From positions 62,001-126,000 of the forward strand of contig JALCQR010000004.1 in assembly GCA_022651385.1 (NCBI GenBank): 64,000 nucleotides of DNA. The letters are read 5' to 3'. Origin of the DNA: Clostridia bacterium. Lineage in GTDB: Bacteria > Bacillota > Clostridia > Lachnospirales > Anaerotignaceae. The notes under the pieces were generated by a model that saw nothing but the letters and a program-made list of their open reading frames with translations, did not search any database and was not told the origin of the DNA. The translations under genes and the position numbers were made by a program. Position 1 is the first letter of the stretch; every line of letters begins with the position of its first letter. Shown piece after piece: positions 1 to 64,000 of this stretch.

Positions 1-235
1 CAACATGGGCAATAATAACTGAGTTTTCCAAATAATGTGAAGCAATCTCAAAAGTTTTGACTCGCTCTTCAAAGGAAAGCAGGAAACTTTCACCTGCACT
101 GCCGCCGATAAAAAAACCATCTGCTCCCTCAGATATATTTTTATCCAGCAATTTTTTCATTGCTGTTTCATCCACATTATTGTTTTTGTCAAAAGGAGTA
201 ATTGATGCAACGTAAATATACTTTTTATTTTTCAT
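1..235 (-). CDS. DapA-family aldolase/lyase, N-terminal part (runs off the left edge)
   Basis: Reading leftward from the ATG at 235, the frame is open to the window edge and gives about 78 residues. They begin with a (beta/alpha)8 start (IYVASITPFDKNNNVDE) and contain the GADGFFIGGSAGES segment. That segment is the family's G-x-x-G-x-x-GE loop with the substrate-carboxylate binding residues of dihydrodipicolinate synthase/N-acetylneuraminate lyase enzymes. The Schiff-base lysine would lie beyond the edge. It is the last visible gene of the leftward sugar operon (22 bp after rhaM). In this setting I infer an aldolase cleaving a 2-keto-3-deoxy sugar acid to pyruvate and lactaldehyde rather than lysine biosynthesis. 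The family call is firm; the substrate is inferred from context. Confidence 0.8.
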   Translation of the reverse strand, partial: MKNKKYIYVASITPFDKNNNVDETAMKKLLDKNISEGADGFFIGGSAGESFLLSFEERVKTFEIASHYLENSVIIAHV

Positions 236-256
236 TATTAAACTTCCAATCGTGTT

Positions 257-580
257 TTAATCGAGATGATAAACTTCATCAATATCCAGCCAAGGACCTG
301 CCTCGGTATAAGGATTCATACATGGTACACATTCTTTCCACCAGCGCTGAGTTTCAGGATCTGCGGCCATCTTTTTCATGTCAGCATCATAATCATCGCC
401 GGTATATTCAAAATATGAGAAAAGAATATTATTATAGAAATAAATAGAGTAGTTCTGGATATTGCATTGTTTAATCATATCATTTATCTGTGGCCATATG
501 TTTGCATGCAGATGTTTATAATAATCTGCCCTTTCAGGTTTTAATCTGGACACACTTGCATATCTTTTTACATTTTTCAT
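257..580 (-). CDS. rhaM: L-rhamnose mutarotase family protein (RhaM-like)
   Basis: The protein has 107 aa, the usual size for the RhaM/DUF718 family of small dimeric alpha-beta barrel mutarotases that interconvert the anomers of 6-deoxyhexoses in the cytoplasm. Recognisable family blocks are the YKHLHANIWP segment (the family's Y-x-x-x-H-x-x-x-W-P signature, with the conserved His), the NYSIYFYNNILFSYFEY strand pair and the conserved tryptophans near WWKECVPCMNP. It lies between the lactonase-like amidohydrolase (27 bp upstream) and the DapA-type gene. The same mutarotase subtype occurs in L-fucose loci of other bacteria, so L-fucose is as possible a substrate as L-rhamnose. Family assignment is confident; sugar identity is not. 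Confidence 0.85.
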   Translation of the reverse strand: MKNVKRYASVSRLKPERADYYKHLHANIWPQINDMIKQCNIQNYSIYFYNNILFSYFEYTGDDYDADMKKMAADPETQRWWKECVPCMNPYTEAGPWLDIDEVYHLD

Positions 581-607
581 GGTTATACATCTCCTATTTT
601 AAATTGA

Positions 608-1495
608 TTACAGTTTATAAAGCTTTTTTGCGTTTTCATAAAATAGCTTCTGCTGCAGAAGACTGCCGCGACTTTCTGTAATATTTATTAACGCTTTTAT
701 CCATGGGTCCGCTTTTGTCGAAACATTACATACCGGATAATTGCTTGCAAAAACAATGTGGTCTTCACCAAACGCGTCTATTGCAAAATCTACCGCAGGT
801 TTTAATGCATTTTCGGTCCATTCACCTGACGGATTTAAGCCTGAAATCTTACACCACACATTTCCCAAAGACCCCAGTTTATTAATATTGGAAATCCAAA
901 TTTCCTTGTATATTTTTTCTGCTTCGGACAAATTGTGTTTGGCAATAATATCAGGGTTGACGATTCCCATATGGTTTAAAACTATTTTAGTATCCGGGCA
1001 AGCTTTAGCAAGAGTGCATAAATCTTCCAGTTCTTCATTTCTTAAGCAGGCTTCAAACAATAAATTCTTTTTCCCCAAATATCTGACATTGTCTATAAAT
1101 TCTTTTTTTAGACAAGTTTTTCTCTTGGCAGAAGGGACATGAAGAACATGCCTTACTCCTTTTACAAATGAAGATGATTTACTCCAATGGTCAATATATT
1201 CCGGAAATCCTGGTTCGTCCATATAACCGGATAAAACTGCGCCTTTATAAAGGGAATTGGCGTCACTGCACAAATTTATAATATAATTATTTTCTTTTAT
1301 TTTATATTCACGTGCACAGTCTACCTCGATGTATACTGCTTTTTCTACCTTATACAAACCATCATTTTTGACTGCTTTTTCATAATCCTGTAGCAGGTAA
1401 GTCTGTTTTAATACAGGATTTTCTTGGTCAAGCCATGGAAGCCTGAGTATATTAAGATCCCAAATATGTACATGAGTATCAATAATCTTAATCAT
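608..1495 (-). CDS. Amidohydrolase-2 family sugar lactonase (L-fucono-/L-rhamnono-lactonase-like)
   Basis: A 295-aa metal-dependent hydrolase of the COG3618 type. The N-terminus IIDTHVHIWDL gives the H-x-H metal site. NHMGIVNPD carries the next His on a beta strand, and the C-terminal FASNYPV block is the equivalent of the family's conserved FGSDWP, with Asn replacing the usual Asp. These enzymes hydrolyse sugar lactones such as L-fucono-1,4-lactone or L-rhamnono-lactone. The gene sits directly after the Gfo/Idh/MocA dehydrogenase that could make the lactone. The Asn at the position of the catalytic or metal-binding Asp is unusual and deserves an alignment. No signal peptide is seen, so the protein is cytosolic. 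Confidence 0.75.
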   Translation of the reverse strand: MIKIIDTHVHIWDLNILRLPWLDQENPVLKQTYLLQDYEKAVKNDGLYKVEKAVYIEVDCAREYKIKENNYIINLCSDANSLYKGAVLSGYMDEPGFPEYIDHWSKSSSFVKGVRHVLHVPSAKRKTCLKKEFIDNVRYLGKKNLLFEACLRNEELEDLCTLAKACPDTKIVLNHMGIVNPDIIAKHNLSEAEKIYKEIWISNINKLGSLGNVWCKISGLNPSGEWTENALKPAVDFAIDAFGEDHIVFASNYPVCNVSTKADPWIKALINITESRGSLLQQKLFYENAKKLYKL

Positions 1496-1521
1496 TAATT
1501 CACCTCATTGCCGTGCTTTTA

Positions 1522-2601
1522 TTAATCATAAATAACTTTTGTTCCGCCTTCGCTGCTTGATTTATAGCATGCTTCAACAACACACATAGTCTGATATGCT
1601 TCGTCAACACTGTTCATAAATTTATAATCAGGATTTTCAAGCTTCTTCATAAGTCCTCCCATAGTACCTATAAATGCTTCGTTAAACCAGCTTCCCTTAA
1701 CATCTATAGACTGCCATTTTTTGGTGTCATATGTAATATACTCGACTTTATCTTCACGTCCTTTTGGATAATCAAGAATAAGGCCAAGCTGTATTCTTAT
1801 GGCGCCTTTAAGTCCTTCAATCTTTAAGAAGCTGTCCTGATAGTCGGGAGCATAATCGTGGCAATGATTGATATGAAGATTTACTCTTAATGTATCTCCG
1901 TAATCCATAATAATTGAGGTTCTTGTCTGAGAAAGATTTTGCATTTTTGGATGAGGCATTGTTTTACAGTAAACGGCAGTTGGATTTCCAACAAAACTTC
2001 TGATACAGTCAATATAATGGATACTGTGATAGTTTATTTCCATTCTTTCTTTGCCAAATAAGAAATCCCATAAATACCATGGCTGCAATGTAACTACTCT
2101 CCAGTCGATATCAACAACTTCTCCTATTACTCCGTCATTTATTAATTTTCTGGCAGCAATAATATAAGGTGCCTGTCTTAACTGAAAGTTAATACCTGCT
2201 GTTAAGTTTTTGCTATGGCAAAGATTAAGTATTTCCTTTGCCTGCTCAATGTTTTCTCCCATCGGCTTCTGAATTAATATAGCGATATTATCGGGAAGTT
2301 GTCTAAGAATACCCGGTATCTCGGTGGCTGGAACAGCAAGGTCAAAAACGGCGTTATTTTCCTTTGCAACTTTAATAAGTTCATCAAGGGTTTTGACAGG
2401 ATGCGGAATATTAAAATCTTTTGCTACTTTCTGTGCCTTATCGAATTTTAAATCATAAATTCCGACAACAGGAAATCCGGCTATCTTATATGCTGGGAGC
2501 TGAGAGCCGGATACAATTCCGCCGGCACCGATGCTTACAATATTTCTTGGTTTTACAGGAACTTCCGGGACATAATTTAAATCGCTGATTGATTTTATCA
2601 T
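1522..2601 (-). CDS. Gfo/Idh/MocA family sugar dehydrogenase
   Basis: A 359-aa two-domain NAD(P)-dependent oxidoreductase. Residues about 20-30 form the Rossmann loop (SIGAGGIVSG), and the conserved E-K-P motif appears as QKPMG, so the lysine is kept but Glu is Gln. The C-terminal alpha/beta domain contains INYHSIHYIDC with the H-x-x-H-x-x-D family signature. In this operon, between rhaT and a lactonase, it is the likely first oxidation step converting the free 6-deoxyhexose to its lactone. Start and RBS (AGGAGAGA before the ATG at 2601) are good. Substrate is inferred, and inositol or another sugar cannot be excluded. Confidence 0.8.
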   Translation of the reverse strand: MIKSISDLNYVPEVPVKPRNIVSIGAGGIVSGSQLPAYKIAGFPVVGIYDLKFDKAQKVAKDFNIPHPVKTLDELIKVAKENNAVFDLAVPATEIPGILRQLPDNIAILIQKPMGENIEQAKEILNLCHSKNLTAGINFQLRQAPYIIAARKLINDGVIGEVVDIDWRVVTLQPWYLWDFLFGKERMEINYHSIHYIDCIRSFVGNPTAVYCKTMPHPKMQNLSQTRTSIIMDYGDTLRVNLHINHCHDYAPDYQDSFLKIEGLKGAIRIQLGLILDYPKGREDKVEYITYDTKKWQSIDVKGSWFNEAFIGTMGGLMKKLENPDYKFMNSVDEAYQTMCVVEACYKSSSEGGTKVIYD

Positions 2602-2655
2602 AACTTATCTCTCCTTCTTATATTAATATTAGTATTTGAATTTTACTTGTCAATT

Positions 2656-3666
2656 TTATAATCCGTTGGAAACACCGACGATTACAAGAGCTATCAATAT
2701 TATTACATTTCCGAATATTGCAACATTTTTTGCTTTTTTATATCCTTTCCATTCTTTATCAAGAAAGCCCCATATATTTGCTATAATTAATGCAAGTCCG
2801 TTGAATACAACCCAGCCTACAACTGGACCTAATGTGCCTAAAAGTGCCGTTGCCTTACCGTAAATAGCAAGAGCAGCAAACCATACAAAAGATGTCAATA
2901 CTACTTTAAAATACGCTTTTCCGCAGCCCGGTTTTACGTAATCCGTATATGTTTTATTTTTGAGTACCTTAATGAGTGCGTATACAAAATTAGCTATAAA
3001 TCCGCCTGCAAATACAACTACCCATGCAAGCAAACTTGCGCTTGTTGAGTTTACACCGTTATTTATTGCGAGATTTACTGGATAATTTGATGCGGAAGCA
3101 CCTATATTTATTGCCGCGGAACCTGCGCCTGATGCCAATGCCATTATTAAACCAGTACCAAAGAGTTTTCCGGCTTTTGATTCTTTCTTTTCTTCTGTAT
3201 TATTTGTTTTGTTTTTAATAAAGCCAGCTTTTGAAAGAACTGCGACACCAACCATTAAAACTGCCTGACCAATTAATAATACAACAAGAACTCTTGCCTT
3301 AGGGTATGTATTAAGTATTATCATAGGTATAAAGCTTCCAAGCAAGTTTGAAAGACCAAGGTTGATTCCTGTTGTAAGGGAAACTCCTATGTAATCAATT
3401 GCTTTGCTGTACCAAATTGAACTTATGCCCCAGAAGAAACCGGCTAATGCTCCCCAGAACAAAGTGATTGACGGAGTTTGCTTAATATAGCTCATGTAAT
3501 GAGGAACTTCAATGGAACACCAAATATGAGGAATACACAAAACGCCAATGATTGAAAACAATAACCAGAAAGCTTCCCAAGAAAAAGGCTGATATTTTTT
3601 AAAGCATATACCAAAACTTCCTTGGAATAAACATGCAAAAAGTAATACCGTAAATGCTACTGCCAT
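2656..3666 (-). CDS. rhaT: L-rhamnose:H+ symporter family permease
   Basis: A 336-aa polytopic membrane protein with about ten hydrophobic segments, very close in length and pattern to Escherichia coli RhaT (344 aa). The family-specific start (FACLFQGSFGICFKKYQPFSWE), the IWYSKAIDYIGVSLTTGI block and the C-terminal LALIIANIWGFLDKEWKG block are recognisable. It imports an L-6-deoxyhexose by proton symport. It is the first gene of the leftward operon, preceded by GGAGG and by a promoter and operator at 3721-3775. The presence of RhaT favours L-rhamnose or L-lyxose-like sugars as the input, although the mutarotase and lactonase families are shared with L-fucose loci. Confidence 0.88.
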   Translation of the reverse strand: MAVAFTVLLFACLFQGSFGICFKKYQPFSWEAFWLLFSIIGVLCIPHIWCSIEVPHYMSYIKQTPSITLFWGALAGFFWGISSIWYSKAIDYIGVSLTTGINLGLSNLLGSFIPMIILNTYPKARVLVVLLIGQAVLMVGVAVLSKAGFIKNKTNNTEEKKESKAGKLFGTGLIMALASGAGSAAINIGASASNYPVNLAINNGVNSTSASLLAWVVVFAGGFIANFVYALIKVLKNKTYTDYVKPGCGKAYFKVVLTSFVWFAALAIYGKATALLGTLGPVVGWVVFNGLALIIANIWGFLDKEWKGYKKAKNVAIFGNVIILIALVIVGVSNGL

Positions 3667-3720
3667 GTAAATACCTCCTTATCGTGTATGATATGTTATT
3701 ATTAATATGCCCTTAAAATT

Positions 3721-3737
3721 GGTACTATCACAATACC
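3721..3737. promoter_or_regulatory. Operator, copy 1 (17-bp imperfect palindrome)
   Basis: The site GGTACTATCACAATACC has the form GGTAYT-N5-ARTACC. It begins 9 bp downstream of the -10 element of the rhaT promoter, i.e. at the start of the leader. A second copy at 3914-3930 differs at only two positions and lies at the same distance from the opposing promoter. A dimeric repressor (GntR- or LacI-type by symmetry; no candidate gene in the window) is inferred. Confidence 0.7.
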
Positions 3738-3746
3738 GCTAAAGCA

Positions 3747-3775
3747 AATCTATCACTTTAGGTATTTGTTGTCAA
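3747..3775 (-). promoter_or_regulatory. rhaT operon promoter
   Basis: On the minus strand, TTGACA (3770-3775) and TAGATT (3747-3752) are separated by 17 bp. Transcription would start near 3740, immediately before operator copy 1. Confidence 0.65.
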
Positions 3776-3875
3776 TTTGCATTTTTGCAAATAAATTTTA
3801 CTATTTTTTGTGAATATTTTAGTAATATTTTCATTTTAAGAAAAAATATATATAATTTTTTGTATATATTTTAAC

Positions 3876-3904
3876 TTGAATTGAGTCTTTCAAAACTATA
3901 TACT
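3876..3904 (+). promoter_or_regulatory. Promoter of the CoA-transferase/fucO operon
   Basis: TTGAAT (3876-3881) and TATACT (3899-3904) have a 17-bp spacer. The predicted start near 3911 is directly followed by operator copy 2. Confidence 0.6.
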
Positions 3905-3913
3905 CATCATAAC

Positions 3914-3930
3914 GGTACTACCAGAATACC
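3914..3930. promoter_or_regulatory. Operator, copy 2 (17-bp imperfect palindrome)
   Basis: The site GGTACTACCAGAATACC is the near-identical partner of the site at 3721-3737. It also starts exactly 9 bp after the -10 element of its promoter, so repressor binding would block both divergent promoters in the same way. Confidence 0.7.
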
Positions 3931-3956
3931 AATATAACATTGGAGGTTTTACTATT

Positions 3957-5099
3957 ATGGTTCTAAAAGGTATTACATGGTCACATAGCAGAGGGTATGT
4001 ACCTCTTGTTGCAACTTCTCAGCGATTTTCCGAGTTGCACCCTGATGTAAAGATAGAGTGGGAACAGCGATCTTTACAGGAATTTTCGGATTTTCCTATT
4101 GATACTCTTGCTAAATCATATGACTTATTAATAATTGACCATCCTTGGGCCGGTTACGCGGCATCAACTGGAATTCTGCTTCCTTTAAATAAACATTTGC
4201 CTGAGGATTATTTAAAAAATCAAGCAGATAATTCTGTTGGCAAATCTTTTTTAAGCTATAATTTTGATGGTTTCCAAAGTGCTTTGGCCATTGATGCGGC
4301 TTCTCCGATTGCTGTATATAGGCCTGACTATTTTGAAAATAAAGAGCATGCCATTCCGGAAACATTTGAGGATGTGCTATCTCTTGCAAAAAAAAGAAAA
4401 GTGGCATTTTCAGGTATTCCGTTAAATCTTTTGATGGATTTTTATATGTTCTGTGCAACAGCCAATGACAATATTTTTCAAAAAGACAATGAATTAGTCG
4501 ATATGCAGACAGGAGAAGAAGTTCTTGAAAATATGCGTGAATTAGCTTCATATTGCAATAACAATATATTTTCGTGGGACCCGATTCATGTCCATGAGGC
4601 TATGGCTTTGGACTCGGATATTGTTTATTGTCCTTATGTATACGGATATTCTAATTACTCAAGAAGAGGATACGGAAAGCATCTGTTAAAAGCATGCAAT
4701 CTTGTTAAATATAAGGGAAATATGCTTAAAGGTGTATTAGGCGGAACAGGCATTGCGGTTTCGAGCAAAAGCAAATACATAGATACTGCGGTAGCCGTTG
4801 CAAAATACACCGCGTCGGAAGAAGTTCAGAAAACTATTTATACGGAAAACGGAGGACAGCCGGGACACAGAGCAGCTTGGCTTGACAAAGCAAACAATTA
4901 TCTTACCTCGGACTTTTTTATAAACACGCTTCAGACTTTAGATAATTCTTATCTGCGTCCAAGGTATAACGGGTATTTGTATTTCCAAGATAATGCCGGG
5001 GTTTTTATTCAGGATTACGTACAGCATGGCGGAAACCCTAAAACGGTATTAACTAAGTTAAATGATTTATATTGCAAATCGAAGGGAGGTATATTATGA
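3957..5099 (+). CDS. Periplasmic-binding-protein-like protein without signal peptide
   Basis: A 380-aa protein with the fold pattern of family-1 extracellular solute-binding proteins: an early segment with FSELHPDVKIEWEQRS, a domain with YDLLIIDHPWAGYAA, and the late GGTGIAVSSKSKYIDTAVAVAKY and GQPGHRAAW blocks typical of sugar-binding lipoproteins. It begins MVLKGITWSHSRG and has no hydrophobic signal, no lipobox and no ABC permease nearby, so it should remain in the cytoplasm. It is the first gene of an operon with two CoA-transferases and ends in an ATGA overlap with the first of them, which implies translational coupling. A role as an intracellular ligand sensor or as an enzyme derived from the binding-protein fold is possible; I do not know the function. 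Confidence 0.7.
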   Translation: MVLKGITWSHSRGYVPLVATSQRFSELHPDVKIEWEQRSLQEFSDFPIDTLAKSYDLLIIDHPWAGYAASTGILLPLNKHLPEDYLKNQADNSVGKSFLSYNFDGFQSALAIDAASPIAVYRPDYFENKEHAIPETFEDVLSLAKKRKVAFSGIPLNLLMDFYMFCATANDNIFQKDNELVDMQTGEEVLENMRELASYCNNNIFSWDPIHVHEAMALDSDIVYCPYVYGYSNYSRRGYGKHLLKACNLVKYKGNMLKGVLGGTGIAVSSKSKYIDTAVAVAKYTASEEVQKTIYTENGGQPGHRAAWLDKANNYLTSDFFINTLQTLDNSYLRPRYNGYLYFQDNAGVFIQDYVQHGGNPKTVLTKLNDLYCKSKGGIL

Positions 5100-6250
5100 A
5101 GCCGCTAAACGGAATAATCGTATTGGATTTCAGTCAGTATCTTTCGGGACCTTCTGCGGCGCTGAGACTGGCCGACCTTGGAGCACGTGTTATTAAAATA
5201 GAACGACCAAAAAGCGGAGACAGCAGCAGAAGAATGTGTCTGCATAATCTGAAAAATGACGGCGACAGCGTTCTTTTCCAAACAATCAACAGAAACAAGG
5301 AAAGTTTTTGTGCCAACCTGAAGTCTGAAGATGATTTGAAATTGGTAAAAGATTTAATTAAGAAAAGTGATGTAGTCATAGAAAATTTCAGGCCGGGAGT
5401 TATGAAAAAAATGGGGCTTGGTTATACGGAAGTAAGCAGAATCAATCCTCGTATTATATACGGAAGTGTTACAGGTTATGGAAAGACCGGCCCTCTTAAC
5501 AAAAAGCCCGGACAGGATTTGCTGGTTCAGTCTATGTCAGGGCTTGCTTGGCTTAATGGAAACGATGGCCAGCCGCCTATGCCGTTTCCACTTTCAGTTG
5601 CCGATTCATATGCGGGTGTTCATCTGGCAGAGGGAATTTTGGCATGTGTTTTCAGAAGATTTCGTACTGGGAAAGGCGGGTATGTTGAGGTAAGTCTTTT
5701 GGAATCCATACTTGATTTGCAGTTTGAAGTAATTACAACTTACTTAAATGACGGAAGAAAGGCACCTAAAAGAAGTAAAATCAATAATGCACATGCTTAT
5801 CTGAGTGCTCCTTACGGAATTTACAAAACAAAGGATGGATACATAGCTTTGGCCATGGGTTCAATTTTGGAACTGGCTGATATTTTTAACTCCGATAAGC
5901 TGAAAAAATACAGTAATAAAGAAGAATGGTTTACAAAAAGAGATGAAATAAAGGCAGTGATTTCAGACATTCTTTTAAGTAATACTACCAACCATTGGTT
6001 AGAAATGCTGGAACGTAATAATTACTGGTGTGCGGATGTTTATTCATGGGATAAGCTGATGAACAGTGATGCATTTAAGGAATTAAAACTTTTAATCAAT
6101 GTTAAGAGACCAAACTGCAAGGATTTAATAACCACACGCTGCCCTATAACGTTTGATGACAAAATAGAACAGTCGCAAAAATGGGCACCAAGATTAGGAG
6201 AAAATACACAGCAGATTATAGATGAATTTAAGTTAGGAGGCAGAGCATGA
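5096..6250 (+). CDS. Class III (CaiB/BaiF, family III) CoA-transferase, first paralogue
   Basis: A 384-aa protein starting at the ATG at 5096, which overlaps the previous stop (ATGA) and has GGGAGG at 5084-5089. The family start PLNGIIVLDFSQYLSGPSAA and the [11 protein letters not shown] segment with the catalytic Asp (acyl-enzyme nucleophile) are present, as is the glycine-rich [12 protein letters not shown] loop. Such enzymes move CoA between carboxylic acids by forming interlocked dimers. It is clearly a tandem paralogue of the next gene, also coupled by an ATGA overlap, so a heteromer is plausible. The organic acid handled is unknown. The operon also encodes a MaoC-like hydratase and lactaldehyde reductase. 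Confidence 0.85.
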   Translation: MKPLNGIIVLDFSQYLSGPSAALRLADLGARVIKIERPKSGDSSRRMCLHNLKNDGDSVLFQTINRNKESFCANLKSEDDLKLVKDLIKKSDVVIENFRPGVMKKMGLGYTEVSRINPRIIYGSVTGYGKTGPLNKKPGQDLLVQSMSGLAWLNGNDGQPPMPFPLSVADSYAGVHLAEGILACVFRRFRTGKGGYVEVSLLESILDLQFEVITTYLNDGRKAPKRSKINNAHAYLSAPYGIYKTKDGYIALAMGSILELADIFNSDKLKKYSNKEEWFTKRDEIKAVISDILLSNTTNHWLEMLERNNYWCADVYSWDKLMNSDAFKELKLLINVKRPNCKDLITTRCPITFDDKIEQSQKWAPRLGENTQQIIDEFKLGGRA

Positions 6251-7383
6251 AACCTTTAGAGGGAATTAAAATATTGGATTTCAGTCAGTTCCTTTCCGGA
6301 CCGTCTGCCGCTCTGCGTCTTGCTGATTTAGGAGCAAAGGTAATAAAAGTAGAAAAGCCGGAACAAGGAGACCTTTGCAGAAGCATGTATATTTCAAACT
6401 GTTACATTGACAAAGACAGCTCGCTTTTTCAGGCAATAAATAGAAACAAAGACGGTATTTCAATTGATTTAAAAAATAAAGACTCAAAAAATATTTTATT
6501 TGACATTATTAAAGAAGTTGATGTCGTAATAGTAAATTTCAGACCCGGAGTTGCAAAAAAGTTAGGAATTGATTATTCATCAATAAAAGATATAAACCCG
6601 CTTGTAATTTATGGTGAAATAACAGGATATGGAAAAACAGGGCCTTGGAAATCAAAGCCGGGTCAGGACCTGCTGGTTCAGAGTCTGTCAGGGATTACAT
6701 ATTTAAACTGCAATAAAGACCAACCTCCAATGCCTTTAGGACTTTCGGTTGCGGATTTATTTTCCGGACAACATTTGGTTCAGGGAATTTTGGCAGGATT
6801 AATAAAACGTGAGTCATTTCATGAGGGCTCTTATATTCATGTAAGCTTATTGGAATCTATTATGGATATCCAGTTTGAAGTATTTACAACATATTTAAAT
6901 GACGGACACAAAACTCCGGAACGCTCAGAGATTAATAATGCAAATGCTTATATCAGTGCGCCATATGGAATTTATAAAACGGCGGACGGTTATATAGCAC
7001 TGGCTATGGTTTCTATCCCACATCTTGGGGAACTTATTGGCTGCAATGAGCTTCTTTCTTATACTGATGAAACAAAATGGAGTACCAATAGGGATGAAAT
7101 AAAGAAAATAATTGCAAATCATCTTGTTACACAAACAACATCACACTGGCTGTCGCTGCTGGAACCGGCAGATGTTTGGTGCGCTGATGTGCTTACATGG
7201 GATAAACTTTTTAGTACCGAAGGCTTTAAGAGTCTTGATATGCTGCAGGAGGTTGTTACTCCTTACGGAACAAAATTTTATACAACAAGATGTCCAATTA
7301 CTATAGATTCTGAACATTATAAATCAAGTAAATCTGCTCCTGTTTTAGGACAGGATAATAAGACATATATTAAGGAGAGATAA
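6247..7383 (+). CDS. Class III CoA-transferase, second paralogue
   Basis: A 378-aa protein sharing nearly all landmark segments with its upstream neighbour ([31 protein letters not shown] with the catalytic Asp, [10 protein letters not shown]). The start codon overlaps the preceding stop as ATGA, behind AGGAGG. Both paralogues keep the nucleophilic Asp, so neither is an obvious inactive partner. Known two-subunit class III transferases (for example the benzylsuccinate CoA-transferase) are precedents for a heteromer. The substrate cannot be read from the sequence. Confidence 0.85.
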
Positions 7384-7388
7384 TTTTT

Positions 7389-7841
7389 ATGGAAAAAATA
7401 ATTTATTATGAAGAATATGAAGTAGGTAGTACGAGGAAAACTATAGGACGTACTATTACGGAAACGGATATTGTAATGCATGCTGGACAGACAGGAGACT
7501 TTTTCCCGCAGCATATGGACGCGGAATTTTGCAAAAATACTTCTTTTGGTCAAAGAATTGCACACGGAACACTTGTATTTTCAGTTGCAGTTGGAATGAC
7601 AGCATCATTGGTAAACCCTGTAGCGTTTTCATATGGCTATGACAGACTTCGTTTTGTAAAACCTGTTTTTATAGATGATACTATTCACGTAGTAGTAACC
7701 ATAAAAGAAAAAAGAGAAGATAAAAAGCATCCGGACAGGGGCTTTGTTGTTGAAAAACTTGATGTTATTAACCAGAAGGGTGAAACCGTTTTGGCTTGTG
7801 AACATATTTTGTCCTGCGAAAAAAAGAAAAACAAAGAGTAA
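7389..7841 (+). CDS. MaoC-like (hot-dog) enoyl-CoA hydratase/dehydratase
   Basis: A 150-aa single hot-dog protein. The hydratase-2 signature is visible as [13 protein letters not shown] (Asp and His catalytic dyad), followed by [17 protein letters not shown], which contains the conserved helix residues of (R)-specific enoyl-CoA hydratases. AGGAGA lies before the ATG, 5 bp after the second CoA-transferase, so it is co-transcribed. Together with the transferases it suggests activation of a hydroxy acid to a CoA thioester followed by reversible dehydration. C-terminal lysines (EKKKNKE) look like an unstructured tail. Substrate unknown. Confidence 0.8.
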
Positions 7842-7864
7842 TTTAATTTGAAAGGAGAATGTTT

Positions 7865-9013
7865 ATGGCTAACAGAATTGTATTAAACAATGTATCGTAT
7901 CATGGCAAGGGTTCAATCAGTGAAATTGTTACAGAGGCGAAAGCAAGAGGTTTTAAACATGTTTTTGTATGCTCTGATCCGGATTTAATTAAATTTAAAA
8001 TTACTACAAAGGTAACGGCGCTTCTTGATGAAGCAAAAATCCCATACACAATATATTCCGATATCAGGCCAAACCCAACGATAAAAAATGTACAAGACGG
8101 TGTTAAAGCTTTTAAGGAATGCGGCGCCGATTCTATTATAACTATTGGCGGCGGTTCTTCCATGGATACTGCAAAAGCCATAGGAATTATAATAAAAAAT
8201 CCGGAATTTTCCGATGTACGTTCTCTTGAAGGGACAGCGCCTACAAAAAACCATGCGGTGCCTACAATTGCAGTGCCTACAACAGCAGGTACTGCCGCAG
8301 AGGTTACTATTAATTATGTTATTAAAGATGTAGAAAAACAAAGAAAATTTGTATGTGTGGATACTCATGACATTCCGGAAGTGGCGGTTGTTGACCCAGA
8401 TATGATGGCCTCTATGCCAAAAAGTCTTACTGCTGCAACAGGGATGGACGCCTTGACTCATGCCATTGAAGGATATATTACAAAAGCTGCATGGGAAATC
8501 CCAAATATGTTCCACTTGGAAGCTATAAGATTAATATCAGAGAATTTGCGTAATGCTGTTGAAAATACGCCGGAAGGCAGAAACGGCATGGCGCTTGCTC
8601 AGTATATTGCAGGCATGGGATTTTCAAATGTCGGGCTTGGTGTTGCACATTCAATTGCACATGCATTAGGTGCTCATTATGATACTCCGCATGGCGTGGC
8701 ATGTGCTATGATGCTGCCTATTGTTATGGAATACAATGCTGATGCCACAGGAGAAAAATACCGTGAAATAGCCAGAGCTATGCAGGTAAAAGGTGTTGAC
8801 AGCATGACTCAGGAAGAATATAGAAAAGCAGCGATTGATGCAGTAAAACAGTTATCTAAGGATGTTGGAATTCCGGAAAAACTTACAGGAAAAATAAAAG
8901 AAGAAGACCTTGACCAGCTTGCAAAGGATGCTTATGCAGATGCCTGCTGCCCAGGAAATCCAAAAGACACTTGTGTGGAAGATTTAAAAGAATTATTCAG
9001 AAAAATAATGTAA
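7865..9013 (+). CDS. fucO: Lactaldehyde reductase (iron-containing alcohol dehydrogenase)
   Basis: A 382-aa group III alcohol dehydrogenase. I chose the ATG at 7865 because it gives the MANRIVLN start of FucO and stands 7 nt after GGAG; an in-frame ATG at 7859 overlaps that spacing. It matches E. coli FucO along its length, including NPEF-DVRSLEG, PTTAGTAAEVTINYVI and KFVCVDTHDIP, and keeps the iron ligands in DALTHAIEG and in the AHSIAHALGAHYDTPHG region. It reduces L-lactaldehyde to 1,2-propanediol with NADH, regenerating NAD+ when deoxyhexoses are split to pyruvate and lactaldehyde. This links the rightward operon to the rhaT operon across the shared control region. Confidence 0.9.
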   Translation: MANRIVLNNVSYHGKGSISEIVTEAKARGFKHVFVCSDPDLIKFKITTKVTALLDEAKIPYTIYSDIRPNPTIKNVQDGVKAFKECGADSIITIGGGSSMDTAKAIGIIIKNPEFSDVRSLEGTAPTKNHAVPTIAVPTTAGTAAEVTINYVIKDVEKQRKFVCVDTHDIPEVAVVDPDMMASMPKSLTAATGMDALTHAIEGYITKAAWEIPNMFHLEAIRLISENLRNAVENTPEGRNGMALAQYIAGMGFSNVGLGVAHSIAHALGAHYDTPHGVACAMMLPIVMEYNADATGEKYREIARAMQVKGVDSMTQEEYRKAAIDAVKQLSKDVGIPEKLTGKIKEEDLDQLAKDAYADACCPGNPKDTCVEDLKELFRKIM

Positions 9014-9043
9014 TAATAAAAAAATTTAAAAAAATGAGAATAA

Positions 9044-9085
9044 AAAAATAGACTGCAAATATTGTTTGATTTGCAGTCTATTTTT
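9044..9085. terminator. Bidirectional terminator between fucO and the FNT channel gene
   Basis: A perfect stem (ATAGACTGCAAAT and its complement) with an 8-nt loop, flanked by an A tract on the left and a T tract on the right. It serves both converging genes. Confidence 0.85.
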
Positions 9086-9099
9086 AAAAGCATAATATA

Positions 9100-9936
9100 T
9101 TAAGAATTTTGTTTTTCTGATTTATGAATGTATGTAAACCAATATCCTAAACCTACAAGCACTGATCCGCCGACAATGTTTCCCAAAGTTACCGGAATCA
9201 GGTTTTTAATTATGAAAGCACTCCAAGTGAGTGAGGTAAGGTTATCGCTTGGATGAAGTTTAGCAATAGCATCAGCAAAAGCTCCTGTGCCGTTTGCAAA
9301 AAGACCGGCAGAAATAAAATACATATTTGCAACGCTATGCTCAAAACCACAGAGCACGAAAATCATGATTGGGAAGAAAAGACCTATAATTTTGCCTGCA
9401 GTATCTTTTGCGGCAAATGACATCCAAACCGCAATGCAAACAAGGAAGTTACAAAGTATACCGCGTATAAAAGCTACGCTGAAAGGAAGATTTACTTTTA
9501 CAACAGCAGTATGAATTGCCGCAACACCGGCAACACCGTTTGGCAAAACCTTTAAGAAAGTATTGCCATAAACCAATAAAGCTGAAACAAGTAAGCTGCC
9601 TAAAAAGTTTCCTATATAAACAATTACCCAGTTTTTAAGCATGCTGCCCACAGTAACCTTTTTCTCAAGCACAGGAATAATTATTAGCGTATTTCCTGTA
9701 AAAAGTTCGCTTCCGGCAATAAGCACCATTGCCAGTCCGCCAGGGAATAGAATTGCTCCGATGATTTTGGCAACGGATCCCTCAAGTGTTGCTGACGCTA
9801 TAGTAGATGTAACTCCGGCCAGTGCTATAAACATTCCTGCCAATATGCCAAGCCACAACATTCTTCCAGCGGATATCTTTGTTTTTTCAGTACCAATTGC
9901 AATATAATTTTGTGCAATTTCTTTAGGTGAGTTCAT
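9100..9936 (-). CDS. Formate/nitrite transporter (FNT) family channel
   Basis: A 278-aa integral membrane protein with six predicted transmembrane segments and the FNT hallmarks: AGSELFTGNT (omega-loop region after TM2), the GNFLGSLLVS helix and CGFEHSVANMYFIS with the central His of the pore. FNT channels move formate, nitrite or hydrosulfide as pentamers. There is no neighbouring pfl gene, but the window encodes a glycyl radical enzyme and PFOR, so formate metabolism is plausible. It is transcribed alone, with GGAGG before the ATG. The transported anion cannot be decided here. Confidence 0.88.
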   Translation of the reverse strand: MNSPKEIAQNYIAIGTEKTKISAGRMLWLGILAGMFIALAGVTSTIASATLEGSVAKIIGAILFPGGLAMVLIAGSELFTGNTLIIIPVLEKKVTVGSMLKNWVIVYIGNFLGSLLVSALLVYGNTFLKVLPNGVAGVAAIHTAVVKVNLPFSVAFIRGILCNFLVCIAVWMSFAAKDTAGKIIGLFFPIMIFVLCGFEHSVANMYFISAGLFANGTGAFADAIAKLHPSDNLTSLTWSAFIIKNLIPVTLGNIVGGSVLVGLGYWFTYIHKSEKQNS

Positions 9937-9965
9937 AATAATCCTCCATATTGATAAAAATAATC

Positions 9966-9993
9966 TTTATAATTGCAAGCCTGTTAGTCACAA
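9966..9993 (-). promoter_or_regulatory. Possible promoter of the FNT gene
   Basis: On the minus strand, TTGTGA (9988-9993) and TATAAA (9966-9971) are 16 bp apart, about 30 nt upstream of the ATG. The match is moderate. Confidence 0.4.
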
Positions 9994-10670
9994 TTGAAAA
10001 AATAATTATTACAACCATAAAAATAACAAGCTTAAATAAAACTATTATCAATAACTTAAATATATTAAAAGTGTAACATATCACATTATTAAGCATTACA
10101 TCAAAACAAGAGGAACACAGCTATATTAAGCTATCCTCTGTAATCTTCTGCTTGTTAAAAAACTCCAAAGAAGTCAGCCTGTTTGAGTAATTTAACATAG
10201 CAACCAATTATGTAAATTAAGAACTTTTAATAAAAAAATTTAACTTTAAATTGTTATTAAATATTACAAATAATTTTATCATGGTTATTAAACTGCGTCA
10301 ATACATTAATGAATAACAAAAATTATCAATAAATTTGTATTTTAAGATAAAATTTGCACAACAGATACTCTTACAATAATTGTCTAAATATTAGACTTGC
10401 TCTTAATATGCTTGATACAGCATATTTTATTACAGTTTTGTTTAACAAATAATGCTTATAATATTGGCATAAAAATATTCTCCTGAATTAATATCTGTTT
10501 TTACATTAATCCAAGAGAATAAATTATTTAATAATCTGCCTTACAATGTAGTTTTTACTATTCGAATACTTGTCCTAAAAAACAACACTAAAGCCCTTTA
10601 TTAAACAACATGAATTATATTATAATATGAACTTGACTATTCTGCTTTATCTATTAATGTATTGCCTTAT
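9994..10670. other. AT-rich intergenic stretch without a recognised gene
   Basis: No open frame with a ribosome binding site and no tRNA-like fold was found. An imperfect hairpin lies near 10470-10523 (TATTCTC paired with GAGAATA, then ATTAAT with ATTAAT), without a T tract. The reverse strand at about 10120-10205 has a short protein-like run broken by stops, too weak to call a gene remnant. Confidence 0.4.
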
Positions 10671-11231
10671 TTATCTAATTAATGAAGCTGTAAATGTAAT
10701 CGGCCTGTTCAGAAATACGTCATTGTCTACAGTGTCTACAATGCTGACTACTAAAATATAAGTTATACTGCTTGTATATTCTGAGAAGTATTTAACATCC
10801 TGAACAGGAATTGGCTGTGTTAAATCATCGTGATACGCTTCATCAATTTCTATGGTAGCTTTATAAATTTCCTGCCCTGATACAATAGAATTTTCATATA
10901 TTCTTACATCGGCAGTAATAAACTCAGTTTTATCGTTATCTATATGAAATAATCCATTAAGCCAAATGAGGTCACCTTTTTTGATATTGGTAACTGTTAA
11001 TTGAGAAATTACGGTAGGATTATTTACATTATCCGATATTAAAACTTCGTTTACTGTTGAATCCTGAGGATTTGCCGTAAAATATATAAAATCGTGTAAC
11101 TTGCCAAAGCCACAAGGTTTTTTGTCATCTTTTGGATTGATAATAACAGGAGGAACAACTATATTGTTGTTGTTATTGTTATTACTGTCACAACATGGAT
11201 TGCACCCATTAGGTCTGAGATAATCATACAT
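10671..11231 (-). CDS. Hypothetical Asn-rich protein, possible spore-surface protein
   Basis: A 186-aa protein I do not recognise. The N-terminus is MYDYLRPNGCNPCCDS followed by seven consecutive Asn, then a Pro/Val linker. The remaining ~140 residues are predicted to be mostly beta strand (alternating hydrophobic residues, many Asp/Asn/Thr), ending in ITFTASLIR. There is no signal peptide. Cys-rich, Asn-rich tails joined to a beta-sandwich-like body are common in clostridial coat or exosporium proteins, so a spore-surface role is a guess. It has AAAGGATG before the ATG and stands alone. Confidence 0.6.
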   Translation of the reverse strand: MYDYLRPNGCNPCCDSNNNNNNNIVVPPVIINPKDDKKPCGFGKLHDFIYFTANPQDSTVNEVLISDNVNNPTVISQLTVTNIKKGDLIWLNGLFHIDNDKTEFITADVRIYENSIVSGQEIYKATIEIDEAYHDDLTQPIPVQDVKYFSEYTSSITYILVVSIVDTVDNDVFLNRPITFTASLIR

Positions 11232-11273
11232 TTTTGCATCATCCTTTTCATATAACTATTAACTATTAAATTT

Positions 11274-11306
11274 TTGACAATTTGATTGCTGCCAGAATAT
11301 TGTCAA
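11274..11306. repeat. Inverted repeat with promoter-like arms
   Basis: TTGACAAT (11274-11281) and ATTGTCAA (11299-11306) are perfect 8-bp arms 17 bp apart. Each arm carries a -35-like TTGACA facing outward along its own strand. It lies 40-75 bp upstream of the Asn-rich gene and may be an operator or part of its promoter. Confidence 0.4.
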
Positions 11307-11610
11307 GCTCATATTTTAACTATACATTTAAGTTTTTTTAAAGGCGTTTTAGATATTTTGATTTATATTTCAAAGTATTTAATTCATTCAAATGTGTAAA
11401 AAGCTTGTACAATTTTCAACTAATTGCAAATAAACAATCTCTTTCCTCCATTATTTTTCCTTAATATATTATATGAAAATTTTGCAATATTGTGAAACAT
11501 ATAAATTGATTTAAGGGATTTTCATTTACTTGGCATTTTCTTTTTTATGTTGTTATAAATTAAAATAGTTCTGATTTTATGATTAAAGTTATATCAAATT
11601 TATTTTGTCT

Positions 11611-11639
11611 TTGACCTAATTAGACAATTAGATTATAAT
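11611..11639 (+). promoter_or_regulatory. Promoter of the XRE-cupin regulator gene
   Basis: TTGACC (11611-11616) and TATAAT (11634-11639) are separated by 17 bp. The resulting leader is about 190 nt, unusually long. Near 11767-11787 it contains a short hairpin (GGCAT-TC-ATGCC with further pairing outside). No known riboswitch fold was recognised. The rest of 11307-11610 shows no gene. Confidence 0.7.
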
Positions 11640-11835
11640 AACAAAAAAAGACAAAAATAAAGATGCCAGAAAATTTATTTTTAACGTGGCAAATGTTTTG
11701 AGAAACAATGAGTTTTTTAAGATTATATTTGCATCATAATTCATTTTAGTCGGGTAAAACAGTGTGTGAGGCATTCATGCCGCTCATCTTTTTATGCAAC
11801 AATAACAAAAATTATTATATACAAGGAGTATTATT

Positions 11836-12417
11836 ATGTTAGCAAAACATTCTGCAGAAAATTTAAATCAAATTATTGCAAAAAACCTAAAAGAACTGCG
11901 TCGTGTCCGTGGAATTACTTTAGATGATGCAGCAGAAGCTACAGGAGTTAGCAAGAGTATGCTGGGACAAATTGAACGCTGTGAGTGTGGACCATCTGTG
12001 GCGACATTATGGAAGATTAGTACAGGTCTGAAAATTTCATTTACTTATCTTATGACTGAGGAACATTCAGATGTGTATATTGTAGATAACAAAGAAATGG
12101 TACCGCTAACAAATGGCAACCCCGGATTTCGGCTGTATCCCGTGTTTCCAATAGGGCCTGGGCAAGACTTTGAAATTCTTTATATTGAATTAGATTCAGG
12201 TGCAATTTCATCATCCACTCCTCATGAAAAAGGAACGGAAGAGTTTACACTGGTCTATGCGGGTACACTGGAGTTACATGTTAGCGACAAAATATATTCC
12301 GTTAAAGCCGGACATTCTATCCACTATAGCGGTGACCAGCCTCATAGCTATGCCAATCGAAATGACGATATGGTGCAGATTTGTATGGTAATACGATATG
12401 GCAATAATTCCAGATAA
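11836..12417 (+). CDS. XRE-type HTH regulator with C-terminal cupin domain
   Basis: A 193-aa two-domain regulator. Residues ~13-70 form the helix-turn-helix (LKELRRVRGITLDDAAEATGVSKSMLGQIE in spaced helices). Residues ~95-190 form a small-molecule-binding cupin with the PHEKGTEEF and LHVSDKIYSVKAGHSIHY blocks. This is the PuuR-like architecture, in which the cupin binds an effector and the HTH represses nearby catabolic genes. It has ACAAGGAG before the ATG and its own strong promoter. Its neighbours do not show what it controls; self-regulation through the long leader is possible. Confidence 0.85.
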   Translation: MLAKHSAENLNQIIAKNLKELRRVRGITLDDAAEATGVSKSMLGQIERCECGPSVATLWKISTGLKISFTYLMTEEHSDVYIVDNKEMVPLTNGNPGFRLYPVFPIGPGQDFEILYIELDSGAISSSTPHEKGTEEFTLVYAGTLELHVSDKIYSVKAGHSIHYSGDQPHSYANRNDDMVQICMVIRYGNNSR

Positions 12418-12479
12418 TTTTTTACATGTTTAGTTTTTTTTAGTTTATAATGTATTCATGATAATTATATAAATGCTTA

Positions 12480-12520
12480 AGCTCTCTTTTTCGTTTGCAA
12501 AAATGAGGGCTTTTTATTTT
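12480..12520 (+). terminator. Terminator after the XRE-cupin gene
   Basis: AGCTCTC at 12480-12486 pairs with GAGGGCT at 12505-12511. The stem is extended inward by TTTTT/AAAAA and followed by TTTTATTTTT. Confidence 0.7.
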
Positions 12521-12617
12521 TGCCATTTTTTATATGAAAGGCAAATCAAAAAATAAAAAATATACAAAATATACAAAATATAAAATATTCTGTTTAGTAT
12601 AGCATTTATATATGAAC

Positions 12618-13487
12618 TTATGGAGTTTGAATGTTTTTAAAGTAGTTTTGTATAAAACTGCGAAGCTGATTGGCGGAACGAGACAGATAACGGTCACTAT
12701 TCCAAGACAGATATATAGTGCGGCCAAAACCGGCTTCTTTAAACGAAATTAGCTTAACTTGCATATCTGAAGCGTTTCCCCATGTAATAGACGGCATTAT
12801 TGAAATACCGAAATTAGATGAAATCAATTCTCTTAGCAAAGAAGGGTTTTCTGCTTCCATTACAATATTAGGGTTAAATCCGTATTTTTTGAAAATAGGA
12901 GTTACCGCTTTCCTCAGATTGCTTTCAGGTTTAAGCATTATAAATCTTTCGTTTTTTAAATCATTAAGACTTATAGACTTATTTAACGCAAGTGAATGTC
13001 CAAAAGGTACAGCCAAACATATATCTTCTCTGAAAAGCTGAATGCAGTTTTCGCAATTTATGCTATCATTTTGTGAAAATAGTTCTAAGTCCGCTTCACA
13101 GTTGCAAGTATCGCTTTGATTTATATATAGCTTTATGTTTGGATAAAGTTTGCGAAATTTTTGCAGTATGTCAGGCAAAAGTTTGGAACATGATGTTACC
13201 AGCAAAGATACAGAGCCTTCAGTATAATCATTTTGGTCAATCAATTCTTTTTTTAAATCTTCAACAAGACATTCGAATTTTTTGGCATATTTTAGTACAA
13301 TTTTACCATTTTCATTCAAAATGATATGTTTTCCGTGACGTGAAAACAGTTGATTACCGAGTTCCGACTCCAATTTGTGAATTTGTTTGCTGATTGTAGG
13401 CTGTGGAATGAACAGCTCTTCCGATGCTTTTGTAATGCTTTCATATTTTGCTGCAGTTACAAAACAGTGTAACTGTATAGTGTCCAT
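12618..13487 (-). CDS. LysR-family transcriptional regulator
   Basis: A 289-aa regulator. The ATG at 13487 gives MDTIQLHCFVTAAKYESITK, the canonical LysR start, with the winged HTH through PQPTISKQIHKLESELG. The upstream in-frame extension lacks family similarity. The remainder is the two-lobed effector-binding domain. It diverges from the YjiH/YjiG/M20 operon 234 bp away, the usual arrangement for a LysR activator of the adjacent operon, so I infer that it senses the substrate handled by that operon. GGAG lies about 10 nt upstream of the start. Confidence 0.85.
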   Translation of the reverse strand: MDTIQLHCFVTAAKYESITKASEELFIPQPTISKQIHKLESELGNQLFSRHGKHIILNENGKIVLKYAKKFECLVEDLKKELIDQNDYTEGSVSLLVTSCSKLLPDILQKFRKLYPNIKLYINQSDTCNCEADLELFSQNDSINCENCIQLFREDICLAVPFGHSLALNKSISLNDLKNERFIMLKPESNLRKAVTPIFKKYGFNPNIVMEAENPSLLRELISSNFGISIMPSITWGNASDMQVKLISFKEAGFGRTIYLSWNSDRYLSRSANQLRSFIQNYFKNIQTP

Positions 13488-13634
13488 TTGTCTCACTCTC
13501 CTTATTCTAAATTTGAATAAATATATACAATATATATCATTGACAGACAAAAAAATCAATATACAATATAAATATAAAAGCAGTTACTGCTGAATCCATG
13601 TTAATTTTGTAATAAATTTGCGAAAATAACTGGG

Positions 13635-13658
13635 TGCCAATTGGTAAAAGTATATAAT
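13635..13658 (+). promoter_or_regulatory. LysR-type site and activator-dependent promoter
   Basis: TGCCAATTGGTA (13635-13646) is an imperfect 12-bp palindrome positioned over the -35 region. TATAAT (13653-13658) is a good -10, but there is no recognisable -35 hexamer. This fits a promoter that needs the divergently encoded LysR protein. Confidence 0.5.
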
Positions 13659-13720
13659 GATGAAATCACATAATAAGACGTCACTTATTTTATAAAAATG
13701 GTGAAGGAGAGGTAAACTTT

Positions 13721-14374
13721 ATGTCTAATACTCAACAAAAAGAGGAAAAGGTTACTATAAAGGGATGGATAGCCCTAATTGTTTTATGCGTAATGTTTTC
13801 AGGAGTTTTCAAAAATTTTGACGGGCCATTAAAAGCTTTTGACTTTTTAAACTTGAGCGGCGCGTTTGGAAAAATTGGTGATACTGCCAATACATTTATA
13901 GGTTCAGGGGGAAGCGGGGCAAAGGAAGGTTTTCTTGAAGCATTAGCTCTTATTCCTGCGGTTTCTTTTGCAGTTGCAATGATTGATACTGTAACCGAAC
14001 TTGGTGCAATGAATGCTGCTGTAAAATTATTTAATCCAATTTTAAAACCTATGCTTGGAATTCCGGGAGCATGCGGAATATCTTTTGTAGCAACATTTAC
14101 CAGTTCAGACATTGGTGCAGTTATGACAAGGGAATTGTATGATGAAGGACAGATTACCGATAAGCAGCGCAGCATTTTTGCATCGTATCAGTATGCCGGG
14201 TCTGCAGTAATATTAAATACTATAAACACACAGGCTCCATTGCTTCCTATAGTGCTGCTGGCAATTGGACCTATTATAGTTCTGCTGTTTTTGTGCAAAG
14301 TGTTTGGTGCAAACATGGTAAGAATTATTCTTTCCATGAAAGAAAGAAAGGCAGGAGGAGTTGCAAATGGCTGA
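13721..14374 (+). CDS. Nucleoside-recognition (gate) domain membrane protein, YjiH-like
   Basis: A 217-aa membrane protein with about five hydrophobic segments and the Gate/nucleoside-recognition signature (PMLGIPGACGISFVATFTSSDIGAVMTRELYDEGQ). It overlaps the next gene by 8 bp. In E. coli the paired membrane proteins YjiH and YjiG are encoded beside iadA (isoaspartyl dipeptidase). Here the analogous pair is encoded with two M20 peptidases, suggesting uptake of a dipeptide-like or N-acylated compound. The transport role is inferred; this domain also occurs in the sporulation proteins SpmA/SpmB. Confidence 0.78.
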   Translation: MSNTQQKEEKVTIKGWIALIVLCVMFSGVFKNFDGPLKAFDFLNLSGAFGKIGDTANTFIGSGGSGAKEGFLEALALIPAVSFAVAMIDTVTELGAMNAAVKLFNPILKPMLGIPGACGISFVATFTSSDIGAVMTRELYDEGQITDKQRSIFASYQYAGSAVILNTINTQAPLLPIVLLAIGPIIVLLFLCKVFGANMVRIILSMKERKAGGVANG

Positions 14375-14885
14375 AGTAAACCAAGTGGCTGCTAACGAAA
14401 AAGCAGCGGACAAACCTATTAAAAAAAGTATTGTTGAAGTGTTCATGAAAGGCGCAAAAAAGGGATTTTACATAGGTGTTGAGCAGATTTTACCCGCAAT
14501 GATTCTTGGATATGTAATCATTCAGTTTCTGAAGTTAACAGGATTAATTAATATTTTAAATATTATATTTGGTCCGATTATGGGAATTTTTGGTCTTCCG
14601 GGAGAAGCAATAGTTGTTATTATTTCAGCATTCTTTTCTAAAGCGGCTGGGGCTGCGGCAGCAGCAAACTTATTTAGCGAAGGAGTTCTTTCGGCTGCTC
14701 AATGTACTATTCTTATTATGCCTTGTATGTTAATGGGAACGCTTGTTGGACATTTTGCTCGTATTATTTTGGTTTCCGGTGTAAATCCAAAACACCGTGG
14801 CCTTATGTTACTTGTTCCAATTGTTGATTCAATTTTAGGTATGTTTGTTATGCGTATTATTCTTACAGTAATGGGGCTGATGTAA
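14367..14885 (+). CDS. Nucleoside-recognition domain membrane protein, YjiG-like
   Basis: A 172-aa protein from the ATG at 14367, placed 6 nt after AGGAGGAG; the alternative TTG at 14361 lies too close to that RBS. It has four to five transmembrane segments, with the PIMGIFGLPGEAIVVIISAF and KAAGAAAAANLF gate-type motifs. It is the partner of the preceding gene. Together the two have the length of a single larger permease, so they likely assemble as one transporter. The stop is 1 bp before the next start, so the gene is tightly coupled to the M20 peptidase. Confidence 0.78.
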   Translation: MAEVNQVAANEKAADKPIKKSIVEVFMKGAKKGFYIGVEQILPAMILGYVIIQFLKLTGLINILNIIFGPIMGIFGLPGEAIVVIISAFFSKAAGAAAAANLFSEGVLSAAQCTILIMPCMLMGTLVGHFARIILVSGVNPKHRGLMLLVPIVDSILGMFVMRIILTVMGLM

Positions 14886-14886
14886 C

Positions 14887-16065
14887 ATGGAGACTGAAAG
14901 ATATCAAAAAGTATGTTCATATATTGATGCTCATTTTAAAGAGATGATTTCTTTTTGGAAAGAGCTTGTGAATATGGAAAGCTGTGTTAGGGAAGCGGAA
15001 AATGTAAACAGAGTTGCTGATTTTTTGAAACACGCATTTGAAGCCGAAGGGTTTAGCTGTCAAACAGTTGATGTTGGTGAGGGCTGCGGACAATCTTTGA
15101 TAGGGATTCTTGGTGAAGAACGCGGTGGAAAACCAATTATTTTCTCCGGACATATGGATACGGTATTTTCAAAAAACTCTTTTGGTGAAAATCCATTTCA
15201 TATAGAGGGAAACAAGGCTTTTGGTCCGGGTGTTTTGGACATGAAAGGAGGAATTGTAATTGCTCTTTATACCTGCAAGGCTCTTAATGAAGCAGGATAT
15301 AAAGAAACTCCTTTGAAAATTATATTTTCAGGAAATGAAGAAAACGCTCACTTAAATTCAACAGGAGATAAATTCTTTTTTAAAGAAGGTGCCGCAGGAA
15401 AATTTGCGTTCAATATGGAAACAGGTCGAATTGACGGGGCGCTTTGCTCAGGACGCAAGGGAGTTCTGCATGCCGATATAGAAGTGTGCGGACGAGAAGC
15501 TCACGCTGGAAATGATTTTACTTCCGGAAGAAATGCAATTGAGGAAATGGCTTACAAGATTATAGACATTCAGTCTCTTACTAATCTTGACGCAGGCACC
15601 ACGGTAAATGTAGGAGTTATAAACGGCGGAACTGTGCCGAATGCAGTTCCCGGGAAATGCTCAATAAAAATTGATATGCGATTTTCAAAGGCAGCCGAAA
15701 TAGAAAGGCTTAAAAAGGCACTTGCACAAATAAGCACATCTCAGCATGTTTCGGATGTGACATCTACGTTGTCATTTGGGTGTTACATGCCGGCATTCGA
15801 AACAAATAATGACGTAATTAATTTTTACGAGTTTGTTAAAGAAACCGCGTCGGAATATGGATTAAAAGTACCGTCCAGAGTATATCTTGGCGGCGGATCG
15901 GATGCTTCCATCATCCAAAAAGCGGGAACCCCTGTTTTATGTTCATTTGGAGCGCAGGGCGAATGGAATCATACAAGAAATGAATATGCACTTGTTGATA
16001 GTTTGCCATATCGCTGCAAATTAATTTGTGCGGTTGTGCTGAATCAAAAAAATTATAAAAATTAA
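14887..16065 (+). CDS. M20-family metallopeptidase, first copy
   Basis: A 392-aa cytosolic zinc hydrolase of the ArgE/DapE/carboxypeptidase G2 group. Metal and catalytic motifs are FSGHMDTVF (His, Asp), GPGVLDMKGG (bridging Asp), SGNEENAH (catalytic and metal Glu pair) and a late GEWNHTRNEYA (final His). A dimerisation lid occupies roughly residues 190-310 (VCGREAHAGNDF at its start). The carboxypeptidase-G2-like motif order suggests release of glutamate or another amino acid from an N-acyl or peptide substrate imported by the YjiH/YjiG pair. It is an obvious paralogue of the gene at 16363. Confidence 0.85.
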   Translation: METERYQKVCSYIDAHFKEMISFWKELVNMESCVREAENVNRVADFLKHAFEAEGFSCQTVDVGEGCGQSLIGILGEERGGKPIIFSGHMDTVFSKNSFGENPFHIEGNKAFGPGVLDMKGGIVIALYTCKALNEAGYKETPLKIIFSGNEENAHLNSTGDKFFFKEGAAGKFAFNMETGRIDGALCSGRKGVLHADIEVCGREAHAGNDFTSGRNAIEEMAYKIIDIQSLTNLDAGTTVNVGVINGGTVPNAVPGKCSIKIDMRFSKAAEIERLKKALAQISTSQHVSDVTSTLSFGCYMPAFETNNDVINFYEFVKETASEYGLKVPSRVYLGGGSDASIIQKAGTPVLCSFGAQGEWNHTRNEYALVDSLPYRCKLICAVVLNQKNYKN

Positions 16066-16115
16066 GCGAGGAAAACATCAGATATAACTTACATACTAAG
16101 CTATAGGAGGAAAAA

Positions 16116-16337
16116 GTGCATATAACGCAGTTTGCTATTGGAATTTCAATGTGTCAGATGATTGGTTATCCGGGAACACAGATAATTTCAGATGAAATAG
16201 CAAACCCAGTAGGAGAAACACCGGAAGAAAAAGACTACCTTAGTGAAAAGATAGATACTGCTTATGTAATTTCGGGATTTACTACTGCGACAATTCTATC
16301 AGTTTTTGTAGCAAATTTTTTGGCACGTATTTTATAA
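16116..16337 (+). CDS. Small membrane protein of unknown function
   Basis: A 73-aa product from a GTG start at 16116, 5 nt behind a perfect AGGAGG. Two hydrophobic stretches (IGISMCQMIGYPGTQI and GFTTATILSVFVANFL) flank an acidic, probably cytosolic loop (DEIANPVGETPEEKDYLSEKI). I do not recognise the family. Its position between the two M20 genes in the YjiH/YjiG operon, with a strong RBS, makes it a real gene and a candidate third subunit of the transporter. Confidence 0.65.
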   Translation: MHITQFAIGISMCQMIGYPGTQIISDEIANPVGETPEEKDYLSEKIDTAYVISGFTTATILSVFVANFLARIL

Positions 16338-16362
16338 ACTATTTTTGAAAGGAGAATAGATT

Positions 16363-17526
16363 ATGAATGAATTTATAGAAAAGGTAAACACATTTATTGA
16401 CCAGCACCGTGATGATATTATTGCCACATGGCGTGATATTGTTAATTTGGAAAGTTTTTACGGAGACGCTGAGGGCGTAAACCGATTTGCAGCACGTATT
16501 CGCAAAGAATTCGAAAAAGAGGGATTTGTATGCCGCAGTATTCCTGTTGGAGGCGGCCACGGCGATGTTTTGGTTGGAACATTGGGTGATGACCGTTCAG
16601 GTGCTCCTATAATGTTCAGCGGACATATGGACACAGTATTTCCAAAAGGAAAACAGGGCGAAAATCCATTTCATATTGAAGGCGACAAGGCTTATGGCCC
16701 GGGCGTACTGGATATGAAAGGCGGTATTGTAATTGCATTATATACTGTAAAAGCTCTTAACCATATTGGCTACAATAAACGCCCGCTTAAGATATTGTTT
16801 GCGGGAGATGAGGAATGTTTACACTATGGTGCCAAAACTGCTGATGTCTTAATGGAAGAAGGCCGCGGAGCAGCATGTGCTTTTAATATGGAAACAGGAC
16901 TGATAGATGACAAGATTTGCGTTTCAAGAAAAGGCAAAACTGAAATTCAGATTTTTGTTGAAGGAGTAGAGGCACACGCCGGAAATGAGTTTGAATTAGG
17001 ACGCAACGCAATTGTTGAAATGGCAAAGAAAGTATCAGATTTAGCTGATTTAACAAATTTGGAAGCCGGAACTACTGTAAGCGTTGGCGTAATTAAAGGC
17101 GGCACTATGTCCGGAGCTGTTCCAAAACACTGTGAGGTTGCAGTTGATATGCGTGCAACTAAAGTTGCGGAGATGGATAAAGTTAAGAAACAGGCAGAAG
17201 CTGTTTGTGCCAAGACATACATTGACGGAACAAGCACGACTTTTAAATATACAACAGAAATGCTTCCGTTTGAGCGCAGTGATGCCGGCATGAAATTATA
17301 TCAGAAAGTACATGATATTGCACTTTCAAGCGGTCTTGGGGACCATGACTGCAAGGACCTCGGCGGCAGCTCTGATGCGGCTTATCTGACCATTGCAGGC
17401 GTGCCTTCCGTATGCTCATGCGGTGTAAGAGGTCAGTGGAACCATACAGACAGAGAATACGCAGTTGTAGAGAGCATGTTTGAAAGACCTAAACTTTGGG
17501 CTAATGTTATTGCACAGTTGTTTTAA
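16363..17526 (+). CDS. M20-family metallopeptidase, second copy
   Basis: A 387-aa paralogue of the 14887 product, with the same motif series: FSGHMDTVFPKG, GPGVLDMKGG, AGDEECLHYG and GQWNHTDREYA. Here the canonical GDEE is kept, whereas the first copy has GNEE. It starts behind AAAGGAG, 25 bp after the small membrane gene, and ends the operon. Two divergent copies could hydrolyse related substrates or form a heterodimer, since M20 enzymes dimerise through their lid domains. No signal peptide. Confidence 0.85.
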   Translation: MNEFIEKVNTFIDQHRDDIIATWRDIVNLESFYGDAEGVNRFAARIRKEFEKEGFVCRSIPVGGGHGDVLVGTLGDDRSGAPIMFSGHMDTVFPKGKQGENPFHIEGDKAYGPGVLDMKGGIVIALYTVKALNHIGYNKRPLKILFAGDEECLHYGAKTADVLMEEGRGAACAFNMETGLIDDKICVSRKGKTEIQIFVEGVEAHAGNEFELGRNAIVEMAKKVSDLADLTNLEAGTTVSVGVIKGGTMSGAVPKHCEVAVDMRATKVAEMDKVKKQAEAVCAKTYIDGTSTTFKYTTEMLPFERSDAGMKLYQKVHDIALSSGLGDHDCKDLGGSSDAAYLTIAGVPSVCSCGVRGQWNHTDREYAVVESMFERPKLWANVIAQLF

Positions 17527-17566
17527 TCAGTTACATAGTAATAATCAATACATGCTAAATCGTTGA

Positions 17567-17635
17567 GCCGGGGTGATTTTTAAAATCACATTAACCGGTT
17601 TGTTTTGGGGCATCTGAAATCGTTTTCAGGTGCCC
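17567..17635 (+). terminator. Double hairpin ending the M20 operon
   Basis: The first hairpin pairs GTGATTTT with AAAATCAC inside an outer CCGG/CCGG pair and is followed by TTTGTTTT. The second pairs GGGGCATCTGAAA (17607-17619) with TTTCAGGTGCCC (17624-17635) and lacks a T tract. Confidence 0.6.
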
Positions 17636-17699
17636 TATTAACTTAATTGAGCAATTAAAAAAAGTGAAAAAAACTTTTTTAAAGGATTGTTATAAAGGG

Positions 17700-17728
17700 T
17701 TGACAGTATATAATGCAAATGTTATAAT
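17700..17728 (+). promoter_or_regulatory. Consensus promoter of the glycyl radical enzyme gene
   Basis: TTGACA (17700-17705) and TATAAT (17723-17728) with a 17-bp spacer match the sigma-A consensus exactly. The leader is about 55 nt. Confidence 0.85.
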
Positions 17729-17787
17729 TCAGGAAAACAGAATACTGCACAAATAAGCAGTAAATTAAATTTAAAGGAGGGCTTTTT

Positions 17788-20154
17788 ATGATCACAGATC
17801 GTATTGAAAAAATACGTCAAAATTACGTAAACACAAAACCGGCAATCTCCTATGAAAGAGCTTTGATTTGGACTGAGTCGCATAAAAAAACAGAAGGATT
17901 ACCAATCTGTATACGTAGGGCGCAAGCATTTTATGATTGCTGCGATCAGATTGGCGTTCATATTTTCGATGGCGAGTTGATTGTAGGTGCTGTGGGTGAA
18001 TTCCGCAAATGTGGAATCCTTACTCCTGAGTTTTCATGGATGTGGGTTGACAGTGAAATGGATAATTTTGCAACTCGTTCACAGGACCCATATATTATGA
18101 CCGATGAACAGAGAAAATTTGTGCGTAAAAATATTTTTCCTTATTGGAAAGGCAAATCTCTTGAAGAAGCATTCTTAAAACGTATACCGGAAGATACCAA
18201 GCATATAGGTGTTGACACCGGTGTTATAGACAGCGATTCCAAGTGGCGTCAAGCTGTCGGCGAAGTTACACCGGATTATCAGGATGTACTGTTTAAAAAA
18301 GGCTTTGGTGGAATTATCAAAGAAGCCGAGGGACACATTGCAGCTCTTGATATGACGGATGCTGAAAGCGAAGATAAACGTGATTTTTACGAATCCATAA
18401 TTTTAACATCTAAAGGTATTATACGTTTTGCAAACCGCTATGCTGATGAAGCAGAACGTATGGCAGCAGAAGAAGATGATAAAAAACGTGCTGAAGAATT
18501 AAGAGTAATTGCTAAAAACTGCCGTAAGGTACCAGAACATACACCTGAAAGCTTTTATGAAGCAATTCAGTTTATTTGGTTTGTGCAGATTGGAGGAATT
18601 CTTTCTGAGAATCCGCTTTCACTTAACCCGGGACGTTTTGATCAATATATGGACCCATATTATGAGTCGGATATTAAAAAGAACGCAATTACAGAAAGCT
18701 TTGCACAGGAGCTTATTGAGGCACTGTGGCTTAAATATTCGGAATGGGTTTGGACAATTTCTGCTAATACAGCCGATTATTTTGCCGGATACAATCAGTT
18801 CCAGAATCTGACTGTAGGCGGAAAAAAGAGCGACGGAAAAGACGGCACAAATCCTATAACATATATGGCACTTAAAGCTACAGAAGAAGTTAAAACTCAT
18901 CAGCCGGGATTATCTGTAAGAGTACAGGCAGACTGCCCGAAGGAGTTTATGGATGCTGTAACACATCTTGTAAGCAAAGGAACAGGCTTCCCTGCTATTC
19001 ACAATGATTCAGTAGGCTATCAGATGCTTATTAATGCCGGATATGAACCGGAAGATGCAAAAGACTGGAACAACTGCGGCTGCGTAGTACCTCACTTCCG
19101 TAAAACAGGAGAGTGGACTGCCGCTGTAAATATGAACTTTGGCTCAGCATTAGAGTATGCTTTAAATCAAGGCAAGAGTTTAATTACCGGTGAAAAAATG
19201 GGACTTTCAGAAAAACCGGCTAAGGATTTCAAGTCTTATGAAGAAGTAAAGGATGCATTTTACAAACAATTTAATAATTTGTGCAAACATTCAATAATTT
19301 TAACTGTGGAAGCACAGCGTCTGCACAAAGAAATGGTTCCTCGTCCGTTTTTGTCAAGCTGTATAGAAAATTGTATGGACAGCGGCAAGGATTTAAGCCA
19401 AGGCGGAGCCAAATATAATATAGGACCTGTTATTACAGGAATCGGCTTAGCTGTTGTATCAAACTCTTTGGCTGCTGTTAAAAAGCTGGTGTTTGAGGAC
19501 CATGTCTGCACAATGGAGACACTTGCAAAAGCTCTTCAGGCAAACTGGGAAGGCTACGAGGATTTAAGAGAAAAGGCACAGGCTTGCCCTAAATACGGTA
19601 ACGATGACGATTATGTAGATGATATAGCAATTGATGTTGCCAATCATTTCTATCGTGAAATCCATCAGTACAAAGATATTTTTGGTTCGCCGTTTAATAC
19701 TGCTTTCATGGGTATTTCAAACTATATCCCTATGGGCAGAGTTTTAGGCGCTACTCCTTGCGGCAGAAAGAATGGAGATCCGTCAAGCGAGGGTGTTTCA
19801 CCATATGTTGGAACAGATAAATCAACTCCGCTTGCAGCAATGAAATCAACTGCCAAGGTTAATCAGGAAATTCATTCCGGAGGTACTTTGCTGAACTTAA
19901 GATTAAATCCTGATTTGGTAGCTACAAAACGTGGTCAGGCAAATTTGGGATCTATGATTCAGACACTGTTTTCTCTCGGAGGATTTCATGTACAGTTTAA
20001 CTGCATTTCTTCAAAGGTTCTTAGAGATGCACAGGCACATCCGGAAAATTATAAAGATTTGCTTGTAAGAGTTGCAGGTTATTCAACTCAGTTTGTAAAC
20101 CTTTCCAAATCAATGCAGGACGCTATTATTGCAAGAACTGAACATTCGTTCTGA
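17788..20154 (+). CDS. Glycyl radical enzyme of unassigned activity
   Basis: A 788-aa protein of the pyruvate-formate-lyase superfamily. The C-terminus LLVRVAGYSTQFVNLS places the radical glycine at residue 764, and the last 30 residues resemble trans-4-hydroxyproline dehydratase and its relatives. The thiyl cysteine is C432 in NNCGCVVPHF. Most non-PFL members (dehydratases, choline lyase, aryl-acetate decarboxylases) have GCxE there, with Glu as general base, but this protein has Val-Val-Pro. Residues 1-170 form the PFL-like domain. It is expressed from its own consensus promoter and followed by its activase. The reaction is unknown; the missing Glu argues against a typical eliminase and leaves decarboxylase, lyase or addition chemistry open. 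Confidence 0.88.
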   Translation: MITDRIEKIRQNYVNTKPAISYERALIWTESHKKTEGLPICIRRAQAFYDCCDQIGVHIFDGELIVGAVGEFRKCGILTPEFSWMWVDSEMDNFATRSQDPYIMTDEQRKFVRKNIFPYWKGKSLEEAFLKRIPEDTKHIGVDTGVIDSDSKWRQAVGEVTPDYQDVLFKKGFGGIIKEAEGHIAALDMTDAESEDKRDFYESIILTSKGIIRFANRYADEAERMAAEEDDKKRAEELRVIAKNCRKVPEHTPESFYEAIQFIWFVQIGGILSENPLSLNPGRFDQYMDPYYESDIKKNAITESFAQELIEALWLKYSEWVWTISANTADYFAGYNQFQNLTVGGKKSDGKDGTNPITYMALKATEEVKTHQPGLSVRVQADCPKEFMDAVTHLVSKGTGFPAIHNDSVGYQMLINAGYEPEDAKDWNNCGCVVPHFRKTGEWTAAVNMNFGSALEYALNQGKSLITGEKMGLSEKPAKDFKSYEEVKDAFYKQFNNLCKHSIILTVEAQRLHKEMVPRPFLSSCIENCMDSGKDLSQGGAKYNIGPVITGIGLAVVSNSLAAVKKLVFEDHVCTMETLAKALQANWEGYEDLREKAQACPKYGNDDDYVDDIAIDVANHFYREIHQYKDIFGSPFNTAFMGISNYIPMGRVLGATPCGRKNGDPSSEGVSPYVGTDKSTPLAAMKSTAKVNQEIHSGGTLLNLRLNPDLVATKRGQANLGSMIQTLFSLGGFHVQFNCISSKVLRDAQAHPENYKDLLVRVAGYSTQFVNLSKSMQDAIIARTEHSF

Positions 20155-20196
20155 TTAGAGAAAGTTATCCTTAAACAGGATTAAAATAAGCCTATG

Positions 20197-20232
20197 TGGC
20201 GTGGAAAAAGAAATCTTTTTCACGCCATTTTT
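20197..20232 (+). terminator. Terminator between the glycyl radical enzyme and its activase
   Basis: TGGCGTG pairs with CACGCCA and AAAAAG with CTTTTT, leaving one bulged G and a 4-nt loop, followed by TTTTT. Partial read-through would give less activase than enzyme, matching the usual catalytic ratio. Confidence 0.8.
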
Positions 20233-20274
20233 ATACTATATATTAAAAAATGTTTTTAAACTGAAAGGAGATTT

Positions 20275-21015
20275 ATGGGCGGATATATTATGCAGTTGCA
20301 GAACTACAGTGTAAATGACGGAGAAGGTATCAGAACAGTTATATTTATGGCAGGCTGTCCGCTTAGCTGTGCATGGTGTTCTAATCCGGAAGGACAAACG
20401 AAAAATAACCCGATGGTTCATTGGGTGGAAACAGAAGATATTATAAAGGAAATTAACCGTCAGGCCATTTTTTATCGCTTTTCAGGCGGCGGAATAACTT
20501 TTTCAGGCGGTGAGGCAACAGCTCAGCCCGAATTTCTTAAAGAGCTTACAGACAGATTTTATGATGACGGATATGATTTGGCCATTGAGACATGCGGTCA
20601 ATTTGATTTTAATACTCTGGCTCCAACGCTTAAAAAAATGAATTTAATATTTATGGACCTTAAACATATTGATTCAAAAAAACACGAGTTTTATACCGGA
20701 GTGGGAAACAGCTTAATTTTGGAAAATATTAAAAAGACAGCAGAACTTGGAGTAAAAATGGTTGTACGTGTGCCTACAATTATAGGAGTCAACGGTGATG
20801 ACGAAACTATGAGTGGAATTTTTAAATTTTTAAGTAAAAATGCACCGTCTGTTGGTTTGGAATTGCTTCCGTATCATAAATATGGTGAAGAAAAATATCG
20901 CCAGCTTGGAAAAAAGTTGCCGGACAGCAGCTTTGAAATTCCAAGCGACGAACAAATGGACCATTGGCGTAAAATGGCCAGCGATGAGGGACTTAATGTT
21001 GTGTCTTATCGGTAA
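20275..21015 (+). CDS. Glycyl radical enzyme activase (radical SAM)
   Basis: A 246-aa radical SAM protein. C28-x3-C32-x2-C35 (AGCPLSCAWC) binds the SAM-coordinating 4Fe-4S cluster, TFSGGEATAQPEF is the SAM-binding GGE motif, and RVPTIIGVNGDD is a later conserved strand. Only about 40 residues separate the cluster motif from GGE, so the ferredoxin-like insert with two extra 4Fe-4S clusters found in most non-PFL activases is absent. In size it resembles PFL activase. It should install the Gly764 radical on the neighbouring enzyme. AGGAG stands 4 nt before the ATG. Confidence 0.9.
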   Translation: MGGYIMQLQNYSVNDGEGIRTVIFMAGCPLSCAWCSNPEGQTKNNPMVHWVETEDIIKEINRQAIFYRFSGGGITFSGGEATAQPEFLKELTDRFYDDGYDLAIETCGQFDFNTLAPTLKKMNLIFMDLKHIDSKKHEFYTGVGNSLILENIKKTAELGVKMVVRVPTIIGVNGDDETMSGIFKFLSKNAPSVGLELLPYHKYGEEKYRQLGKKLPDSSFEIPSDEQMDHWRKMASDEGLNVVSYR

Positions 21016-21041
21016 AACAAATGGCAATACTTCCTTTAGTA

Positions 21042-21080
21042 GGGGTGCTCTTTTTTGCAGATGAAAAAGCACCCCGTTTC
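21042..21080 (+). terminator. Terminator after the activase gene
   Basis: GGGGTGC (21042-21048) pairs with GCACCCC (21069-21075), extended by a CTTTTTT/AAAAAG pairing, with GTTTC after it. Confidence 0.75.
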
Positions 21081-21082
21081 AT

Positions 21083-21835
21083 TTATTTGTCGGTATTATT
21101 GCTTTCTTGGTTTACTTTTGTACTTTTTTTTATATATCCAAAAATATATTGACCTTTCCGAATAACATCGCGAAGGTTATTGCCCGTGCTTACAACTACA
21201 AAATCATCGGCAGATTCATTAGATTTTTTAAGATTAGCAATTTTAATCCAAATATTATTTTTAATGCCTTTCCATTTTTCGGGATATTCATCATCCATGC
21301 ATGGCGCCTTAGTAGGGGTTGAATAAGAAACAATTTTTTTTACATCGGCCTCATAAGCAATATTATTGTTTATGCCAGCTTTTTTACAATTAATAGCAAA
21401 ATATATTTTTAAATGTCCACTCTCAGCCATTCTATTATATAATGTAGCTTTTTTTTCATTCATACCGGTTTTTAGACTATTTGTACTATACCAAGTGTAC
21501 CCATTAGAATCACAATGCTGTTTATAAAGCTCTATTGTCTTCATTCCATCTATCTTTTCACCGCTGGCTGTTGTTGACACACCTAATTTCATGAATAAGG
21601 AAACATTTTTTGAAACAGTATCATTTCTATCCAGAATCATGTTTTTAGCTTCTTCTACATTTATTTTTTTAGATTTAAGTTCTGTGTAAAGGTCAATATC
21701 GGTAGCCATCATATATATATCCATCATATCGGATAATGCATCTTTAACTGTTACCCCCTTAACATCAATAAATTCTCTAAATACATCCTGTGTTGATTTT
21801 GGTACGCCTATAGTCATGTAATCTTGTCTGGCCAT
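21083..21835 (-). CDS. Hypothetical protein with possible ribbon-helix-helix N-terminus
   Basis: A 250-aa product from the ATG at 21835, which has AAAGGAG before it. An 18-codon upstream extension crosses into the inverted repeat and is not needed. Residues 1-45 (a short strand YMTIGVP followed by two helices) have the shape of a ribbon-helix-helix DNA-binding domain. The middle is Lys/Asn-rich, and the end (IWIKIANLKKS to IFGYIKK) looks beta-rich. I do not recognise the family. A perfect 17-bp inverted repeat lies directly upstream, consistent with autoregulation. Lysine/asparagine-heavy composition and isolation hint at horizontal origin. Confidence 0.6.
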   Translation of the reverse strand: MARQDYMTIGVPKSTQDVFREFIDVKGVTVKDALSDMMDIYMMATDIDLYTELKSKKINVEEAKNMILDRNDTVSKNVSLFMKLGVSTTASGEKIDGMKTIELYKQHCDSNGYTWYSTNSLKTGMNEKKATLYNRMAESGHLKIYFAINCKKAGINNNIAYEADVKKIVSYSTPTKAPCMDDEYPEKWKGIKNNIWIKIANLKKSNESADDFVVVSTGNNLRDVIRKGQYIFGYIKKSTKVNQESNNTDK

Positions 21836-21856
21836 TGAGCAGTCTCCTTTCAAATA

Positions 21857-21916
21857 CATTGTAAAAATAGGTACAGTGAATGTTAGCATCTATATACTAT
21901 ACCTATTTTTACAATG
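21857..21916. repeat. Perfect 17-bp inverted repeat upstream of the possible RHH gene
   Basis: CATTGTAAAAATAGGTA (21857-21873) and its exact complement (21900-21916) are separated by 26 bp. The repeat starts 22 bp upstream of the start codon and covers the expected promoter, with a possible minus-strand TTGCGA and TATAGT straddling the distal arm. It is most likely a double operator. Confidence 0.7.
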
Positions 21917-22086
21917 TCGCAAGAGCTTTTAAAAAAAATCATTTTCTTTTTGTCAAAGTTTTATTAAATTGTATGCTGATTTATGAAGTTTGCAAAAGCA
22001 TTTATATTGTGCATTATGTTTTTATTAGAAAATGGTAAAATATGTGCTAAGTATAATAATCTATGGATGACAAGTTCTGTTAATCA

Positions 22087-22130
22087 AAAAAACAGGCTTT
22101 GTAAAACTTACATTACAAAGCCTGTTTTTT
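22087..22130. terminator. Bidirectional-looking terminator
   Basis: AACAGGCTTTGTAA and its complement form a 14-bp stem with an 8-nt loop, with A residues on the left and TTTTT on the right. On the minus strand it terminates the 46-aa protein gene. The rest of 21917-22086 is empty. Confidence 0.8.
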
Positions 22131-22163
22131 GTTATTAAATTATGGAGAGGGTTTTAAAATGTA

Positions 22164-22304
22164 TTACCTGATTTTAGAGTTCTGTGTACGATTTAGTTTA
22201 CAGCAATCAGGAACACTGTTACCAAATTCTTCCTGATTTGCTGATGATAAATGCTCAAAATATCTTTTAAAAGATGCTTTTAGTCTACTAAAAATTCCAA
22301 ACAT
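22164..22304 (-). CDS. 46-aa di-cysteine (LDCC-type) small protein
   Basis: A short frame with AAAGGAGA ten bases before its ATG at 22304. The product starts MFGIFSRLKASFKRYFEHL and ends with a polar tail containing NQEEFGNSVPDCCKLN. It resembles the small clostridial LDCC-motif putative metal-binding proteins: an amphipathic basic helix, then N-Q-E-x-F-G-N and a D-C-C pair. Here the motif reads PDCC. The function of that family is not established; the adjacent cysteines could bind a metal. It is monocistronic with its own terminator. Confidence 0.7.
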   Translation of the reverse strand: MFGIFSRLKASFKRYFEHLSSANQEEFGNSVPDCCKLNRTQNSKIR

Positions 22305-23140
22305 AAGCGGACATCTCCTTTAATATTAATCATTTACTTTAGTTATTAATGATTTTAATGTTTATTCATACTATTTCTATATGTTTAGTATAATAACAGA
22401 AAAATATTAATAAATTGTGTCGAAAGTGTGTATTTTTAAATAAATTAAATTTTGTTTAAGAAAATTGGTATTATATACAAAATATAAAGATGTGTTCTTA
22501 AGCAACACAAATAATGAAATGAAATTAAATATTAGTTACAATCACGGTGACATTTTTACATTTTTTGACACAATTTGTCGTAAAAAGTCGAAATATGTTG
22601 AATTGTTTGGACAAAAGTGATACATTAATACCAAATAATGTATTTGTATTTTACATTTTTACTATTTAATAAACAAGACCAGACTGCCGTTTATTTATGG
22701 TTAAGTATTGGATAAGGTGGCAAGGCCTCTTACAGTTCAAATGCAACTATTTACTTCAAAATATAGCATGAACAGTTATTACACAGTCAATTTTGTGAAA
22801 AATTATAGTTACATTTAAGTTAGTGCAAAAATAGCAGTATAGTTATATACCAATCAAATTAAAGGGGGCTGTAGAAAAAATAACAATTTAAAAAAGGAGG
22901 ATTAGTAAAATAACAGTCTTTTAATTTTTCAATAATTATAATTATCAACTTTCATATTTTGACTGATAATAAAGATACTTTAAAAAAAGAAAAACAATTC
23001 ATGACAGTAGTGTTTTAAACTGAAGCAACAAACTATCATTTACGTTTACACCAGCGTTGCCAATGCTAAGAATCAATACTATAAAATCTATATTTTCTGT
23101 AATCACGGTTGTAACATAATTTTAACCCAGGGGGATTGCT
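22305..23140. other. Long AT-rich leader/intergenic region before the chemoreceptor gene
   Basis: More than 800 bp with no supported gene. AATCACGGT occurs twice (near 22546 and 23100), and GACACAATTTGTC near 22568 is a short palindrome. An AAAGGAGG at about 22895 is followed by only a few codons before a stop. I looked for a cyclic-di-GMP riboswitch core upstream of the chemoreceptor and did not see one. Confidence 0.4.
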
Positions 23141-24808
23141 ATGGATAAATATAAAAATATGAAAATATCAGGAAAGCTGTTAACAGGATTTATTATCGTT
23201 TCGGTTATTGCAACAATAATAGGCATATGGGGAATTTACGGACTTAAAAAAACAAATACTAATGAAACCGCAATGTATGAACAGAAAGTAAAACCTATTA
23301 ACGACATGTTTACAATGGTCGAAAGTGTTTATCAAATGCGGGTTGAACTCAGAAGCGCAGTAATAAATTATGATAATGCTGAAAAGGTTAAAACTAATGA
23401 AACTAATTTTTTAGCATTAAGCAAAACATATAACGAAGCTTATAACAATTATCTTCCTACCGTAACCAATTCGGATACAATAGCTATGCTTAAAGAGTCA
23501 AATAAAATTTTTAATGATTCATTTACCCCTGCTGCGGAAGATACATTTAGGCTGGCAAAACTTGGAAAAATGAAAGAAGCTGACAGAGCCGGAGCTTCAA
23601 GCACTCAAGAAATAAGTACTATGATAAGCGACTTGGAAAAATGTCTTGACAGCCGTTTTGAAAGTATGGAACAACACAATGCAGAAAACAGAAAGTTTTC
23701 TGATATTACAATGGCAGTGCTTATAGCAATTGTTATTGCTGGTATTGCGGCATCACTGATTCTTGGAGTTAGTATTTCAAAAATGATAAGCAAACCTCTT
23801 AAGGCTATGGTTGAAACAGCACATAAAATTGCTCTTGGTTATACAGATATAGATGTTGAAGTTGACAGCAAAGATGAAACGGGCATGCTTGCCGATGCTT
23901 TTAGGAGTATGATTGACGGCATAAGTAACCAGGCTCAAATTGCCGAAACAATAAGCAAAGGTGATTTTACAGTTGATGTACAGCTAAGGTCGGAAAACGA
24001 CACAATGGGAAAGGCTTTTGTCAATATAGTGGAAGCTCTTAACAAAGATTTTGCAGAAATCAGGACTTCTGCAGAGCAGGTATCAGCTGGCTCCGAGCAG
24101 GTGTCAAGCGGAGCGCAGGCTCTTTCACAAGGGGCTACAGAGCAAGCAAGTTCTGTTGAAGAGCTTGCCGCTTCAATAAGTGAGGTGGCTAATGAGGTAA
24201 AAGAAAATGCTGATAATGTTACTCTTGCTATGGATTATGTTGAACAGGCTGTAACCGGCGTAGGCCAAAGCAACGACCAAATGAATCAAATGCTTACTGC
24301 AATGAATGACATAAGCAATTCATCAAATGAGATTTCAAAAATTATTAAGGTTATTGATGACATTGCTTTCCAAACCAATATTTTATCGCTTAATGCGGCT
24401 GTTGAGGCTGCAAGAGCCGGTGATGCGGGAAGAGGCTTTGCGGTTGTAGCGGACGAGGTAAGAAATCTTGCTCTAAAGTGTGCTGAAGCTGTAAAGCAAA
24501 CAACAATTCTTATTGAAAGCTCAGCAAATGCTGTAAAAAGAGGCTCCGATATTGCGAAAACAACAGCTCAATCGCTTTCCGACGTGTCTGAAAAAGCTTC
24601 TCTTGTAAACGAAACTGTAGAAAAAATTGCAGAGGCATCAAAACAGCAGTCTAACGCAATTAGTCAGATAAATATTGGTGTTGACCAAATTTCATCGGTT
24701 ATTCAGACTAATTCGGCAACGGCTGAGGAAAGTGCTGCTGCAAGCGAAGAACTTTCAGGACAGTCCGAAATGCTTAAGAGCATGGTTTATGGAGTGAAAC
24801 TTAAATAG
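23141..24808 (+). CDS. Methyl-accepting chemotaxis protein
   Basis: A 555-aa transmembrane chemoreceptor: TM1 at about residues 11-33, an extracytoplasmic four-helix-bundle ligand domain to about 190, TM2 at 191-213, HAMP to about 265, then the long signalling coiled coil. The conserved hairpin tip is present ([20 protein letters not shown]), flanked by Glu/Gln methylation-type heptads. The four-helix sensory domain usually binds small metabolites, but the ligand cannot be predicted. It implies a motile organism, although no other chemotaxis gene is in the window. Translation starts behind a weak GGGGG sequence. It is monocistronic, with a terminator downstream. Confidence 0.93.
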
Positions 24809-24962
24809 TATAACAAATCAATTATAATTTGCATATTCAAAATCACAGAAAATCTATAAATGTATGAGGAAGGCTTAAGCTTAGCTGAGTGTTAAAGCAT
24901 TTGATAGTTTTAATATAAAATATATATGTTAGTGGTTATTTAATAGCTCGTACATAATGTAT

Positions 24963-24999
24963 AAGCTTCACCGTTTAGGCGGTGGGGCTTTTTCTGTTT
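24963..24999 (+). terminator. Terminator after the chemoreceptor gene
   Basis: AAGCTTCACCG pairs with CGGTGGGGCTT around a 6-nt loop, followed by TTTCTGTTTT. Confidence 0.8.
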
Positions 25000-25039
25000 T
25001 AAAGATTTATTTTGTTTTTTATAAGTTACTATTGAATTA

Positions 25040-25074
25040 ACAATCCGGACTGAATAAAGAACGGTCCGGATTGT
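25040..25074. terminator. Hairpin downstream of the crotonase gene
   Basis: ACAATCCGGAC and its exact complement form an 11-bp stem with a 13-nt loop. It lies 68 bp past the crotonase stop on the minus strand. There is no clear T tract on that strand, so termination is likely but not certain. Confidence 0.5.
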
Positions 25075-25141
25075 TTGTACATAAATTTCAGAATTATAAA
25101 TTATGTTTGAAAAGGTGTTTGAACAAAATTTATGTATTGTT

Positions 25142-25921
25142 TTAACGAAGCTTCCATTCAGGTTTGCGTTTGTTTAAAAAGGCGTCAACCCCCTCGGAAG
25201 CGTCTTCCGTAGTACAAAGCAAAGCAAAATGATTATTTACAAGTTCAAAAGCCTTTGCGTATTCAAGGTCGGCTGCTCTATAAAATGATTTTTTGCCCAT
25301 CTGAACGCCTAAAGGACTTAAAGCAGCAATCTTTTTTGCAAGAGCAAGAGTTGCTTCTTCCAATTTATCTCTTTCAACTACCTGATTTACCAAACCGATT
25401 CGTTTTGCTTCATCTGCATCAATTATATCTCCTGTAAGAAGAAGTTCCATGGCTTTCTTTCTGCCTAAGCATCTGGATAAAGGAACTGCCGGACCCATAC
25501 AGAATAGGCCGACTTTGACAGCTGTGGCGCCGAATCTTGCGTCTTTGCTTACTACAGCAAGGTCGGATGATGCTACAAGTCCGATTCCGTTTGCTACTGC
25601 AACTCCATGTACTGATGTTATTACAGGTTTTCCCATGTTTGCAATAGTAAGACTCATTTTTTCCATATTACTAACCCAATCGTATAATTCACAAGGGGAT
25701 TTGCCTTTTAATCCGTTAACATCAATTCCGGCACAAAAACCTCTGCCGGCTGCGTTTACAACAACAACCCTGACATCGCCGTCTTTTTCCATTTCTTCCA
25801 ATGCTTCATTCAAATCTTTTGCCATTTGCATATTAAAGGTGTTTAAACTTTCCGGCCTATTTAGTGTAATTGTACCGATATAATCTTTTTTGGCAGTTAA
25901 GACTGTACTAAATGTCTTCAT
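25142..25921 (-). CDS. Enoyl-CoA hydratase/isomerase family protein (crotonase fold)
   Basis: A 259-aa crotonase. The oxyanion-hole segments are AAGRGFCAGIDV and SVHGVAVANGIGLVASSD. The two glutamates that catalyse hydration in enoyl-CoA hydratase are not obvious at their usual places (GIGLVAS replaces GGGCELA), so isomerase, hydrolase or decarboxylase chemistry is possible. The C-terminus FLNKRKPEWK is typical of the family. It is transcribed alone, divergent from PFOR. AAAGAGGG lies upstream of the ATG. The substrate is unknown. Confidence 0.82.
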   Translation of the reverse strand: MKTFSTVLTAKKDYIGTITLNRPESLNTFNMQMAKDLNEALEEMEKDGDVRVVVVNAAGRGFCAGIDVNGLKGKSPCELYDWVSNMEKMSLTIANMGKPVITSVHGVAVANGIGLVASSDLAVVSKDARFGATAVKVGLFCMGPAVPLSRCLGRKKAMELLLTGDIIDADEAKRIGLVNQVVERDKLEEATLALAKKIAALSPLGVQMGKKSFYRAADLEYAKAFELVNNHFALLCTTEDASEGVDAFLNKRKPEWKLR

Positions 25922-26236
25922 TTTTTAACCCTCTTTCTTTTATGGCTAATAAAGTTTTGCATCTGACTGTACTTAAAGAAGATAATAAATATATTCAAGC
26001 AACCTTTTTAAACTTTTCTTGCTTATATCACAAGTATACTACTTATTTAAAAAAATTAATATAAAATGTGAAAAAATAATGAGCATATGCCATTATTTCA
26101 GCAGTTAATTAATTTTATGCAAAATAAATTTTTATTACTATATAAAGATTTTAAGAATATTATATTATCTGCTTTGTGCATGAATTATAAATTTGACATA
26201 AAAAGACATTGTATTTTATTAAATACTTATAATGTG

Positions 26237-26265
26237 TTGACAGTACAAGTACGACGTAGTATCAT
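26237..26265 (+). promoter_or_regulatory. Promoter of the PFOR gene
   Basis: TTGACA (26237-26242) and TATCAT (26260-26265) have a 17-bp spacer, with a leader of about 50 nt before the RBS. The upstream 25922-26236 shows no gene. Confidence 0.7.
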
Positions 26266-26320
26266 TACAAACATAGGATGTCGTATAACAATAAACATCA
26301 TGTTTGGAGGTATATATATT

Positions 26321-29300
26321 ATGGCAAAGGTAATGAAAACTATGGATGGAAACGAAGCCGCGGCTTATGTTTCCTACGCACTCACTGAAGTTGCAACAAT
26401 CTATCCTATAACACCTTCATCGCCTATGGCGGAAAAGGTTGATGAATGGTCGGCAAACGGTAAGAAAAATATTTTCGGACAAAGAGTTCGTCTTGTTGAG
26501 ATGGAATCTGAGGCCGGTGCTATAGGTGCAGTACATGGCTCGCTTGAAGCCGGAGCTCTTACTACAAGCTATACAGCTTCTCAGGGACTTATGCTTATGA
26601 TACCTACAATGTTTCGTATCGCAGGTCAGCTTAAGCCTTGTGTCCTTCATGTAAGCAGCCGTACAGTCGGAACACATGCTCTTTCTATATTCGGCGACCA
26701 TTCCGATGTTATGGCTTGCCGTCAGACAGGCTTTGCTATGCTTTCGTCAAGTTCTGTTCAGGAAATTATGGATATAGGCGGAATTGCTCATCTCGCAGCA
26801 ATTAAAGGAAGAGTTCCGTTTTTACATTTCTTTGACGGGTTCAGAACATCACATGAGCTTCAGAAAGTTGAAGTTATGGATTATGCAACATTAGAAAAAC
26901 TTCTTGATAAGAAAGCTCTTGAAGCATTCAGAAAGAGTTCTCTTAATCCTGAAAGACCTGTACAAAGAAGTACTGTTCAAAGCGGAGATATTTTCTTCCA
27001 GGCAAGAGAAGCATCAAATAGATTTTATGACGCAATCCCTGATATAGTTGACGACTATATGAAGAAGATATCTGAAATCACAGGCAGAAAATATGAGCTT
27101 TTCAACTATTACGGAGCCCCTGATGCAGAAAACATTATTATAGCTATGGGTTCGGCCAGCGGTGCAATTAAAGAAGTTGTTGAGCATTTCAATAAATTAG
27201 GCAAAAAATACGGCTTTGTACAGGTTCATCTTTACAGACCGTTCTCAGTAAAGCATTTTCTTAAAGCAATTCCAAAAACAGTTAAAAATATTACTGTCCT
27301 TGACAGAACAAAAGAGCCGGGTGCTATTGGAGAGCCTCTTTATCTTGATGTCTGTGCAGCACTTAACGACAGCGGCATAAATAAAAAGGTACTTGCCGGA
27401 AGATACGGACTTTCATCAAAAGATGTTACGCCGGCACAGATGTATGCGGTTTATAAAAACATGGAATCATCTCAGCCGAAAAACCACTTCACTGTAGGTA
27501 TAAATGATGATGTTACACATCGTTCGCTTGAAGTCGGAGATGAAATTGATGTTGCCGGAGAAGGAATTATAAGCTGCAAGTTCTGGGGCCTTGGCTCAGA
27601 CGGTACCGTAGGCGCAAACAAGAACTCAATAAAGATTATCGGTGACCATACGGACAAATATGTTCAGGCATATTTTGAATATGATACAAAGAAATCAGGC
27701 GGCGTAACAAAGAGCAATCTTCGTTTTGGCGACAAGCCTATAATAGGCAGCTATGTAATTAAGAAAGGTGATTTTATAGCATGTCATAACCCTTCATACA
27801 TAACAAGATATGATATTGTTCAGGATATAAAGCCGGGCGGAATATTTCTTCTTAACTGTCCGTGGGAAGGCAAAGAGCTTGAAGAAAAACTTCCGGGCAG
27901 AGTTAAAAAATATCTTGCAGAAAACAACATTAAATTCTATATAATTAATGCTACAAAGATAGCAGCTGAAATTGGTCTTGGAAACAGAACAAACACGGTT
28001 TTGCAGGCTGCATTCTTTAAACTTGCAAAGATAATACCTATTGATGATGCCGTTAAATATATGAAAGACGCCATATATACATCATATGGCAAAAAAGGCG
28101 ACAAAGTTGTTAATATGAACAATGCGGCAGTTGACAGAGGCGTTTCGGATGTTAAGGAAATTACTGTTCCTGAAAGCTGGAAAAACGCTCCTGACACAGG
28201 CATGGCAGTTAAAGATATGTCTCATATGCCGGAATTTGTACGTAAAGTTATAATGCCTATAACAGAGCTTAAAGGCGACGAACTTCCTGTCAGCTCATTT
28301 GTGGGATACGAAGACGGTACGGCTCCTCTCGGCTCAACAAAATATGAAAAACGTGGTATTGCCGTAAAAGTTCCAAAGTGGGATTCAACAAAATGTATCC
28401 AGTGCAACCAGTGTTCGTTTGTATGTCCTCATGCCTCAATAAGACCGTTCCTTCTTTCGGAAGAAGAAAACAAAAAGAAGCCTGAAGGATATGATACAAA
28501 GAAAGGCATCGGAACAGAATATTATTTCCGTATCCAGACAGATCCTCTCGATTGCACAGGCTGCGGAAGCTGTGCAGAGATTTGTCCTGCAAAAGAAAAA
28601 GCATTGACTATGGTTCCTGTTGACGAGGAAATGCACGAAATGAAAAACTGGGATTATTCTCTTGCTCTTTCCGAGAAGAAGAATCCGTTTAAGAAAGGCA
28701 CTGTTAAAGGCAGCCAGTTTGAACAGCCGCTTCTTGAGTTCAGCGGTGCTTGTGCAGGCTGCGGTGAAACTCCATACGCAAAACTTCTTACTCAGCTTTA
28801 CGGTGACAGAATGTATATGGCAAACGGCACTGGCTGTGCTCAGGCTTGGGGTGCCGTTGCTCCTACTGTTCCTTACACAACTAACAGCAAGGGCCACGGA
28901 CCTGCATGGAGCAATTCGCTTTTTGAAAACAATGCTGAATTCAGCCTTGGTATGTGCTTATCCGTTCAGCAGCAGAGACAAAGACTTTCTATGAAAGTAA
29001 ACGAACTTATTAAAAAAGCAACAGACAAGAATCTTTCAGATGCTGCAAAAGAATGGCTTGATGCATTTGATGATAACGACAAGACAGTTGAAGCAAGTGA
29101 AAAACTGCTTAATGCTGTAAAGGCTTATAAACCAAATGATAATGAAACCAAAGAACTTAAAGACTTTATAATTGATAACAGCGAGCATCTTACAAAGAAA
29201 TCAATGTGGATGTTCGGCGGCGACGGCTGGGCTTACGATATTGGCTACGGCGGACTTGACCATGTGCTTGCAAAAGGCGAGGATGTAAATATTCTTGTTG

Positions 29301-29848
29301 TAGATACAGAAGTTTACTCAAACACAGGCGGACAGTCATCAAAGGCAACACAGATGGGTGCAGTTGCGCAGTTTGCGGCAGCAGGCAAGGATACAAAGAA
29401 GAAAGACCTTGGCCTTCTTGCTATGACATACGGCAATGTATATGTAGCTCAGGTTGCTATGGGCGCAGATAAAAACCAGCTTGTAAAAGCTCTTGTTGAA
29501 GCTGAAAACCATAAAGGACCGTCACTTGTAATTGCATATGCTCCATGTATAAACCATGGTATAGTTAAGGGCATGGCATATGCTCAGCCTGAAAGCAAGG
29601 CTGCTGTTGAAAGCGGTTACTGGTTCCTTTACAGATATATTCCTGAACTTAAAAAAGAGGGTAAGAATCCGTTTGTACTTGATTCCAAGAAACCTACAAA
29701 ACCTCTCAGAGACTTCCTTATGGGTGAAGTAAGATTCTCTTCACTTACAAGAACATTCCCTGAAAGAGCAGAAGTGCTTTTATCTCAGGCTGAAAAAGAC
29801 TCAAAAGAAAAATATGAACAATACCTCAAATTATCTGAGGAAAAATAA
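26321..29848 (+). CDS. nifJ: Pyruvate:ferredoxin (flavodoxin) oxidoreductase, single-chain
   Basis: A 1175-aa homodimeric-type PFOR. The start at 26321 (MAKVMKTMDGNEAAAYVSY) has TTGGAGG upstream; longer frames upstream lack homology. The order is: pyrimidine-binding domain I with IYPITPSSPM, domains II-III, a 2x4Fe-4S ferredoxin domain (CIQCNQCSFVCP near residue 691 and CTGCGSCAEICP near 744), ACAGCGETPY with the proximal-cluster cysteines, and the TPP-binding GDGWAYDIGYGG near 965. It oxidises pyruvate to acetyl-CoA, CO2 and reduced ferredoxin, the central reaction of this anaerobe. The gene is monocistronic, and its codon choice looks adapted to high expression. Confidence 0.97.
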   Translation: MAKVMKTMDGNEAAAYVSYALTEVATIYPITPSSPMAEKVDEWSANGKKNIFGQRVRLVEMESEAGAIGAVHGSLEAGALTTSYTASQGLMLMIPTMFRIAGQLKPCVLHVSSRTVGTHALSIFGDHSDVMACRQTGFAMLSSSSVQEIMDIGGIAHLAAIKGRVPFLHFFDGFRTSHELQKVEVMDYATLEKLLDKKALEAFRKSSLNPERPVQRSTVQSGDIFFQAREASNRFYDAIPDIVDDYMKKISEITGRKYELFNYYGAPDAENIIIAMGSASGAIKEVVEHFNKLGKKYGFVQVHLYRPFSVKHFLKAIPKTVKNITVLDRTKEPGAIGEPLYLDVCAALNDSGINKKVLAGRYGLSSKDVTPAQMYAVYKNMESSQPKNHFTVGINDDVTHRSLEVGDEIDVAGEGIISCKFWGLGSDGTVGANKNSIKIIGDHTDKYVQAYFEYDTKKSGGVTKSNLRFGDKPIIGSYVIKKGDFIACHNPSYITRYDIVQDIKPGGIFLLNCPWEGKELEEKLPGRVKKYLAENNIKFYIINATKIAAEIGLGNRTNTVLQAAFFKLAKIIPIDDAVKYMKDAIYTSYGKKGDKVVNMNNAAVDRGVSDVKEITVPESWKNAPDTGMAVKDMSHMPEFVRKVIMPITELKGDELPVSSFVGYEDGTAPLGSTKYEKRGIAVKVPKWDSTKCIQCNQCSFVCPHASIRPFLLSEEENKKKPEGYDTKKGIGTEYYFRIQTDPLDCTGCGSCAEICPAKEKALTMVPVDEEMHEMKNWDYSLALSEKKNPFKKGTVKGSQFEQPLLEFSGACAGCGETPYAKLLTQLYGDRMYMANGTGCAQAWGAVAPTVPYTTNSKGHGPAWSNSLFENNAEFSLGMCLSVQQQRQRLSMKVNELIKKATDKNLSDAAKEWLDAFDDNDKTVEASEKLLNAVKAYKPNDNETKELKDFIIDNSEHLTKKSMWMFGGDGWAYDIGYGGLDHVLAKGEDVNILVVDTEVYSNTGGQSSKATQMGAVAQFAAAGKDTKKKDLGLLAMTYGNVYVAQVAMGADKNQLVKALVEAENHKGPSLVIAYAPCINHGIVKGMAYAQPESKAAVESGYWFLYRYIPELKKEGKNPFVLDSKKPTKPLRDFLMGEVRFSSLTRTFPERAEVLLSQAEKDSKEKYEQYLKLSEEK

Positions 29849-29892
29849 AAAATACTAATTCAATAAATCCCATTTAACCAATACAAAATGTC

Positions 29893-29927
29893 AAAAAGGC
29901 ACGCCGTTTATCCGGTGTGTCTTTTTG
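29893..29927 (+). terminator. PFOR terminator
   Basis: AAAAAGGCACGCCG pairs with CGGTGTGTCTTTTT around a short loop. Confidence 0.8.
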
Positions 29928-29963
29928 CATTAAAAGTATGTTTAATTTATAACTGGTACTTAT

Positions 29964-30096
29964 GCGAAGCCTATTAAAGTTTAGTTCAAGCCTTTACTTT
30001 CAGTAATTTTGCAAGCAAAATCCGCCATCGGCGTCCGCATATCATTGCGGTACTAAAAGGCTTACAGAGTTTGAGACAGAGTCCTGCCAGTTTAAG
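29964..30096 (+). repeat. Dispersed intergenic repeat, copy A (core inverted relative to flanks)
   Basis: The layout is: left flank with ATTAAAGTTTAG; AAGCCTT (29988-29994); a 62-bp core with CAGTAATTTTGC, AAAATCCGCC, GCGTCCGC and GCGGTACT; AAGGCTT (30057-30063); right flank with GACAGAGTCC and TTTAAG. Related copies lie at 36061-36200, 58467-58546 and 58695-58832. Relative to the two other core-bearing copies, the core here is flipped while both flanks keep their order. Confidence 0.75.
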
Positions 30097-30125
30097 TTTT
30101 TTGATGTTTGTAACTGTATTTTAAA

Positions 30126-30163
30126 TAAAAAAAAGCACAGCAATATAAAATGCCATGCCTTTT
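30126..30163 (-). terminator. argG terminator
   Basis: On the minus strand, AAGGCATGGCA pairs with TGCTGTGCTTT (three G-U pairs), followed by a run of T. Confidence 0.65.
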
Positions 30164-30171
30164 TAAAATCA

Positions 30172-31398
30172 TTATTTATTTTTTTCAAGATTCTGTTTCA
30201 TCATAGCGCGAACTTTTAATGGAAGTCCGAAAAGATTAATGAAACCGTCGGCATCTTTATGGTTATAAAGGTCGCCTGTTGTAAAGCTTGCTATTGAAGC
30301 ATTGTAAAGCGAATACGGGCTTGTTGCGCCTGCAGGTGTAATATTGCCTTTATAAAGCTTAAGTTTTACCTGTCCTGTTACTACCTCGTTAACTGAGTCA
30401 AAATATTTTGAAAGGGCTTCACGAAGAGGTGTAAACCATTCGCCGCTGTATACAAGCTCTGTAAATTTTGTAGAGCAGACTTCATTCCAAGCCTGAGTTT
30501 GTTTGTCAAGGGTTAAATATTCAAGCTCTCTGTGAGCATAGTAGAGAATTGTTCCGCCTGGTGTTTCATATACACCTCTTGATTTCATTCCTACAACACG
30601 GTTTTCACATATATCACGTATGCCTATGCCGTTTCTTCCGCCTATTTTATTAAGCTCAACAAGAAGTTCCTTTGGCGTAACTGCTTTGCCGTTGAGTTTT
30701 GTGCATATTCCGCTTTCAAAATCAAGTGTTACATATTCGTCTTCATCCGGTGCTTTTTCAGGCGGAACGCTGATTTTAAGAAGATGTTCATAGTTTGGCT
30801 CGTTTGCCGGATCCTCAAGGTCAAGACCTTCATGGCTTATATGCCATATATTTCTGTCACGGCTGTAGCTGTCATCCTTTTTAACAGGGAAAGGTATGCC
30901 TTTTGATTTTAGGTATGCTATTTCGTCATCCCTTGATTCCATATCCCATGTATCAAGTCTCCAAGGAGCTATTACCTTGAGGTCCGGAGCAAGAGCTTTT
31001 ATTGCAAGCTCAAAACGAACCTGGTCGTTTCCTTTTCCTGTAGCACCGTGGGAAATTGCCGTAGCGCCTTCTTTTCTTGCTATCTCAACGAGTCGTTTTG
31101 CGATTATAGGTCTTGCCATAGATGTTCCGAGAAGGTATTTTCCCTCATATACGGCGTTTGCCTTTACACATGGGAAAATTGCTTCCTTTATAAATTCATC
31201 TGTAATATCTTCTAAATAAAGTTTGCTTGCGCCTGTTTTAAGCGCTTTTTCTTCAAGACCTTCTGTTTCCTTGCCTTGTCCCACATCAGCACATACTGCT
31301 ATAACTTCTGCGTCGTTATAATGTTCCTTAAGCCATGGTATGATACAGCTTGTATCAAGACCGCCTGAATACGCGAGTACAATTTTTTCTTTAGCCAT
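30172..31398 (-). CDS. argG: Argininosuccinate synthase
   Basis: A 408-aa enzyme that joins citrulline and aspartate with ATP, the penultimate step of arginine synthesis. The start at 31398 gives [18 protein letters not shown], with the N-type ATP pyrophosphatase P-loop SGGLDTS at residues ~11-17 and GGAGG upstream. [16 protein letters not shown] and [15 protein letters not shown] are the substrate-binding blocks. It is transcribed divergently from argC from a shared control region holding a possible arginine-repressor site. The usual partner argH is not in the window. Confidence 0.97.
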
Positions 31399-31447
31399 TT
31401 TTCTTTCCTCCCAGTTTGCTATACTTCCCAAATTAAATGGTACTATG

Positions 31448-31476
31448 ATTATACATGCTATATAAAAATTTTTCAA
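31448..31476 (-). promoter_or_regulatory. argG promoter
   Basis: On the minus strand, TTGAAA (31471-31476) and TATAAT (31448-31453) have a 17-bp spacer. Confidence 0.75.
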
Positions 31477-31485
31477 TTATTTTTT

Positions 31486-31500
31486 TGAATTTTTATTGCA
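31486..31500. promoter_or_regulatory. Possible ARG box in the argG/argC divergent region
   Basis: TGAATTTTTATTGCA fits the pattern TGNAT-AT-rich-TNCA of ArgR/AhrC operators. It overlaps the first bases of the argC -35 hexamer and lies just upstream of the argG -35, so one hexamer could affect both promoters. Confidence 0.45.
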
Positions 31501-31524
31501 TAATATTAAAAAAGTTTGTATAAT
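31496..31524 (+). promoter_or_regulatory. argC operon promoter
   Basis: TTGCAT (31496-31501) and TATAAT (31519-31524) are separated by 17 bp, 45 bp before the argC start. Confidence 0.7.
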
Positions 31525-31568
31525 TATTTAATATTTCAAGGAAGAAATATTTTTGGAGGCGAAAAGAT

Positions 31569-32612
31569 ATGATAAAAGCTGGAGTTGTTGGAGCCACAGG
31601 TTATGCCGGAAATGAATTGGTACGTATACTTATGCAACACCCTGAAGTTGAGATAACTGATTTGACCGCACACAGCTATGTAGGCAAAAAGTTCAATGAA
31701 GTTTATGAAAATTACAGAGACATAAATGAAATGGTATGCGGTGATTTTAATATGGAAAGGCTTGCCGAAAAATGTGATGTCGTATTTTTGGCACTGCCTC
31801 ACGGAGTAGCTTCAAAAGTTGTTACAGAAGAAATACTTCAAAAGACTAAAGTGATTGATTTCGGAGCTGATTTTCGTCTTAAAGACGCAGATATATACGA
31901 GAAATGGTATGGCGTTAAGCATTTTGGAAAAGATATTTTAAAAGACGCCGTTTACGGGCTGTGCGAAGTAAACAGAGAAAAAATAAAGGGCAAACAGCTT
32001 ATCGCGAACCCCGGATGCTATACCACATGTTCTATTTTGTCTTTGAGACCGCTTGTGGCAGAAGGACTTATAGATTTGGACAGTATTATAATAGATGCAA
32101 AATCAGGTGTTACAGGAGCAGGCAGAGGGCTTAACATTGCAAATATGTATGACGAATGCAATGAATCAGTTAAGGCATATAAGATTGCTTCCCACAGACA
32201 TACGCCTGAAATAGAGGAACAGCTTGGATATGCGGCCGGAAAGAAAATAGTATTGCAGTTTACACCGCACCTTATACCTATGAACAGGGGCATACTTGCA
32301 ACATGCTATGCAAAGCTTATTAAAAACGTCTCATATGCCGACGTAAAGGCGGTTTATGAGAAGTATTACAAAAACGAGTATTTCGTACGTCTTACAAAAG
32401 AAGGCGTTTTTCCGGAGACAAGATGGGTAAAGGGTTCAAACTTTATTGATATAGGGTTTAAGATTGATGAAAGAACAGGAAGAATAATTGTAATAGGAGC
32501 TATAGATAACCTTGTAAAAGGTGCAGCAGGTCAGGCAGTTCAGAACATGAATATCCTTTTTGGACTGGATGAAAAAACAGGGCTTGAGCTTGTTCCGGTA
32601 TTTCCTGTTTAA
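31569..32612 (+). CDS. argC: N-acetyl-gamma-glutamyl-phosphate reductase
   Basis: A 347-aa NADPH-dependent reductase of the third step of arginine synthesis. GVVGATGYAGNELVRIL is the nucleotide-binding start, LALPHGVAS is a family block, and NPGCYTTCSI contains the catalytic cysteine (in NPGCY). SHRHTPEIEEQLG and FTPHLIPMNRGI are conserved C-terminal segments. First gene of argC-argJ-argJ2-argB, with TTGGAGG before the ATG. Confidence 0.97.
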   Translation: MIKAGVVGATGYAGNELVRILMQHPEVEITDLTAHSYVGKKFNEVYENYRDINEMVCGDFNMERLAEKCDVVFLALPHGVASKVVTEEILQKTKVIDFGADFRLKDADIYEKWYGVKHFGKDILKDAVYGLCEVNREKIKGKQLIANPGCYTTCSILSLRPLVAEGLIDLDSIIIDAKSGVTGAGRGLNIANMYDECNESVKAYKIASHRHTPEIEEQLGYAAGKKIVLQFTPHLIPMNRGILATCYAKLIKNVSYADVKAVYEKYYKNEYFVRLTKEGVFPETRWVKGSNFIDIGFKIDERTGRIIVIGAIDNLVKGAAGQAVQNMNILFGLDEKTGLELVPVFPV

Positions 32613-32630
32613 AAAAAGGAGTGTCGTTTT

Positions 32631-33857
32631 ATGAGAGTAGTAGACGGCGGTATAACGGCGCCTATGGGATTTGAGGCTGCCGGAACGCATATCGGCATTA
32701 AAAGAGTAAAAAAAGATATGGCTATGATTGTAAGCAGTACAGATGCATATGCCGCCGGTGCTTATACCACAAACACTGTCAAAGCGGCACATATACTTTG
32801 GGACAAAGAAATAACGGACTCAAATAAACCTGTGCGCGGTATCATTGCCATAAGCGGGAATGCCAACGCCTGCACCGGAGCAAGAGAAATTAGAGATAAT
32901 GAACTTATGGCGCAGACAATGGCTGACCTTATGGATGTCGATAGGGAACAGATTTTGACGGCGGCTACGGGCATAATCGGTCTTGATATGCCTATGGATA
33001 CAATAATAAAAGGTGAGAAAATATTGTATCCGGAGCTTTCTCGCAGACGCGAGGACGCAAAAAATGCCGCTGCCGGAATAATTACAACAGACACATTTTT
33101 AAAAGAAATGGCTGTTGAGCTTAATATAGAGGGGAAAAGTGTTCACCTTGGGGCAATGGCTAAAGGCTCAGGCATGATACATCCCAATATGGCTACGGTA
33201 CTTTCGTTTATAACAACCGATATTGCCATAAGCCCTAAACTTTTGAAAAAAGCACTTTTGGATTCTGTAAAAGACACATATAATATGATTTCGGTAGACG
33301 GAGCAACGAGTACAAACGATATGGCGCTTATTATTGCAAACGGTATGGCAGAAAATCCTATAATTACTGAAGAAAATGAGTTTTATTTGAAATTTGCAAA
33401 AGCAGTTGCTTTTATAAATAATAAGTTTGCTCAGGATATAGTTCATGACGGCGAAGGTGCCGGAAAGTTTATTCAGGTTGATATTGAAGGTGCGAGAACG
33501 GAAAATGATGCCAGAATACTTGCCAAGGCCATAGTAAACGATAATCTTGTTAAGACAGCTATGTATGGTGAAGACGCCAACTGGGGCCGGATTATGGCTG
33601 CAATGGGCGGCAGCAGCGCGTATTTTAACCCGGATAAAGTACACATGACGTTTTCCAGTGAAAAAGGGAAAATAGTGCTTATGAGAAATGGCGAGCCGGA
33701 AGAATTTGACGAAAATCTGGCAGCTGATATTCTTAGCGAGCGTGATATTTTTGTACGTATAAGATTAAGTGACGGAAATGAAAAAGCCAGAGCTTGGGGT
33801 TGTGATTTGGGACATGAATATATAAGAATTAACGGTGAATATAGGTCAAGAGGATAA
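32631..33857 (+). CDS. argJ: ArgJ-family glutamate N-acetyltransferase, first copy
   Basis: A 408-aa proenzyme of the ornithine acetyltransferase family. Autoprocessing would occur at the Ala-Thr bond in GMIHPNMAT, within MAKGSGMIHPNMATVL, giving alpha and beta chains with Thr as nucleophile. The oxyanion-region motif reads ISGNANACTG, where most ArgJ proteins, including the second copy here, have NSGNANACTG. AEDANWGR-type and AWGCDLGHEYIRING C-terminal blocks are present. ArgJ recycles the acetyl group from N-acetylornithine to glutamate. A second complete argJ follows 78 bp downstream. Confidence 0.92.
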   Translation: MRVVDGGITAPMGFEAAGTHIGIKRVKKDMAMIVSSTDAYAAGAYTTNTVKAAHILWDKEITDSNKPVRGIIAISGNANACTGAREIRDNELMAQTMADLMDVDREQILTAATGIIGLDMPMDTIIKGEKILYPELSRRREDAKNAAAGIITTDTFLKEMAVELNIEGKSVHLGAMAKGSGMIHPNMATVLSFITTDIAISPKLLKKALLDSVKDTYNMISVDGATSTNDMALIIANGMAENPIITEENEFYLKFAKAVAFINNKFAQDIVHDGEGAGKFIQVDIEGARTENDARILAKAIVNDNLVKTAMYGEDANWGRIMAAMGGSSAYFNPDKVHMTFSSEKGKIVLMRNGEPEEFDENLAADILSERDIFVRIRLSDGNEKARAWGCDLGHEYIRINGEYRSRG

Positions 33858-33935
33858 AGAAGAACGTTTCGGCCCTCATCCGGAATTTTATTAAATAAAA
33901 ATTTACTTTTCTTGTTATCAAGGAGGATACAATAG

Positions 33936-35156
33936 ATGAAATCAATAGAAGGTTCGGTTACAGCTGCAAAGGGATTTAAAGCAACGGGTTTTGCAGCCGG
34001 AATTAAGAAAGACAAAAAAGACCTCGCGCTTATTGCAAGCGATGTTCCGGCAACAGCCGCGGGAGCTTTTACCACCAATGTGGTGAAAGCAACATCGGTT
34101 ATGAGAAACATGCAGATACTTGAAAAAGGAATCAAAATAAGCGGTATTGTGGCAAACAGCGGAAATGCCAATGCCTGCACTGGTTCTTTGGGCGTTAAAA
34201 GCAACAAAGAAATGGCGGAATGCTATGCAAAATGTCTGGGGGTTGAAAGTAATGCAGTGCTTACAGCTTCTACAGGTGTTATCGGTGCAACTTTTCCTAT
34301 AGAAAAAATAACAGACGGAATAAAAGGCGCCTTCCATAATCTTGGATACAAAAGAGATGACGCGCTTCTTGCAGCTGAGGCTATTATGACAACCGACACA
34401 TACTCAAAAGAAGTTGCGGTGGAGTTCGAGCTTGGAGGAAAAACAGTGCATATGGGCGGAATGGCCAAGGGCTCGGGAATGATTTGTCCTAATATGGCCA
34501 CAATGCTAAGTTTTATTACAACAGACGCCAACATAAGCTGGGCACTTCTTAACAGCGCACTTAAAGAGGACATAAAGTCCACATATAATATGGTTTCCGT
34601 TGACGGTGACACAAGCACAAATGATACGGTTATTGTTTTGGCAAACGGCATGGCGGAAAATGAATGTGTTGAAACAGAGGGCGAGGATTACAATACATTT
34701 AAAGAAGCTCTGCACTATATAAATGAAAGACTTGCCAAAAATCTTGTGCGTGACGGTGAAGGTGCCACAAAGTTTATTGAAGTAAACGTAAATGGAGCTA
34801 AAACAAAGGATGACGCCAAAACTATTGCGAAATCTGTTGTAAAATCAAGCCTTTTTAAAGCTGCTATTTTTGGCGAAGACGCAAATTGGGGACGTGCTTT
34901 ATGTGCCATGGGCTACAGCGGTGTGAAATTTGACCCTGAAAAAGTAGATATTATTTTTGCAAGCGACGCGGGCGAAATACTTTTGATGTATAACGGCACA
35001 CCTATTGTGTTTGACGAGGATAAGGCAAAGAAAATATTAAGCGAAAAAGAAATTAAGGTAAATATTGTAATTAGAGAAGGCGACAAAAGCGCAACTGCTT
35101 GGGGCTGTGACCTCAGCTACGAATATGTAAAGATAAACGGTGATTACCGTTCATAA
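33936..35156 (+). CDS. argJ: ArgJ-family glutamate N-acetyltransferase, second copy
   Basis: A 406-aa paralogue of the preceding gene, clearly diverged along its length but with all catalytic parts: NSGNANACTG, the cleavage/nucleophile segment MAKGSGMICPNMATML (Cys replacing the His of the first copy, two residues upstream of Asn) and EDANWGRALCAMGYSG. AAGGAGGA precedes the ATG. Two complete argJ genes in one operon are unusual. One could be bifunctional and the other monofunctional, or one may have moved to another acyl substrate. Sequence alone does not decide. Confidence 0.92.
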   Translation: MKSIEGSVTAAKGFKATGFAAGIKKDKKDLALIASDVPATAAGAFTTNVVKATSVMRNMQILEKGIKISGIVANSGNANACTGSLGVKSNKEMAECYAKCLGVESNAVLTASTGVIGATFPIEKITDGIKGAFHNLGYKRDDALLAAEAIMTTDTYSKEVAVEFELGGKTVHMGGMAKGSGMICPNMATMLSFITTDANISWALLNSALKEDIKSTYNMVSVDGDTSTNDTVIVLANGMAENECVETEGEDYNTFKEALHYINERLAKNLVRDGEGATKFIEVNVNGAKTKDDAKTIAKSVVKSSLFKAAIFGEDANWGRALCAMGYSGVKFDPEKVDIIFASDAGEILLMYNGTPIVFDEDKAKKILSEKEIKVNIVIREGDKSATAWGCDLSYEYVKINGDYRS

Positions 35157-35174
35157 TAGGAAAGAGGACAACTT

Positions 35175-36047
35175 ATGCAAAATTACAGCAAGTATATACA
35201 CAAGGCGAATATTCTTACAGAGGCTCTCCCTTTTATAAAGGAATTTAAAGATAAGACAATTGTAATAAAATACGGCGGAAGCGCTCTTGTTAATCCGCAG
35301 ATAAAGAAAACAATAATAAAAGATATAGTTCTTATGAAGCTTGTGGGAATGAAGCCGGTAATAGTACACGGCGGAGGAAAAGACATAAGCAGTTTTTTAA
35401 ACAGACTTGGAATAGAATCGAAGTTTGTAAACGGACTGCGTGTTACGGACGGCGATACTATGGAAGTAGCCGAAATGGTTCTTGCCGGAAAACTTAACAA
35501 ACAGATAGTAACGGATATTGAACTTGACGGCATTAAAGCTGTAGGTATTACCGGAAAAGACGGAAATACGGTATATGCCGAAAAGATACATAAAGATGAT
35601 GTGGATTACGGTTATGTGGGAGACGTAATAGCTGTTGATCCGAGCTTGGTAAAAACGCTTATTGACAATGACTTTGTTCCTGTAATAGCGCCTATAGGAA
35701 AAGATAAAATGGGACAAAGCTTTAATATAAATGCGGATTATATGGCTGTTGCAATAGCAGGAAGCCTTAAAGCCGAAAAGCTTGTATTTCTTACAGATGT
35801 TCCGGGAGTTTTAAAGGATGTAAATGACCCGGAGAGCATAATTAGTTTTATGAATGCGTCTGATGTATCGTCGCTTATAAATGACGGAACAATTTCAGGA
35901 GGCATGATACCTAAAGTTGAGTGTTGTATGGAAGCGGTAAGACAGGGAGTTAATAACGTGCATATACTTGATGGGAGAATAGAACACTGCCTAATATTGG
36001 AACTCTTTACAACTAAAGGAATTGGTACTATGATAGAAAATAAGTAA
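35175..36047 (+). CDS. argB: Acetylglutamate kinase
   Basis: A 290-aa amino acid kinase that phosphorylates N-acetylglutamate. The glycine-rich IVIKYGGSALVN, IVHGGGKDISSFL, RVTDGDTMEVAEMVLAG and MIPKVECCMEAVRQGV motifs are all family-typical. The N-terminal ~20 residues before the kinase fold form a helix like that of arginine-inhibited, hexameric kinases, so feedback inhibition by arginine is plausible. It is the last gene of the argC operon. A repeat element and a PIN-domain remnant follow before argD. Confidence 0.97.
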   Translation: MQNYSKYIHKANILTEALPFIKEFKDKTIVIKYGGSALVNPQIKKTIIKDIVLMKLVGMKPVIVHGGGKDISSFLNRLGIESKFVNGLRVTDGDTMEVAEMVLAGKLNKQIVTDIELDGIKAVGITGKDGNTVYAEKIHKDDVDYGYVGDVIAVDPSLVKTLIDNDFVPVIAPIGKDKMGQSFNINADYMAVAIAGSLKAEKLVFLTDVPGVLKDVNDPESIISFMNASDVSSLINDGTISGGMIPKVECCMEAVRQGVNNVHILDGRIEHCLILELFTTKGIGTMIENK

Positions 36048-36060
36048 ATTGTTTTATAGA

Positions 36061-36200
36061 TTGGTGCCGAAGGCAAGATAAAGTTTACGGCTGCACTTTT
36101 AAGTACCGCGAAGATGCGCGGACGCCGTAGGCGGATTTTGCTTTAGCAAAATTACTGACAGTTAGGGCAGTCCGGGATTGGGGTGAAACACCAAGGTTTT
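36061..36200 (+). repeat. Dispersed intergenic repeat, copy B
   Basis: Left flank (AAAGTTTA), core in the orientation AGTACCGCG ... GCGGACGCC ... GGCGGATTTTGC ... AAAATTACTGAC, then a right flank whose hairpin tip reads GGTGAAACACC. The AAGCCTT/AAGGCTT borders are degraded. The arrangement agrees with the reverse complement of copy C at 58695-58832 and differs from copy A. Confidence 0.65.
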
Positions 36201-36202
36201 AG

Positions 36203-36334
36203 CTTATTGCAGCTACTGCAATAAAAGAAAATTGTATTCTTGTTACAAATGACATTGACTTGACAAAACGAGTTAAAGCTAATAATGGAAATGTTATCTC
36301 ATTTGAAGAGTTTAAAAATTATTATATAAAATAA
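36203..36334 (+). pseudogene. Remnant of a PIN-domain (VapC-like) toxin gene
   Basis: A 43-codon frame without start or RBS, ending in TAA. It translates to LIAATAIKENCILVTND followed by a short tail with ISFEEFKNYYIK. This is the C-terminal third of PIN-domain nucleases: the D-x-L-I-A-A-T-A helix and the LVTND strand with its acidic residue. A stop codon (TAG) lies immediately upstream in frame and the N-terminal acidic residues are gone. It sits directly against repeat copy B, between argB and argD, so it is a decayed toxin-antitoxin fragment. Confidence 0.65.
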
Positions 36335-36360
36335 TTTTTTTTCAGAAAGGAAGTATAAAG

Positions 36361-37557
36361 ATGAATAAAACAGAAGAACTTGCTGCACGAGGCAGCAAAG
36401 TTATTATGAATACATATAGCCGTTTTCCTATTGCTTTTGACCATGGCAAGGGAATGTATGTCTGGGACATGGACGGCAAAAAATATCTCGATTTTGTAGC
36501 AGGCATAGCCGTAAACTCTTTGGGCCACGCAAATGAAAAACTTTGCGAAAAAATTTCAGAGCAGTGCCGTAAGCTTATGCATGTTTCAAACCTTTATTAT
36601 ACTGAGCCGCAAATAGAGCTTGCCGAAGAACTTTGTTCACACAGCTGTTTTGATAAAGTGTTTTACTGCAACAGCGGTGCCGAAACAATAGAAACAGCAC
36701 TTAAAATCTGCCGTAAATATGCTACAATGAAAAATAAGCCCGGCAGAGATATAATATGTATGGAAAAATCATTCCACGGCAGAACATACGGTGCTGTTAC
36801 CGCTACAGGCCAGGACAAATACCATAAGGGCCTTGACCCTATGATTCCGGGTATAAAACATGTGCCTTTTAATAATTTTGAGGCTTTGAAAAACGCTGTT
36901 GATGAGAACACATGCGGTATACTTTTGGAGCCTATACAGGGTGAAGGCGGAATTATACCGGCCAAGAAAGAATATCTTCAAAAAGTACGCGCCCTCTGTG
37001 ACGAAAAAGACATAGTCCTTATTTTTGATGAGGTACAATGCGGAGTAGGCCGTACAGGAGAACTTTTTGCTTATCAGGTATACGGTGTAGAACCTGACGG
37101 AGCCTGCTTTGCAAAGGGACTTGCCGGCGGCATACCTATAGGTGCTTTTATGGCTAAGGATAAACTGGCAGAGGCTTTTAAACCGGGGGACCACGCTTCT
37201 ACATTCGGAGGCAATCCTTTTGTTACATCTGCAGGAACTGTTGTAATGGATATGCTTTTTAACGGCGGACTTCTTGAAAATGTAAAAAAACAGGGCAAAC
37301 TTCTTTCTGAAAAACTTAACGCACTTAAAGACAAATATGATATAGTTAAAGATGCAAGAGGCATAGGTCTTATGCAGGGAATTGAGCTTACCATACCTTC
37401 AGGGCCTGTTGTTGCTGATTGCATTAAAAACGGATTGCTTCTTGTGGGCGCAGGCACAAATGTTATACGTTTTGTTCCGGCTCTTATTGTAACAAGTGCA
37501 GAAATAGAAGAAGCAATGAATAAACTTGACAAAGCGCTTGACAGAGCGTCTAAATAA
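36361..37557 (+). CDS. argD: Acetylornithine aminotransferase
   Basis: A 398-aa class III PLP-dependent aminotransferase converting N-acetylglutamate semialdehyde to N-acetylornithine. Motifs: YCNSGAETIETALKICRKYA, SFHGRTYGAVTATGQ, IFDEVQCGVGRTGELFAYQ (Asp for the PLP ring) and the PLP lysine in FAKGLAGGIPIG. AGAAAGGAAG precedes the ATG. It is separated from argB by the repeat and PIN remnant (about 310 bp). No consensus promoter is obvious there, so it may depend on read-through from argB. Confidence 0.96.
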   Translation: MNKTEELAARGSKVIMNTYSRFPIAFDHGKGMYVWDMDGKKYLDFVAGIAVNSLGHANEKLCEKISEQCRKLMHVSNLYYTEPQIELAEELCSHSCFDKVFYCNSGAETIETALKICRKYATMKNKPGRDIICMEKSFHGRTYGAVTATGQDKYHKGLDPMIPGIKHVPFNNFEALKNAVDENTCGILLEPIQGEGGIIPAKKEYLQKVRALCDEKDIVLIFDEVQCGVGRTGELFAYQVYGVEPDGACFAKGLAGGIPIGAFMAKDKLAEAFKPGDHASTFGGNPFVTSAGTVVMDMLFNGGLLENVKKQGKLLSEKLNALKDKYDIVKDARGIGLMQGIELTIPSGPVVADCIKNGLLLVGAGTNVIRFVPALIVTSAEIEEAMNKLDKALDRASK

Positions 37558-37571
37558 AAGGAGGACAGCTC

Positions 37572-38453
37572 ATGAAACTGGTTACTTTTTCACAAAACGG
37601 AATTGACAAAACAGGTGTGTTTTCAGACTGCGGTATAATACCGCTTAGGGAAAACGGTTTTGATTATGAAACAATGAATGACGTGGTTTGCAAAATGGGC
37701 AAAGACGAGCTTAAGAAGCTTAAAGAGCTTGAAAAATCAGGCAATGCAAAAGGTATACTCAGCAAAAATGATGTAAAAATTGAGGCTCCTATACCAGAAC
37801 CTTTGCAGGACCTTATATGCCTTGGTATAAATTACATGGCACATGCCAAGGAATCAATGAGGTACAAAAAAGACGCCTTTGAAACTGATAAAAACTATGC
37901 TGTTTATTTTGCCAAAAGAGTAAACAGGGCATGGGCCGACGGTGATGAGATACCGTCATACAGTGATTTTATATCAACTCTTGACTATGAGTCGGAGCTT
38001 GCAGTTATTATAGGAAAAGACGCCAAAGACGTTAAAAAAGAAGACGCGTATAATTATGTTTTCGGATATACAATAGTAAATGATGTTACAGCAAGAGAGC
38101 TTCAGACAAAGCACAAACAGTGGTACTTTGGAAAAAGCCTTGACGGGTTTACGCCTATGGGACCATGTATACTTACATCCGATGAAGTTGAAAATCCGCC
38201 AGTATTTAGGGTGAAAAGCTATGTAAACGGTGAACTTCGCCAAGACGGAACAACTGACCTTCTTATACATGATATCCCTGAAATAATTTCAGAGCTTTCT
38301 CATGGCTTTACTCTTAAAGCCGGAACCATTATATCAACCGGAACGCCTGCCGGAGTAGGCATGGGATTTCAGCCGCCTAAGTTTCTTAAGCCGGGGGACG
38401 AAGTTGTATGCGAAATAGACGGAATAGGGAAAATAGCAAATAAAATCAAATAA
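37572..38453 (+). CDS. Fumarylacetoacetate hydrolase (FAH) family protein
   Basis: A 293-aa enzyme with a ~75-residue N-terminal domain followed by the FAH catalytic fold. LGINYMAHAKES, DYESELAVIIGK (the E-x-E metal pair) and NDVTARELQTKHKQWYFGKSLDGF are hallmark segments. Relatives hydrolyse or decarboxylate acylpyruvates and oxaloacetate or isomerise hydroxymuconates. It starts 14 bp after argD behind AAGGAGGA and is likely co-transcribed, although no role in arginine synthesis is known. The substrate is undetermined. Confidence 0.88.
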   Translation: MKLVTFSQNGIDKTGVFSDCGIIPLRENGFDYETMNDVVCKMGKDELKKLKELEKSGNAKGILSKNDVKIEAPIPEPLQDLICLGINYMAHAKESMRYKKDAFETDKNYAVYFAKRVNRAWADGDEIPSYSDFISTLDYESELAVIIGKDAKDVKKEDAYNYVFGYTIVNDVTARELQTKHKQWYFGKSLDGFTPMGPCILTSDEVENPPVFRVKSYVNGELRQDGTTDLLIHDIPEIISELSHGFTLKAGTIISTGTPAGVGMGFQPPKFLKPGDEVVCEIDGIGKIANKIK

Positions 38454-38458
38454 TATTA

Positions 38459-38490
38459 TAAGCCGGAGTTATTAATACTGCGGCTTTTTC
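38459..38490 (+). terminator. Terminator after the FAH gene
   Basis: AAGCCG pairs with CGGCTT around a 13-nt loop, then TTTTCG. It is a weak to moderate stem. Confidence 0.5.
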
Positions 38491-38531
38491 GTGTATATGT
38501 TTATATTCTGATTTTTAAGGAGGCATATGTA

Positions 38532-39485
38532 ATGAAAATTGTTGTTCTTGAACCGCTTGGTATTTCAAAGGAAAAAGAAATGCAGGCATCTGAGAAGATA
38601 CGAAACGAGGGACATGAAATTGTTTTTTGTGAAACAAAAACAGATGATTTAGCTGAGCTTGAAAAGAGAGGCAAAGACGCCGATGTAATAATAATAGCCA
38701 ATATGCCTTTCAGAAAAAACATTATAGAAAAATGCAAAAAACTAAAATTTTTGTCTGTTGCGTTTGCCGGAGTAGACCATGTAGACGTGGATTACTGCAA
38801 AGAACGTGGAATAATGGTATGCAATGCCGCAGGATATTCTAAAAATTCGGTTCCGGAACTTGTTTTCGGACTTGCTATTTCTGTTTTGAGAAATATACCG
38901 CAGTGTGATTATCAGGCAAGAAACGGCGGCACAAAAGCCGGACTTGTGGGAACTGAGCTTTTCGGGAAAAAATTTGGCGTAATAGGTACAGGAGCCATAG
39001 GTTCGAGAGTATGTGAAATAGCACAGGCTTTTGGATGTGAGGTTTTGGCATACAGCAGAACTAAAAAAGAAGCACTTATTAACAAGGGTATAAGATATGT
39101 ATCTCTTAATACACTTCTTAAAGAATGCGATATTATATCCCTTCATGTACCATATAATAAATCTACCGACAAGCTTATAAATGCCGAAAAAATAGCAATG
39201 ATGAAAAAAACTGCTGTAATTATAAATACGGCAAGAGGGAAAGTTGTGGATTCGGAAGCTCTTGCGTTTGCTCTTAATGAAGGCAGAATTAACGGAGCCG
39301 GTATAGACGTGCTTGAAATGGAACCGCCTTTCCCAAAAGACCATGTACTGCTTAAAGCAAGGCATACTGTTTTTACACCGCATGCGGCTTTTGCATCTGA
39401 GGAAGCACTTTTTACAAGAGCACAAATTGTGTTTGACAATATTGAGCTTTGGGAAAAAGGCATACCGCAGAATGTATGCAGCTAA
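38532..39485 (+). CDS. D-isomer-specific 2-hydroxyacid dehydrogenase
   Basis: A 317-aa NAD-dependent dehydrogenase. GVIGTGAIGSRVCEIAQAFG is the Rossmann fingerprint; the catalytic Arg lies in NTARGKVVD, the Glu in IDVLEMEPP and the His in FTPHAAFAS. It reduces a 2-keto acid (D-lactate, glycerate, hydroxyisocaproate or phosphoglycerate type) or runs in reverse; the specificity residues do not single out one. The length (about 315 aa) excludes the long ACT-containing SerA form. AAGGAGG precedes the ATG. Confidence 0.9.
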   Translation: MKIVVLEPLGISKEKEMQASEKIRNEGHEIVFCETKTDDLAELEKRGKDADVIIIANMPFRKNIIEKCKKLKFLSVAFAGVDHVDVDYCKERGIMVCNAAGYSKNSVPELVFGLAISVLRNIPQCDYQARNGGTKAGLVGTELFGKKFGVIGTGAIGSRVCEIAQAFGCEVLAYSRTKKEALINKGIRYVSLNTLLKECDIISLHVPYNKSTDKLINAEKIAMMKKTAVIINTARGKVVDSEALAFALNEGRINGAGIDVLEMEPPFPKDHVLLKARHTVFTPHAAFASEEALFTRAQIVFDNIELWEKGIPQNVCS

Positions 39486-39506
39486 ACTTATTTAAATATA
39501 GTCGAC

Positions 39507-39541
39507 AAGACTGCTGAATATAAATCGGCAGTCTTTTTTTA
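39507..39541 (+). terminator. Terminator after the 2-hydroxyacid dehydrogenase gene
   Basis: AAGACTGC pairs with GCAGTCTT, followed by seven T. Confidence 0.8.
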
Positions 39542-40417
39542 TTATTTTTGAGTTGATAAAAAATAAGTTCCTATTGCCATAATTATTAACGCAGCAAAAA
39601 ATGATAATTTAGGCATTTCTCTGAAAATAATAAGTGAGAAAACAACTGATATAAACGGAGACAAAGAACAGTATGTGCTTGTCTTTGCCGCGCCAAGTGT
39701 TCTTTGGGCATAAATATAATAAAAAGTACTTAATCCGTAAGATAAAAAACCTAAGAAAACAGCACCGGAAATCAGAATGAATTTAGTGAAATGCTCACCA
39801 ATGATAAGTGCAATGATAAGTGAGCCAAAGCCTGAAAGAAGGCCTTTTATTATTACTATCTCTATTGGATTCTTGCTTGACAATACTTTTGAACAATTGT
39901 TTTCCAAACCCCATATTACACAGGCAAGCAGTATAAAAGCTGAGCCATAAGAAAAAGAAAAACTGCTTATATCTTCAAATGATAATATAATGCTCGAAAT
40001 TGTAACAAGCACAATTGCAATCCAAGTACGTTTTGTTATGGTTTCTTTAAATATAAAAAAAGCAATTAGGCTTGTAGATGCAATTTCAAAATTATTCAGC
40101 AATGACGCATTTGCGGCTGTCGTTTTGGAAAGGCCTATCATAAGGCAGATAGGGGCGGCTATATCCAAAATAACCATAGCAGCAGTGTAAGGAAAGTCTT
40201 TTTTTGTAAGAGGTTTTTCATTAGATGAAAAGCCGAAAATTTTTTGCAGCAAAACAACAAATGACAATCCTATTCCGGCACCAAGATACAAAAACGCAGC
40301 CATCATTGTTGGCGGTATATATGACAGAAACAATTTTGAAGCAGGTGCGCTTATTGCATAAAGAAAAGCCGATAATAAAGCAAAACATATGGGTTTTATT
40401 GAATCTGAAATTTTCAT
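39542..40417 (-). CDS. EamA/DMT-family membrane transporter
   Basis: A 291-aa protein with ten predicted transmembrane helices in two repeated EamA halves (each ending in a conserved P-x-x-x-x-x-x-x-x-x-E or equivalent; SLLNNFEIASTSLIAFFIFKE in half one). It exports or imports a small metabolite. It starts 8 bp after a CsoR-family repressor gene, so it is probably controlled by that repressor. That would be unusual for this transporter family, because CsoR/RcnR proteins normally govern metal efflux, sulfur or formaldehyde genes. Substrate unknown. Confidence 0.82.
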   Translation of the reverse strand: MKISDSIKPICFALLSAFLYAISAPASKLFLSYIPPTMMAAFLYLGAGIGLSFVVLLQKIFGFSSNEKPLTKKDFPYTAAMVILDIAAPICLMIGLSKTTAANASLLNNFEIASTSLIAFFIFKETITKRTWIAIVLVTISSIILSFEDISSFSFSYGSAFILLACVIWGLENNCSKVLSSKNPIEIVIIKGLLSGFGSLIIALIIGEHFTKFILISGAVFLGFLSYGLSTFYYIYAQRTLGAAKTSTYCSLSPFISVVFSLIIFREMPKLSFFAALIIMAIGTYFLSTQK

Positions 40418-40425
40418 GTGAATAC

Positions 40426-40704
40426 CTACTTCATAAATTTATCTATTGCAGAATTTAAGTCTTTTACAGCTTCCTCGTCTCCGCTTTTTACAGCTTCAAC
40501 TATGCAATGTGACAGGTGTTCTTTTAATATTTCTTTTCCTATATTGTTTACTGCAGATTTTACGGCGGCAAGCTGTATAAGCACGTCACTGCAGTCTTCT
40601 CCGTTTTCAACCATTTTTTTTACATATTCAAAATGACCGATTGCTCTTGAAATTCGGTTTAATATCTTTTTTATGTCTTCTTCGTTATGTAAATGCGTTT
40701 GCAT
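40426..40704 (-). CDS. CsoR/RcnR/FrmR-family metal-sensitive repressor
   Basis: A 92-aa all-helical DUF156 repressor. The start at 40704 (MQTHLHNEEDI) has AGAGGTG 6 nt upstream; the longer frame runs through that RBS. The metal or thiol ligands of CsoR are visible as Cys in GEDCSDVLIQL and the H-x3-C pair in EHLSHC, i.e. the Cys-His-Cys set of copper sensors, with an extra N-terminal His-rich stretch. It releases DNA on ligand binding. A G/C-tract palindrome at 40727-40745, typical for this family, lies directly upstream, implying autoregulation with the downstream EamA gene. Confidence 0.88.
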   Translation of the reverse strand: MQTHLHNEEDIKKILNRISRAIGHFEYVKKMVENGEDCSDVLIQLAAVKSAVNNIGKEILKEHLSHCIVEAVKSGDEEAVKDLNSAIDKFMK

Positions 40705-40726
40705 TTTATACACCTCTTTATACAAA

Positions 40727-40745
40727 TATCCCCTGTATGGGGATA
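40727..40745. promoter_or_regulatory. CsoR-type operator
   Basis: The palindrome TATCCCC-TGTAT-GGGGATA has perfect 7-bp arms and a 5-bp centre. CsoR/RcnR proteins recognise such A/T-flanked G/C tracts. It lies 22 bp before the repressor start. Confidence 0.75.
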
Positions 40746-40805
40746 CGAAAAGTATAGCACTTTAATATAAAAAACACAAGGGTATATATTTTTATATAAC
40801 AAAAG

Positions 40806-40831
40806 ACCGGATAGAATTTAATCTATCCGGC
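40806..40831 (-). terminator. Terminator downstream of the hemerythrin gene
   Basis: CCGGATAGA pairs with TCTATCCGG around a 6-nt loop. On the minus strand it is followed by TCTTTTGTT. The remaining 40832-40980 holds no gene. Confidence 0.65.
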
Positions 40832-40980
40832 TTCTATAATAAAGGGGATTATATGAGGTTATTACTATGTTTCTATGTTTTGCGCTATCTATTTAATTAT
40901 CTAAATGTATTCAAATAATTTATGTCGTGCCAAAATATAAGTTTAGTAGTAGCCATTTTTGCTTTTAAGGATATGCACAT

Positions 40981-41394
40981 TTAAACTTGACTTTTTGTAG
41001 AACGAATATGTGCTGCAACCTTAACGTCTTCTTTTTTGATATGATTTATAAACCAGCCGCCGATGCTTGTGTTTACTTTACCAACCATTACAATCGTAGG
41101 ACCATCTTTATCAAGCTCTTTAATTATGTCTCTTACAACTTTCTTAAAGCCCTCATGATATTTCTTGTGGTTTACATAATCCGGATAATGGCTTGCAAGC
41201 TGAAGCTTTTCCTCATCCGCAAAATGTTTGTTTGTGTAATCATATAAGAATTTTGCTATGCTGTTTAAAGTCTGTCTGCCTTTGCCTTTTGAGCATGCAT
41301 CCAGAAGCTTGTTGATTGCAGCTATAAGCTCTCTATGCTGTGAGTCTATTGTAGCATTCCCTGTCAATAAATCGGGTGTGAATTCAAATGCCAT
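40981..41394 (-). CDS. Bacteriohemerythrin
   Basis: A 137-aa four-helix protein with the diiron-site ligands: the His in DSQHRELIAAIN, the His and Glu in NKHFADEEKL, His residues in NHKKYHEGF, and the final H-x4-D in NHIKKEDVKVAAHI. It binds O2 reversibly and in anaerobes probably buffers or delivers oxygen. It follows the rubrerythrin gene by 63 bp on the same strand with no terminator between, so an oxidative-defence operon is likely. GGAGGT precedes the ATG. Confidence 0.9.
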   Translation of the reverse strand: MAFEFTPDLLTGNATIDSQHRELIAAINKLLDACSKGKGRQTLNSIAKFLYDYTNKHFADEEKLQLASHYPDYVNHKKYHEGFKKVVRDIIKELDKDGPTIVMVGKVNTSIGGWFINHIKKEDVKVAAHIRSTKSQV

Positions 41395-41457
41395 TAGTAA
41401 TTACCTCCATTTTATTGAAATATACTTAGCTGAAAATGGCTAACTCTTTATATAAAA

Positions 41458-42000
41458 TTATTTGAAGTATCTGTTGTAAAGGCCTTCAAATGCCTTGCCG
41501 TGGCGAGCTTCATCTTTTGCCATTTCATGTACTGTATCATGGATTGCGTCAAGGCCGGCTGCTTTTGCTCTCTTAGCAAGGTCTGTCTTGCCTGCGCAAG
41601 CTCCGTTTTCTGCTGTAATACGTACTTCAAGGTTTTTCTTTGTTGAGTCTGTAACAACTTCACCGAGAAGCTCTGCAAACTTTGATGCGTGTACAGCTTC
41701 TTCAGAAGCAGCTTTTTCATAGTATAAGCCAACTTCAGGATAGCCTTCTCTATGTGCTACTCTTGCCATTGCAAGATACATTCCAACTTCTTTGCATTCG
41801 CCTTCATAATTTGCTCTGAGGTCTGCCATAATGTCATCGCTTGAGCCTTTAGCTACGCCTACAACATGTTCTGCTGCCCATGAAAGGTCATCAGACTGCT
41901 CAACAAATTTTTCCTTTGGAGCACCGCATACTGGACATTTGTCCGGAGCTTCATTTCCTTCAAAAACATAACCGCATACTGAACATACAAATTTTTTCAT
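41458..42000 (-). CDS. Reverse rubrerythrin (rubredoxin domain first)
   Basis: A 180-aa peroxidase. Residues 1-40 form a rubredoxin FeS4 domain ([10 protein letters not shown] and CPVCGAPKE), followed by a ferritin-like diiron domain with E-x-x-H-type helices ([46 protein letters not shown]). The rubredoxin-first order defines reverse rubrerythrins, which reduce H2O2 and O2 with electrons from NADH via rubredoxin reductase in clostridia. A consensus promoter with an overlapping PerR-like box (42069-42105) supports peroxide control. AGGAGGA lies before the ATG. Confidence 0.93.
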
Positions 42001-42068
42001 ATTGAATTCCTCCTAAAATATAAATGTTTTAAACTGTAATTTTCTTGGCAAGTTGAATAACTCTTATC

Positions 42069-42105
42069 TGAGAATCATTATAAATTACTTATTTCGGTTT
42101 GTCAA
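42069..42105 (-). promoter_or_regulatory. Rubrerythrin promoter with PerR-like box
   Basis: On the minus strand, TTGACA (42100-42105) and TATAAT (42077-42082) with a 17-bp spacer match the consensus fully. TTATAATGATTCTCA (42069-42083) matches the PerR box TTATAATNATTATAA at all but two of its defined positions and covers the -10, so a peroxide-sensing repressor would block the promoter. Confidence 0.65.
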
Positions 42106-42209
42106 CACTTTTTTTATATTTTTTCAATGATTTTAAAAAAAAGTGTTCAAAGAATTCAAATTTTGATATACTTATTTTAATAATTACATTTAATAGAGGG
42201 AGAAGCAGT

Positions 42210-45107
42210 ATGAACAATTTTGATAAAGAAAAAGTAACTGCCGGATTTAGGCTGCTGAAGAAAGAAAAGATAAATGATATAGATTCTGTGTGCCATGTGT
42301 TTTTACATGAAAAAAGCGAAGCAAAGCTTTTTTACGCACAAAACAAGGACATAAACAAAGTATTTTTTATATCTTTAAAAACTCCGCCTTCAAACGACTG
42401 TGGATGTGCGCATATTATGGAACATTCGGTATTATGCGGTTCTGAGAAATATCCTGTAAAAGACCCGTTTAATGAGCTTGAAAAGGGTTCTTTAAATACA
42501 TATTTGAATGCTTTAACTTATGCAGATAAAACGATGTATCCTATTGCAAGCTGCAATGAAAAAGATTTTGAGAATCTCTTTAAAGTTTATGCAGACGCTG
42601 TTTTTAAACCAAATGTGCTTAAAGAAAAAAAGATTTTTATGCAGGAAGGTTGGCATTATGAACTTGAAAGTCCTGAAAGTGAGCTTAAATTAAACGGTGT
42701 TGTGTATAACGAGATGAAAGGTGCTCTTTCACAGCCTGAGAGGGTGCTTGAAAATCTTAATTCAAGAAGCCTTTTCGGAAAAACTGTTTATGGCTATGAA
42801 TCGGGAGGAGACCCTGACTCAATACCGGAGCTTACATTTAAAGATTTCTGTGATTTTTATAACCAATATTATTATCCTTCAAACAGCTTTATATATCTTT
42901 ACGGAGACATGGACGCTGAAAAATATATGAAGTATCTTTCTGAAAACTATCTTAATAATTATGAAAATGATAAAGAGGAAGTACGTATACCAGTAATAAC
43001 AAAGAGTTTTAAGAATTATGCAGAAAGTTCATATTCAATAGGCGAGGGAACAAAAAAAGAAAACGATAGTTATTTTTCTCTGAATTTTGCTACTGGGCTT
43101 TCAACAGATATTTTTATGCAGTTTGCACTGGAAGTTTTAAGTTATGTATTATTTGAAACAAACGGTTCCCCGGTTAAGCACAGGCTTATAGAAAGCGGAC
43201 TTTGTGAAGACCTTGAGGGTTGGTTTGACAATTCCACGTACCAAATGACACTAAACATAGTTGGAAAAAACTGCCGGTATGAGGACAGGGAAAAATTTAA
43301 GTCACTTATTATTGATACACTGCGTAATGTTTCTGAAAACGGCATTGACAAAAAGCTTATAACTTCTGCTATAAACTATATCGAATTTGTACTAAGAGAA
43401 GCTGATTTCGGATATAAGCCAAAAGGCCTTGCCTATGGAATGAGAATGATGTATGGGTGGCTTAACGGTGCGGATGCTATAGAAAGCATTAAAATGTATT
43501 GTCATTTTGACAGAATGCGCAAAGAAGCCGAAAACGGGTTTTTTGAAAGACTCATCAAAGAATATATACTTGAAAATGAACATAGTTCGTTTACTGTAAT
43601 TAAAGCCGAAGAAGGACTCCAGGCAAAAAATGACAGCAAAACTGCTGCAAAACTTAAAGAAATAAAATCTCAAATGAGTGACGCCGAGATAAAACAAATT
43701 ATAAAAGAGGCAAAAGAGCTTAAAGAATATCAGAGTGCACCTGAAAAGGAAGAAGATTTAAAGAAGGTACCGTGTCTTACACTTAATGAGGTCGACAAAA
43801 AAATAAAGAAGCTGAATGCCCAAAAAACCAAAAACGGAATATTAACGGTACACGAGTCAAACGGCATATTTTATGTGAAAATAATGTTTTCTCTTGATAC
43901 TCTGCCTAAAGAATTAATTTCGGCAGCTTCGCTTTTAGCCGAATGCATAGGTTCTCTTGATACTGAAAAATACGGATATGCCGATATTCCGGGTGAAATT
44001 GCAATGTATACGGGAGGCATATACGCAAAATGCGAAGTATATGAGCGTGACGGGGAGATAATGCCTGTATTGTCTGTATACGGAAAGGCACTTGAGAGAA
44101 ATGCCGGAAAACTTTTTGAGCTTATGGATGAAACTGTGCTTAAAATGAATTTTGATGCCGCTGACAGTCTTAAAAAAATAATAAAGGAACTGAAAATAAG
44201 AATTGAACGGACTATAAATGAAAACGGACATATAGCCGCTGTTTTCAGAGCACTTTCATTTTGTAAAAAAGAATATGCCTATCGGGAATATTTAAGAGGA
44301 ATTACATTCAGTGATTTTATTTCCAAAGCCGAAAAAGATACAAAAACGGCGGAAATGATAAAGAAAGCCGCGAAACTGATTTTTTCTTCTGACAATGTTG
44401 TTTCGTCTGTTTTATGTGAGGAAAGTTTTAAAGACAATTTGAATGATATGGTTTCGAAGTTTTATGAAAAAATGCCGGTAAACAAAGATAAGAAGCTTTA
44501 TCCGTTTGATTTTGAGCCTGCTTCCAAAAGCGAAGGCATTATTACTTCGTCAAAAGTGGTTTATAATGCCAAAGCCGCCGATTTTAAAAAGCTTGGATTT
44601 AAGTACAGCGGAAAAATGAATGTTTTGAAAAACATAATAAATACGGAATACCTTTGGAATGAAGTACGTGTTAAAGGCGGGGCATATGGATGCGGATGTG
44701 TATTTTCGAGAAACGGCAATCTTTATTTTTACTCATACAGAGACCCTAATGTGAAATCAACTTTTGACATATATAATAATACGGCCGAATTTATTGAGAA
44801 AACAGATTTTTCAAAGGATGAAATAGAAAAATACACTCTTGGAGCCGTAAACGAAATAGACAGGCCTAAAAGCAGCACTGAAATTCTTGAAATGTCTACA
44901 ATATGCTTCATGAACGATATAACAGATGAAATGCTTCAAAAATCAAGAGATGAAATGCTTTCGGTAAATCTTGATGATATCCACTCATTCAGCAGGCTTT
45001 TGAAAACTGCCATGAGTACGAAAAACATGGTGACAATAGGAAACGAAGGCAAAATTAACGAAAACAAAGACATTTTTGATACTGTTAGGAATTTGAATGT
45101 AAGGTGA
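42210..45107 (+). CDS. M16C-family zinc metallopeptidase (presequence-protease-like)
   Basis: A 965-aa cytosolic peptidase starting at 42210 behind GAGGGAG. The inverted zinc motif H68-I-M-E-H72 with the downstream NELEKGSLNTYLNALTYADKT identifies the PreP/CYM1 (M16C) branch. The protein has the expected four-domain, two-halves length, the second half (after the KEYQSAPEKEEDLKKVP linker) being catalytically silent. It degrades short peptides inside a closing chamber. The next gene starts 4 bp later, forming a two-peptidase operon. Confidence 0.93.
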   Translation: MNNFDKEKVTAGFRLLKKEKINDIDSVCHVFLHEKSEAKLFYAQNKDINKVFFISLKTPPSNDCGCAHIMEHSVLCGSEKYPVKDPFNELEKGSLNTYLNALTYADKTMYPIASCNEKDFENLFKVYADAVFKPNVLKEKKIFMQEGWHYELESPESELKLNGVVYNEMKGALSQPERVLENLNSRSLFGKTVYGYESGGDPDSIPELTFKDFCDFYNQYYYPSNSFIYLYGDMDAEKYMKYLSENYLNNYENDKEEVRIPVITKSFKNYAESSYSIGEGTKKENDSYFSLNFATGLSTDIFMQFALEVLSYVLFETNGSPVKHRLIESGLCEDLEGWFDNSTYQMTLNIVGKNCRYEDREKFKSLIIDTLRNVSENGIDKKLITSAINYIEFVLREADFGYKPKGLAYGMRMMYGWLNGADAIESIKMYCHFDRMRKEAENGFFERLIKEYILENEHSSFTVIKAEEGLQAKNDSKTAAKLKEIKSQMSDAEIKQIIKEAKELKEYQSAPEKEEDLKKVPCLTLNEVDKKIKKLNAQKTKNGILTVHESNGIFYVKIMFSLDTLPKELISAASLLAECIGSLDTEKYGYADIPGEIAMYTGGIYAKCEVYERDGEIMPVLSVYGKALERNAGKLFELMDETVLKMNFDAADSLKKIIKELKIRIERTINENGHIAAVFRALSFCKKEYAYREYLRGITFSDFISKAEKDTKTAEMIKKAAKLIFSSDNVVSSVLCEESFKDNLNDMVSKFYEKMPVNKDKKLYPFDFEPASKSEGIITSSKVVYNAKAADFKKLGFKYSGKMNVLKNIINTEYLWNEVRVKGGAYGCGCVFSRNGNLYFYSYRDPNVKSTFDIYNNTAEFIEKTDFSKDEIEKYTLGAVNEIDRPKSSTEILEMSTICFMNDITDEMLQKSRDEMLSVNLDDIHSFSRLLKTAMSTKNMVTIGNEGKINENKDIFDTVRNLNVR

Positions 45108-45111
45108 TAGA

Positions 45112-45831
45112 ATGAGCAGGCACACGTTTTATTATATGGGAATACCTGTTGAGTATCTGCTTATAAGAAAAAGAATTAAAAACATAAATTTAAGAATCAG
45201 TGAAAGAGAAGAAATAACTGTATCTGCTCCTGTAAGTATGCCTATTGACAGTATTACCGATTTCGTTGAGGACAAAGCCGAATGGATAATAAGAAACTTG
45301 GCTGTTGTGGAACGCTATAACCAAAATAAGCCTGACGTAGATGTTTATTCAGGCAAAAAAGCGTATTTTTTAGGCAATGAATATGAAATCAGGGTATTTA
45401 AAAAAAATATAAAAAGCATAAGTGTAAACGGGGATTATATAGACATATTTTCACCATATAAAGAAAAAAGCGGTGATATTAAGAGACAGTATCTCCTATG
45501 GCTTAAAAAACAAGCCGAAATTATGTTTGAGGGTTTAGTAAAAAATGCATATGTTATGATGAAAAATGAAGGCATAAATATGCCTGATTTTGTAGTGAAA
45601 AATATGAAAACAAGGTGGGGAAGCTGCAATATGCGGGATTGCCGGATAACACTTAATTTGCAGCTTATAAAAGCCGACAAGGAGTGTATAATGCAGGTGA
45701 TTTGCCATGAATTTACACACCTGTGCATTCCAAACCACAGCCATAAATTCTACATACTTCTCGAGAAGTACATACCTCAGTGGAAAAGCATAAAAAAACG
45801 TCTTGATACACAATATAAAGATGGTATATAA
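45112..45831 (+). CDS. YgjP-like (DUF45) zinc metallopeptidase
   Basis: A 239-aa protein of the YgjP/WLM-like M48-related group. The N-terminal ~90 residues contain RKRIKNINLRISEREEITVSAP, typical of the family. KTRWGSCN precedes the zinc motif H200-E-F-T-H204 and the third ligand region IPNHSHKFY. It is translationally adjacent to the M16 gene. Cellular targets are unknown. It is followed by a strong terminator. Confidence 0.88.
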   Translation: MSRHTFYYMGIPVEYLLIRKRIKNINLRISEREEITVSAPVSMPIDSITDFVEDKAEWIIRNLAVVERYNQNKPDVDVYSGKKAYFLGNEYEIRVFKKNIKSISVNGDYIDIFSPYKEKSGDIKRQYLLWLKKQAEIMFEGLVKNAYVMMKNEGINMPDFVVKNMKTRWGSCNMRDCRITLNLQLIKADKECIMQVICHEFTHLCIPNHSHKFYILLEKYIPQWKSIKKRLDTQYKDGI

Positions 45832-45842
45832 AACATATAAAT

Positions 45843-45893
45843 CGGGCAATTTAGAACATATCAAACGGTTCTTAAATGCCCGGTTTTATTTTT
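45843..45893 (+). terminator. Terminator after the YgjP-like gene
   Basis: CGGGCA and TTTAGAAC pair with GTTCTTAA and TGCCCG (one-base offset), followed by TTTTATTTTTG. Confidence 0.75.
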
Positions 45894-46086
45894 GTTATTT
45901 GCTTTTACGGTTTCTGATTTTTAGTAGTTCTTACCTTAATTTTTAATAATAATTAAGATTAAAAACAAAATTGGTCTGACAAGTAGAACAATAAAATAAT
46001 TTAGTATTTTAGTACAAAAAATTCAACTTATTTGGTATACAGTACGCAGAACACATCAAAAAAGTACGTAAACATGTAATTTTTCA

Positions 46087-46115
46087 TTGACTTATGACTT
46101 TATGTTTGATAATAT
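46087..46115 (+). promoter_or_regulatory. Promoter of the five-gene 46210-49802 operon
   Basis: TTGACT (46087-46092) and TAATAT (46110-46115) are 17 bp apart. In the leader, GTTCTTATATACGAAC (46141-46156) is a near-palindrome that could bind a regulator. The stretch 45894-46086 is AT-rich with no gene. Confidence 0.55.
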
Positions 46116-46209
46116 TACAATAAATTAATAAACAAAAAAAGTTCTTATATACGAACACAATTTTAATTTTTTGTATTTGTTGCTGAGTACAGCAGAAAGG
46201 GTGGTTGAT

Positions 46210-46590
46210 ATGAAATTAATGCACACAAAGTTACCGGAGTTTCTTAAAAAGATGAGGGTAGCAGCAAATGAAAGCGAATGTCCTAAGGAAATTACGATAA
46301 GAGGACTTGAAAATCTTACATCAGCTAAAATGCAGTCTCTTAGAACGGGAAGAATTGAGCACGCCGTAAGAGAAATGACTATGAAAGAAGGCGTAGACAG
46401 AATAGAATTTGTTGTTATGCCTCGTGTACCTGAGACTATGCATACAGTTATAATTAAGGGAATAGACAAAGAGGGCAATATTAAAAGTGCCATACTTGAG
46501 ATAGTAAATATACTTCATCCTACTGAAGAAGCTGAGCTTCTTGGATGCGATGATATTGATGACAGAAGACCGGCTATTGGAAGACACTAA
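46210..46590 (+). CDS. Conserved-looking small protein, first gene of the LarA-like operon
   Basis: A 126-aa protein starting at the ATG at 46210, 5 nt after GAAAGGGTGG; an upstream TTG gives a 13-residue extension without support. It is helical at the start (LPEFLKKMRVAANESE), beta-rich in the middle (RIEFVVMPRVPETMHTVIIKGI) and ends with HPTEEAELLGCDDIDDRRP. It has one Cys and no signal or membrane segment. I do not recognise it. Its place as first gene of a tight operon with an apparent multi-gene metabolic function suggests a subunit or small auxiliary protein. Confidence 0.6.
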   Translation: MKLMHTKLPEFLKKMRVAANESECPKEITIRGLENLTSAKMQSLRTGRIEHAVREMTMKEGVDRIEFVVMPRVPETMHTVIIKGIDKEGNIKSAILEIVNILHPTEEAELLGCDDIDDRRPAIGRH

Positions 46591-46617
46591 TTTATTATCT
46601 TGAGGAGGACGTTAAAA

Positions 46618-47637
46618 ATGAAACTTACTTATAAAATGATTCCGGAAGGAATGCTTGAGGGCAAATTTGTTCCTCTTAATATCGTTTTTATTGATTATAA
46701 AGAAGTAAAAGAAGCAGGCATTACACCTATGGAGGCTTTTCAGGCCGTTGCAAATACTATTGACGGTCCTGTTGGCATGAATATTTTTGACCAAGACGTT
46801 GTTACAACAACTTCCGACGGTGTTATGGTTGAAGGCACAGTAAGATTTATGGCGGCAGCCGACAGAGGCAAGATTAACAAAGACTTCGGTTATCTTGAAA
46901 TGGTTGAGATGCCTTATTCTGATGAGCTTATAAAAGAAGAGCCTCATCTTATACAGTGGAAGAAAAACTATCCTGGAAAGAAACTTTTCAGAGGTCCGGA
47001 CCCTGCTACAAAGAAAATACCTGTTCATAATGTATGTATTTCAGGACGTGCTTCAAACAACAACTCTGCAACGGAAATGATGAATATTGTTACAATGGAA
47101 GAAATTCTTCTCCCTATTCTCGGCCAGCAGCAGATAATGAGAAACGGTAAAGTTATACTTGGTCTTACAGGCGGCATTATTTCCGTTGGAATAGGTATGA
47201 TTATGCCTGAAATGTATGGACGTGTATTCCCTACAAGACAGTTCCCGGCTGGAGAAACAGCTCACGGAAGCGGAGTTTATGCACAGACACTTAAGGCTCA
47301 TATACCATGTATTGTAGCTGACAAATCTGTTCTTGCCGAAAATATAATTAAATGTTTTGAAGCAGGATGTATTCCGGGAAGAACGGTTGGAGGCTCACCT
47401 GCAGTGCTTTCAGTTGCAAAGCGCATGGGCGTAAAGATTGATATGGATAATATAACAGACAAGGCATATGAGGAACTTGCAAGCATAGGATGTACCAAAG
47501 AATGGATGAAAGAAAAAGTCGACATACTTACACCTGAGGAAATAATAGCACATGCTGACGATATTATTCCGGGAGTGGATGATGCAACAAAGTACAATGT
47601 ACCTGATCTTATAAAAGAATTTACAATAGAGGTCTGA
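46618..47637 (+). CDS. Unrecognised 339-aa protein of the LarA-like operon
   Basis: The start at 46618 lies 9 nt after GAGGAGG. The product is soluble. It has an N-terminal segment with VPLNIVFIDYKEVKEAG, a charged middle region (KKLFRGPDPATKKIPVHNV), then strongly glycine-patterned stretches: CISGRASNNNSATEMMNIV, GLTGGIISVGIGMIMPEMYG and IPGRTVGGSPAVLSVAKRMG. The last two look like phosphate- or nucleotide-binding loops. FPAGETAHGSGVYAQ contains a conserved-looking His. I cannot assign a family. It is the largest unknown in the operon and could be the main catalytic partner of the LarA-like protein. Confidence 0.6.
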   Translation: MKLTYKMIPEGMLEGKFVPLNIVFIDYKEVKEAGITPMEAFQAVANTIDGPVGMNIFDQDVVTTTSDGVMVEGTVRFMAAADRGKINKDFGYLEMVEMPYSDELIKEEPHLIQWKKNYPGKKLFRGPDPATKKIPVHNVCISGRASNNNSATEMMNIVTMEEILLPILGQQQIMRNGKVILGLTGGIISVGIGMIMPEMYGRVFPTRQFPAGETAHGSGVYAQTLKAHIPCIVADKSVLAENIIKCFEAGCIPGRTVGGSPAVLSVAKRMGVKIDMDNITDKAYEELASIGCTKEWMKEKVDILTPEEIIAHADDIIPGVDDATKYNVPDLIKEFTIEV

Positions 47638-47642
47638 TTTTA

Positions 47643-48017
47643 ATGGAAAAAAAAGATGAAGAAAACAGCGTAATTGTGCAGGTTGATAAAACAGTTGTAA
47701 AAGTTACCGGTATTGATGTTAAAGGACTTAATATACAGCAGCTTGAAAAAATACTTCTTGATAAACTTAAAAGCATGGTGCGTGTAATAGGTGTTACAGG
47801 CGAGTCTATTGAGATGGACGTATACGGAATAGATGAAGATGATATTCTGAGGGAAAAAGACGGCATAATTAAGGCAATCGCAACAGCCGACGGAATCACG
47901 CTTTCTGATTTAGCTCAGATTTCATCTGTTGAGAAGATTAAAAAAGTAGATTTTGATAAGATTCCGGAATATCATGAAGGCACTTGTATGAAGGAGAGAT
48001 GGCTGAATGTTCACTAA
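47643..48017 (+). CDS. Small acidic protein of the LarA-like operon
   Basis: A 124-aa acidic protein with no transmembrane segment. The first 70 residues look like an alpha/beta sandwich (VIVQVDKTVVKVTGIDVKGLN, then a helix, then MVRVIGVTGESIEMDVYGI). The C-terminal third is helical and contains one Cys (HEGTCMKERW). It starts 5 bp after the 339-aa gene and overlaps the next gene by 11 bp, so translation is coupled. The family is not recognised; a subunit or chaperone role is only a guess. Confidence 0.55.
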   Translation: MEKKDEENSVIVQVDKTVVKVTGIDVKGLNIQQLEKILLDKLKSMVRVIGVTGESIEMDVYGIDEDDILREKDGIIKAIATADGITLSDLAQISSVEKIKKVDFDKIPEYHEGTCMKERWLNVH

Positions 48018-48525
48018 AGCTGTTATAATTCCCACAGGTGATGAACTTAAAGCCGGAATTGTACTTGATACCGACAGCCCTATGATAATGCAGACTTTGC
48101 TTTCAATAAACGGCGGATGCGAGGTAAGAAGGATTGCTCCTGTTCTTGACAGACAGGAGCTTATTGAAAGCACCATTAAAAAGATGGCATCTCAAAATGA
48201 CCTTATTGTAATGATAGGCGGAAGCGGAGGCGGACACCGCTACAGCTCTACTCTCGGAAAAGATTTTACACATTCTTCACTTGAGGAAATACTTGAGGAA
48301 AAACATTCCTCAAAAATGTACGGGAAAAATGGTCATATGTGGTGCAAGCTTGTATGCGGAAAACTTGGGGATACACTTGTAATAAATGTCCCGGGGCCTT
48401 TTGATGAGGCAAAAGCTGCAATAGGCGCTTTCAAGCAAAAATATATAGAAAATGAAAATGACCTTAAGTCTATAAATACAGCTATGATGGAAGCTGTAAA
48501 GGCTAAATATAGTAATGTTTACTGA
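48007..48525 (+). CDS. MoCF/MogA-like (molybdopterin-binding fold) protein
   Basis: A 172-aa single-domain protein resembling MoaB/MogA. It shows an IPTGDELKAG-like start (the G-[DN]-E-[LI] block of MoeA/MogA), LIVMIGGSGGGHRYSS in place of the usual GGTG-x-x-x-x-D loop, and VINVPGPFDEAKAAI matching the family's final LPGxPxxxxxAF. The conserved Asp after the glycine loop is not obvious, so adenylyl transfer to molybdopterin is doubtful. In an operon without other molybdenum genes it may bind another nucleotide-like cofactor, for example during LarA-type cofactor handling. That last point is inference. Confidence 0.65.
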   Translation: MFTKAVIIPTGDELKAGIVLDTDSPMIMQTLLSINGGCEVRRIAPVLDRQELIESTIKKMASQNDLIVMIGGSGGGHRYSSTLGKDFTHSSLEEILEEKHSSKMYGKNGHMWCKLVCGKLGDTLVINVPGPFDEAKAAIGAFKQKYIENENDLKSINTAMMEAVKAKYSNVY

Positions 48526-48548
48526 TTCCACGAAGGAGTGAGTTTTTA

Positions 48549-49802
48549 ATGGGGTATCTTAATGAAAATGCGGTTTATCCAAAAATGTACCGCATTAAAC
48601 AGAAGTTCAACACTGAGAAAATTACGGATATAAATACCGAAGTTATAAAACAGCTCGATAGCATAGGTCTTAAAGACACAGTTAAAAGGGACGCTCATAT
48701 AGGCATAACATGCGGAAGCCGAGGCATAAACAACATACCAGTTATAATAAAAGCCGTTGTTGATTATGTAAAATCAATAGGCGCCGTGCCTTTTATAATA
48801 CCTGCTATGGGAAGCCACGGCGGCGCCGAAGCCGAAGGGCAGAAACATGTTTGTGAAAAATTTGGAGTAAGCGAAGAAGCAATGGGCTGCGAGATATGTT
48901 CATCAATGGATACGGTTGTGCTTGGACAGACTCCTGAAGGTGTAAACGTATATTTTGATAAAAATGCTTATGAGTCAGACGGGGTTATAATTGTAAACCG
49001 TGTAAAACGCCATACGGACTTTACGGCTAAAAACGAAAGCGGTTTGGTTAAAATGATTTCAGTAGGCCTCGGAAAACAAAAGGGCGCAAGCGCCATGCAT
49101 GATAATGGGCTTGGAAAAACAATTCCTGCCGCCGCAAAGGTTGCGATTAAAAAAGCACCTATAATAGCCGGACTTGCAATAGTTGAAAATGCAGCAGAAG
49201 ATACATGCGTGCTTAAGGCCGTAAAGCCTGAAAACTTCATTGAAGAAGACGCCAAGCTTCTTGAGCTTTCGAACTCTCTTGTTCCTTCGCTGCCTGTTGA
49301 TTATATAGACATACTTATAGTTAAAGAAATGGGCAAGCAGTACAGCGGAACAGGCATGGATACAAAAGTAATAGGCAGAATGAAAATTTTTGGCGAGAAA
49401 GAACCGACTTCACCAAGAATTAAAAAACTTGCCGTACTTCGCCTTTCATCTGCGTCATACGGAAATGCTCTCGGCATCGGCCTTGCGGACCTTACAGTAA
49501 AAAAACTTGTTGACAGCATTGATTATGAGGCCATGTATTCTAACCTTGTTACAACCACATTCCTTGAAAGAGGAAAAGTGCCGGTACATTTTGATACCGA
49601 AAAAGAAGTAATTGATGTGGCGTTAAGAACAATTGGAAATGTTAAGCCGGAAAATGCCAGAGTTATGATAATAGAAAATACTTTAAATATAGGCACTATG
49701 CTTGTTTCCGAAAGTATTTACAAAGATATAAAAAATAAGGTTGAACTTGTTGATGAGGATGTTAAAATTAAATTCAACAAAGACCTTGAGCTTGACGTGT
49801 AA
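48549..49802 (+). CDS. LarA-like (DUF2088) nickel-pincer-type racemase/epimerase homologue
   Basis: A 417-aa protein of the lactate-racemase superfamily. PAMGSHGGAEAEGQ corresponds to the catalytic-His loop. NRVKRHTDFTAKNESGLVKM carries a His and a Lys, and a second His (SAMHDNG) follows the Lys by 16 residues. That is the spacing of Lys184 and His200 in Lactobacillus plantarum LarA, which bind the nickel-pincer cofactor (NPN). It therefore probably uses NPN or a related cofactor to racemise a 2-hydroxy acid. No larB, larC or larE is nearby. It is the last gene of the operon, with AAGGAGTGAG before the start. Substrate unknown. Confidence 0.75.
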   Translation: MGYLNENAVYPKMYRIKQKFNTEKITDINTEVIKQLDSIGLKDTVKRDAHIGITCGSRGINNIPVIIKAVVDYVKSIGAVPFIIPAMGSHGGAEAEGQKHVCEKFGVSEEAMGCEICSSMDTVVLGQTPEGVNVYFDKNAYESDGVIIVNRVKRHTDFTAKNESGLVKMISVGLGKQKGASAMHDNGLGKTIPAAAKVAIKKAPIIAGLAIVENAAEDTCVLKAVKPENFIEEDAKLLELSNSLVPSLPVDYIDILIVKEMGKQYSGTGMDTKVIGRMKIFGEKEPTSPRIKKLAVLRLSSASYGNALGIGLADLTVKKLVDSIDYEAMYSNLVTTTFLERGKVPVHFDTEKEVIDVALRTIGNVKPENARVMIIENTLNIGTMLVSESIYKDIKNKVELVDEDVKIKFNKDLELDV

Positions 49803-49814
49803 CCCATCTATAAC

Positions 49815-49853
49815 AAAGTCCCCAAACATTTAAGTTTTGGGGACTTTATTTTT
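49815..49853 (+). terminator. Terminator of the LarA-like operon
   Basis: AAAGTCCCCAAAC pairs with GTTTTGGGGACTTT around a short loop, followed by ATTTTT. Confidence 0.85.
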
Positions 49854-49866
49854 ATAATGTGTCAGT

Positions 49867-50212
49867 CTATTTATGCTCTTTGCAGGACAGCTCTGTAACA
49901 GCCAATTTTAATATTACGACACTGTTTAAAGAGTCGTCAAATGTCAAACAGGCTGATTTGCCATTAGTCAATTCATGGTTAGTATCTAATTCAAACCCAA
50001 TATCCGTTTGATTTTATAAGCTCTATCTTTTTGCCTTCCTTTGCACCGTGGAAATAAAAAATACGCTTATTATTGATTACTGTAAAGCCGAAATTTAGCG
50101 GAACAAAATATGTATTTTCTTTGTCTATAAATCCAAGCCTGCAGCAATCGCATGAAAGTATAATTTCATTTATTTTTTCCGGTTCAGTTACTTCTCTGTC
50201 GCTTCGCCTCAT
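49867..50212 (-). pseudogene. Broken Nim-type pyridoxamine-5'-phosphate-oxidase-like gene
   Basis: The N-terminal 73 codons (MRRSDREVTEPEKINEII, CDCCRLGFIDKENTYFVPLNFG, IFYFHGAKEGKKIELIKSNGY) match the flavin-binding Nim/PPOX family, then end in WV-stop. In the next frame the sequence continues as GFELDTNHELTNGKSAC, jumps over roughly 70 expected residues to VVILKLAVTELSCKEHK and stops at 49867. So there is one frameshift plus an internal deletion. Intact relatives are about 150-160 aa and some reduce nitroimidazoles. The gene is not expected to be functional. Confidence 0.75.
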
Positions 50213-50257
50213 AATATCACCTAATATAGCTTTTTGTGAAATATAACAAATTAAATA

Positions 50258-50298
50258 AAAGCTCTCTGAATGTATTATATTCAGAGAGCTTTATTTTT
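50258..50298 (-). terminator. Terminator of the superoxide reductase-rubredoxin operon
   Basis: AAAGCTCTCTGAAT and its complement form a 14-bp stem around a 7-nt loop. On the minus strand it is followed by TATTT. Confidence 0.8.
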
Positions 50299-50302
50299 TA
50301 AA

Positions 50303-50464
50303 TTATTTCTTTTCTGAAAATTGGTCTTTTCCAACTCCGCATAATGGACACTCAAAGTCAGCAGGCAAATCCTCAAATTTTGTTCCCGGTGCTATACCGT
50401 GCTCAGGATCGCCAGTGGCTTCATTATATTCCCATCCGCATGCGTCACAAACATATGTTTTCAT
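50303..50464 (-). CDS. Rubredoxin
   Basis: A 53-aa protein with the two FeS4 ligand motifs YVCDACGWEYNE and FECPLCGVGKDQF and the conserved aromatic residues and GIAPGTKFEDLP loop between them. It carries one electron and is the natural donor to superoxide reductase and rubrerythrin. The start lies 6 bp after the superoxide reductase stop on the same strand, with AGGAGATATAAA before the ATG, so the pair forms an oxidative-stress operon. Confidence 0.93.
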   Translation of the reverse strand: MKTYVCDACGWEYNEATGDPEHGIAPGTKFEDLPADFECPLCGVGKDQFSEKK

Positions 50465-50470
50465 TTTATT

Positions 50471-50845
50471 TTATATCTCCTTTTTCCAAAGCCCGTGAAG
50501 ATTGCAGTAAGCGTATGCTGCAACAGGTTCTTCGTCAACAACCGCAAAAACCGCCTCAGGTTTATCATTTGCTGTAAGTTTCTTAATCTGTACTCCGTTT
50601 TTAGTTTCAAGGGCTATCCACTCAATGAGATGCTTATCTGTCATTGGATGTGCAACTTCTCCTACTGTTACGGAAATCTTTCCGCCTTCAACTTTAACAA
50701 CAGGTACATGTTTTTCAACTGCTGCATCAACAGTATTTGGTACAAGCTCTGTCATTTTTTGCCCGCAGCATACTACAGGTACACCGCTATTGTTAATGAA
50801 AGTAATCAAATTTTTACAATGTTCACAAATAAAAAATTTTGCCAT
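50471..50845 (-). CDS. Superoxide reductase (desulfoferrodoxin, two-iron type)
   Basis: A 124-aa protein. The N-terminal desulforedoxin centre is CEHCKN plus an adjacent CC pair (VVCCGQKM). The catalytic Fe(His4Cys) site ligands are seen in EKHVPVV (with the Glu-Lys of the active-site loop), EVAHPMTDKHLIEWI and the C-terminal CNLHGLWK. It reduces superoxide to H2O2 without making O2, with rubredoxin as electron donor. It diverges from a Crp/Fnr-type regulator, which may control it. Confidence 0.95.
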   Translation of the reverse strand: MAKFFICEHCKNLITFINNSGVPVVCCGQKMTELVPNTVDAAVEKHVPVVKVEGGKISVTVGEVAHPMTDKHLIEWIALETKNGVQIKKLTANDKPEAVFAVVDEEPVAAYAYCNLHGLWKKEI

Positions 50846-50920
50846 AGCAGATTTCTCCTTTCAATAATATAGACAATTATTTGGTTTTTACAAATAAATT
50901 ATACCAGAGGTAAAGATTAA

Positions 50921-51643
50921 ATGCTGTTGCTTATGCAACAAAAATATAATATAATTATAAAAAATAACACGAAAAATAAAAAATTAGAGATGATTAATTT
51001 GGATAGAGTAGGAATTTTTGACGGAATAGGTCAAAATGAAATCAATAAAATGCTTATATGTTTTGAGCCTTGGCGTAAGATTTATGGCTCTAAGTCTACA
51101 ATTATGGAATACAGCACCGAATTTAAAAAAATAGGAATAATAATAAAAGGCAGCGCAGAGTTATCATCGGTTGACTATGACGGAAGGCTTAGTATACTTC
51201 AGACTTTTAAAGAAGGAGATGTCTTTGGAGAAGTATTTGCGCTTCCGCCTTATGAACACACATTTTTTGTAAAAGCCGATACAAAATGTGAGGTAATGTT
51301 TATAGATTATTCGCATTTGATTAAAAGGTGCAGCAAAGCCTGCCTTCACCACAGCCAGCTTGTGGACAATCTTTTTCACATGTCGGCTATAACGGCACAA
51401 AATACCGCCTTGCATCTTAATATTCTTAGCCAGCGGAGCATACGTAATAAGCTTACAGAGTATTTTCATTATATATACAAAGAACAAAACAAAAACCCGT
51501 TTAAAATACCGTTTTCGCTTAGTATGCTTTCTGAATATTTATGTGTTGACAGAGCGTCGATGATGAGGGAAATACGAAAAATGAATATTGAAAAACTTAT
51601 AACATCAAATGGCAGATTAATTGAAAATATATGTCTGTTTTAA
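50921..51643 (+). CDS. Crp/Fnr-family transcriptional regulator
   Basis: A 240-aa regulator: a cyclic-nucleotide-binding-like beta barrel (residues ~30-150, with GIIIKGSAELSSVDYDGR and FKEGDVFGEVFAL) and a C-terminal winged HTH (SLSMLSEYLCVDRASMMREIRKM). AGAGG lies upstream of the ATG at 50921; MINLDRV at 50990 is an alternative start without a clear RBS. Cysteines cluster in the dimer region (RCSKACLHH) and could sense redox, but no FNR-type N-terminal cluster motif exists. The position, divergent from superoxide reductase and rubredoxin, suggests it regulates oxygen defence. Confidence 0.85.
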   Translation: MLLLMQQKYNIIIKNNTKNKKLEMINLDRVGIFDGIGQNEINKMLICFEPWRKIYGSKSTIMEYSTEFKKIGIIIKGSAELSSVDYDGRLSILQTFKEGDVFGEVFALPPYEHTFFVKADTKCEVMFIDYSHLIKRCSKACLHHSQLVDNLFHMSAITAQNTALHLNILSQRSIRNKLTEYFHYIYKEQNKNPFKIPFSLSMLSEYLCVDRASMMREIRKMNIEKLITSNGRLIENICLF

Positions 51644-51690
51644 ATTTGACTATTAATAATGAAACAAAAATTTAAGGTTGGTGAAATTAA

Positions 51691-52410
51691 GTGGAAAAAG
51701 ATTTTTCAAAGAAGTCAATTAAAAAAGCAGTGTTTAATGTTGTAATTGTTACGTTTATAATTTTGGTATTGGGATTTGCGATAAATTTTTATTATGCGGT
51801 TGGATATTTATTAATTCTTGTTATTCATGAATTAGGACATTACATTACTGCGAAGCATTTAAAGATGAAAGTCTCTTTCGGAGGATTTACTCCTGTGGGA
51901 GCTTATATAACTCATGAGAACCCTAAGAACTGCAAAGAAAATGCGCTTATTGCACTGGGCGGACCATTGTTCGGAGGCATACTTGGATTTGTTTTTTATA
52001 TAGTTTATTATGTTTCTGGAAATTACACTTTTTTAGTATTGAGTTTTACTTCAATATTAATAAATTTAGTTAACTTGGTACCGGTAAGTCCTCTTGACGG
52101 CGGACAAATAATTGAGGCTATATCCCCAATTCTATGCTACATAGGGTTTCCGTTTTTGATATATTTGTTTATTACGGCACACAGGCTAAAAAATAGGATA
52201 ATAATACTTTTGATTATTTTGGCAGGTATTTATCAAACCTATAATTTTACACTAAAATATAGAACAGATTCTTATTTCAAAATAGATAAAAGAAATAAAA
52301 TAAAGTTTATAATTATATATAGCGCATTGATACTGTCTTTGGCAATCAGTGCAATATACCTATATAATATATTTGATTATAAAGCAATAAAAAGCATTGC
52401 GAGATTTTAA
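51691..52410 (+). CDS. M50-family site-2-protease-like membrane peptidase
   Basis: A 239-aa integral membrane zinc protease. GTG start at 51691 behind AAGGTTGGTG. H46-E-L-G-H50 lies in the second membrane segment and the third ligand in NLVPVSPLDGGQI; about six transmembrane helices in all. There is no PDZ domain, so it is the compact type that cleaves membrane-embedded regulators or handles peptides. It ends with a converging terminator shared with the LDH-like gene. Substrate unknown. Confidence 0.87.
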   Translation: MEKDFSKKSIKKAVFNVVIVTFIILVLGFAINFYYAVGYLLILVIHELGHYITAKHLKMKVSFGGFTPVGAYITHENPKNCKENALIALGGPLFGGILGFVFYIVYYVSGNYTFLVLSFTSILINLVNLVPVSPLDGGQIIEAISPILCYIGFPFLIYLFITAHRLKNRIIILLIILAGIYQTYNFTLKYRTDSYFKIDKRNKIKFIIIYSALILSLAISAIYLYNIFDYKAIKSIARF

Positions 52411-52424
52411 GATTAAACATAAAG

Positions 52425-52472
52425 CGGTATTTTCAATGCTATAAAAGCATCAAAAATACCGTTTGTTTTTTT
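52425..52472. terminator. Shared terminator between the M50 and LDH-like genes
   Basis: CGGTATTTT and AAAATACCG form the outer stem and ATGCT/AGCAT the inner one, followed by GTTTGTTTTTTT on the plus strand. The converging gene uses the same hairpin. Confidence 0.75.
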
Positions 52473-53424
52473 ACATTTTGTCTGCTTTTTTAATATAGCC
52501 TCTTATTACATCGCATGAATGATTAAAAGCAGCTTTTTCATTTGGAAGCAAAGGCATCTCAATTATTTTTTCTATACCGTCTTTGCCTATTACACAAGGC
52601 ACTCCGGCATGTACGCCGTGCTGGTCATATTCACCGTCAAGAAGAGGTGAAACAGCCATTATTTTCTTTTGGTCGCAGAAAACGGCTTTAATTATCTCAC
52701 AGCAGACAAGCCCTATGCCAAACTCAGTTGAATGTTTGCCGTTTACTATTTTAAATCCGGAAGTATGTACCTCTTCAATAATTTCATCAAAATCAATTTT
52801 TCCAAGTGTGTCGGGGTTTTCCTTCATAAGCTCCATAAGGGACCTTCCGCCCATGTATACTCTTGAAAAAGCCACCATGGATGAATCTCCGTGCTCACCC
52901 ATACAAAATGCCTGTATTGAGTTTCTGTCTATGCCTGTTTTTTCATAAAGTACACGTCTAAGCCTGTTCGAATCAAGAGCGGTGCCTGTGCTGAATACTT
53001 TGTTTTTAGGAAGGCCTACTCTTTTTCTTATAAAGTCGGCTATTATATCGGCAGGATTGGAAATGCTTACAAGTATACCATTAAAGCCGCTTTCTTTTAA
53101 AGGCCCGACTATGGTTTTTGCCATTTGCAGTGTTTCGTCAAACATATCAAGCCTTTTTTTGCCGGGAACAGGCTCGGAGCCTATTGCACATACAACAACA
53201 TCGGCGTCAGTACAGTCGCTGTAATCACCGGTTCTTATTTCAACTCTTTTTCCAACAGAGCCGGTTGCGTCATTTAGGTCAAGAGCCTGAGCATAAGCTT
53301 TTGCCTCATCAGTATCTATATATATTATTTTATCGGCTATACCCTGGCACATCAGGCTCATTCCAACATGCGAGCCTACATGCCCGGCACCCAAAATGAC
53401 AACTTTTCTTGATTTATCAGACAT
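52471..53424 (-). CDS. L-lactate/L-2-hydroxyacid dehydrogenase family protein
   Basis: A 317-aa NAD-dependent enzyme with VVILGAGHVGSHVG (Rossmann loop), SISNPADI, the catalytic Arg/Asp in TALDSNRLRR and the His in GEHGDSS. The substrate-discriminating loop reads GSEPVPGKKRLD. The residue that is Gln in lactate dehydrogenases and Arg in malate dehydrogenases is Pro here, so lactate specificity is not assured and a bulkier 2-keto acid (hydroxyisocaproate-like) is possible. GGAGGA precedes the ATG. Monocistronic. Confidence 0.85.
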   Translation of the reverse strand: MSDKSRKVVILGAGHVGSHVGMSLMCQGIADKIIYIDTDEAKAYAQALDLNDATGSVGKRVEIRTGDYSDCTDADVVVCAIGSEPVPGKKRLDMFDETLQMAKTIVGPLKESGFNGILVSISNPADIIADFIRKRVGLPKNKVFSTGTALDSNRLRRVLYEKTGIDRNSIQAFCMGEHGDSSMVAFSRVYMGGRSLMELMKENPDTLGKIDFDEIIEEVHTSGFKIVNGKHSTEFGIGLVCCEIIKAVFCDQKKIMAVSPLLDGEYDQHGVHAGVPCVIGKDGIEKIIEMPLLPNEKAAFNHSCDVIRGYIKKADKM

Positions 53425-53621
53425 TTCTTTTTCCTCCTGTAACTTTTATAGTATTTAACATTAATTGGAGTTTAGCACAATTAAACTTAAGCGTCAAACG
53501 CAAATTGCAAATAATTTGAATTAATATATAACGTTTTTTGAATAAGTGAAACAGTAGTAATATGTTGAAATACTTTATAAATTTAAAGCGGCATAAATTT
53601 AAAGTTTTACACTATAAAGTG

Positions 53622-53650
53622 TTGAAAAGACTGCTTTGCTATGTTATAAT
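53622..53650 (+). promoter_or_regulatory. Promoter of the COG2984-type lipoprotein gene
   Basis: TTGAAA (53622-53627) and TATAAT (53645-53650) are 17 bp apart, 48 bp before the ATG. The leader is too short for a T-box. The region 53425-53621 shows no gene. Confidence 0.75.
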
Positions 53651-53698
53651 AGCCGCATGTATTTGCATACATATATGAAAATATTGGAGGGGAATATT

Positions 53699-54760
53699 AT
53701 GAAAAAGAAAATACGTTTAATAGGTTCGGTTATTGCGGTTGCCGCAATGGTGTTTTCTATGGCGGGGTGCGGTTCTTCACAGACAGAGGCAGCAAAGTCG
53801 GATTCAGCAGCATCGGCAGCAGCTTCACAACAGACATCCGGCAAACAGATTACAATTGGTATTCTTCAGATAGCTGACCATGAAGCTCTTGACAGCTGCA
53901 GAAAAGGGTTTTTAGACTATCTTTCAGAAAACGGATATAAAGACGGAGAAAATATAAAAATTGATTATCAGAATGCACAGGGTGACCAGAGCAATCTTAA
54001 AACCATAAGCCAGCAATTTGTAAATAACGGGTATGATTATCTTGTGGGAATATCAACTCCGGCAACACAGTCGCTTGCAGCGGAAACTAAGGATATTCCT
54101 ATTATAGGTACGGCAATTACGTCTTTTACGGCTGCCGACCTTGTTGACAGCGACGACAACCCGGGAGGTAACATATCCGGTGTTAATGATGAAACTCCTA
54201 TTGCAGACCAGATAGCGCTTCTTGTAAAGATACTGCCTAATGCAAAAACATTGGGTATATTATATAACTCAAGTGAGGTAAATTCACAGGTTCAGGCCGA
54301 GAAGGCTCAGTCTGAAGCAGAAAAACTTGGTCTAAAAGTTGAAGTGGGTACGGTTACAAGCTCAAACGATGTGGCTCAGGCTGTTGAGTCTATGGCTTCA
54401 AAGGCTGATGTAATGTATATACCTACTGACAATACGTTTGCTTCGACTATGGCAACAGTAGGGCAGGTTTCGGAGCAGACAAAAGTGCCTGTTATAGTTG
54501 GTGAGCAGAGTCTTTGCTTAAACGGCGGACTTGCTACAATAGGGCCGGACTTTTATGAGTTAGGCAAACAGACAGGAAAGTTTGCAATTGATATATTTAA
54601 AGGAGAGGATATTTCAAAAAAGCCTGTTGAAAAACCTCAGAAAAACAGTGTAACTGTAAACAAGGATATGGCTGAAAAGCTTGGAATAGAGATTCCGCAG
54701 GATGTGCTTGACTCAGCCGACTATTTTGTAGAAAACGGCAAATTCGTAAGTGCTAAATAA
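53699..54760 (+). CDS. ABC transporter substrate-binding lipoprotein (COG2984/TrpX-like)
   Basis: A 353-aa lipoprotein starting at 53699 behind TTGGAGGGG. It has a signal peptide with the lipobox FSMAGC (Cys ~25), a Ser/Ala-rich linker, then a two-lobed binding protein with ITIGILQIADHEALDSCRKGF, GISTPATQSLAAETKDIPI and VNDETPIADQI, all typical of COG2984 proteins that bind aromatic amino acids (TrpX) or similar ligands. The permease and ATPase genes that normally follow are missing; a terminator and tRNA genes follow instead. It is thus an orphan binding protein, or its transporter is elsewhere. Confidence 0.85.
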   Translation: MKKKIRLIGSVIAVAAMVFSMAGCGSSQTEAAKSDSAASAAASQQTSGKQITIGILQIADHEALDSCRKGFLDYLSENGYKDGENIKIDYQNAQGDQSNLKTISQQFVNNGYDYLVGISTPATQSLAAETKDIPIIGTAITSFTAADLVDSDDNPGGNISGVNDETPIADQIALLVKILPNAKTLGILYNSSEVNSQVQAEKAQSEAEKLGLKVEVGTVTSSNDVAQAVESMASKADVMYIPTDNTFASTMATVGQVSEQTKVPVIVGEQSLCLNGGLATIGPDFYELGKQTGKFAIDIFKGEDISKKPVEKPQKNSVTVNKDMAEKLGIEIPQDVLDSADYFVENGKFVSAK

Positions 54761-54768
54761 AGTATTTT

Positions 54769-54806
54769 ATCCTGTATTTTCAAATCGAAAGTACAGGATT
54801 TTTTTA
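54769..54806 (+). terminator. Terminator after the COG2984-type gene
   Basis: ATCCTGTA pairs with TACAGGAT (inner TTTTC/GAAAG), followed by seven T. Confidence 0.8.
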
Positions 54807-54862
54807 ATGAGTTTAAAATTTAAAGATAAATATAAACTTTGTAAAGCAATAAATATTTAAAA

Positions 54863-54892
54863 TAAAAAAAGCCATATCACAATGATATGGCT
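54863..54892 (-). terminator. Terminator of the tRNA operon
   Basis: On the minus strand, AGCCATATCA pairs with TGATATGGCT around a 3-nt loop, followed by a T run (the A tract 54863-54870 on plus). Confidence 0.85.
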
Positions 54893-54894
54893 TA

Positions 54895-54967
54895 TGGGAA
54901 TTACAGGGCTCGAACCTGTGACATCCTGCTTGTAAGGCAGGCGCTCTCCCAGCTGAGCTAAACTCCC
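54895..54967 (-). tRNA. tRNA-Val (anticodon TAC)
   Basis: A 73-nt cloverleaf. Acceptor GGGAGTT pairs with AATTCCC, the anticodon loop is CTTACAA, the T-arm contains GGTTCGAGCC, and the discriminator is A. CCA is not encoded. Last gene of a three-tRNA operon. Confidence 0.93.
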
Positions 54968-54987
54968 AAAACACATATTTAATTAAA

Positions 54988-55059
54988 TGACCCGTAAGAG
55001 AATCGAACTCTTGTTTTAGCCGTGAGAGGGCCACGTCTTAACCGCTTGACCAACGGGCC
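54988..55059 (-). tRNA. tRNA-Glu (anticodon CTC)
   Basis: A 72-nt cloverleaf. Acceptor GGCCCGT pairs with ACGGGTC, the anticodon stem is TGGCC/GGCTA with loop CTCTCAC, and the T-loop is GTTCGATTC. No encoded CCA. CTC is the less common glutamate isoacceptor in low-GC Firmicutes and supplements TTC. Confidence 0.9.
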
Positions 55060-55063
55060 ATAG

Positions 55064-55137
55064 TAGCGGAGGGGGGATTCGAACTCTCGACACCGCGGGT
55101 ATGAACCGCGTGCTCTAACCAACTGAGCTACTCCGCC
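55064..55137 (-). tRNA. tRNA-Met (anticodon CAT), elongator type
   Basis: A 74-nt cloverleaf. Acceptor GGCGGAG pairs with CTCCGCT, the anticodon loop is TTCATAC, and the T-loop is GTTCGAATC. The fully paired acceptor (G-U at the end) and A-less D-stem pattern fit the elongator rather than the initiator or the tRNA-Ile(CAT). Confidence 0.88.
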
Positions 55138-55170
55138 AAAAATTCAGGCCACAAATGACCTGACTCAACT

Positions 55171-55199
55171 ATTATAAGTAATTAAGACAAAAAAGTCAA
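55171..55199 (-). promoter_or_regulatory. tRNA operon promoter
   Basis: On the minus strand, TTGACT (55194-55199) and TATAAT (55171-55176) have a 17-bp spacer, about 30 bp before tRNA-Met. Confidence 0.75.
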
Positions 55200-55226
55200 C
55201 AATTATTTATATTTTTTTATAACCGC

Positions 55227-55535
55227 TTATTTTGACTTATTTACAAAAACAATTTCTCCGGGCATAACAAGACCAAGCTTATCTCTTGCCACACTTTCAA
55301 TGTAAGCGTCCGACTTATAATAATTGGCGTTTGATTTTAACTCAAGGTTTTTCTTTTTTTCAGTGTCTATCTGCTCAGAAATGCTGTGTTCCTCATTTTT
55401 TAAATTATACAGTACTTTTGCTTGGGAATAAAGGTTTATAAATACAACGGCTACAAAAAACACAAGGAAACACTTTACCATTAAACTGGTAAATGATTTA
55501 CTTTTTTTTATGTGCCTTCTTTTTTTTCCTTTCAT
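55227..55535 (-). CDS. divIC: Septum formation initiator (DivIC/FtsL family)
   Basis: A 102-aa bitopic membrane protein: a very basic N-terminal tail (KGKKRRHIKKSKS), one transmembrane helix (about residues 19-38), a Lys/Glu-rich coiled coil and a C-terminal block ARDKLGLVMPGEIVFV that defines the family. It is part of the FtsB/FtsL-type divisome complex. It overlaps yabQ by 38 bp, and the yabP-yabQ-divIC order is the conserved Firmicutes sporulation/division arrangement. Confidence 0.9.
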   Translation of the reverse strand: MKGKKRRHIKKSKSFTSLMVKCFLVFFVAVVFINLYSQAKVLYNLKNEEHSISEQIDTEKKKNLELKSNANYYKSDAYIESVARDKLGLVMPGEIVFVNKSK

Positions 55536-56040
55536 TTTTTTTCACCGACTTCCTTTTTACACTGAGCTTTTTTACAGTTCGCTTAGTTTTTATTTTTGCA
55601 CAATTAGAAGATAAAATCAATAGTTTTTTAATTGAAAAACATACAAAAATAAAAGGCTTTTCAACAGTTTTCAAACATAAGCGCAGCGGAAAAAGTAAAA
55701 TCCCCGCAATAATGGAAAAAACTTTTCTGATTACTGAAATTATTTCATTTGCAACACACATTATGATTTGAGAAAACGAAAAATGATATATTATTCCTCC
55801 CATAAAAAACCCCATTACTATATAAAATCGTACTTCACCCTCATTCAAATAAATTAGCATTTTATAAAAAAACACTGCGGAAACAAACCAAAACAGCGCA
55901 TCTTCAGCCTGAATTATATTAAAACTATGCTTGAAAGCAAGCCTTAATATCCGTATAAAGTCATAAAGTAGAAAATCTGCCACTCCAAAAGCGACAGCAC
56001 AAAAAAACAGATAAATTTGTTCTTTCATTGATAGTATCAT
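55498..56040 (-). CDS. yabQ: Spore cortex biosynthesis protein YabQ
   Basis: A 180-aa protein from the ATG at 56040, ten bases after AAAGGG; a GTG at 56049 abuts that sequence too closely. The first ~120 residues contain four to five hydrophobic segments typical of YabQ (EQIYLFFCAVAFGVADFLLYDFIR start, spaced), followed by an extremely Lys-rich tail (KKNERKKKKAHKKK). YabQ sits in the outer forespore membrane and is needed for cortex formation. It is transcribed with yabP upstream (15 bp) and overlaps divIC. Confidence 0.87.
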   Translation of the reverse strand: MILSMKEQIYLFFCAVAFGVADFLLYDFIRILRLAFKHSFNIIQAEDALFWFVSAVFFYKMLIYLNEGEVRFYIVMGFFMGGIIYHFSFSQIIMCVANEIISVIRKVFSIIAGILLFPLRLCLKTVEKPFIFVCFSIKKLLILSSNCAKIKTKRTVKKLSVKRKSVKKNERKKKKAHKKK

Positions 56041-56055
56041 TTTAGACACGCCCTT

Positions 56056-56361
56056 TTATCTGAAAAGTTTCTTGAAAAAACCACCGCCTGTTAAAGGTTC
56101 GTCCTCATATGAAACGCTTTCAATCATTCCCTGTGCTGTTAAAATGCCTTCTTCAAGACTGAGTTTGCCTATATGAAGTTCGCTCCCTTTTATGACTATC
56201 ATCCCAAGCTCGCTTGTACAGATTATGCTTTCATCATCAAATGACATTACTTCTTCTACGCCGTTTATGGTTATTTCTTCTCTTTCATCTATTACTATTC
56301 TATTTATATTTCTTCTGCTTTCTTCACTCAAATATGCCGCCTCCCTGCTTATAACAAACAT
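56056..56361 (-). CDS. yabP: Sporulation protein YabP
   Basis: About 101 aa from the ATG at 56361. The upstream TTG at 56412 would add a hydrophobic stretch not seen in the family, and neither start has a strong RBS, so the exact start is uncertain. The body matches YabP: a beta-stranded EEITINGVEEVMSFDDESIICTSELGMIVIKGSELHIGKLSLEEG pattern and the terminal GGGFFKKLFR. YabP works with YabQ at the forespore membrane in cortex assembly. In many relatives an S4-domain protein and HU precede it; here the gene instead diverges from metG. Confidence 0.85.
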   Translation of the reverse strand: MFVISREAAYLSEESRRNINRIVIDEREEITINGVEEVMSFDDESIICTSELGMIVIKGSELHIGKLSLEEGILTAQGMIESVSYEDEPLTGGGFFKKLFR

Positions 56362-56492
56362 ATTCACAAAGCAATATAAAAATACCTGGCCAGATTTTGA
56401 ATCAGCTGCCAAAACTTTAAATTTATTTGCATTTTATTATGCAAAAATGTATAATATACCCATTAATAATATATCTCCGGGAGGGATTTTTT

Positions 56493-58454
56493 TTGGAAGA
56501 AAAGAAAACATTTTATATAACCACACCTATTTATTATCCAAGCGATAAACTTCATATAGGCCATACCTACTGTACCGTTGCAGCAGACACAATGGCAAAA
56601 TATAAACGTCTCAGAGGCTTTGATGTAAGATTTATGACAGGCGCCGACGAACACGGCCAGAAAATTGAGCGTATAGCAACAGCACAGGGAATAACTCCTA
56701 AGGAATATGTTGACAAAGTAGTTGACGGCATTAAAAAATTATGGGCTTCCCTTGATATAACATATGACAGATTTATTCGTACAACCGATGCCGACCACGT
56801 AGCTGCCGTTAAAAAAATATTCAACAAGCTTTATGAAAAAGGTGATATTTATAAATCGGAATATGAAGGCTGGTACTGTACTCCTTGTGAGTCTTTTTAT
56901 ACGGAGCACCAGCTTGTAGACGGCAAATGTCCTGACTGCGGCAGAGATGTTGAAAAGGTAAAAGAGGAAAGCTATTTCTTCAGGCTTTCAAAATATCAGG
57001 ACAGGCTTATTAAATACATTAAGGACCATCCTGAATTTATTCAGCCGCCTACAAGACAGACTGAAATGATTGCAAACTTTCTTAAACCCGGCCTTGAGGA
57101 CCTTTGTGTAAGCCGTACCTCATTTTCATGGGGAATCCCTGTAGACTTTGACCCTAAGCACGTTATATATGTTTGGGTTGACGCTCTTTCAAACTATATT
57201 ACAGGCTTGGGATACGGTTCCGACGATGATTCGCTTTTCAAAAAATACTGGCCTGCCGATGTACACCTTGTAGGAAAAGAAATTGTGCGTTTTCACTCAA
57301 TAATATGGCCTGCTATGCTTATGGCTCTTGACCTTCCGCTTCCAAAACAGGTATTCGGACACGGATGGCTTATAATAAACGGCGGCAAAATGTCGAAATC
57401 AAAAGGAAATGTTGTTGACCCTAATGTTCTTATAAGAAGATACGGTGTTGACGCAGTGCGTTATTTCCTTCTAAGAGAAATTGCTTTCGGACAGGACGGA
57501 AACTTTACAAATGAAGCGCTTATTCAGAGAATAAACTCTGACCTTGCAAATGACCTCGGAAATCTTGTATCGAGAACAGTAGGCATGATAGACAAGTATT
57601 TTAAAGGTACACTTCCTGAAAAGCATATGGATACGGAATTTGACGCCGACCTTAAATCAGTATGCAGCGACATGATTGGCAAATTTGAAAGTTCTATGGA
57701 TAAAATGATGTTCAGTGATGCCCTTACAGTTTTATGGACATTTATACGCAGAACAAACAAATATATCGACGAGACACAACCTTGGATACTTGTAAGAAAT
57801 GAAGAGGACATGCCTAAACTTGCGGGAGTGCTTTATAATGTTGCCGAAAGCATCAGAATAATTTCTATTATGCTTCAGCCGTTTATGCCTAACTCACCCA
57901 AAGCAATATTTAAACAGCTTTGCATTGAAGGAAACAAAAACATTACGTCTTGGGAGTCAATAAGAACTTTCGGTCTGCTCCCTAAGGCACTTCATGTAGA
58001 GAGAGCAACGCCTCTTTTCCCAAGAATAGATATGAAAAAAGAACTTGTAGAGCTTGAAGCCGACATAAAGGCCGCACAGTCTCAAAATCTTGCTTATAAG
58101 GCCGCACAGGCAGAAAAGGAAGAACATCCGGAAATTACCATAGATGATTTTGCTAAAGTGCATCTTGTAACAGGTGAAGTTTTGGCAAGCGAGCCGGTTA
58201 AAGGTTCAAAAAAACTTCTCAAAAACACTATTAAAATTGGAAATGAGACTAGGACTATACTTTCAGGTATAGCAAAGCACTATTCACCTGAAGAGATAAT
58301 AGGCAAAAAAGTTGTTGTGGTAGAAAATCTTGCACCAAGGAAAATGATGGGTGAGACAAGCTGCGGCATGATACTTTGCGCTGAAAACGAAGATGGCAAG
58401 CTTTCTTTAATCACAAATGATAAAGAATTCGGAAGCGGATGCGACGTAAAATAA
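56493..58454 (+). CDS. metG: Methionyl-tRNA synthetase
   Basis: A 653-aa class I synthetase from a TTG start at 56493, 7 nt after GGGAGGG; the longer ATG frame crosses this RBS. HIGH lies at residues 21-24 (KLHIGHTYC), the zinc-binding CTPCESFY and CPDCG pairs near 125-150, and KMSKS near 300. A C-terminal tRNA-binding OB-fold follows (KVHLVTGEVLASEPVKGSKKLL to the LAPRKMMGETSCGM block). It is the first gene of the metG-tatD-yabE order that is classic in Firmicutes. Two repeat copies and a terminator separate it from tatD. Confidence 0.96.
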   Translation: MEEKKTFYITTPIYYPSDKLHIGHTYCTVAADTMAKYKRLRGFDVRFMTGADEHGQKIERIATAQGITPKEYVDKVVDGIKKLWASLDITYDRFIRTTDADHVAAVKKIFNKLYEKGDIYKSEYEGWYCTPCESFYTEHQLVDGKCPDCGRDVEKVKEESYFFRLSKYQDRLIKYIKDHPEFIQPPTRQTEMIANFLKPGLEDLCVSRTSFSWGIPVDFDPKHVIYVWVDALSNYITGLGYGSDDDSLFKKYWPADVHLVGKEIVRFHSIIWPAMLMALDLPLPKQVFGHGWLIINGGKMSKSKGNVVDPNVLIRRYGVDAVRYFLLREIAFGQDGNFTNEALIQRINSDLANDLGNLVSRTVGMIDKYFKGTLPEKHMDTEFDADLKSVCSDMIGKFESSMDKMMFSDALTVLWTFIRRTNKYIDETQPWILVRNEEDMPKLAGVLYNVAESIRIISIMLQPFMPNSPKAIFKQLCIEGNKNITSWESIRTFGLLPKALHVERATPLFPRIDMKKELVELEADIKAAQSQNLAYKAAQAEKEEHPEITIDDFAKVHLVTGEVLASEPVKGSKKLLKNTIKIGNETRTILSGIAKHYSPEEIIGKKVVVVENLAPRKMMGETSCGMILCAENEDGKLSLITNDKEFGSGCDVK

Positions 58455-58466
58455 GAGTATAAGTTT

Positions 58467-58546
58467 GGGGCAACGCCCGTTAAAGTTTAGAGCCGGCCTT
58501 TTTAAAGGCTGGTAGGGTTTTGGGGGCAACGCCCACAAGGTCTTAA
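58467..58546 (+). repeat. Dispersed intergenic repeat, copy D (no core)
   Basis: It contains the left flank GTTAAAGTTTAG and the right flank GGGTTTTGGG with hairpin tip GGGGCAACGCCC and then TCTTAAT, but in place of the 62-bp core only GCCTTTTTAAAGGC joins them. It looks like an empty or collapsed version of copies A, B and C. Confidence 0.65.
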
Positions 58547-58558
58547 TCAATAAAAACA

Positions 58559-58603
58559 GCTTCAGCATTATTCCGTAAGGATAACAATGCTGAAGCGTTT
58601 TAT
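58559..58603 (+). terminator. metG terminator
   Basis: GCTTCAGCATT (58559-58569) pairs with AATGCTGAAGC (58586-58596), followed by GTTTTATTT. Confidence 0.8.
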
Positions 58604-58694
58604 TTGCGTAAACGTTACTTTTATTGCTAAATTCTATGTTGGAAAGCTTTTCACTTGCAAAAGTTTTCCAAACCTTTCAAAATGCGCCTGTCAG

Positions 58695-58832
58695 CAGTTT
58701 AAGATCTTGGGACTCTGTCCCAAAACCCAGCAAGCCTTAATGGTCAGTAATTTTGCAAGCAAAATCCGCCTACAGCGTCCGCTCATCTTCGCGGTACTTA
58801 AAGGCTTGACCTAAACTTTAACTGGCTTCGCC
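58695..58832 (+). repeat. Dispersed intergenic repeat, copy C
   Basis: Right-flank sequences first (GGGACTCTGTCCC hairpin), then AAGCCTT (58732-58738), a 62-bp core (CAGTAATTTTGC to GCGGTACT), AAGGCTT (58801-58807), then CTAAACTTTAACTGGCTTCGCC. The core length equals copy A exactly, but the flank order around it is reversed. 58604-58694 has no gene. Confidence 0.75.
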
Positions 58833-58862
58833 ACAAATACGTTTTTTGCAGGAGGGTAAACA

Positions 58863-59627
58863 ATGATATTTGATTCACATGCTCATTATGACGATGAACA
58901 ATTCGACAGCGACAGGGATGAACTGCTTTTATCATTACACAAAAATGGCGTTGATTTTATAATGAATTCAGGAGAAAGCGTGAGAGCCTCAAAAGCCGGA
59001 GTTGAGCTTGGTAAAAAATATGATTTTATATATTCTGCCGCCGGAATACATCCGTCGTATGCTTCATCAACTACCGACGAAGATATAAAAATAATTCGCA
59101 AAATTCTTGAAAATGAAAAAAAGGTACTTGCATTAGGCGAGATAGGCCTTGATTATCATTATGAAAATGCTGACAAAGAAAAACAGAGAACACTCTTTAA
59201 AAAACAGCTTTCTTTGGCAAAAGAACTTGATATGCCTGTAATAATTCATTCACGTGATGCATCGCAGGAATGTTTTGATATTATAAAGGAAAGCGGAGTG
59301 CGAAACGGCGTAATACACTGTTTTTCTTCAAGCAAAGAACTTGCCGCCGAATATATTAAGCTTGGTTTTTTTATAGGGATAGGCGGAGTGCTTACATATT
59401 CAAATGCCCGCAAAATGGCTGAAGTTGTTGAAAGCGCTCCTATTGAGAGAATACTTCTTGAGACTGACTGTCCATATCTTGCACCTGTGCCTAACAGAGG
59501 AAAAAGAAATGATTCTTCAATGCTTACGTATGTTGCTGAAAAAATAAGCGAAATAAAAAATATGAATATAGAGTCTGTATATAGCATTACAGAAAATAAT
59601 GCTTTAAGAATGTTCAGAATTTTGTAA
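58863..59627 (+). CDS. tatD: TatD-family metal-dependent DNase
   Basis: A 254-aa TIM-barrel hydrolase. FDSHAHYDDEQFD holds the H-x-H metal pair, LGEIGLDYHYE the bridging Glu, PVIIHSRDA and GVIHCFSSS two further histidines, and LLETDCPYLAPVPNRGKRN the catalytic Asp. It acts as a 3'-5' exonuclease/deoxyribonuclease in DNA repair or degradation. Its place after metG and before a YabE-type protein is the B. subtilis metS-yabD-yabE order. GGAGGG precedes the ATG. Confidence 0.93.
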   Translation: MIFDSHAHYDDEQFDSDRDELLLSLHKNGVDFIMNSGESVRASKAGVELGKKYDFIYSAAGIHPSYASSTTDEDIKIIRKILENEKKVLALGEIGLDYHYENADKEKQRTLFKKQLSLAKELDMPVIIHSRDASQECFDIIKESGVRNGVIHCFSSSKELAAEYIKLGFFIGIGGVLTYSNARKMAEVVESAPIERILLETDCPYLAPVPNRGKRNDSSMLTYVAEKISEIKNMNIESVYSITENNALRMFRIL

Positions 59628-59672
59628 TGATTTAACATTTCTGCAATATTTAGCTTTTTTGTTATGTTTTAT

Positions 59673-59716
59673 ACCACGTTTTTGCTTTGAAAAACAACGT
59701 AAAAACGTGGTTTTTT
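59673..59716 (+). terminator. tatD terminator
   Basis: ACCACGTTTTT pairs with AAAAACGTGGT around a 17-nt loop, followed by TTTTT. Confidence 0.8.
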
Positions 59717-59747
59717 GATTAATATGTTAATCTAATTTAAAAAAATG

Positions 59748-59776
59748 TTGCATAATTGTTACGTATGTGTTAATAT
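59748..59776 (+). promoter_or_regulatory. Promoter of the YabE-like gene
   Basis: TTGCAT (59748-59753) and TAATAT (59771-59776) are separated by 17 bp, leaving a leader of about 110 nt. Confidence 0.55.
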
Positions 59777-59897
59777 ACTATAGATGAACGGATCAATTGA
59801 TTGTGATTAGTTCAAATAAGCGAGTCAATAATAACTAACAGAGCCCACAATTTAACAAAATTAGATTTACTTTTCGGTCAGGGTTCGAGGAGGAAAA

Positions 59898-60899
59898 ATG
59901 ACAAAACGAATTAGGATATTACTCATGGTAGCATTTTCAATATTTATATTGACAGGTACAGTTGCAGCTTACAACAGCAGCGGAACTAAAATGGTAAAAA
60001 TAATTAACGACGATAAAGAAAATTATTATAATACAGCAGCCGACACAGTTGAGGAACTTCTTAAAGAAGCTGATATAGAAGTAACAAGTGATGATATCGT
60101 TGTTCCGCCTCTTTCTTCGGAAATAAAAAACGGAGAAGAAGTTAAAATCAGGAGAGCAATAACAGTTACTTTTGCTTATGGTTCTCAAACAAAAACAGTT
60201 AAGACAACCGTAGACACAGTTGGAGATATTTTTAATGAATACAAATATTTATTCGGAGAAAAATATGAATTGGAAAGTCCTTCAGCAAGCACTCATCTGT
60301 CAAACAACATGACGATTAAAGTTAAAGCAGAAGAATCAAGAATTGATACAAGAACAGACAAAATTGACTTTGAGACAAAATATGTTGATGACCCTACTCT
60401 TGACAAGGGTGTTAAAAAGACTGTTCAAGACGGCGCAAAAGGTACAGTTGAAATTAAAACAAAATTCACATATTACGGTGACCAGCTTTTAGGATCTGAA
60501 GAAGTATCAAGAACAGTTGTTAAAGAACCTGTCGACGAAATAATCAATGTGGGAACAAAAGAAAAAGCAGTTGTTAAGACTGTTTCCCAGAGTTCACAGA
60601 CTATAGCCGGACATAATTTCAAGGGAACGATTTCAATGGTTTCAACAGCATATACACCGCATGACGCAGGCTGCAATTCGGTGACATCAACCGGTGCGGT
60701 TGCTCAAAAAGGTGTTGTTGCCATAGATCCGAGTGTTATACCTTATGGTACAAAGTTATATATTCCGGGATATGGCGTTGCTGTAGCAGCAGACTGCGGA
60801 GGAGCTATTAAAGGAAACAGAATCGACCTTTGTTATTCAACTTTAAATGAGGCATACCAGTGGGGCAGAAAAAATGTAACGGTTTACATTCTTGAATAA
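59898..60899 (+). CDS. YabE-like cell-wall protein (DUF348-G5-3D domains)
   Basis: A 333-aa secreted protein. It has a hydrophobic signal/anchor at about residues 5-25, a DUF348-like ubiquitin-fold repeat (~35-165), a G5 domain (~170-240) and a C-terminal 3D domain (~250-333). The three conserved Asp of the 3D lytic transglycosylase-type fold are visible in YTPHDAGCNSVTSTG, VAIDPSVIPYG and DCGGAIKGNRIDLC. It should cleave or remodel peptidoglycan, as the Rpf/YabE-type stationary-phase proteins do. GAGGAGG lies before the ATG, and the gene keeps the tatD-yabE synteny. Confidence 0.88.
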   Translation: MTKRIRILLMVAFSIFILTGTVAAYNSSGTKMVKIINDDKENYYNTAADTVEELLKEADIEVTSDDIVVPPLSSEIKNGEEVKIRRAITVTFAYGSQTKTVKTTVDTVGDIFNEYKYLFGEKYELESPSASTHLSNNMTIKVKAEESRIDTRTDKIDFETKYVDDPTLDKGVKKTVQDGAKGTVEIKTKFTYYGDQLLGSEEVSRTVVKEPVDEIINVGTKEKAVVKTVSQSSQTIAGHNFKGTISMVSTAYTPHDAGCNSVTSTGAVAQKGVVAIDPSVIPYGTKLYIPGYGVAVAADCGGAIKGNRIDLCYSTLNEAYQWGRKNVTVYILE

Positions 60900-60917
60900 A
60901 AAACCATATAGTAATCA

Positions 60918-60946
60918 GGGCTTCTCTTTATTGAGGAGCCTTTTTA
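60918..60946 (+). terminator. Terminator after the YabE-like gene
   Basis: GGGCTTCTC pairs with GAGGAGCC around TTTATT, followed by TTTTT. Confidence 0.75.
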
Positions 60947-61014
60947 TTTGCTTATATCATACATAAATAATTTCATGTAAAAACAGTTAATTTTAAAAAT
61001 TTTTAATTGTTATA

Positions 61015-61042
61015 TTGACATTTTCAGTAATTTTGATATAAT
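61015..61042 (+). promoter_or_regulatory. Strong promoter of a candidate small RNA
   Basis: TTGACA (61015-61020) and TATAAT (61037-61042) have a 16-bp spacer. No gene with an RBS follows before the terminator at 61152-61182. Confidence 0.75.
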
Positions 61043-61048
61043 TAAATA

Positions 61049-61182
61049 CATAATATTTATTAAATAGAAATGATGTCTGACGTTCCGATACTATCTATTG
61101 ACCCACCCACACTCCTTATTATTAAAATGGATGAAGTGTGATATACTATTTAAAGAGCCTGCAAATGCGGGCTCTTTGTTTT
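61049..61182 (+). ncRNA. Candidate small RNA with anti-Shine-Dalgarno segment
   Basis: A consensus promoter leads into about 135 nt without an open frame, closed by a perfect terminator (AAAGAGCCTGC with GCGGGCTCTTT, loop AAAT, then GTTTT). The transcript carries CCACCCACACTCCTT, whose ACTCCTT is complementary to ribosome binding sites, and CACACT can pair with AGTGTG (near 61120/61135) to present CCTTATT in a loop. This looks like a free-standing regulatory RNA. I could not match it to a known class such as 6S RNA. Confidence 0.5.
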
Positions 61183-61292
61183 ATAAAAAATACATATAAA
61201 TTAATAAAAGACTTTAAAAATATTATAACAGATGCTATAATTTTTAAGAACGTGATAAATGTTTTTTAAATTTAAGTAAACGGGAGGTTTTT

Positions 61293-61808
61293 ATGAAAGA
61301 ACTTTTGGCTGTAATAGATATGCAGAACGATTTTATAAATGGAGCTCTCGGAACACCGCAGGCTGAAAATATAGTAAATGACGTATGCGAGAAAATACGG
61401 GACTTTAAAGGTGACATTGTATGTACAAGAGACACACATGGCAGGAATTACCTTAATACTCTTGAAGGCAAAAAACTTCCTGTTGTCCACTGTATAAAAG
61501 ATACCGACGGATGGCAGCTAAACAGTGATGTTTATAAAGCCGCAGTCGAGAAAAAAGCCTCAATTATTGACAAACCTTCTTTTGGTAGCATAGAACTTGC
61601 TGAATTTGCTAAAAATGGTGGATATGACAAAGTAATTCTTATAGGACTTTGTACTGACATATGTGTTATTTCAAATGCTTTGATTATCAAAGCTTATTTG
61701 CCGGAAGTACCGGTTGCGGTAATCAAAAATCTTTGCGCCGGTGTAAGTGAGCAAAGTCACGAAAATGCTGTTTCGGCAATGGAAATGTGTCAGATAGAAA
61801 TTTTATAA
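61293..61808 (+). CDS. Isochorismatase-like cysteine hydrolase (nicotinamidase type)
   Basis: A 171-aa protein with the catalytic triad of the family: Asp in AVIDMQNDFI, Lys in IIDKPSFGS and Cys in GLCTDICVISN (Cys ~125). CTRDTHGRNY and LPVVHC match the metal-binding and substrate regions of nicotinamidase PncA, so deamidation of nicotinamide in NAD salvage is the best guess. Short members of the family can also act on other amides. It is monocistronic with GGGAGG before the ATG. Confidence 0.8.
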   Translation: MKELLAVIDMQNDFINGALGTPQAENIVNDVCEKIRDFKGDIVCTRDTHGRNYLNTLEGKKLPVVHCIKDTDGWQLNSDVYKAAVEKKASIIDKPSFGSIELAEFAKNGGYDKVILIGLCTDICVISNALIIKAYLPEVPVAVIKNLCAGVSEQSHENAVSAMEMCQIEIL

Positions 61809-61861
61809 TGTAGGGTTTTGGCTTAATGCCTTTAAATTTTTTATAGAAGGAGAGGAAAATT

Positions 61862-62995
61862 ATGAAATTTAAAAGATTTTTGGCGGCTGCGGCAGCGTGT
61901 GTTCTTGCAGCGTCTCTTGCCGGCTGCGGCTCATCATCAGGCAATAATGCAGCACCAAACGGAGGCAGCGGTTCGGCAGCAGGTAGTGCTGCCAATACAA
62001 CAGCCGACTCGGGAGAAAAAACAAAGCTGTATGTTGTAAACTGGAAGGACTATGGTTCTGATGATGCAGATTTTATTAAGTCTTTTGAGGCAGAAAACAA
62101 CTGCGAGATAGTAAATACCTACATGTCGAGCGAGGAGGAACTTCTTACAAAGCTCAAAACATCAAAAGAGGGCGAAATAGATGTGTGTCTTCCAAACTGT
62201 ACAATACTACCGGCGGCTATTAAAGGCGGGTATCTTGCAGAAATAGACACATCAAAACTTTCAAATTTTAATTCACTTTTTGACAGGTTTAAAAAACAGG
62301 AAGAATGTTTAGGCGAAGACGGAAAGATGTATGCGGTTCCTTTTGTATGGGGCTCTACGGCAATTGCCTATAACACAGATGATATAAAAGAGGCTCCGAA
62401 GTCAATGTCAATTCTTTTCGATAAACAGTATGCTGGCAAAATTGCATTCAGAGACGACTATAACGATGCTGTAATGGCAGCTGCAATTGTGCTTGGACAG
62501 GATCCTAATGCTCCTTCAGACCTTGATGCAATCAAACAAAAACTTATTGAGCAAAAACCTCTTAACCGTACTTATTGGAAAACAGGCGATGAATTTTCAA
62601 AACTTTTTGCTGGGAAACAGATTTCTGTAGGCCTTATGTGGTCCGGACAGGCAGCATCAATGAAACAGGAAGGCGAGCCTATTGCTTTTGTAGTTCCTGA
62701 AGACGGCGGAATAGGCTGGGTAGACAACTGGGCAATAGCAAGCGGAAGCCAGCACAAAGATCTTGCATATAAATTTATTGATGCAATGATAGCAAAAGAT
62801 TTTCAGTACAATTGGGCATCAAAGGGCGGCCCTGCTCCTGTAAACAAAGAAGCTGCAGATGAAATAGATCCTGAGTATGCTAAATCCGCAGGCATGGATG
62901 AGGCTTCTTTAAACAGACTTTACTTTATGAAGTATCGTACAGATGACATTAAAAATGCTTGGAACGATCTTTGGACAGACGTAAAGGCACAGTAA
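61862..62995 (+). CDS. PotD-like polyamine-binding lipoprotein
   Basis: A 377-aa lipoprotein. It has a signal peptide with lipobox SLAGC (Cys ~22), a Gly/Ser/Ala linker, and a mature part that follows the spermidine/putrescine-binding PotD pattern (LYVVNWKDYGSDD, FVWGSTAIAYNTDDI, WSGQAASMKQEG, GGIGWVDNWAIASGSQHKDLAYKF). The potABC permease/ATPase genes are not adjacent; the neighbours are a nicotinamidase-like gene and another lipoprotein. GGAGAGG lies before the ATG. The ligand is likely a polyamine but is unproven. Confidence 0.85.
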   Translation: MKFKRFLAAAAACVLAASLAGCGSSSGNNAAPNGGSGSAAGSAANTTADSGEKTKLYVVNWKDYGSDDADFIKSFEAENNCEIVNTYMSSEEELLTKLKTSKEGEIDVCLPNCTILPAAIKGGYLAEIDTSKLSNFNSLFDRFKKQEECLGEDGKMYAVPFVWGSTAIAYNTDDIKEAPKSMSILFDKQYAGKIAFRDDYNDAVMAAAIVLGQDPNAPSDLDAIKQKLIEQKPLNRTYWKTGDEFSKLFAGKQISVGLMWSGQAASMKQEGEPIAFVVPEDGGIGWVDNWAIASGSQHKDLAYKFIDAMIAKDFQYNWASKGGPAPVNKEAADEIDPEYAKSAGMDEASLNRLYFMKYRTDDIKNAWNDLWTDVKAQ

Positions 62996-63029
62996 TTTTA
63001 AAATGCCTATATTTATAGGATAAAGTTAT

Positions 63030-63062
63030 AAAGGTTGGCGTATTTTTAGCCAGCCTTTTTAT
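63030..63062 (+). terminator. Terminator after the PotD-like gene
   Basis: AAAGGTTGGC pairs with GCCAGCCTTT around a short loop, followed by TTTAT. A weaker hairpin (AAAACG/CGTTTT) follows at 63102-63136. Confidence 0.75.
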
Positions 63063-63218
63063 AAAAACAAGTAAAAAAATTGCTATATTTTAATTGTTTT
63101 CAAAACGGGCTTTTAAATGAAGGCTCGTTTTAATTTGTAAACATTATTTTGTTTGAAAAATAATGACGTTTATGGTAAAATAATTAAAAGAATTTTACTT
63201 TTTGGGGATGCTCTGTCT

Positions 63219-64000
63219 ATGATGAAAAAATTATGTGCAGTAATTATATTGTGTGTGGCTTTTTCGGGATGTTCATCATATGCTCCCGACAGTTCGGCTG
63301 CTACATTTTCTATTTCAAAACAGCAGCAGGATAAATATACAAATATTATTGAAGATACTTTAAATTCATTTTATTGGCATTATGACAGCTCAACACTTGC
63401 TTATTATGAGGGCAAAGTACCTGAAAAAACAGAACAAAACAATCAGATATACAAAGCAAGTGAGGACGACGGATTTAAAATGGATAAATACAGCGGCAAA
63501 GATGCGGTTGTATATACTGCAACATTGAATCACTACAATTCAGCGAAAGCTGGAATAGTATATTTTTACTTTGTCAAAAATGATATCGCAGCTCTTTTTT
63601 ATACTCCGGAAGCCAACAGAAATATACAGTGCAGCCTAAATGAGCGCAATATTTTTAAGGATGGCACAAAATTTAAAGCGTATGAATCTGATAAAAGTGA
63701 AGGTAAGTTTGGAAGCCAAAATATAAAAGTGCTGTCGGACGGTTTTTGTTCATACTACAAAGACAAAACTTCATCATATGTATTGTCTATAGCAGACGGA
63801 GCTTTAAATGTATATAGGTATAGCAAGGGGATTTTTTCACGTTACAGAAGCATATATATATCTCAATATGGCTTAAAACCTATCAGTGCAGCTTTTTTGA
63901 AAGACGGTAAAATAGCAGTGTTGACAGGAAATGAAGTTATAAATGAAAATGAGACTGAGGAAGGCTCGTCCCAGCGAATGGAATCAAAGAAAATAATGTT
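63219..64000 (+). CDS. Hypothetical lipoprotein, C-terminus beyond the window
   Basis: From ATG at 63219 (a second ATG follows directly), with GGGGA about ten bases upstream, the frame stays open to the window end (260 codons). It has a short signal peptide with a lipobox (VAFSGC, Cys ~18). The mature part is rich in Tyr, Ser and Lys and has no motif I recognise (TNIIEDTLNSFYWHYDS, AKAGIVYFYFVKNDIAALFY). It is probably membrane-anchored on the cell surface. Codon use resembles its neighbours. Confidence 0.7.
   Translation, partial: MMKKLCAVIILCVAFSGCSSYAPDSSAATFSISKQQQDKYTNIIEDTLNSFYWHYDSSTLAYYEGKVPEKTEQNNQIYKASEDDGFKMDKYSGKDAVVYTATLNHYNSAKAGIVYFYFVKNDIAALFYTPEANRNIQCSLNERNIFKDGTKFKAYESDKSEGKFGSQNIKVLSDGFCSYYKDKTSSYVLSIADGALNVYRYSKGIFSRYRSIYISQYGLKPISAAFLKDGKIAVLTGNEVINENETEEGSSQRMESKKIM

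Follow-up and report, generated by a model that had tools for sequence, protein, structure and literature searches.

The window analyzed here is a 64,000-nt stretch of a Clostridia bacterium genome (GCA_022651385.1, contig JALCQR010000004.1). An operon of five genes, designated A to E and all encoded on the + strand, is located at positions 46210–49802. The genes and signals of this region are as follows.

46087–46115, + strand: putative promoter-like site (TTGACT-17-TAATAT), detected by a consensus scan
46210–46590, + strand: gene A, 126 aa, no known family
46618–47637, + strand: gene B, 339 aa, no known family
47643–48017, + strand: gene C, 124 aa, no known family, related to the N-terminal region of a protein found elsewhere in which C and D are fused
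48007–48525, + strand: gene D, 172 aa, MogA/CinA-type domain (PF00994) with a GGSGGGHR motif
48549–49802, + strand: gene E, 417 aa, LarA homologue, group 22
about 49814–49853, + strand: intrinsic terminator (hairpin and U-tail) directly 3′ of E, dG −17.5 kcal/mol, z −4.2

The intergenic spacings from A to E were 27, 5, −11, and 23 bp, in agreement with the tight five-gene arrangement described in the first-pass annotation. The single terminator proposed there was also recovered, as a strong hairpin followed by a U-tail lies just past E. As for the single promoter, a consensus-like site is present upstream of A, but this region contained 16 such sites compared to 12.6 ± 3.7 in shuffled sequences, which is not above chance, and the promoter is unproven. 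Judging from translations read by eye, the genes flanking the operon look unrelated to it: those upstream encode an M16-type peptidase and a YgjP-like metalloprotein, and those downstream encode a desulfoferrodoxin-like protein and a Crp-like regulator.

Gene E and its relationship to LarA

E was compared with the profiles of known families. It scored 506.9 bits against NCBIfam NF052515, the model of group 22 of the nickel-pincer nucleotide (NPN) isomerases (cut-off 400), and also passed the Pfam models Lar_N (27.7 bits, cut-off 23.3) and DUF362 (26.6 bits, cut-off 24). Profile-profile alignment using hhalign with canonical LarA proteins from other genomes gave E-values of 0.0028 and 0.0008, and all four active-site residues were matched, with H90, H155, K168, and H184 of E aligned to H108, H174, K184, and H200 of LarA. 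In LarA, His108 and His174 are catalytic, Lys184 anchors the cofactor, and His200 is a Ni ligand (PMC12611868). Among 21 group-22 homologues, H155, K168, and H184 were invariant and H90 was nearly invariant. The LarA-type Lys-His pair at a spacing of 16 residues, noticed previously from the sequence, corresponds to K168 and H184 and held in the profile alignment, and the catalytic residues are kept along with those of the cofactor.

The DUF362 score raises the possibility that E is a DUF362-type protein rather than an NPN enzyme and that the operon is unrelated to nickel-pincer chemistry. In line with this, neither single-sequence nor profile searches of the PDB returned a strong LarA match for E. 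However, the NF052515 score, the alignment and conservation of the four LarA active-site residues, and the occurrence of LarB in most genomes carrying the set, in two of them beside it, argue against this explanation, which we consider very improbable. E is probably a nickel-pincer-dependent hydroxyacid isomerase, as judged from its sequence. E alone is not new, because it falls in group 22, a named but uncharacterized group of LarA homologues; the 13 homologues assayed in 2020 include no member of this group (PMC7583248).

Genes A to D and the C-D fusion

No credible family match was found for A and B in Pfam, NCBIfam, and the PDB or for C in Pfam and NCBIfam, consistent with their initial description as unfamiliar proteins, and A to D did not match the Pfam and NCBIfam models of LarB, LarC, and LarE. 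Wherever A and B were both found, they were adjacent. B contains many invariant polar residues (D58, D82, H110, H137, R144, N147-149, E153, E162, E198, R202, H216, K226, and K236). AlphaFold yielded a confident model of B (pLDDT 93.4) and a fair model of A (pLDDT 85.8), and neither showed a significant fold match in the PDB. The best rows for B after VIA re-ranking were DapF/PrpF-type isomerases, and the similarity was weak (Z of at most 3.9 over 135 residues, rmsd 4.4, Foldseek E-values above 0.02). We do not assign the DapF-superfamily fold to B because Z stays below 4. For A, fragments of SnoaL-like and histidine-kinase ATPase folds were matched at an E-value of 0.02 and were likewise dropped. 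Since neither predicted fold has a significant match, the roles proposed below for A and B are drawn from their neighbors.

D matched PF00994 at 1e-14. In an alignment to Cnx1, the position of the Asp in the MogA/Cnx1 motif PRDVT is occupied by Tyr79, and members of the D family have Tyr, Phe, or His at this position. The protein is thus MogA-like without the usual Asp, as had been suggested. Against all NCBIfam models of MogA, MoaB, and CinA, D scored far below the equivalog cut-offs.

C and D, too, were neighbors at all loci that had both. A-B and C-D are thus two gene pairs that occur together with E. In other Clostridia, a 303-aa fusion protein consists of a C-like part followed by a D-like part, the same order as in the operon. 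The match of the D part is certain by hhalign (8.5e-17). That of the C part is less strong (7e-4 in the genome search and 0.0056 by hhalign) but has the support of the gene order. The fusion cluster also contains a NadC-like phosphoribosyltransferase (QRPTase) paralogue, a ferredoxin, and an unfamiliar 480-aa protein. Comparison of B with LarA and with this 480-aa family by hhalign was negative.

Distribution and genomic neighborhood

A search with B identified 26 loci, nearly all in Clostridia, including Anaerotignum, Sedimentibacter, and Fusibacter, together with one metagenome-assembled genome labeled Deltaproteobacteria. One culturable carrier is Sedimentibacter acidaminivorans DSM 24004. 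Among 291 genomes sampled across the class, two contained B, and these two were also the ones with C; one extra weak match to C proved to be a C-D fusion. E was detected in 20 of the 291 genomes, and since 18 of these 20 lack B, E in general does not need A to D. Of 25 genomes carrying B, all had D, 24 had a group-22 E, compared with the 20 of 291 in the class sample, and 21 had LarB above the cut-off; this set was chosen by B and includes many related genomes, so that co-occurrence is inflated and the figures show association rather than a clean probability. One further B-carrying genome has LarB in broken frames, and LarB was not found in three B-carrying drafts. Genome G300 has A to D without a group-22 E. 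Thus, the families named in the first-pass annotation are found together far beyond the source window, and the operon set is conserved but rare.

The composition of the set varies. The source genome has three A-B sets: the present operon, a second one composed of A-B-E, and a third, A-B-C-D-E, which is accompanied by a divergent NadD paralogue. Many close relatives have an A-B-E operon without C-D, and where C-D lies away from A-B in the inspected genomes, it adjoins another E gene, as in L097, L098, and L100. These absences and the small fraction of genomes with the set would fit an accidental or lineage-specific grouping of five genes with no common function. The co-occurrence data already contradict this: D and E accompany B in 25 and 24 of the 25 genomes, respectively, several diverged types of the operon exist, of which the source genome has two, and the gene distances of A to E are correlated (r 0.88–0.95, inflated by kinship). 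We therefore regard an accidental grouping as extremely unlikely.

larB, larC, and larE are absent from the operon and the 64-kb window, as the first-pass annotation stated, but they are present elsewhere in the same genome, where contig C7 carries larE-larB-larC1-larC2 in a row (LarB, 300 bits; LarE, 291 bits). The possibility that the organism does not synthesize NPN was thus discarded. Five group-22 genes and two more genes of the LarA type are likewise present in this genome. In two other genomes, the biosynthetic genes adjoin the set. The order larB-larC-x-larE-sodium symporter-A-B-D-E-NadD was found on one strand in G307, and the co-directional order E..A-B-C-D-F-pyruvate:ferredoxin oxidoreductase-x-larB-larC-larE, which includes a partner protein designated F, was found in G301. 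Because the genome encodes these enzymes and their genes adjoin the set in these two relatives, their absence from the operon is not puzzling. The cluster of the C-D fusion adjoins larC-larB-larE in G300, and in G205 the fusion is located near larB-larC and is directly followed by a LarA-like gene.

Genes for pyridine-nucleotide enzymes were also found next to the set. NadD makes nicotinic acid adenine dinucleotide (NaAD), the substrate of LarB. The source genome has a second nadD gene, and this NadD paralogue lies next to the set. A NadD paralogue is likewise adjacent in six other loci (L022, L025, L037, L098, L099, and L100), and in L019 and L024, it is fused to F. NaAD is the precursor of NPN (PMC12611868). 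Both the fusion and the operon thus occur together with NadD- or NadC-like genes and lar genes, which places C-D with the pyridine-nucleotide enzymes and the NPN genes.

Recurrent neighbors of another kind were TRAP transporters, a sodium/solute symporter (SSS), GntR regulators, and pyruvate:ferredoxin oxidoreductase (PFOR), and paralogues of E were accompanied by galactarate/altronate dehydratase-like proteins. These gene contexts suggest that a hydroxylated organic acid is imported and fermented. The set was also found with acyl-CoA dehydrogenase and Etf genes.

Such surroundings would suit a catabolic complex for one organic acid, in which A to D form the catalytic core, E only supplies a stereoisomer, and the fold of D has been recruited for another small molecule. 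The many invariant polar residues of A and B are enzyme-like, the best, insignificant, structural neighbors of B are PrpF/DapF-type isomerases, and the combination in G300 of A to D with no group-22 E points in the same direction. A catabolic cluster that includes BenE, 2-oxopent-4-enoate hydratase, and an aldolase also contains C-D fusions. However, C-D without A-B still adjoins E genes at the three loci mentioned above, and the repeated linkage of C-D or its fusion to NadD and NadC paralogues and to larB, larC, and larE is not expected from such a complex. We regard this explanation as less likely than not.

Proposed function and comparison with known systems

The link of the set to nickel-pincer biology is well supported, whereas the roles of the individual proteins are inferred. 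Our best explanation, in which we place about as much trust as doubt, is that the operon is part of an NPN-dependent organic-acid pathway, where C-D, together with NadD, would handle the cofactor of E, which derives from nicotinate, and the two proteins A and B would jointly form another enzyme of this pathway. E would invert the alpha-carbon of a 2-hydroxyacid by the proton-coupled hydride transfer of LarA. C-D, in many genomes with its dedicated NadD paralogue, may bind or process a nicotinate-derived nucleotide, either NaAD or NPN itself, and would thereby make, deliver, or repair the cofactor for the group-22 E. A-B may act on the substrate or product of E. In several relatives, the pathway would be fed by TRAP or sodium symporters and end at pyruvate:ferredoxin oxidoreductase. 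Counted against this explanation are that NadD could merely serve NAD supply, that G300 has A to D with no group-22 E, that E is widespread in genomes lacking A to D, and that LarB was not found in the three B-carrying drafts.

An extension of the pathway seems unlikely to us. In this extension, C-D, the NadD and NadC paralogues, and F would constitute a new cofactor branch, which makes a modified NPN (for example, an adenylylated form) or loads or repairs it for specialized LarA-like enzymes, with A-B as a new type of enzyme in that pathway. The first-pass annotation had suggested that D and the 339-aa protein B handle the cofactor or the substrate. For D, this is consistent with the linkage to lar, NadD, and NadC genes, but a cofactor role of B found no support. 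The families co-occur, E keeps the cofactor residues, and no characterized pathway was matched in the databases and papers searched; the proposal that a LarA-type enzyme is at the center of a system not yet described thus holds in comparative genomics, by both co-occurrence and gene-order linkage.

Lactate racemase is the enzyme in which NPN was originally discovered (Desguin 2015, as cited in PMC12611868), and the loading of LarA homologues with NPN is a known obstacle (PMC11796402, PMC12611868). Our literature search, outside which lay the supplementary group-by-group context table of PMC7583248, found no papers on NPN partners, molybdopterin-type partners, or A to D. A, B, C, D, and F are five unfamiliar families that co-occur with one LarA group and, in two genomes, lie beside larB, larC, and larE. 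This makes them concrete candidates for proteins still missing from cofactor handling or from the pathway, and they offer a testable route to the function of the uncharacterized group 22. The association of A to D with E in dozens of anaerobes, in some of them also with the genes that make the cofactor, suggests a branch of nickel-pincer biochemistry that has not been described.

Four known systems can be compared with the operon. By profile score, E belongs to the LarA superfamily of NPN-dependent 2-hydroxyacid racemases and epimerases (Desguin 2020, PMC7583248; Urdiain-Arraiza 2025, PMC11770544), with which it shares the two catalytic His residues, the cofactor Lys, and the Ni-binding His. 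D has PF00994 in common with the molybdopterin adenylyltransferase MogA/Cnx1G and the N-domain of CinA, and its conserved GGSGGG loop is at the matching place; in contrast to MogA/Cnx1G, D lacks the Asp, and its neighbors are NPN and pyridine-nucleotide genes. The DapF/PrpF/PhzF isomerases are the closest structural neighbors of the B model, both termini of which are inside the aligned range, whereas B has no sequence match to them and no invariant Cys. Finally, the LarB/LarC/LarE pathway synthesizes NPN from NaAD. None of its described parts corresponds to A, B, C, D, or F, but the genes of this pathway are present in the source genome and adjoin the set in some relatives, and LarB would obtain its substrate from the NadD paralogue encoded next to the set.

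Genes accompanying A-B-E and F

In the genome of the window, the A-B-E copy is preceded by a gene for a sigma-54 activator.

L007:11634-13046, PrdR-like sigma-54 activator, 5' of A-B-E

A related activator is also located 5' of A-B-E in two further loci, L019 and L024. In both of these, the partner protein F (approximately 200 aa, of no known family) is joined in one protein with a NadD-type nicotinate-nucleotide adenylyltransferase; in other loci, F is a separate gene 3' of D.

L019:6719-7981, F-NadD-type fusion
L024:6429-7664, F-NadD-type fusion

Group-22 LarA homologues apart from A-D

Three group-22 LarA homologues lacked directly adjacent A-D genes.

L008:6124-7299, group-22 LarA homologue
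L010:12924-14087, group-22 LarA homologue
L037:1928-3088, group-22 LarA homologue

All three adjoin galactarate/altronate dehydratase-like genes, hinting at sugar-acid or sulfolactate-type substrates.

Clusters of the C-D fusion

The clusters around the C-D fusion in L060-L063 and L102 represent a putative anaerobic catabolic pathway. Their genes, which vary in combination from locus to locus, include those for a BenE-type transporter, 2-oxopent-4-enoate hydratase, acetaldehyde dehydrogenase and an aldolase, and NadC-like and M24 peptidase-like genes also occur, with UbiD in L061. In all five loci (L060, L061, L062, L063 and L102), the fusion adjoins a member of a 480-aa family with no match in Pfam or NCBIfam. 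In another locus, a LarA-like protein directly follows the fusion.

L063:8183-9646, 480-aa family member, adjoining the C-D fusion
L102:2598-4031, 480-aa family member, adjoining the C-D fusion
L055:3201-4499, LarA-like protein, directly 3' of the C-D fusion

The L055 protein carries GGSGMVIPG instead of the LarA cofactor lysine site (GGxK), and the Asn-His following this site is retained. The 480-aa family showed weak profile similarity to E (0.0026, hhalign). Its invariant Lys206 and His222, spaced by 16 residues, resemble the Lys184/His200 pair of LarA, and it may be a previously undescribed LarA-like family.
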